The notes under the pieces: model-generated
What the model was told of the DNA's origin: nothing
The model's database searches: none
What the model saw: only the letters and a program-made list of their open reading frames with translations
Part shown: piece after piece, positions 1-21,108 of the stretch
Layout: each line of letters starts with the position of its first letter
How positions within the stretch are numbered: position 1 is the stretch's first letter
IMG/VR virus record: IMGVR_UViG_3300046535_000261
Coordinates: 1-21,108 of that record
DNA: 21,108 bases
Source of the DNA: a virus
Reading direction: 5' to 3' (one strand)
Made by a program: the position numbers and the translations under genes

Positions 1-1
1 T

Positions 2-313
2 GTAGACCAATTGGGACCGGAGATGCAGCGCCTGCTACAAGCGGGCATGGCTACGGACCTCGATAGCGCCTATTCGAAGGCGCTCCGCTTGAACGACGAA
101 CTTTTCACGAAGCATCAGGCGACACAACGCGATGCAGCGGAGAAGAATCGTCGGATCGAGGCGGATAAGGCAGCGAAAGCAGCCAAAGCGAACGCAGTCA
201 GCACGCGAACGGCCACACCCGGCGCAGTCGCGGCAACGACAGGCGGGGCACCGAAAGGACGGCGCGCAGCACTGGAAGAATCCTTCGACCAGGCAACCGC
301 AAGCCGTATTTGA
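2..313 (+). CDS. C-terminal part of a probable capsid scaffolding protein
   Basis: This is the end of a gene that starts before the window; the first complete codon is at position 2 and the stop is at 311-313. About 103 residues remain. They are helical and highly charged, with an Ala/Lys/Glu-rich stretch (KHQATQRDAAEKNRRIEADK) that should form a coiled coil, followed by a low-complexity Ala/Thr/Gly segment and an acidic-basic tail ending in ATASRI. The gene sits 21 nt upstream of the major capsid gene, where tailed phages usually keep the scaffold. Scaffolds are typically helical and direct procapsid assembly, then leave or are degraded before packaging finishes. The call rests on position and composition, not on a conserved motif, so another head morphogenesis protein is possible. 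An in-frame TTG at 11 is not a credible start because the frame is open to the window edge. Confidence 0.6.
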   Translation, partial: VDQLGPEMQRLLQAGMATDLDSAYSKALRLNDELFTKHQATQRDAAEKNRRIEADKAAKAAKANAVSTRTATPGAVAATTGGAPKGRRAALEESFDQATASRI

Positions 314-334
314 TATCCCTGATAGGAGCTACAC

Positions 335-1339
335 ATGGCATTCGCCAATGGAGCAATCAGCGACATCATCGCCACGACCATCCAATCTCGTAGCGGCGAA
401 CTCGCTGACAACGTAACAAACAACAACGCCCTGCTCATGGTTCTCCGCGAGCGTGGGAACGTCCGTCCGTTCGGCGGCGGTAACGTGATTTTGGAAGAAA
501 TCATGTACACCGACTCGACGACGACCAACGTCAACTCGTACTCGGGCTACGAAGTCCTGAACATCGCGCCGAACAGCCCGATTTCGGCGGCGCAGTTCTC
601 GATCCAGCAATACGCGGCGGCTGTCACGATCTCGGGTCTGGAAATGCTCCAGAACTCGTCGAAAGAGGCAATCATCGATCTGCTCGACTCGCGCATGGAC
701 ATCGCCGAATCGCAACTGATCAACCGCATTGCGGCCGACATCTACCTCGATGGCACGGGCAACAGCGGCAAGAACATCACCGGCTTGGCTGCGGCTATCC
801 CGGATGCGCCTACCTCGGGCACGTATGGCGGTATCAACCGCGCGTCGTTCGCCTTCTGGCAATCGCAGGTGTTCTCGGGCACGACCAACGGCGGCGCTGC
901 TGTCTCGGCTGCGAACATCCAGAACTACATGACGCAGCTCGCCCTCAAGGCGGTTCGCGGTCGTGATCGTATGGACCTGTTCGTTGCGGACAACAACTAC
1001 TACTCGATGTACATCGCATCGATGCAGGCGCAGCAGCGCGTGATGAGCGACGGCAACACCAAGCTCGCCGGCGCAGGCTTCCCCGCTGTCAAGTTCTACG
1101 GCGGCGGCATGGCGGCTGACGTGGTGCTCGACGGCGGTATCGGCGCCAACGCCACGGCGAATCACATGTGGGGCCTCAACACGAAGTACATCTCGTTCCG
1201 ACCGCACCGTGACCGCAACTTCGTGCCGATCGGTGGCGAGCGTCAGGCAGTAAATCAGGACGCTGTTTCGAAATTGATCGGGTGGGCCGGCAACTTGACC
1301 TCCCGCGGGCCGCAATTCAGCGGCGTGCTTATTTCGTGA
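335..1339 (+). CDS. Major capsid protein
   Basis: A 334-residue protein that probably forms the icosahedral head shell. The N-terminus (MAFANGAISDIIATTIQSRS) followed by GELADNVTNNNALL is typical of capsid proteins of short-tailed phages whose coat is about 330-340 residues, as in the epsilon15 and BPP-1 groups. The body has the mixed pattern expected of an HK97-type fold: a Gly-rich loop near residues 47-50, a long helix around 105-135 (SSKEAIIDLLDSRMDIAESQ) and a C-terminal arm rich in small residues. The start has a good ribosome site, GGAG, eight bases before the ATG. It is preceded by the scaffold-like gene and followed by a small gene of cement-protein size, with an HNH gene inserted between them. 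By hand count, two 60-nt samples are about 60% GC, higher than the neighbouring HNH gene. Function is confident; subfamily is inference. Confidence 0.88.
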   Translation: MAFANGAISDIIATTIQSRSGELADNVTNNNALLMVLRERGNVRPFGGGNVILEEIMYTDSTTTNVNSYSGYEVLNIAPNSPISAAQFSIQQYAAAVTISGLEMLQNSSKEAIIDLLDSRMDIAESQLINRIAADIYLDGTGNSGKNITGLAAAIPDAPTSGTYGGINRASFAFWQSQVFSGTTNGGAAVSAANIQNYMTQLALKAVRGRDRMDLFVADNNYYSMYIASMQAQQRVMSDGNTKLAGAGFPAVKFYGGGMAADVVLDGGIGANATANHMWGLNTKYISFRPHRDRNFVPIGGERQAVNQDAVSKLIGWAGNLTSRGPQFSGVLIS

Positions 1340-1340
1340 T

Positions 1341-1363
1341 TATGCGGGGTGTACGATCGCATA
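1341..1363. repeat. Inverted repeat after the capsid gene
   Basis: The arms TATGCG (1341-1346) and CGCATA (1358-1363) are perfect complements separated by 11 nt, just after the capsid stop codon. No T-run follows, so it is not an intrinsic terminator. It might be an RNA stem that protects the capsid mRNA or marks the edge of the HNH insertion. A six-base palindrome can also arise by chance. Confidence 0.3.
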
Positions 1364-1406
1364 GGAATGGTAAAATATCCTAACTAACCCTTTAGGAGTT
1401 TTCCCC

Positions 1407-1868
1407 ATGCCTGGTGGTCGTCCCCCTGTTGATCCCGTCAAACGATTTCTAAGCAAAGTAAAGCCTGTCGAATCTGGCTGTCACGAGTGGCAAGCTGGTC
1501 TAGCTCGGGGCGGCTACGGTAAGTTCATGGATGCAGGACATCGCACCCTTCAGGCGCACCGAGCTTCATATTTGTTCTTCAAAGGCGATATTCCGGAAGG
1601 AATGTGCGTAATGCATCAGTGCGACAACCGTCTATGCGTCAACCCGGCGCATCTGACCATCGGGACACTAGCGGACAACATTTCGGACATGGATGCGAAG
1701 AATCGCAGGGGCACAAAAAGCCCTTTCACTCGGGCACAAGCCGATGAAATCCTCGCATTGCTTAATACCGGATTGAGCCAGCAGAAGATCGCCGATATGT
1801 ACGGCGTCGGACAGACTGTGATCAGCAACATCAAACTCGGAAAGACTACCAAATTCAAGGAGCAGTGA
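1407..1868 (+). CDS. HNH homing-type endonuclease with C-terminal helix-turn-helix
   Basis: A 153-residue free-standing HNH nuclease. HNH enzymes cut DNA with a beta-beta-metal active site, and phage versions often spread themselves as homing endonucleases. The core is clear: an upstream AHRASY segment with His51, then VMHQCDNRLCVNPAHL at about 68-83, with His70, Cys72, Cys77, Asn79 and His82 giving the HNH/zinc pattern, followed by GTLADNISDM. Residues 106-146 contain a helix-turn-helix (LSQQKIADMYGVGQTVISNI) likely to add sequence specificity. The start has AGGAG eight bases upstream. The gene separates capsid and cement-like genes that are expected to be adjacent. It ends one base before the next ATG, and the AAGGAG used by that next gene lies inside the HNH 3' end. 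Four 60-nt samples averaged about 51% GC against about 60% for the capsid gene, which suggests later acquisition. No intron signature is visible. Confidence 0.88.
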   Translation: MPGGRPPVDPVKRFLSKVKPVESGCHEWQAGLARGGYGKFMDAGHRTLQAHRASYLFFKGDIPEGMCVMHQCDNRLCVNPAHLTIGTLADNISDMDAKNRRGTKSPFTRAQADEILALLNTGLSQQKIADMYGVGQTVISNIKLGKTTKFKEQ

Positions 1869-1869
1869 A

Positions 1870-2166
1870 ATGCCCGCTTTCTCAGTAACTCCCCAGATCG
1901 GTTTCGATCTGATCAACACGATCCTGGCTACCGACATTGCGTCGGGCGCTCGCCAAGTCCCTGTCAACCTCGGTGAGCAGGTCTTCGGCAGCGACGGTAA
2001 GCGCTACGTCTTTGCGAAGGCCAATGCGTCGATCAGTGCTTCGACGACCGCCTGCACGGTAGCACCGTCGACGTTCCTCGCGACGGCTTCGGGTGGTTCG
2101 TACACGTCGCCGGCAACTGCGATGAGCACCGGTGATTACGGCTGGTTCGGTATCGCATCGGTCTAA
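1870..2166 (+). CDS. Small capsid-associated (cement/decoration-like) protein
   Basis: A 98-residue protein with alternating beta-prone stretches and many Ser, Thr, Ala and Gly residues (for example CTVAPSTFLATASGGSYTSP), no membrane segment and no signal peptide. The first third resembles small head proteins that begin with a sequence like PQIGFDLINTI. It lies directly after the capsid gene apart from the HNH insert, and a strong terminator follows it, so it belongs to the highly expressed capsid transcript. In related short-tailed phages a cement or decoration protein in this position stabilises the mature shell. AAGGAG seven bases before the ATG supports this start. The cement role is inferred from size, position and composition; no catalytic motif is visible. 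Confidence 0.62.
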   Translation: MPAFSVTPQIGFDLINTILATDIASGARQVPVNLGEQVFGSDGKRYVFAKANASISASTTACTVAPSTFLATASGGSYTSPATAMSTGDYGWFGIASV

Positions 2167-2188
2167 CAGTTTCTCCCGTGGCACCTTT

Positions 2189-2215
2189 GGGGCGTCTATA
2201 TGGCGCCCCTTTTTT
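2189..2215 (+). terminator. Intrinsic terminator after the capsid genes
   Basis: GGGGCG (2189-2194), a 9-nt loop and CGCCCC (2204-2209) form a perfect GC-rich 6-bp stem, immediately followed by six T residues (2210-2215). The hairpin ends only a few bases before the GGAG ribosome site of the next gene. It probably lets capsid mRNA end here while some polymerases read on into the tail genes, setting a capsid-to-tail expression ratio. Confidence 0.85.
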
Positions 2216-2225
2216 GGAGCTTGAA

Positions 2226-2417
2226 ATGAATCTTACCCAAGAGATGAAGGATTTCGTGCATCTGATGGCGCGCGCGCTGGCAAAGGTGAGCGGTTCGGAG
2301 AATCCGGTCCCGTTTGCAGACACCGTGCTCGAACATGCTGTCGCCGAAGCAGCCAAGCCTGTCGAAGCCGTCAAGGCGGAAGTTGAGGCAGTAGTGGTCG
2401 AAACGCCGGCCGCATAA
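2226..2417 (+). CDS. Small acidic phage protein of unknown function
   Basis: A 63-residue protein starting at the ATG at 2226, chosen because GGAG lies seven bases upstream, directly after the terminator T-run. An upstream in-frame start would begin inside the terminator hairpin region and has no ribosome site. The N-terminal half (MNLTQEMKDFVHLMARALAK) is an amphipathic helix. The C-terminal half is a low-complexity Ala/Val/Glu repeat (EAAKPVEAVKAEVEAVVVET) likely to be helical or extended. There is no membrane segment, cysteine or known motif. The gene is 24 nt upstream of the next structural gene and is co-transcribed with the tail module. It may be a minor structural or assembly protein, but nothing in the sequence proves this. 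Confidence 0.7.
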   Translation: MNLTQEMKDFVHLMARALAKVSGSENPVPFADTVLEHAVAEAAKPVEAVKAEVEAVVVETPAA

Positions 2418-2441
2418 CAAAACAAATCCACGGAGAAAAGC

Positions 2442-3038
2442 ATGTACCAAGCACTGGAAAGTGACACGCAGAACCCGAAAGCCGGCCTGTGGGTCGAGTT
2501 CTATCCCGGCAAGCGATTCAACGAATTCCGCAGCAAGGAAACCGGCAAGCCCGAGTTCGATCTCGTGCCTATGATCAAGAAGTGCAATCCTGGCGATCCG
2601 ACGAATGTCATCGAACGCCCGATGCGTGACGAGGACAAGGACGAATGGCCGCATCAGTGGGCGGCATACGAACGCCGCACGACCTATCGCCCCGAATCCG
2701 GTACGCCGATTGAAGATTGGCCGCGCTTGGATGTCGCGACAGTCGCCAAATTGAAGGCGCTCGAATTCCACACGGTCGAGCAGTTGGCCGAATGCTCGGA
2801 CCAGCAATGCCAGCGGATAGGCATGGGCTGCTACGAGATGCGCACGAAGGCGGCGGCCTATATCGCTGCGGCGAAAGACTCGTCGCTCGCGCAGAAGCAG
2901 GCTGAAGACCTCATGCTCCGCAATCAGGAAATCGAAGACCTGAAGGCGACGGTGCTCCGTCTCGGAGCGCAGCTTGAGGCAATGCAATCTCTCGATCCCG
3001 AAAAGCGCGGTCCCGGCCGCCCGCGTAAAGAGGCGTAA
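2442..3038 (+). CDS. Conserved phage protein with HhH-like segment, coiled coil and AT-hook-like tail
   Basis: A 198-residue soluble protein. Three parts are visible. Residues 1-80 are a beta-rich region with many charged residues (PGDPTNVIERPMRDEDKDEW). Residues 93-145 resemble a helix-hairpin-helix or SAM-like helical unit (DVATVAKLKALEFHTVEQLA, then IGMGCYEMRTKAAAYI). Residues 146-183 form a coiled coil. The last residues, KRGPGRPRKEA, contain GRPRK, the core of an AT-hook that contacts the DNA minor groove. This layout recurs in short-tailed phages beside head-tail connector genes, but its function is not established as far as I know. It may touch DNA at the portal or in the capsid, which is inference. 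GGAG lies upstream of the ATG, and four bases later the adaptor gene begins. Confidence 0.75.
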   Translation: MYQALESDTQNPKAGLWVEFYPGKRFNEFRSKETGKPEFDLVPMIKKCNPGDPTNVIERPMRDEDKDEWPHQWAAYERRTTYRPESGTPIEDWPRLDVATVAKLKALEFHTVEQLAECSDQQCQRIGMGCYEMRTKAAAYIAAAKDSSLAQKQAEDLMLRNQEIEDLKATVLRLGAQLEAMQSLDPEKRGPGRPRKEA

Positions 3039-3041
3039 TCC

Positions 3042-3962
3042 ATGTCGTCGACCATGTTGCAGCTTGTGCAGCAGGCTACCGGAGAATTGGGGCTTGCTGT
3101 GCCGTTCTCAGTTGCGGGCAATACAGCCCAAGACACGACGCAGCAGCTTGCGTTGCTCAACGCGGTCGGCTACGAATTGGTTCGTGAGCCTGCGTTCAAC
3201 TGGCAGGCTCTGACGACCGAATATCGCTTCACGAGCCAGTGGACGATCCAGACTGGCAACGTGACGAGCGGTTCTGCAGTTATCACGAATATCCCATCGA
3301 CGGCGGCCATTGTTGCTGGCACGTACATGGTGACCGGAAACGGCATCAATCAAGACACGTACGTGCAGTCGGTGGATTCGCCGACACAGGTGACAATGAG
3401 TCAGGCTGCCGCCGCGAGCGGGACTGGCGTAACGCTGACGTTCGCGCAGACCAAGTACGCATTCCCTGTGGACTATCAACGAATCATTGATCGCACGCAA
3501 TGGGATAAGTCGAAGCATTGGGAAATGCTCGGGCCGGAAAGTCCGCAGCAATGGCAATGGCTGAAGTCCGGTTACATCGCTACCGGCCCGCGTATCCGTT
3601 GGCGCATCCTCGGCAACACCTTCCAGATTTGGCCGGGCGTCAGCACATCGGAATATCTCGGCTTCGAGTATGTCTCGAAGTATTGGGTGACGGATGTCAG
3701 CGGAACGCCGAAAGGCTCGTTCACGAGCGACACCGACACATGCCAGTTTGACGACCGCCTGATGGTCGCAGGGCTGAAGCTCAAATACTTCGGCATCAAG
3801 GGCTTTGAGACGCAGATTTTGCAGGACGAATACGACGCGATTCTTTCATCGGTCAAGGGCGAAGAACAGGGCGCTCCGATGCTTTCATTCGCTCCGCGGC
3901 TGTCGAGCTACTTGCTCGGCCCCGAGAATATCCCGGACAGCTTTCCTACTACCGGTCCATAA
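3042..3962 (+). CDS. Head-tail adaptor (tail tubular A-like) protein with inserted beta domain
   Basis: A 306-residue protein placed directly before the tail nozzle gene, the usual site of the ring that joins portal to nozzle in short-tailed phages. The N-terminal 60 residues are helical (LQLVQQATGELGLAV, then LLNAVGYELVREPAFNW), as in tail tubular A/gp4-like adaptors that begin with a helix bundle. Residues about 68-136 look like an inserted beta-sandwich module of the kind seen in many phage structural proteins (GNVTSGSAVITNI, then GTYMVTGNGI, DSPTQVTMSQAAA and TGVTLTF). The main domain resumes at FPVDYQRIIDRTQWD and continues through FQIWPGVSTSEYLGFEYVSK to a helical C-terminus. AGAGG precedes the ATG, and the stop codon abuts the next start. 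The adaptor role is supported by order and architecture, not by a diagnostic motif. Confidence 0.68.
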   Translation: MSSTMLQLVQQATGELGLAVPFSVAGNTAQDTTQQLALLNAVGYELVREPAFNWQALTTEYRFTSQWTIQTGNVTSGSAVITNIPSTAAIVAGTYMVTGNGINQDTYVQSVDSPTQVTMSQAAAASGTGVTLTFAQTKYAFPVDYQRIIDRTQWDKSKHWEMLGPESPQQWQWLKSGYIATGPRIRWRILGNTFQIWPGVSTSEYLGFEYVSKYWVTDVSGTPKGSFTSDTDTCQFDDRLMVAGLKLKYFGIKGFETQILQDEYDAILSSVKGEEQGAPMLSFAPRLSSYLLGPENIPDSFPTTGP

Positions 3963-5543
3963 ATGACCAACATCACCGGCATTGCAGCAGCGGCCCAGCG
4001 CGCGCGCAGGCAGGCCCAAGGGCAGCGTTCGACTACCGTCAACGTGCCAGCCCCGATTGGCGGATGGAATGCGCGTGATTCTCTGGCTGAGATGCCGATT
4101 CAGGACGCGGTTTCGCTGACGAATTGGTTCCCGACGACATCTGACGTAATAGGTCGTATGGGCTTCACGAAATGGGCGACTGGCTTGCCAACGCAAGTCA
4201 ACACGATCATGACGTACAACCCCGCGGGCGGCACGGCAAAGATGTTCGCCGCGTCGGGTACTGCGGTCTATGACGTGACAGGCGGTGGTGCTGTCGGGGC
4301 ACCTGTGGTGTCCGGATTAAGCAACGACAAATGGGCGTACACGAACTTCGCCACGAGCGCCGGGCCATTTCTCGGCATGGTGAACGGGCAGGATGGCTAT
4401 TACGTCTATAACGGCACGACTTGGCAAAGCGTAACGGCTGTGTCTACGCCAATCTCGATCACCGCCGTTGATCCGACGACACTCAGCTTTATCACATCGT
4501 TCGCCCAGCGCGTCTGGTTCATCCAGAAGAACTCGCTCAACGCGGTCTATTTGCCCGTCAGCAGCGTCGGCGGTGCTGCGCAATTGTTTCCGCTGCAAGC
4601 TATATTTCGCCGCGGCGGCTCTCTCGTCTCGATGGGCGTATGGACTGTCGACGGCGGCTATGGGATGCAGGACAACCTGTGTTTTGTAACGTCTGAGGGC
4701 GAGGTTGCTGTTTATCAAGGAACCGACCCGTCTCAGGCTACTACCTTCTCACTGGTCGGTGTGTACCAGCTCGGCTCGCCAATGGGATTCCGATCATTCC
4801 TGAAGTACGGCGGCGACCTTCTCTATATCGGGAAAGATGGTCTAGGCCCGATCTCCGCATTGTTGGCTTCCACTCGGATTAATACCAACATCAATCTGAC
4901 GGGGAAGATTCAAGGCGCGATCTCGCAGGCAACGAGCCTTTACGCGAACAACTACGGATGGTGCATGGTTCTGTTTCCGCTGCAGAACATGATCATCCTT
5001 AACGTCCCGGTAGGGCTAGGCCAGCAGCAACAGTATGTGATGAACACCATCACCGGGGCTTGGTGCAATTTCACCGGTTGGAACGCGAATCACTGGGAAC
5101 GGTTTAACGATCAGATTTACTTCGGCAGCAATGGTTACGTCGGGCTGGCGTGGAACGGGTTCAGCGACAGCAGCCAGAATATCAATGCCATTGCGCAACA
5201 GGCCTTCAGTGAATTCGGCTCGCCATTGCAGAAGCGCTTCACAATGATGCGCCCGATCCTCTGGACGAATGGAGCGCCCGCTCTGGCGGCCGGCATCAAC
5301 GTCGATTACGACCAGAACATTCCGAATTCCACGTTGAGTTTCCTGCCGACGAGCTTCGGCATATGGGATACGGCGATTTGGGATTCCGACATTTGGGGCG
5401 GATCACTGCAGATTGCCAAAGCATGGCAAGGCGTTACTGGCGTCGGCATGACTGGATCGCCAACCCTCAAAGCGGCCATAAACGGCACAGAGACTCATTG
5501 GGCGGCCTCTGACATCGTGTTCGAGACTGGCTGGACCGTATGA
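3963..5543 (+). CDS. Tail nozzle / DNA-stabilisation protein (P22 gp10 / T7 gp12-like)
   Basis: A 526-residue beta-rich protein. After a basic 27-residue N-terminal tail comes VPAPIGGWNARDSLAEMPIQ (about 28-47), then LTNWFPTTSDVIGRMGF, a strong signature of the nozzle family that forms a beta-propeller hexamer at the tail tip and closes the DNA channel. Repeating strand-turn-strand blocks follow, including VNGQDGYYVYNG, WTVDGGYGMQDNL, VTSEGEVAVYQGTDP and NDQIYFGSNGYVGLAWNGF, consistent with propeller blades. Near the C-terminus, WDTAIWDSDIWGG is typical of this family. The length is within the range of short-tail nozzle proteins. The start follows the adaptor stop directly, and the end overlaps the acetyltransferase gene by four bases (ATGA), suggesting translational coupling. 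Function is confident at family level. Confidence 0.82.
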   Translation: MTNITGIAAAAQRARRQAQGQRSTTVNVPAPIGGWNARDSLAEMPIQDAVSLTNWFPTTSDVIGRMGFTKWATGLPTQVNTIMTYNPAGGTAKMFAASGTAVYDVTGGGAVGAPVVSGLSNDKWAYTNFATSAGPFLGMVNGQDGYYVYNGTTWQSVTAVSTPISITAVDPTTLSFITSFAQRVWFIQKNSLNAVYLPVSSVGGAAQLFPLQAIFRRGGSLVSMGVWTVDGGYGMQDNLCFVTSEGEVAVYQGTDPSQATTFSLVGVYQLGSPMGFRSFLKYGGDLLYIGKDGLGPISALLASTRINTNINLTGKIQGAISQATSLYANNYGWCMVLFPLQNMIILNVPVGLGQQQQYVMNTITGAWCNFTGWNANHWERFNDQIYFGSNGYVGLAWNGFSDSSQNINAIAQQAFSEFGSPLQKRFTMMRPILWTNGAPALAAGINVDYDQNIPNSTLSFLPTSFGIWDTAIWDSDIWGGSLQIAKAWQGVTGVGMTGSPTLKAAINGTETHWAASDIVFETGWTV

Positions 5544-5989
5544 AGCGAATTGTGTGGGATCAACCGGAGCGCGTCATGCGCTTCGTGGCTAGTCGCGTCG
5601 GTGAGAAGGAACTGTTCAATTACAGCGCCATCGGGCTGGAGAGAGACGGCGAACTGGTTGCGGGCGTTCTCTATGAACAGCACAACGGCCCGAACGTGAT
5701 GATGCACGTCGCATCGGATGGCTCGCGTCACTGGATGACGCCGGCCTACATGGCCGCGTGCTTTCGCTATCCATTCCTGCAACTCGGCGTAAATCGTGTG
5801 AGTGGTCTTGTCCGCGCAGATAACAAGGACGCGCAGCGATTCGACGAAGCATTGGGATTCAAGCCTGAAGGCGTATTACGGGAAGCCGCGGCAGACGGCG
5901 CCGATCTGATCCTGTACGGGATGCTCAAACGGGAGTGCAGGTATCTGGATGGCAAATACTTCGACGCGCTGCGCAAGGAAATGAAATGA
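5540..5989 (+). CDS. GNAT-family N-acetyltransferase
   Basis: A 149-residue protein with a GNAT acetyltransferase pattern. These enzymes transfer acetyl from acetyl-CoA to amines on proteins or small molecules. Early beta strands (FNYSAIGLERDGELVAGVLY) lead to the signature region at about 84-107 (VNRVSGLVRADNKDAQRF, then EALGF), where a conserved Asn and the helix before LGF bind CoA or shape the active site. The C-terminal strand LILYGMLKRE is also typical. It is embedded in the virion operon with four-base overlaps at both ends, so it is made with structural proteins. Phages of several groups carry such genes here; the substrate is unknown and could be a virion or host protein. The classical R/Q-x-x-G-x-G/A loop is not obvious, so catalytic activity is less certain than membership. 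Confidence 0.75.
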   Translation: MKRIVWDQPERVMRFVASRVGEKELFNYSAIGLERDGELVAGVLYEQHNGPNVMMHVASDGSRHWMTPAYMAACFRYPFLQLGVNRVSGLVRADNKDAQRFDEALGFKPEGVLREAAADGADLILYGMLKRECRYLDGKYFDALRKEMK

Positions 5990-7686
5990 ACGTCTTTAAG
6001 CTTCTAAAATACCTGCTCGTCGATGCATTTACATTGTATGGAGCCGGAAAAGGCGGTGGCGGATCGGCGCCGTCATATCCTGACCCGACGAAGGTAGCGC
6101 AGGCAACCACGCAAACAAATACGGACACGGCAGCCTATAACAAGGCGCTGAACCTGAACAACTATTCGAATGCGTTTGGTTCGCAGCAATCGACTCAGAC
6201 GGGCACTGATCCGACGACCGGCGCACCGATCTATAACACTCAGGTCAGCGCCAATCCGCAGCTTCAAAGCGCACTGAGTGGTCTTCTCGGGCAGGCCGGA
6301 AATAGCGGGCAGGTGAATCAAGATGCTCTCACCGGCCTTTATTCGCTGAATGGTCAATACAGCAATCTCGGTGGCCAGTTCTCGAATCTTGCGCAACAGC
6401 AGCTTGGCTTGAACCAGGGCATTAATGGCCTGCAAAGCCAGTATGGAAACATCAGCCAAGGGCTTAATGGGCTGAATGGCGCATATTCGAATCAATCTGG
6501 AGCGCTTGGCAGTCTGTCTTCGCAATACGGAAATCAAGCTGCGGCACTCGGCGGACTCGGTTCCCAGTATTCTAATCTTTCCAATGGCGTTGGCGCTCTT
6601 AACAATTCATATGGCGCCTTGAACAGCCAACTTTCCGGCCTCGGTTCACAGTTGGACCAAGGAGCGGCGAAGAACGCTCAGCAGCAGGGGCAGGATGCAG
6701 CCTACAAGGCTCAGACGCAATACCTCGATCCTCAATTCTCGCAGCAGGGCGAATCGCTCAGCGCGCAATTGGCAAACCAAGGGCTTACGCCGGGTTCGCA
6801 GGCATATAACAATGCCATGACGAACTTCAACAATACGAAGCAGCAGTCGTATAGCAACGCGCAGAATCAAGCGATCATGACCGGCTCGCAGCTAGGCGCG
6901 CAGAATTTGCAGAACCAGATTTCGGGCATTAATACGCAAGCAGGTCTGCTCGGCCAGCAGGGTTCGAACCTGATGAACTCGGCGAATCTGTATGGTCAGC
7001 AGGGGAACATGCTCGGCGCCCAAGCGGGCCTCATCGGCCAGCAAAGCGGCCTCACTGGTCAGCAAGCGGGGTTGATCGGACAGCAAGCGGGCATCACGGG
7101 CCAACAGGCGGGCTTGTACGGGCAGCAAGCGGGTATCACAGGGCAGCAAGCAGGATTGTATGGCCTGCAAGGCAATAACCTCGCTGGTGCAGGTTCGCTC
7201 TATGGTCAGCAGGGCAATACTTACGGCGCGCAGTCCGGATTGATGGGTCAGCTTTCCTCGAATGCGAACCTTCCATACTCGCAACTCGGGAGCATCGCGA
7301 GCTTGATGCCAGGATATTCTGGCACAGGTCAGAGCAGCGCGGCGCCAGCGGACATCTCCGGTCTCTACAACAATCAGTATCAGTCTCAACTTGCAGGTTA
7401 CAACGCAGGGCAGTCGAGTTCGAACAACATGATGAGCGGCCTATTCGGCCTCGGCTCGGCCGGCATCATGGGAATGATGATGTCCGACCGTCGCGCGAAA
7501 CGTTCCATCAAGCGCGTTGGGACGTGGGCGAATGGACTGGGCGTATACACCTACCGGTACATATGGGAGCCGAAGAACGTCCGGCATCTCGGGTTCATGG
7601 CAGACGAGGTGCGCAAGGTCGCGCCTCATGCGGTACGTCGTGGCGCCGATGGCTTCGATCGCGTCAACTACCAATTGGCGGCCTAA
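5986..7686 (+). CDS. Repeat-rich virion protein with C-terminal peptidase S74-like chaperone segment
   Basis: A 566-residue protein starting at the ATG at 5986, which overlaps the acetyltransferase stop as ATGA; in-frame codons upstream lie inside that gene. Residues 1-20 contain a hydrophobic stretch (VFKLLKYLLVDAFTLYGAG). Residues 125-222 are seven 14-residue units of the form YxN-x5-L-x-x-L. Residues about 346-394 are seven 7-residue units of the form QAGLxGQ. At the C-terminus, SDRRAK (Ser500, Lys505) then NGLGVYTYRY, HLGFMADEV and VNYQLA match the start of peptidase S74 domains. These trimerise fibres and cut themselves before the Ser of a Ser-x4-Lys pair. The segment is only 67 residues and lacks the usual long C-terminal helices. 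Gln/Asn/Ser/Gly-rich composition and location before ejection-type genes suggest a virion interior or tail protein; whether it is cleaved is unknown. Confidence 0.75.
   Translation: MNVFKLLKYLLVDAFTLYGAGKGGGGSAPSYPDPTKVAQATTQTNTDTAAYNKALNLNNYSNAFGSQQSTQTGTDPTTGAPIYNTQVSANPQLQSALSGLLGQAGNSGQVNQDALTGLYSLNGQYSNLGGQFSNLAQQQLGLNQGINGLQSQYGNISQGLNGLNGAYSNQSGALGSLSSQYGNQAAALGGLGSQYSNLSNGVGALNNSYGALNSQLSGLGSQLDQGAAKNAQQQGQDAAYKAQTQYLDPQFSQQGESLSAQLANQGLTPGSQAYNNAMTNFNNTKQQSYSNAQNQAIMTGSQLGAQNLQNQISGINTQAGLLGQQGSNLMNSANLYGQQGNMLGAQAGLIGQQSGLTGQQAGLIGQQAGITGQQAGLYGQQAGITGQQAGLYGLQGNNLAGAGSLYGQQGNTYGAQSGLMGQLSSNANLPYSQLGSIASLMPGYSGTGQSSAAPADISGLYNNQYQSQLAGYNAGQSSSNNMMSGLFGLGSAGIMGMMMSDRRAKRSIKRVGTWANGLGVYTYRYIWEPKNVRHLGFMADEVRKVAPHAVRRGADGFDRVNYQLAA
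6358..6651 (+). repeat. Seven tandem 42-bp units encoding a 14-residue repeat
   Basis: The coding units begin at 6358, 6400, 6442, 6484, 6526, 6568 and 6610. The last five start Y-G/S/A at every 14th residue (for example YSNQSGALGSLSSQ and YGNQAAALGGLGSQ), with Leu or Val at positions 9 and 12. The DNA is diverged, so the period is kept by protein structure rather than by recent duplication. The first two units are degenerate. Confidence 0.8.
7021..7167 (+). repeat. Seven tandem 21-bp units encoding a 7-residue QAGLxGQ repeat
   Basis: The units start at 7021, 7042, 7063, 7084, 7105, 7126 and 7147. Most begin CAAGCGGG and all encode Q-A/S-G-L/I-x-G-Q, with the last Q replaced by Leu in the final unit. 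The variable fifth position cycles through Ile, Thr and Tyr. The DNA is much more alike than in the 42-bp repeat, suggesting younger expansion by slippage or unequal recombination. Confidence 0.88.
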
Positions 7687-8784
7687 ATGGGCGTCTTCGG
7701 AAATACGCTCAGCGCTGGCAACCAAGATTCCCCGATTGGCGCTATCGGCGGGAAAATCCAGAAATGGACTGATCCTATTGCATGGATTCCCGGCGGTATC
7801 GGCGATAAGTGGGTAAACCTCACGTCGCACCAGATTCCGAAAATGACGAATCAGGTGCTTCAGCCGATTGCGCAGCCAATTAACAAAATGGATTCTGCGG
7901 TGAATCCATTGCGCAAGATTGGCATCGTCAACAACCTAGCGAACACGGCATATGCGAAGCCGGGCGATGCGATCGGGATTGGCATTGGCTCGGCATTCAC
8001 CGGTGGCGCATTAGGTGGCGCCTTGGGCGCAGCAGGAGGCAGCGGAGCGGGTGCAGCAGCCGGCGCAGGTGTTGGCGCTGCGGGCGCCGCTGATGCAGGT
8101 ATCGCCGGCGGTGCGGCCGCTGGCGGCGGCCTGTTCGGAGGCGGCGGCTTATCTGGTCTATTCGGCGCTGGTGGCTTGGGTGGCAGCACGACTGCCGGGA
8201 CTGCCTTAGGGACTGGTCTCGGAACAGATGCGGCCGCGACTGGTGGGATCACGGGCGGTGCTGGCGGCTTGACTGGCTTATTCAGCGGTCCTGCGGCATT
8301 CGGCGATGCAGGTTTGACTGGTACTGTCTCGGCAGGCGGTTCTGGACTTGGCGGCGCAATGGCCGGCGATATGGGCGGCGCTCTCGGGTCATCGCCTACC
8401 GGTCTGTTTAGCGGCTTGCTTCCAGGTGGCGGAATGAGCGGCACGGCCAGCGGCGCGCTTGGCGGTGGCCTATCTGGCGCGTCCGCAGGAGGTTCGTCAA
8501 TCGGCGGCGCATCTATGGGCGGTCTACTGAATAACGGAACCTTCATGAACATGGCCCAGCAGATGTTGAGCCAGCAGAGCAAGAATAACCAGCAGCAGTC
8601 GCAGCAGAATCAACAGGCGGCGAACCGCAGCAATTTCACGCCGAGTAACGCTGCGCTGATGAACTACGCAATGGCACAACAGAACGTGGCGAATACGCAA
8701 TCGCTTCAGCAAAACCTCGCGCGCGATCAGCAGCGTCGACAAGCACTTGCACAGGCTTTGAATCAGGGGAACATCTATGGCTAG
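7687..8784 (+). CDS. Gly/Ala-rich ejection-type internal virion protein
   Basis: A 365-residue protein starting directly after the previous stop. The N-terminal ~90 residues look globular (WTDPIAWIPGGIGDKW, VNPLRKIGIVNNLANTAYAK). Residues about 95-275 are extremely Gly/Ala-rich with periodic GLFGG, GLSGLFG and GLTGLFSG patches. That composition suits a flexible, membrane-inserting or glycine-zipper-like segment. The last ~80 residues are Gln-rich and helical (QQMLSQQSKNNQQQSQQNQQ). This three-part layout between the nozzle and the other large virion genes resembles the small ejection protein of short-tailed phages, which leaves the capsid with the DNA and helps build a channel across the cell envelope. 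The eight-base overlap with the next gene supports coupled translation. Function is inferred; there is no enzymatic motif. Confidence 0.6.
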   Translation: MGVFGNTLSAGNQDSPIGAIGGKIQKWTDPIAWIPGGIGDKWVNLTSHQIPKMTNQVLQPIAQPINKMDSAVNPLRKIGIVNNLANTAYAKPGDAIGIGIGSAFTGGALGGALGAAGGSGAGAAAGAGVGAAGAADAGIAGGAAAGGGLFGGGGLSGLFGAGGLGGSTTAGTALGTGLGTDAAATGGITGGAGGLTGLFSGPAAFGDAGLTGTVSAGGSGLGGAMAGDMGGALGSSPTGLFSGLLPGGGMSGTASGALGGGLSGASAGGSSIGGASMGGLLNNGTFMNMAQQMLSQQSKNNQQQSQQNQQAANRSNFTPSNAALMNYAMAQQNVANTQSLQQNLARDQQRRQALAQALNQGNIYG

Positions 8785-10717
8785 CGCAGCAATGCCGGGA
8801 ATGACGATCCTCCCGCAGTTTCAGGGGAGCGCATATCAGCTTCAGCAGCAGCAAGCGCTGGCGCAAGCTCTGATGCAGCAATCGTTTCAGCCGCAGAACA
8901 CGCAGGCTGTCGGTTCGGGCCAATACTCGATCGTTCCGAAATACAGCGCAGTCGGCGGTCTTGCGCAACTTGGTCAGGCGCTGATGGCTGCGAAGATGCA
9001 GCAAAACGTCGCGCAGGGATATAACCAGCTTGGTCAGAATCAATGGGCTGCTCTTACTGGTTCACCTCCTGCATCGTCTGGCACTGGCGGCGCTTCGGAT
9101 GGCTCAAGTGACTCGTCGAGCGCGAATCCGCAAGCGCTTGCCAGCGCGCTTGGTAGCAGCGGATCAACGGCGCCTGCACAAACTGCTGCCCCGCAGCAGA
9201 GCGGAGGATTGCTTTCCCCAGGTGGCCCGTTGAATCCTAATGGTATTCCGACGAATGCCGCAGCAATGATGTATATGTCACCGGAAGGACAAAAGGAACT
9301 GTTCAAGTCGGTCGCGGCAGGATATGCGCCGACCGCAGCGACGCTTCAGGCTCGGCAGGGCGGCTTCGACTCGGCGAAGGCAAATCAAGCTCAGTTCCAA
9401 AAAGATAGCTATATCGCGCCGACTACCGGTACCGGCATTATGCGCAATCCGTTCACTCAACAGCCGGTCGCATTCAATCCGGCGATCCCTGATGGCTCGA
9501 CACCCCTTTTCGACGCATCTGGCAACGTCGCCAAGGTGCAGCCCATTCAAGGCGCTCAAGGAGTCATGCAGGGCAACGCCGCTGCAACTGCGGCTGGTGG
9601 CGCACAATTCAAGCCGGTTCAAGTGTTCAATCCGGCGACGAACCAGATGGAATACTCGAACGAGGCAGCGGTCACGAATCCGACTGCGCCGGCTCCGGTC
9701 CGCAACAACAACCCTGGCGCGATGATGCCGGGTGGCAAGCTTGCGCAATATCCGGACATGCAAACGGGCTTGGCTGCTCTCGATGGTAACCTCGCGAGCT
9801 ACGGTAAGCAGGGCGTCAACACGATTTCCGGTGTGATCTCGAAATGGGCTCCTCCGAACGAGAACGACACGCAGGCGTATATCAAGGACGTTTCGCAACG
9901 CCTCGGAATTCCGGCGAACCAGAAGATTGACCTAACGAATCCGCTTCAGCGTCAGGCATTGTCGACGGCGATCGCGCTGCACGAGAACGGTCCAAGCGGA
10001 GTCTTCGGTAGTGGCACGGCGACTGCGCCTCAATCTGGTCGACCTGCTGCGAGTGCTCCGATGGGCGCGCAGGTCAATGCGGAAAAAGGTGCTGGCAATC
10101 TTCAGGACGAGTTGTCGAAGAAGTGGACTGATCTGAGCAATCAAAACGTTCAGGCTCAGTCGACGATCTCATACCTTCAAAATATCAAAGGCCTCGCTTC
10201 GAAAGCTGCTGTCGGGCCGATGGCGGATCGACTCAATTTCGTCAATGGCTTGCTCTCGATGGCCGGGCCCAACGCAAAATCAATCGCTGGGAGTGATCGG
10301 GCAGTCGACGCGGTTACGGCAAATAACCTGCTCGACAAGTACTCGAATCAGATCACGGCGCGTCTCAGCGCGAACGGGATGAGCACGGATTCGGCTAGAT
10401 CGATTCTGCAATCGGCCTATCCGAATTCCAAAATGAATCAGGCAGCTATCAATGAGGCGGCCGATAACCTGATCGGAGCCCAGCAGATGACACAGGCGAA
10501 GACGCGACTTCTTACGCCACTGGCGAACGCTCGAAACCCGACTGACTACAATAATGCGGAAATGAAGTTCGACCAGAACGCCGACCCTCGAATTTTCCAA
10601 TACGCGAACATTCAAGACCCGACGCAGCGCCAAGCATTCGCGCAGAAGTTGATCAAGCAAGACCCGAATATCGTTCAGAAGATCAAGAATCTCGAAGCGA
10701 TGGGAGCGATGCAATGA
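8777..10717 (+). CDS. Ejection-type virion protein with transglycosylase-like domain
   Basis: A 646-residue protein. The first ~120 residues are Gln/Ala-rich helix (YQLQQQQALAQALMQQSFQ), and a Ser/Gly/Pro linker follows. Residues 309-405 form a recognisable domain: RNNNPGAMMPGG, then MQTGLAALDGNLASYGKQG, NTISGVISKWAPPNENDTQA, YIKDVSQRLGIP and IALHENG. The same block occurs in lysozyme-like virion proteins, where it is thought to open peptidoglycan locally during DNA entry. The glutamates in PPNEND and HENG are candidate catalytic residues, but I cannot tell which acts. The remaining ~240 residues are helical (LQDELSKKWTDLSNQ, AGSDRAVDAVTANNLLDKYS). GGGGA lies before the ATG, and the gene overlaps both neighbours. 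It probably enters the periplasm with the other ejection proteins. The domain call is moderate; ejection is inferred from context. Confidence 0.7.
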   Translation: MASAAMPGMTILPQFQGSAYQLQQQQALAQALMQQSFQPQNTQAVGSGQYSIVPKYSAVGGLAQLGQALMAAKMQQNVAQGYNQLGQNQWAALTGSPPASSGTGGASDGSSDSSSANPQALASALGSSGSTAPAQTAAPQQSGGLLSPGGPLNPNGIPTNAAAMMYMSPEGQKELFKSVAAGYAPTAATLQARQGGFDSAKANQAQFQKDSYIAPTTGTGIMRNPFTQQPVAFNPAIPDGSTPLFDASGNVAKVQPIQGAQGVMQGNAAATAAGGAQFKPVQVFNPATNQMEYSNEAAVTNPTAPAPVRNNNPGAMMPGGKLAQYPDMQTGLAALDGNLASYGKQGVNTISGVISKWAPPNENDTQAYIKDVSQRLGIPANQKIDLTNPLQRQALSTAIALHENGPSGVFGSGTATAPQSGRPAASAPMGAQVNAEKGAGNLQDELSKKWTDLSNQNVQAQSTISYLQNIKGLASKAAVGPMADRLNFVNGLLSMAGPNAKSIAGSDRAVDAVTANNLLDKYSNQITARLSANGMSTDSARSILQSAYPNSKMNQAAINEAADNLIGAQQMTQAKTRLLTPLANARNPTDYNNAEMKFDQNADPRIFQYANIQDPTQRQAFAQKLIKQDPNIVQKIKNLEAMGAMQ

Positions 10718-12837
10718 CGAGTCTCGCGGATCAGTTCGCAGCGGATGCAGGTCCCGCGCCGGCTGCAGGTCCCGCGCCGGCTGCACCGTCTCTCTCGGCT
10801 CAGTTCGTTTCAGATGCGCAAGCGGCGCCCGCTCCTGCAAAACCTGCCGCGGCGGCGCCGTCGACATGGGATCAGTTCGGCCGTCAACTAGGATTGACTG
10901 CGCGCGCTGGTGTTACTGGCGTTACATCACTTCCGGCTATGGTAGGAGATGCAGCGAACGCCGGCATCAATAAGGTTTTCGGAACGAATCTCGCGCCTGT
11001 ATCAGCAACCATTCAGGCATTGGAAGACAAAGCAGGACTTCCGCAACCTCAGAATGCGACGGAGCGCATTGTACAGAATGCTACGAGCGCGATGGCTGGC
11101 GTCAGTCCGACAGTTGGTATTGGTCGCGCGATGGCCGGCGCAGCATCGCCTACTGCGCAAGCACTGAGCACGGCACTTCAGGCCACTCCGGGAGCGCAGA
11201 TGCTTGGTTCTGCCGGCTCTGGAGCGGGGTCTACCGGCGCGCAGGAACTTGGCCTAGGACCTGGCTGGCAGATTGCAGGCGGAGTTCTCGGTGGAACTGG
11301 TGGCGTGCTTGCCGGTTCTGCTGCAACGTCCGGAGCACGCGCTCTCTCGAATGCGCTCACTCCCGCGCCGAAATTGACGCCTGCCGCTGCCGCTGCTCGT
11401 GCAGATGCAGGCGTTGATCAGGCGATTCAAGAACTTGGCCCGCAAGCACAACAGACTTATCAGCCTGTTCAGCCTCAGTCTCAGCCGGTTCCCGTTCAGA
11501 ACCCGGCGATGGTCGGCCCTCCGTCTCCTCCTACACCGTCTCCGGTTCGTGGCGCTCCGAATACATTCCAACCGCTTAAGCAGCAGGTCGCGCAAGTCAT
11601 CGAACAAAATCCGAGCGTTGACGCCGCTGCGGCAATGCGCGCGCAGGACTTCCGAAACCTCGGGATGCAGCCGCTACTAGGCCAGATCACGCGCGATCCG
11701 AACCAGTTCGCGCAAGAATTGAACATGCGCGGCGTTTCTGGCGTCGGTAGCCCGATTGCGACTCGGCTTAATCAGCAAAACACTCAGCTTCAGACGGCGC
11801 TCCATGGTCTGGCGGGTAATCCTTCAGATACGTATCAAGCAGGCTCTGCGATCAAGAATTCGCTCCAATCCATCGACAACGATCTATCGAGCCAAGTAAG
11901 CGGTGCATACCAAGCAGCGAAGGCATCTAGCGGCAAGAACCTGGACGTTCCGCTTACCGGTCTAGCTCAGGATTACGCGCAAGTCTTGAACGATTTCGGG
12001 GACAAGGTTCCGAGCGGCGTTCGCAACAACTTCAATCAGCTTGGGTTGATGGGCGGGACTCAGCAGAAGACATTCTCGATCGAGAACGCCGAGAACTTGC
12101 TGAAGGTCATCAACGCGAATTCAAGCAATGATCCAGCTACAAATGCTGCATTGGCACAACTCCGCGGGAGCGTGAAGAATGCCATTCTCTCGGCTGATGA
12201 TCAAGGCGGCGTCTATGCTCAAGCTCGTCAGTTGGCGGCGCAACGGTTCGCACTACATGAGCAGATTCCGGCTCTAGAAGCGAGCGCGAACAACAGCATC
12301 AATCCTGACGACTTCGTTCGAAAGTACATCATCGGCGGAAAGACGGACCAGGTCGCGCCTCTTGCTGCATTGTTGCAACAACAGGCCCCCTCTGCTTTCC
12401 AGGAAGCCCGTAACCAGATCGGCGCTCAGCTTGCTCTCAAGGGATTCGGACAGAACGTAGCAGGTGATGCGCCGTTCAAGCCTGCCGGGTTCGCACAGCA
12501 GATGCAGGCATTCGGCCCGCAAAAGCTCGCCGCGTTCTACTCGCCGGACGAAATCAACCAACTCAACACGATCGGCCGGGTGGGTTCGTACATGAACGCA
12601 TTCCCATCGTCGGCGCCGGTCAATACATCGAATACGGCATCTGCTCTCGCTTCTATTGTCGGCGCTGGCGTGAAGAAAATTCCGTATGTCGGCGGACTCA
12701 TCGACAACATGCAGAACCGGACATTTGTGAACAAAGCGCTTGCGGCATCGCTTAGCAATGCGCAAAGCCCGTCAGTACCGGTTGATCCGCGTCTCCTTGC
12801 TGATGCCCTTTCGAAGTTCACGCCACCGGCGAAATGA
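10714..12837 (+). CDS. Large ejection-type internal virion protein
   Basis: A 707-residue protein, the last of the virion operon, overlapping its upstream neighbour by ATGA. Its N-terminus carries two copies of a short motif (SLADQFAADA and SLSAQFVSDA) separated by Ala/Pro-rich linker. Next comes TWDQFGRQLGLTARAGVTGV, a start common in phage virion proteins ejected into the cell. Around residues 185-215 is a Gly-rich hydrophobic stretch (GWQIAGGVLGGTGGVLAG) that could insert in a membrane. The C-terminal half is helical (DDFVRKYIIGGKTDQVAPLA, KLAAFYSPDEINQLNTIGRV). This matches the largest of three ejection proteins in P22/epsilon15-type phages by order, size and composition. A transcription terminator follows at 12931. 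No catalytic motif was found. Confidence 0.65.
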   Translation: MTSLADQFAADAGPAPAAGPAPAAPSLSAQFVSDAQAAPAPAKPAAAAPSTWDQFGRQLGLTARAGVTGVTSLPAMVGDAANAGINKVFGTNLAPVSATIQALEDKAGLPQPQNATERIVQNATSAMAGVSPTVGIGRAMAGAASPTAQALSTALQATPGAQMLGSAGSGAGSTGAQELGLGPGWQIAGGVLGGTGGVLAGSAATSGARALSNALTPAPKLTPAAAAARADAGVDQAIQELGPQAQQTYQPVQPQSQPVPVQNPAMVGPPSPPTPSPVRGAPNTFQPLKQQVAQVIEQNPSVDAAAAMRAQDFRNLGMQPLLGQITRDPNQFAQELNMRGVSGVGSPIATRLNQQNTQLQTALHGLAGNPSDTYQAGSAIKNSLQSIDNDLSSQVSGAYQAAKASSGKNLDVPLTGLAQDYAQVLNDFGDKVPSGVRNNFNQLGLMGGTQQKTFSIENAENLLKVINANSSNDPATNAALAQLRGSVKNAILSADDQGGVYAQARQLAAQRFALHEQIPALEASANNSINPDDFVRKYIIGGKTDQVAPLAALLQQQAPSAFQEARNQIGAQLALKGFGQNVAGDAPFKPAGFAQQMQAFGPQKLAAFYSPDEINQLNTIGRVGSYMNAFPSSAPVNTSNTASALASIVGAGVKKIPYVGGLIDNMQNRTFVNKALAASLSNAQSPSVPVDPRLLADALSKFTPPAK
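10747..10782 (+). repeat. Perfect 18-bp tandem duplication
   Basis: Two identical copies of GCAGGTCCCGCGCCGGCT (10747-10764 and 10765-10782) encode AGPAPA twice in the linker near the N-terminus of the large ejection protein. In-frame perfect duplication suggests recent slippage and likely length variation between related phages. Confidence 0.9.
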
Positions 12838-12918
12838 TATGACGGCGCCGGATAGGCCGTGATAGATAACGACGGACAAGATTCCGCCGAACGCGATAAA
12901 TCCTAGTTGGATATTCAT
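12772..12918 (-). CDS. Possible 48-residue membrane peptide
   Basis: A short reading frame starting at the ATG at 12916-12918 and ending at a TGA at 12772-12774. It begins MNIQLGFIAFGGILSVVIYH, a plausible single membrane helix, and ends in a basic tail (FRRWRELRKGISKETRINRY). GGGAG lies four bases before the ATG, slightly close but usable, and it sits in the palindrome CCCTTAAGGG. The frame follows the minus-strand HNH gene by 39 nt, so the two could share a transcript. Against it: 66 nt overlap the end of the ejection gene in antisense, and open frames of this length occur by chance in GC-rich DNA. It could be a small phage membrane peptide or noise; I see no family match. Confidence 0.33.
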   Translation of the reverse strand: MNIQLGFIAFGGILSVVIYHGLSGAVISFRRWRELRKGISKETRINRY

Positions 12919-12930
12919 ATTTCTCCCTTA

Positions 12931-12956
12931 AGGGCCGCCAAGTGCGGCCTTTTTTT
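12931..12956 (+). terminator. Intrinsic terminator of the virion operon
   Basis: GGCCGC (12933-12938), loop CAAGT and GCGGCC (12944-12949) form a perfect stem, extended by flanking A-T and G-T pairs and followed by seven T residues (12950-12956). It acts on rightward transcription, ending the ejection-gene mRNA just before the oppositely oriented HNH gene. Confidence 0.85.
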
Positions 12957-12957
12957 G

Positions 12958-13572
12958 TTAGGCAGCTTTCTTTTGAAGGTAGCGTTCGGCCGCCATCATA
13001 CTGCGACAGGTCAGGCAGCCGCGACCGGTTTTCACGAAATAGGTGTTTTCTTCGGTGTATTCGTGGCCCCTCTTGCAATGCGTTCTGGCGCGACGCATTT
13101 TTGCAGCAGCTTCTATCGCCAATTTCATATGGTTATGGTCTCGCGGAAGGCGCATGACGGTAAGCGCCTCCTCTAAAGGAATTCCGTTAGCAATGCGCTT
13201 CATGATGACATCGCCTCCGCGAAGTCCCAAACCATGCGCCCATTGCGTCGCGGTTTTGGTTACGCCGTTGAAAGTGATTCGGATATTGGTTCGGCGATTG
13301 TTGCCTTGATCTTTCATCGTCGCCCAAATGCAGTTGCCAGGCCCGTATGCGAGGTTGTTGTCTTTCCTTTCAAGTGTCATTCCGTCAGGTCTCGGACCCA
13401 TATCAGAGACGAAGTTTCTGAACCCGATCCCGCGCGGCATAAGCCATCGATCACAGACCGTGATGCCTCGTCCGCCGTACGAGTGGTAAGCGGCGTTGGT
13501 CTTGCAGTAACACCGTTTTTTCATTGAAGCATAGAGCCAATAGTCAGGATGCTCTTGGGCTTTGAATTCCAT
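12958..13572 (-). CDS. HNH-type homing endonuclease with zinc-finger-like C-terminus
   Basis: A 204-residue phage nuclease-family protein on the strand opposite to its neighbours. The core is at about 11-90: YWLYASMKKRCYCKTNAAYH, then YGGRGITVCDRW, F-x-x-F-VSDMGPRPDGMTLERKD and GNCIWATMKDQGNNRR. This pattern is seen in a widespread group of HNH/AP2-associated phage endonucleases. Residues 99-140 (ITFNGVTKTATQWAHGLGLR, then GIPLEEALTV) resemble the small DNA-binding repeat that accompanies them. Residues 166-189 hold a CKRGH-x15-C-x2-C cluster (Cys166, His170, Cys186, Cys189) that could bind zinc. The start has AAGGAG eight bases before the ATG, the best ribosome site in this part of the window. 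It interrupts the virion operon just after its terminator, consistent with insertion of a mobile endonuclease where damage is least. Confidence 0.8.
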   Translation of the reverse strand: MEFKAQEHPDYWLYASMKKRCYCKTNAAYHSYGGRGITVCDRWLMPRGIGFRNFVSDMGPRPDGMTLERKDNNLAYGPGNCIWATMKDQGNNRRTNIRITFNGVTKTATQWAHGLGLRGGDVIMKRIANGIPLEEALTVMRLPRDHNHMKLAIEAAAKMRRARTHCKRGHEYTEENTYFVKTGRGCLTCRSMMAAERYLQKKAA

Positions 13573-13629
13573 GTCTCGATCTCCTTAGCGATCCTGACAT
13601 TTTAACGCAATTTCAGATAGAGGGCTATC

Positions 13630-15177
13630 GTGCCATTTAACGGAAGCGGCATTTTTTCTCTGGCAAGCGGAAACCCTGTTGTGACAGGGACTACGATTTC
13701 CTCGACAGTTCAGAACAACACCATGTCTGACATCGCAAACAATGGCCTCACGAATTGTTTGACCAAGGACGGCCAGCAGACGCCGACCGCAAATATTCCG
13801 CTTGGTGGCTTCAGGATCACTACCCTTGGCAACGGTACGGCGCTGACTGATGCTGCCAATTTAAGCCAAATCCAGAACAACGGCGCGACGGTCCTCGGTT
13901 CAATAAGCGGGACCGGCGATGCGATCGTCGCGGCTTCGGCTCCTTCGATTACTGCGTATACCACCGGTCAGACGTTCATCTACACGCCTACGTCGACAAA
14001 CACGGTAACGAATCCGACGATCAACATTTCTGCGGTCGGCGCCAAGACAATTACACAATCAAACGGCCTTGGTCTGTGGTCCGGCGCACTGGCTGTCGGA
14101 ACTCCATATCAGTTGTACTACGACGGCACGAATTTCCGCGTGCAATCGGGGCAACTCGCGCAGGGCATTCCGTATTATCAGAGCCGAACAAGCCATCGGA
14201 ATTTACTCACTGATGGTAATTTCGATTATTGGCGCAGCGGGACGAGTTTTTCTATCGGTGCCGGTCTGTTTCAGTACACCGCAGACATGTGGATATGCGG
14301 CGCTGGTGGCGGGTCTGGCGCTTGCACGATCACACAGAATTCGTTTAATCCAGGCGCCGAACCGTCAGGGATGACGACTCCGGTTATTGGCTTCATGAAG
14401 TTCGCCCAAACTTCCAACGCCGTCACAAACCCGTTTATCTCTCAACACATTGAGGGCGTTCGCACTCTCGACGGACGCACGGCTACGTTTTCCTGCTGGC
14501 TCTGGGTCGATTCCGGGACCATCACGATCCCGACCGTTGCAACGGTGCAGTTATTCGGGGCAGGCGGAAGTGGCACAGTTACCACCAATACAACTGCCGG
14601 ATGGGTCGTTACCACAACTCCGACGCGATTCTCTCTGTCTCTCGCGATTCCATCGATCAGCGGAAAGACGATTGGCACATCTGGCGATTTCTTGGCGGTT
14701 CAGTTCTTGTTGCCAGTGAGTGCCACGTTCAACCTCAATACGACGCAATGGCAGCTTGAAGATAGTCCAGCAAACGCTCCAGCAGCCGGCCTTCCAACTC
14801 CCTATGAATGGAGAGGCTATGACGCCGAACTTGCTCGCGTCAATCGATATGTTCAGGTTCTGTCGAATACTTCTGTCTTCTCGTTGCAGGTATTAGGTTC
14901 TGGCGTATACACGACAACTACTAACTTTGTTGCTCTTATACCGCTCATTAACACGATGCGCATTCAGCCTGTCATCACATTCCTCAGCGGTTCGGCAACT
15001 TCCCTCATTGTGGGGGGTTCGTCATCATTGAGCGTTACGGCTCTTGCATTAGCAACGTCTGCATCATCCAACGTGCAGCTATTTTTGAACTGCACGGTAG
15101 CCGGCGCAACAGCAGGACAGGGCGGCGTTCTTAGGTCAAACACCGGCAACCTACTTATTGCAGATGCACGTTTATAA
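13630..15177 (+). CDS. Tail fibre / receptor-binding protein
   Basis: A 515-residue protein starting at GTG (13630), with an AGAGGG ribosome site upstream. Residues 1-70 (MPFNGSGIFSLASGNPVVTG then NIPLGGFRITTLGNG) are typical of the virion-attachment end of short-tailed phage fibres. Residues about 95-175 form a beta-rich shaft. Residues 190-380 resemble the jelly-roll, carbohydrate-binding-like module found in many fibres: RNLLTDGNFDYWRSG, YTADMWICG, QHIEGVRTLDGRTATFSCWL, LPSI-like IPSISGKTIG and TQWQLEDSP. TPYEWRGYDAELARVNRY follows, as in fibres with that module. The final ~100 residues are a beta-rich tip of unknown fold that may set receptor specificity. It has its own downstream terminator and a small companion gene. 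No lyase or hydrolase motif is visible, so binding rather than cutting is more likely. Confidence 0.82.
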   Translation: MPFNGSGIFSLASGNPVVTGTTISSTVQNNTMSDIANNGLTNCLTKDGQQTPTANIPLGGFRITTLGNGTALTDAANLSQIQNNGATVLGSISGTGDAIVAASAPSITAYTTGQTFIYTPTSTNTVTNPTINISAVGAKTITQSNGLGLWSGALAVGTPYQLYYDGTNFRVQSGQLAQGIPYYQSRTSHRNLLTDGNFDYWRSGTSFSIGAGLFQYTADMWICGAGGGSGACTITQNSFNPGAEPSGMTTPVIGFMKFAQTSNAVTNPFISQHIEGVRTLDGRTATFSCWLWVDSGTITIPTVATVQLFGAGGSGTVTTNTTAGWVVTTTPTRFSLSLAIPSISGKTIGTSGDFLAVQFLLPVSATFNLNTTQWQLEDSPANAPAAGLPTPYEWRGYDAELARVNRYVQVLSNTSVFSLQVLGSGVYTTTTNFVALIPLINTMRIQPVITFLSGSATSLIVGGSSSLSVTALALATSASSNVQLFLNCTVAGATAGQGGVLRSNTGNLLIADARL

Positions 15178-15186
15178 GGAAGGTCC

Positions 15187-15363
15187 ATGAATTACCAAAA
15201 CGTGACGGACCAGATGGACGCCAGCAGCGGCAACGTCGACCAGACCACAGTCATCCTTTATGCGGATGACGGATCGATAAGCTACCTCAACGTTTGGTCG
15301 AGAATGTGGCAAACATATCAAGAATGGATAGCGCAAGGTAACACTCCTTTGCCGCCAGCATAA
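15187..15363 (+). CDS. 58-residue tail-fibre companion protein
   Basis: A small gene nine bases after the tail fibre stop, with a strong ribosome site (AAGGAAGG) just before its ATG. The protein begins MNYQNVTDQMDASSGNVDQT and continues TVILYADDGSISYLNVWSRM to a Trp/Gln-rich end finishing in PLPPA. It is acidic and has no membrane segment or signal peptide. Small proteins directly behind fibre genes often help fibre folding or cap the tip, but this one carries no motif that proves it. A terminator begins six bases after its stop, so it is the last gene of the fibre transcript. Its existence is well supported; its role is inference. Confidence 0.78.
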   Translation: MNYQNVTDQMDASSGNVDQTTVILYADDGSISYLNVWSRMWQTYQEWIAQGNTPLPPA

Positions 15364-15368
15364 CCGAC

Positions 15369-15392
15369 AGCCGCCGATAGAGCGGCTTTTTT
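15369..15392 (+). terminator. Intrinsic terminator after the fibre genes
   Basis: AGCCGC (15369-15374), a 7-nt loop and GCGGCT (15382-15387) make a perfect 6-bp stem running into a T-tract that ends at 15392. It separates the fibre transcript from the lysis genes. Confidence 0.82.
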
Positions 15393-15404
15393 ACGGGGCT
15401 TCGA

Positions 15405-15734
15405 ATGCCGATACACGAAGACATTGCAGCGGCGATTAACGCCCTTTCCGCCGACATGGACCAGCGGCACTCCGAGAACGTCACACAACAACTTGTGACG
15501 GATCGCAAAGTTGATGAGGTGATACGCAGAGTGGACGACTTACACAACGCATTCCCCAACGGCGATTGGGACGGGCACCGCAGAGCACATGAAGCAATGA
15601 TCGCGCGGCATGAGGCAAAAGCTAGGTTCTATGAAGAACTCCGCGTCGACCTCGCGCAGAAAGGGCTATGGGCGCTCATTGTCGGGCTTGCTACGGCCGT
15701 TTGGTATTACTTCCGAGCTAAGGTGAACACATGA
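15405..15734 (+). CDS. C-terminally anchored one-TM protein at the head of the lysis cassette (holin candidate)
   Basis: A 109-residue protein. Residues 1-85 are soluble, charged and helical (QQLVTDRKVDEVIRRVDDLH), with His-rich WDGHRRAHEAMIARHE, probably a coiled coil. Residues about 86-102 (KGLWALIVGLATAVWYYF) form a single membrane helix, followed by a short basic tail. It precedes the lysozyme and overlaps it by four bases, so it belongs to the lysis cassette. One-TM proteins in this place may be holins, antiholins or membrane anchors. Its topology, with a long N-terminal cytoplasmic domain, is unlike classical holins, and a better holin candidate lies two genes downstream. The start at 15405 has only a modest ACGGGG upstream. 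Confidence 0.65.
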   Translation: MPIHEDIAAAINALSADMDQRHSENVTQQLVTDRKVDEVIRRVDDLHNAFPNGDWDGHRRAHEAMIARHEAKARFYEELRVDLAQKGLWALIVGLATAVWYYFRAKVNT

Positions 15735-16150
15735 GCAATTTCGATATGCCGACGCTTGTCGCGGAGCTTTGCCGCGATGAGGGCGTGAGACTCAAGCCGT
15801 ACCTCGACACTGTAGGTAAGACCACGATAGGCGTTGGCCGCAATTTGACCGATGTCGGAATCTCGCAGGACGAATGCGACGCGCTACTTGAGAACGACAT
15901 CGGTCGAACGACGGCATGGCTCGATCGAAACCTGCCGTGGTGGTCGACGCTTGATCCAGTTCGTCAGCGCGTGCTGGTCAACATGGCGTTCAACATGGGC
16001 GGCGGGTTGCTGTCGTTCGTGAATACGTTGGCGGCTATCCAGCGCGGAGATTACAACGCTGCGGCGAATGGAATGCTGGCTAGTCGATGGGCGACGCAAG
16101 TCGGCGCGCGTGCAACGCGCCTGGCTGACATGATGAGAAACGGAGCGTGA
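15731..16150 (+). CDS. T4-type lysozyme (GH24 endolysin)
   Basis: A 139-residue muramidase that cuts between N-acetylmuramic acid and N-acetylglucosamine in peptidoglycan to release progeny. The catalytic triad is intact and spaced as in T4 lysozyme: Glu17 (RDEG), Asp26 (YLDTVG) and Thr32 (KTTIGVG), with intervals of nine and six residues. Further family blocks are LVNMAFNMGGGLLSF and AANGMLASRWATQVGARATR. There is no signal peptide or N-terminal anchor, so the enzyme should accumulate in the cytoplasm and need a holin to reach the cell wall. At 139 residues it is slightly shorter than T4 lysozyme (164). The start overlaps the upstream stop as ATGA, and the holin-like gene follows after one base. 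Confidence 0.93.
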   Translation: MSNFDMPTLVAELCRDEGVRLKPYLDTVGKTTIGVGRNLTDVGISQDECDALLENDIGRTTAWLDRNLPWWSTLDPVRQRVLVNMAFNMGGGLLSFVNTLAAIQRGDYNAAANGMLASRWATQVGARATRLADMMRNGA

Positions 16151-16151
16151 T

Positions 16152-16754
16152 ATGAACTGGTCAGACATAGCCGGCGCAGTCGGCAAAGCGGCGCCAATCC
16201 TCGGCACGGCGCTGGGCGGTCCGCTAGGTGGCGTGGCCGGCGCTCTGATCGCGAGCGCGCTCGGCACAAGCAACGATGCCGATGCAGTCAATACGGCACT
16301 TGCAACCGATCCGGCTGCGCTCGAAAAGCTAAAAGAAGCGGAAATGGCGAACAAGCTTGAGATGCAGAAGCTTGTGATTACCGCGGAGCAGAACCGGCTT
16401 GCCGATGTCCAGAACGCCCGGGCGCGCCAATCGGCTAACCCGAAAGACTACACGCCCCAACTTCTCGCGGGTGGCGTTACATTGGGATTCTTCGGCGCGC
16501 TCACTGCGGTCATGCTGGCGCCTCTGTCTAATACCGTGCACGACCTATTACTCGTCATGATCGGCGCGCTTCAGACCGCCTGGATATCGGTCATTTCCTA
16601 CTACTTCGGATCGAGCAAGGAAAGCGCCGGCCAGACGAAGATGATCGCAGACGTTGGATACGCTGCGGCAAACGCGCCGATCAACATCCACACTCAGGCT
16701 GCTGCCGATCCAATCGCGCTGGCTCCAGAGCCAAGCATGTTCAGGGGGCATTGA
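16152..16754 (+). CDS. Three-hydrophobic-segment holin-like protein
   Basis: A 200-residue protein with three hydrophobic segments: about 8-38 (Gly/Ala-rich), 103-124 (LLAGGVTLGFFGALTAVMLA) and 130-152 (DLLLVMIGALQTAWISVISY). Between the first and second lies a charged helix (KLKEAEMANKLEMQKLVITA) ending in NARARQ. This matches the pattern of 3-TM holins known from gene transfer agents and many phages, in which NARAR-like residues precede a conserved tail with two closely spaced membrane helices and YYFGSS. Such proteins would open the inner membrane to let the lysozyme out. The gene follows the lysozyme by one base, and its stop overlaps the next ATG. The family resemblance is good, but timing function cannot be read from sequence. 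Confidence 0.75.
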   Translation: MNWSDIAGAVGKAAPILGTALGGPLGGVAGALIASALGTSNDADAVNTALATDPAALEKLKEAEMANKLEMQKLVITAEQNRLADVQNARARQSANPKDYTPQLLAGGVTLGFFGALTAVMLAPLSNTVHDLLLVMIGALQTAWISVISYYFGSSKESAGQTKMIADVGYAAANAPINIHTQAAADPIALAPEPSMFRGH

Positions 16755-17287
16755 TGGCTCGCTATGTCATCGCCACGGTAGCGCAGTTGCTTTTCACCTA
16801 TCTGATAGCGGTTCCATTCGCGCCGGTCATCGCTATTTTTTGCAAGGATGATGGCTATCTTCCGAACTGGCTTGCATGGTTCCAGACCTTCGACGCGCCG
16901 CTTGATGCAGGCTGGCGCGATGGGTACTTCCAGCCCGCAGACGCGCCTGCGCCGATCGGATGGGAGAAATGGTGGCTTCGTACCCGCTGGCTGTGGCGAA
17001 ACCCAGCATACGGTTTCTGCTATTGGCCGCTCGGCTTGCCCTACGATCCAAGCAAATGGGTTGTCGACTTGCTGACCTACGACGGCGCGACGCTCACCGA
17101 GTTCAAGGCACATACGGCCGACGGCAAGTATTTCTGCCACACGAACAGCAGTGGCCTAAAACTAGGCTACAAGCTCTGGTGGGCGCTCGACGCAAACTGG
17201 AAGCTCATCGACAAGCTTCCGGCATCGCGCGGTCCTGACAACCGCCTGCCGATCTGTTTCACGCCGAAATTCACATCATCGAGCTGA
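16754..17287 (+). CDS. Trp-rich membrane-associated phage protein of unknown function
   Basis: A 177-residue protein starting at the ATG at 16754, which overlaps the holin-like stop; a TTG one codon upstream is less likely because GGGGG is better placed for the ATG. Residues 1-29 (ARYVIATVAQLLFTYLIAVP then FAPVIAIF) form a strong hydrophobic helix, either a membrane anchor or an uncleaved signal. The rest is soluble and unusually rich in Trp and Tyr (WEKWWLRTRWLWRNPAYGF, YKLWWALDANWKLIDKLP), with three Cys. It is the last gene of the lysis operon. Similar proteins exist beside lysis genes of Burkholderiales phages, but I know of no proven role. It could assist lysis or alter the cell surface. 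The 3' end overlaps the convergent lipoprotein gene by 17 nt. Confidence 0.72.
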   Translation: MARYVIATVAQLLFTYLIAVPFAPVIAIFCKDDGYLPNWLAWFQTFDAPLDAGWRDGYFQPADAPAPIGWEKWWLRTRWLWRNPAYGFCYWPLGLPYDPSKWVVDLLTYDGATLTEFKAHTADGKYFCHTNSSGLKLGYKLWWALDANWKLIDKLPASRGPDNRLPICFTPKFTSSS

Positions 17288-17981
17288 CAAGTTGTCGAAT
17301 CTGCGCGGCCTCGTTCTCTGCCTTGATCTTGTAGAGCGTGTCGTTCGGATGCACGCAGTCGACAAGCATCGATTGCCAGTTCGGCAGAGATGAAACGTAA
17401 TCGTATTGCTTGATCAGAAATACGCCTTTCTGATTGGCTACGTCGACCATGATGGCTCGGTAGTCAGGTAGGTTTGTATGATTCGCCGCGCAGGAAGGGT
17501 TCGCTTCCTCAAGAACAGGCGTCTTCCCAGCTTGGCGTACCGTATCGATCCATGAAATCAGATTCGCTCGATATGCGTCTGTCGTCATAAGGCGCGAATC
17601 GTTCATCATGTAATCTGCAAGAACGATTTGAGCGTTGCTTTTTGAGAGCCGAGTGGCGAACGGCGTCCCGTAATTCGGCGCGCCAGTCAGCGAATCAGCC
17701 GCAGTAGCGCCTGGCACAGCCTTGTTGTTCACAATCACATTTCCGCTTATATTCGCTTGCAGCGTCGCCTGCAATACGACTGGCGGATTGTTCACGCTTT
17801 GGATCAGAACGCCGTTCTGCGTCCCGACATATCCCCATATCAGGGAATCTCCTTCTGCGTCGATCACGACCGTTTTCTTCACGGTTTGAACCGGCGCGCC
17901 TGAACCTTCCGGTCCTCCTCCGCCGCCGCCACATCCGAAAAGTGTTCCTGTGACTGCGAGCGCTGCAACGGTTCCCCTCAT
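17271..17981 (-). CDS. SGNH/GDSL-type acyl-hydrolase lipoprotein
   Basis: A 236-residue predicted lipoprotein, probably attached to the outer membrane. The ATG at 17981 is chosen because AGGGGAG precedes it and a short lipoprotein signal follows (MRGTVAALAVTGTLFGC, with Cys17 as lipidation site and Gly at +2, then six Gly). Upstream in-frame codons lack a ribosome site. Catalytic blocks of SGNH hydrolases are present: GDS at 44-46 with Ser46 as nucleophile, an MMNDS block with the Asn, and DCVH with Asp208 and His211 completing the triad. Such enzymes remove acyl or acetyl groups from lipids, sugars or cell-wall components; the substrate here is unknown. It stands alone, opposite the lysis operon and beside the integrase, as expected for a lysogenic-conversion gene. 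A lysis-time role at the outer membrane is an alternative. Confidence 0.82.
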   Translation of the reverse strand: MRGTVAALAVTGTLFGCGGGGGGPEGSGAPVQTVKKTVVIDAEGDSLIWGYVGTQNGVLIQSVNNPPVVLQATLQANISGNVIVNNKAVPGATAADSLTGAPNYGTPFATRLSKSNAQIVLADYMMNDSRLMTTDAYRANLISWIDTVRQAGKTPVLEEANPSCAANHTNLPDYRAIMVDVANQKGVFLIKQYDYVSSLPNWQSMLVDCVHPNDTLYKIKAENEAAQIRQLVSSMM

Positions 17982-18086
17982 TTCGTGCTCCCCTCTGTTT
18001 GCGGTTGTGTCCGGCGCTTTGCGCGGGAATAGTACTCGATTGATCGGCGGTTTGTTTGCCAATGGCTTTCTCCGTTTGAAACCATC

Positions 18087-18118
18087 ACGTAACTTATTGA
18101 TTTCATTAGGACGTAACT
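18087..18118. repeat. Direct repeat ACGTAACT, two copies 24 bp apart
   Basis: ACGTAACT occurs at 18087-18094 and again at 18111-18118. The spacing is a little over two DNA turns, so both copies face roughly the same side of the helix, as expected for paired protein sites such as integrase arms or a repressor. This is suggestive only. Confidence 0.4.
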
Positions 18119-18124
18119 CCCCGT

Positions 18125-18151
18125 TTTTGACCATTTTGAGAACGGTCAAAA
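18125..18151. promoter_or_regulatory. Operator-like palindrome TTTTGACC-N11-GGTCAAAA
   Basis: Eight-base arms at 18125-18132 and 18144-18151 are perfect inverted copies with an 11-bp centre. The symmetry suits a dimeric DNA-binding protein, and TTGACC at each end resembles a -35 box, although no good -10 box was found at the right distance on either strand. It lies upstream of the lipoprotein gene and downstream of int, so it might control the lipoprotein or belong to attP. Confidence 0.45.
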
Positions 18152-18218
18152 CCAACGACAACGCGTTGAATTTGTTACGAAAAACGTTGTTTCAAGCGAC
18201 GTGCTGCGCATGCATGAA

Positions 18219-18249
18219 CCATTACCCTGCGCGCCTTTACCAGTAATGG
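18219..18249. repeat. Inverted repeat CCATTAC-N17-GTAATGG
   Basis: Seven-base complementary arms at 18219-18225 and 18243-18249 lie within 70 bp of the int stop codon. They could be imperfect core-type integrase sites or part of an RNA hairpin at the end of the int mRNA; no T-run follows on the int strand. Confidence 0.3.
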
Positions 18250-18263
18250 GGTGTTAAACACTT

Positions 18264-18282
18264 GTTCAAAATTCGTTCAAAA
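18264..18282. repeat. Direct repeat GTTCAAAA, two copies 11 bp apart
   Basis: GTTCAAAA occurs at 18264-18271 and 18275-18282, one helical turn apart, immediately beyond the int stop codon. Adjacent identical sites one turn apart are typical of cooperative binding by integrase or excisionase arms. Confidence 0.4.
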
Positions 18283-18283
18283 C

Positions 18284-19369
18284 TCAAGCGGCATTTATGC
18301 GCACTCTGATCGGCTCGATACCTCGGTTATCGGCATACAGCGCGGCCGTCGCCTCGGTTGAATGTCCGAGAAGCGCCTTCGTATCGACGCCACCCTGTTC
18401 CATATAGAGCCGCTTCGACAGGCTTCGAATTTCATGGAACGAAGGCGCGTTCTCGTCTGGAATTCCGGCCCGTCTACGAGCTTCCGCGAATGACAGGCTG
18501 ATCGTCTGGAGGTTTATCGGCGCGCCTCGCTTGATCGATCCTCGGTTCTGAACGTGGTGAATCAGATATTGACTCAGCACATCGGCCGACTTGCAGCGCG
18601 CGATGACATCGGCGAGCGACATGCCTATTGCATCCATCCGAAGCGCGACAGGAATCGCGATCCAGCGCTGCGTCTTCTTGCGCATCACGACCGCCTCGCC
18701 ATCCTTCACCGAGCTGCGAGGCCATGCCGCGACGGTAGACCGGTCCTGTCCAGATACCAGCGCGAGAAGCATCGTATTGGCGAGCCAAGGCGCGACGGCC
18801 GGCGCCTCCTTCAAGATGGCGTTGAACTGTTCCAGCGTCAGGCGCTTTCGCTTAACCTTCGTGCGCACTTCCTCCGTCACGCTGGCCGGGTTCTTGTCTA
18901 TCCAACCCAGCGCGAGGCCCTTCGAGAACAACGCAATCATCCGCGAGCGGATCGCCTGCGCCCATCGTTGCTTGCCCCGCGCCTTGATTTCCTCCAATAC
19001 TTCCGATACGTCCCGCGTCGTCACGGTCGAGCAATCTTTCCCGCCAAGTTTCCCGCTGATCACTTTGTCATAGTCAGAGCGAGCGCGGATCGTGTTGGGC
19101 TTCAGGTCTTCCGTCGGCATGCGCTTGATGAGATCAGCGACAGTCCTATTTGATGCCTCCAAGCGCTCGGCGAGGCTTCGTGATGACTTCGCGTTCTCCA
19201 CGATCATGTTCGCTTCCTGCGCCTCGTGGATCGCCTGCGCGAGCGTCATGCGCCCGAGCACATGCGTCTTCCCGTCGCGCGGATCGCGCCAAACAAAATA
19301 GCCAGGGCGCGGCTCGTGCATGTTTGCCGGCCAGTTGGCGCGGCGGCGGATTCTAGGTCTGGCGGCCAT
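18284..19369 (-). CDS. int: Lambda-type tyrosine integrase
   Basis: A 361-residue site-specific recombinase that integrates and excises the phage at attachment sites. The chosen start at 19369 gives MAARPRIRRRANWPANMHEP then GYFVWRDPRDGKTHVLGRM, the classical arm-binding N-terminus of lambda integrase relatives (lambda Int is 356 residues). Longer in-frame starts add 35 unrelated residues that overlap the excisionase gene. The SAM-like core-binding domain is around 75-165. Catalytic residues are present: Arg210 (GQDRSTV), Lys231/232 (MRKKTQ), His312 and Arg315 (FHEIRSLSKR), His336 (LLGHSTE) and Tyr345 (ALYADNRG). The His336-to-Tyr345 spacing equals that in lambda. The gene starts in a one-base overlap with the excisionase stop (TAATG), so translation is probably coupled. 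The 3' end is beside the repeat-rich candidate attP. Confidence 0.94.
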   Translation of the reverse strand: MAARPRIRRRANWPANMHEPRPGYFVWRDPRDGKTHVLGRMTLAQAIHEAQEANMIVENAKSSRSLAERLEASNRTVADLIKRMPTEDLKPNTIRARSDYDKVISGKLGGKDCSTVTTRDVSEVLEEIKARGKQRWAQAIRSRMIALFSKGLALGWIDKNPASVTEEVRTKVKRKRLTLEQFNAILKEAPAVAPWLANTMLLALVSGQDRSTVAAWPRSSVKDGEAVVMRKKTQRWIAIPVALRMDAIGMSLADVIARCKSADVLSQYLIHHVQNRGSIKRGAPINLQTISLSFAEARRRAGIPDENAPSFHEIRSLSKRLYMEQGGVDTKALLGHSTEATAALYADNRGIEPIRVRINAA

Positions 19370-19566
19370 TATTTTTGTATGCGCTGGGCCAATGACGGCC
19401 GGGTTGATCGGTCCTGAAACGTGGCGTTCTGATCGACATAGTACGCTCGCCCGACCTTCACGGGCGGCGGCCATATCTTGCCGTCACGAATCCAGATGCG
19501 CGCGGTGCGGATGGCGGGCGCCGGCTCGAATTGGCGTTTCAGCCATTCGTCGAGTCTGAGTTTCAT
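19369..19566 (-). CDS. xis: Excisionase-like DNA-binding protein
   Basis: A 65-residue basic protein just upstream of the integrase. MKLRLDEWLKRQF begins a helix, and the middle reads WIRDGKIWPPPVKVGRAYYV. This is the winged-helix wing and recognition pattern of phage excisionases, in which I-x-PPPVKVGR and a following Tyr are characteristic. Excisionases bend attP/attR DNA and turn the integrase reaction towards excision. Its coding order (xis before int) and its TAATG junction with int match lambda-type modules. A strong ribosome site (GGAGG) lies in the 3' end of the preceding gene, whose stop directly abuts this ATG. The call is based on motif and context; no other family fits better. Confidence 0.86.
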   Translation of the reverse strand: MKLRLDEWLKRQFEPAPAIRTARIWIRDGKIWPPPVKVGRAYYVDQNATFQDRSTRPSLAQRIQK

Positions 19567-19899
19567 CTACGCTCCCTCCTTCTTCGCCACCAGACTCCGG
19601 GCTTTCCCAGCGATCTTGTCGGGGTCGATGCGTCCCTCGGCGATCTCTGAGACGAACTTCCGCAACTCCTCGCACTTCGCCATCCACTCAGCATTGAGGC
19701 GGACATGCTCGCGGTTCCGTTCTTCGCGGGCTTTCTCTGCGGCGAGCAGGGCTTCGGCGAGGCTCTTGCGCAGATTAACAGTCGTGGCTTCGCGCCAAGC
19801 TTCCATCATTCGACCGGCATCGGCCCAATCTTCCGCATGACGCTCGATCAGATGGAAGGCTACCTCGGAACTGATCTTTTCCCAGTTTTGATCGGTCAC
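19567..19899 (-). CDS. Small coiled-coil phage protein of unknown function
   Basis: A 110-residue acidic protein starting at GTG (19899), which overlaps the upstream stop as GTGA; the stop abuts the excisionase start. It is nearly all helix: WEKISSEVAFHLIERHAEDW at the N-terminus, a central heptad-like coiled coil (LAEALLAAEKAREERNREHV), and a C-terminal segment ending in RSLVAKKEGA. There is no membrane segment and no nuclease or DNA-binding motif, although charged coiled coils of this kind often act as protein partners. Its position between a large early-type protein and excisionase suggests co-expression with the recombination genes, not a proven role in recombination. I do not recognise the family. 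Confidence 0.72.
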   Translation of the reverse strand: MTDQNWEKISSEVAFHLIERHAEDWADAGRMMEAWREATTVNLRKSLAEALLAAEKAREERNREHVRLNAEWMAKCEELRKFVSEIAEGRIDPDKIAGKARSLVAKKEGA

Positions 19900-20996
19900 G
19901 GTTGCGGCTCCTTGTCGGCGTCGAGAATACTTCTAGCAAGAGATGCTAGACCATAAGCAAGACCGCACGCGTGCATGTCACGACGCAAGATAGCTTCGCG
20001 GATCGTTTCTGAGCAGACCAGAAGTGGCACGCCTGCCGACTCCTGCGCACGCTCAGGCGTAGGGGCGGCAATTACACGGCTCAAAATGCGCACCGCGTTT
20101 TCCATGTTATCCGGGTGTTTCAAAGGCTCCAGCGCAACAATTTGATGAACAAGAGTTCGCATCCCAGTTACATCCGGCGTAGGGGCGGTGTAGAGCGGCT
20201 GAACTTCGATAACGCAACTTGCCAAATACGGAATCTGTTCAGGCCATTGCTTAGCGCAATTCAACGCTTCATGGTGCTGACAGAATGCCGCCCATTTCAT
20301 AATCGCATTCGGCCGCATAGCTACGACTCTCCACGCCACAGGCTGCGCCTCACGCGGTGCACACTCGGCTTGCACTTCTAGCCTCGACTCCCGAATGTCT
20401 TTCAGGCGCTGCTCGATGCACTTCTGCATTCCTGCGTTATCCTCTAAAACTCCGAAGTTGTACCCCGCCTTCATTCCGGCAATGTAGGTGCTGTCAACGC
20501 TGCGATCCGCACGCGGTGCGCACTCGCCGCATTCGCTATGCGCAGGTCCGCCGATGAATACGCGCCCGCAAGTGCTGCACTCGCATCCTCCGGGCATGCT
20601 TGACGCGCGATCACGCGGTGCGCACTCGGCTTGCGGGGCTGTGAGCTTCGGCCAGTCATCAAGACTTTCAGCGACGGCTCCGCCTTTCGTCGCGTACCAC
20701 TCAATCATTTCGCACACACGGCGCGTGGCAACGCGATCGTCGCGCTGGTCGTCGCGAGTCTGCGGATACATCTCACCGCGTCGCGCAGCTTCAGAGTCGA
20801 CAGCGCGAATCGCCTTCACCACGTCGCGCCACGCCACCGCCTCACCCTTGCCGCCATCGGCGCAGACCGACAGGGCGGCTCGGGCTTGCCATGCTTCCCA
20901 CATGACGCGTGCAGTGGTTGAGGTGAGGGGTAATCCGTGTGGCTTCTTGAACCAATCTTCGAAGCGTTCCCGCTCCGCGCTATTTCCGTTGGTCAT
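19896..20996 (-). CDS. Cys-containing early phage protein with repeated ECAPR motif
   Basis: A 366-residue protein; the ATG at 20996 is preferred over a GTG 60 nt upstream because the latter overlaps the previous gene's end and ERERFEDWFK soon after this ATG is a common N-terminus of phage early proteins (with VMWEAWQARA following). ECAPR occurs at 124-128, 158-162 and 211-215. Cys138, 140, 143, 156 and 159 (GGCECSTCGRVF then SECGEC) could form a zinc site. QPVAWRVVAM and IEVQPLYTAP resemble blocks repeated in phage and prophage proteins of Gram-negative bacteria with unknown role. The protein looks modular, made of short linked segments. It overlaps the next gene by four bases (GTGA). No function can be assigned. 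Confidence 0.72.
   Translation of the reverse strand: MTNGNSAERERFEDWFKKPHGLPLTSTTARVMWEAWQARAALSVCADGGKGEAVAWRDVVKAIRAVDSEAARRGEMYPQTRDDQRDDRVATRRVCEMIEWYATKGGAVAESLDDWPKLTAPQAECAPRDRASSMPGGCECSTCGRVFIGGPAHSECGECAPRADRSVDSTYIAGMKAGYNFGVLEDNAGMQKCIEQRLKDIRESRLEVQAECAPREAQPVAWRVVAMRPNAIMKWAAFCQHHEALNCAKQWPEQIPYLASCVIEVQPLYTAPTPDVTGMRTLVHQIVALEPLKHPDNMENAVRILSRVIAAPTPERAQESAGVPLLVCSETIREAILRRDMHACGLAYGLASLARSILDADKEPQP
20351..20627 (-). repeat. Three dispersed copies of a 16-bp sequence inside one gene
   Basis: CACGCGGTGCRCACTC lies at 20351-20366, 20510-20525 and 20612-20627 (R is A in the first copy and G in the others), all in the same frame and encoding ECAPR on the minus strand. Neighbouring bases are partly alike (an upstream T and a downstream GGCTTG in two copies), so the copies probably arose by duplication of longer segments. 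Confidence 0.85.
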
Positions 20997-21045
20997 GTCT
21001 TCAATCCTAGTAGGTGCGTGAGAGCGGCGGTCTTTGTGGGGTGGG

Positions 21046-21108
21046 TCATGCGCCACGGGCGCGAATCATCGCGTCGGCGTACTCGTAGGCCCTCTGCGCA
21101 GCTTCCTC
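21046..21108 (-). CDS. C-terminal end of an early phage protein (partial)
   Basis: The last 20 residues of a gene that starts to the right of the window: EEAAQRAYEYADAMIRARGA, ending at a TGA at 21046-21048. The AYEYADAMxxAR ending is common in small phage proteins of unknown function from Gram-negative hosts. It is read in the same direction as the following early-type genes and ends 49 nt before the ATG of the Cys-containing protein, so they probably share one transcript. Too little remains to assign a role. Confidence 0.6.
   Translation of the reverse strand, partial: EEAAQRAYEYADAMIRARGA

Follow-up and report, generated by a model that had tools for sequence, protein, structure and literature searches.

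What kind of virion protein joins two repeat arrays to a short peptidase S74 segment, and what would such a protein do among the ejection-type genes of a phage? The question is raised by an open reading frame at positions 5986–7686 (+), encoding 566 amino acids, in a window that comprises the whole analysed stretch of viral DNA, 21,108 nucleotides in length. The original prediction, made before the present analysis, had read the product as a trimeric, autoprocessed repeat filament. In podophages, the first ejection proteins are small, have little ordered structure and are poorly understood. What emerges from the present analysis is an ejection-slot virion protein that is predicted to form a hairpin of matched heptads and bears a minimal, probably removable S74 tail; the S74 part of the earlier reading was retained and the trimeric filament was given up.

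Gene neighbourhood and family of the protein

The major head protein (335–1339) and an HNH endonuclease that has a helix-turn-helix at one end and whose gene (1407–1868, +) interrupts the head genes are followed by an adaptor-type tail protein (3042–3962, +; matched weakly, under the Pfam cut-off, to the SU10 adaptor), a protein in the position of P22 gp10 that is annotated as 'neck protein' in RHph_I3_18 (3963–5543, +), and a GNAT-type acyltransferase in the position of P22 gp14 (5540–5989, +). Downstream of the 566-aa protein lie a Gly/Ala-rich protein without a family match (7687–8784, +), a protein of ejection type that matches lytic enzymes of head/tail injection (8777–10717, +), and a gene without a family match placed by synteny in the P22 gp16 position (10714–12837, +). 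A 204-aa ORF between the ejection and tail fibre genes (12958–13572, −) has no Pfam match and looks like another mobile HNH-type gene. The tail fibre (13630–15177, +) and a lysozyme (from 15731) come next. A GDSL-type lipase/acylhydrolase with a lipoprotein-like start, located near the integrase (17271–18161, −), is a candidate lysogeny gene. The tyrosine integrase (18284–19474, −) and the excisionase (19369–19566, −) indicate that the phage is temperate. The search for closely similar DNA found no near phage relative.

The gene order parallels that of P22 (gp4–gp10–gp26–gp14–gp7–gp20–gp16), and the gene at 5986–7686, which follows the gp14-like gene and opens the ejection block, therefore holds the gp7 slot. 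Homology of the 566-aa protein to P22 gp7 was sought with hhalign, using both single sequences and profiles, and was not found (0.2–0.5%, no better than the reversed control), and for this reason we call it a gp7-slot protein and not gp7. Short S74-tailed proteins occupy the same slot in Rhizobium phages, Pseudomonas phage PAE2, Pseudoalteromonas phage H6/1, where the gene is annotated as 'putative ejection protein', and EBPR phages. The placement of an S74 segment at ejection-type genes was correctly recognized in the original prediction, but it is not unusual, since the tail recurs in this slot in many phages. The S74-tailed protein of PAE2 is a true homologue of P22 gp7 (hhalign 95.9%, E 6e-9; reversed control 0.9%): P22 gp7 ends in GLLGSLF, and the PAE2 protein continues with GLGLYALL immediately followed by SDRRMK. 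Two other gp7 homologues, MN850588 (L344) and NC_047862 (L345), have seven extra residues after the conserved motif EATGGLGSTAT in comparison to P22 gp7; to judge from these sequences, gp7 perhaps also changes by heptads.

The PHROG 6121 profile ('virion structural protein') matched the whole 566-aa protein with an E-value of 5e-68, and in the homologue L066 residues 35–411 aligned to positions 3–388 of the 392 in the profile. The profile thus extends over most of the protein, which was assigned to this family. The sole Pfam domain present is Peptidase_S74. Based on the open reading frame, Pfam and PHROG 6121, the gene encodes a body, predicted to be a heptad hairpin, and a C-terminal S74 segment; all the parts described below lie on the + strand. 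The MNxFKxLK start is shared with most of the close relatives. A short, basic and hydrophobic leader (aa ~1–20; 5986–6045) precedes a KGGGG stretch, and it is followed by a conserved N-terminal block (aa 21–106; 6046–6303), running from NKALNLNN to GAPIY and including invariant alignment columns.

Repeat arrays and matched arm lengths

Both kinds of repeat unit named in the original prediction are real. Units of 14 residues, of the type xxGLNGLxSQYGN, extend from about residue 125 to residue 223, and the units of seven residues (AGLIGQQ, SGLTGQQ, AGLIGQQ, AGITGQQ, AGLYGQQ, AGITGQQ, AGLYGLQ) agree with the 42-nt/21-nt array detected by TRF at 7021–7171. The view of them as separate arrays of counted units did not hold, as the repeats run beyond these units and appear to make up two arms of one structure. 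The N-arm (aa 107–245; 6304–6720) is formed by the 14-residue, two-heptad repeats. Two of its heptad positions, spaced 3/4, are 75 and 79% hydrophobic and make up a canonical a/d seam, and the period-7 register of its hydrophobic residues gave a statistic of 75, where shuffled sequences reached no more than 25. The C-arm (aa 305–429; 6898–7272) is formed by seven-residue GQQAGLY repeats and includes no charged residues. Its hydrophobic register gave a statistic of 65 (shuffle maximum 28), and its glutamines, forming a stripe, are strictly in register (73, shuffle maximum 24). Between the arms lies a core (aa 246–304; 6721–6897) extending from YLDPQ to TGSQLG.

Arm lengths were compared among relatives collected from IMG/VR, first 31 and later more. 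The arms were delimited by four anchors, GAPIY at the end of the N-terminal block, YLxPQ and xGSQxG in the core, and PYS at the start of the C-terminal linker, and the homologues measured were those bearing the anchors, selected by these and not by length. The N-arm was longer than the C-arm by exactly 38 residues in all 50 distinct anchor-bearing homologues, each with a core of 59 aa. The arms fell into 14 length classes, from 64/26 to 176/138 residues, with all steps multiples of seven, and random re-pairing of the arms produced on average 5 and at most 15 matches out of 50. In a tree constructed of the conserved blocks only, with the arms excluded (a quick tree with many open forks), the number of heptads changes at least 26 times, every time matched between the arms. 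With the rule fixed in advance, eight of the nine new close homologues in a held-out set also had a difference of exactly 38. The ninth, L179, breaks the rule, having lost a heptad from the C-arm and changed its N-arm by one residue. Equal gains and losses of heptads in both arms around a fixed core, our working principle, thus describe all the 50 homologues and all but one of those held out.

L026 was rejected as an exception to the offset of 38, its GGGPSY being a false anchor. More distant subfamilies have other offsets between the arms, ranging from 36 to 51. In the freshwater-type clade L093–L113 the arms correlate with r = 0.98, which is mostly one protein's doing, and because the rule is not exact there, no claim of matched arms is made for this clade. 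The proteins of these distant relatives measure 650–984 aa, and their C-side bears long repeats of Gln, Asn and Ala. Symmetric indels in a heptad-type ejection protein were not found in the literature on such proteins, within the incomplete coverage of the search.

The two arrays are predicted, from the matched lengths and from structure modelling, to be the arms of one antiparallel helical hairpin within a single chain; they would pair in opposite directions, because only in that way are separate arrays held to equal length. The heptad is the unit of alpha-helical coiled coils, and a precedent for such matched arms is known in chemoreceptors. AlphaFold2 placed helices at 132–222, 225–264 and 272–399 of the 566-aa protein and a turn, QGLTPGS, at 265–271 inside the core (6778–6798), with a mean pLDDT of only 52 and a pTM of 0.26. 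For the short homologue L066 the tip reached a pLDDT of 84–93 with the same turn. The sequence by itself points to the same place: residue 268, halfway between Ser107 and Pro430 as the conserved ends of the arms, falls within the turn. The top matches of a structural aligner were chemoreceptor and SMC hairpins (Z ~12), which represent a shared arrangement and not kinship, and Foldseek with the short model gave no significant match (best E 0.34). The iSH2, SMC and MCP matches were accordingly rejected as relatives, the S74 part lying outside both lists, and matches to NCBIfam SMC models and to reovirus sigma-1 were set aside as coiled-coil composition. By arithmetic on the predicted hairpin, a stalk of ~161 residues per arm would measure ~24 nm at 0.1485 nm per residue, and the predicted stalks of the relatives range from about 9 to 26 nm. 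The lengths of the three downstream genes showed no scaling with arm length.

The short S74 segment and its likely removal

The C-arm is followed by a conserved linker (7273–7482), PYSxLxSIAS...YNNQYQSQLA, with a Gly-rich hydrophobic end, GLFGLGSAGIMGMMM, where S74-less homologues terminate, and then by the Peptidase_S74 segment (aa 500–566; 7483–7683), modelled with a pLDDT of 85–94 in L066. The likeness of the C-terminal block to S74 domains, suggested in the original prediction, was confirmed by a full-length PF13884 match at 500–551 (model positions 1–58 of 58; score 36.4 bits, cut-off 22), as was the dyad formed by the nucleophile Ser500 (codon 7483–7485) and, five residues on, Lys505 (codon 7498–7500). 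The 67 residues from Ser500 to the end of the protein had been considered unusually few for such a domain. They are indeed about half of the solved domains of ~130 residues, but they cover the Pfam model completely, with a few residues to spare. A profile of short S74 domains matched long-tail-fibre, T5-type, MYRF and GA-1 fibre/appendage structures (6f45, 7dc3, 3gud), covering of 3gud only the first ~65 of 129 residues. The segment has neither the C-terminal trimerising helix nor the ~130-residue length of a full-length fibre chaperone. In the S74 domains of MYRF and endoNF the Ser and Lys are essential, and MYRF trimerisation is driven by the C-terminal helix of the domain (PMC8326128). In the window the tail fibre is a separate gene that lacks S74.

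In the homologues with S74, the Ser lies 71 residues past PYS in 30 out of 36 (range 69–73), and 12 of the 14 homologues without S74 end 70–73 residues past PYS. The two exceptions are L078, cut by the contig end, and L075, fused to another C-terminus. In L075 (gene at 4563–6260) an Ala/Gly-rich C-terminal extension of about 200 residues stands in place of S74. The presence of S74 changes at least six times on the conserved-block tree. Among ~90 distinct S74 tails, analyzed with a profile from which the first eight columns were left out to keep it unbiased, the nucleophile is only Ser or Cys and the Lys is kept, while the adjacent positions vary freely. Cases with any other nucleophile were rejected as alignment slips, with the S one residue earlier, or as misalignment (L159). 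A pattern count leaving the nucleophile position free found 83 Ser and 13 Cys in 96 tails, with five changes on the tree. The natural Ser-to-Cys tails, CDPRxK with the Lys kept (L302, L307, L310, L317–L319, L321, L323, L325, L331, L332, L335 and L336), represent a possible Cys-type S74 group.

Cys as the sole substitute is the pattern expected of a nucleophile, and cleavage is therefore likely. Self-removal of the S74 tail, already proposed in the original prediction, is likely because the S74-less relatives end at the cut point, stopping 0–2 residues from the predicted position, and because the nucleophile is restricted to Ser and Cys. The mature C-terminus of the 566-aa protein is predicted from the alignment to be the Gly-rich hydrophobic end of the linker, GLFGLGSAGIMGMMM.

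Proposed arrangement, alternatives and known systems

The reading that we favour, with moderate confidence, is that of a gp7-slot ejection-type protein built as an antiparallel, heptad-paired hairpin with an S74 segment that most likely removes itself, and probably forming a rod or tube on the DNA exit path. Among the virion proteins of a temperate phage with a short tail, it would be the first of the ejection type, in the gene-7 slot. The 14-residue array (about 107–232) would run outward to the turn QGLTPGS and the seven-residue array would run back, the arms pairing heptad against heptad, so that a change in one arm would need a match in the other. A seam of hydrophobic residues would run along the stalk, which would also have a face rich in glutamine and free of charge. 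Several stalks would probably align into a rod or tube that follows the path of DNA exit, with the S74 segment and the two chain termini at the base, opposite the turn. The S74 segment would most likely remove itself between Met499 and Ser500 by a Ser-Lys mechanism, after assembly or folding, and leave a body ending in the Gly-rich hydrophobic segment, the end that relatives without S74 are born with. Computation shows the matched heptad indels, the predicted hairpin, the S74 membership, the nucleophile limited to Ser and Cys and the coinciding C-termini; from these we infer that the protein is present in the virion, is ejected, forms an oligomer, functions as a tube and is actually cleaved. 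By analogy to phiX174 H, the glutamine stripe and the charge-free C-arm support, short of proof, a role along the DNA path. Counting against the model are the absence of detectable similarity to gp7, the low pLDDT and pTM of the full-protein model, the rule breaker L179 and the other offsets of the more distant subfamilies, an S74 segment that lacks the usual trimerising helix, and downstream gene lengths unlinked to the arms. We suggest further, and only tentatively, that a length-tunable, nearly charge-free, glutamine-striped hairpin with matched heptads fits the DNA-delivery path through the host envelope and carries a minimal self-trimming S74 with natural Cys versions.

A trimeric parallel repeat fibre, its folding guided by an S74 chaperone as in tail spikes, is very improbable. 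Solved S74 domains are trimeric and located at fibre ends, as in the long-tail-fibre, T5-type, GA-1 and MYRF matches, but a parallel fibre does not require locked arm lengths, and here the arms co-vary in heptad steps. Furthermore, AlphaFold2 produced helices and a turn, an antiparallel hairpin and not a beta-fibre; the S74 segment is without the trimerising helix, and the tail fibre is encoded elsewhere. Neutral growth of low-complexity repeats by replication slippage, without structural meaning, would account for arrays that are tandem and variable in length. It is already contradicted by the matched lengths and retains practically no probability, since two different, separate arrays change identically each time, where independent pairing yields ~5 and at most 15 matches in 50.

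The hairpin might also be a static internal piece, such as a portal-channel plug, a core or a head-packaging organiser, that is not ejected and has a length following portal or head geometry. We consider this unlikely, as both P22 and relatives with annotation have ejection proteins in this slot and PAE2 has a gp7 homologue with a matching S74 tail. These observations have to be weighed against the filing of PHROG 6121 under head and packaging, the suggestion (PMC8402733) that the portal channel would be occupied by P22 gp7, and arm lengths unlinked to the other ejection genes. Also rather unlikely, finally, is an S74 segment that is an inert or docking tail: it might have been added behind a C-terminus that was already there and never have cut, and its size of about half the known domains, its missing trimerising helix and its at least six losses or gains speak for this. 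Speaking against it are the ~90 distinct tails, which keep the Lys and only Ser or Cys as the nucleophile among freely varying neighbours.

With the matched-heptad hairpin as the preferred reading, the natural series of relatives, with stalks of ~9 to 26 nm that step by whole heptads matched between the arms, is a ready-made ruler experiment, and the series fixes the fold from sequence alone; the relation of stalk length to periplasm, portal or conduit becomes a testable question. The S74 module extends beyond trimeric tail spikes and includes internal helical proteins, where it has a minimal form of ~60–75 residues, and natural variants with Cys in place of the nucleophile Ser are revealed.

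Among the closest known systems are the PHROG 6121 proteins, for example of the Rhizobium phages RHph_N2 and RHph_I3_18, which match the whole protein, occupy the slot after the GNAT gene and have a similarly short S74 tail. They have only a minimal hairpin, with a body of about 257–267 aa before S74, whereas long matched arms characterize the clade of the window protein. The P22 gp7 family (PHROG 598) is alike in its slot between gp14-like and gp20/gp16-like genes and in its Gly-rich hydrophobic C-terminus. Mature P22 gp7 starts with Lys-Gly-Gly-Lys-Gly (PMC8402733), the host OpdA removing the leader, and the leader before KGG in the window protein is a resemblance only. P22 gp7, in contrast, has 229 aa, lacks heptad arms and shows no detectable sequence homology.

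The MCP chemoreceptors, the best structural match (Z 12), share the antiparallel helical hairpin with symmetric heptad length classes; in chemoreceptors the tip of the hairpin is conserved, and the classes differ by indels of seven residues placed symmetrically about it (PMC5907407). The window protein is instead a Gln/Gly/Asn-rich, nearly charge-free phage virion protein without signalling, and the Pfam search of its 566 aa found no MCP signalling domain, only S74. The phiX174 H protein forms an alpha-helical DNA tube of ~17 nm, built of heptads with inward Gln, Asn and Arg (PMC7354561). The likeness consists of amide-rich heptads in an alpha-helical DNA-delivery structure, for the window protein a putative tube; H differs in being a decamer, in which each subunit contributes one long helix, and in its unrelated sequence. 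The S74 domains of endosialidase, T5 pb1, the GA-1 appendage and MYRF share PF13884 and the Ser-Lys dyad five residues apart. In comparison to these, the segment in the window has 67 instead of ~130 residues, is without the trimerising helix and is attached to a helical hairpin and not to a beta-fibre, and some of its relatives have Cys in place of Ser.
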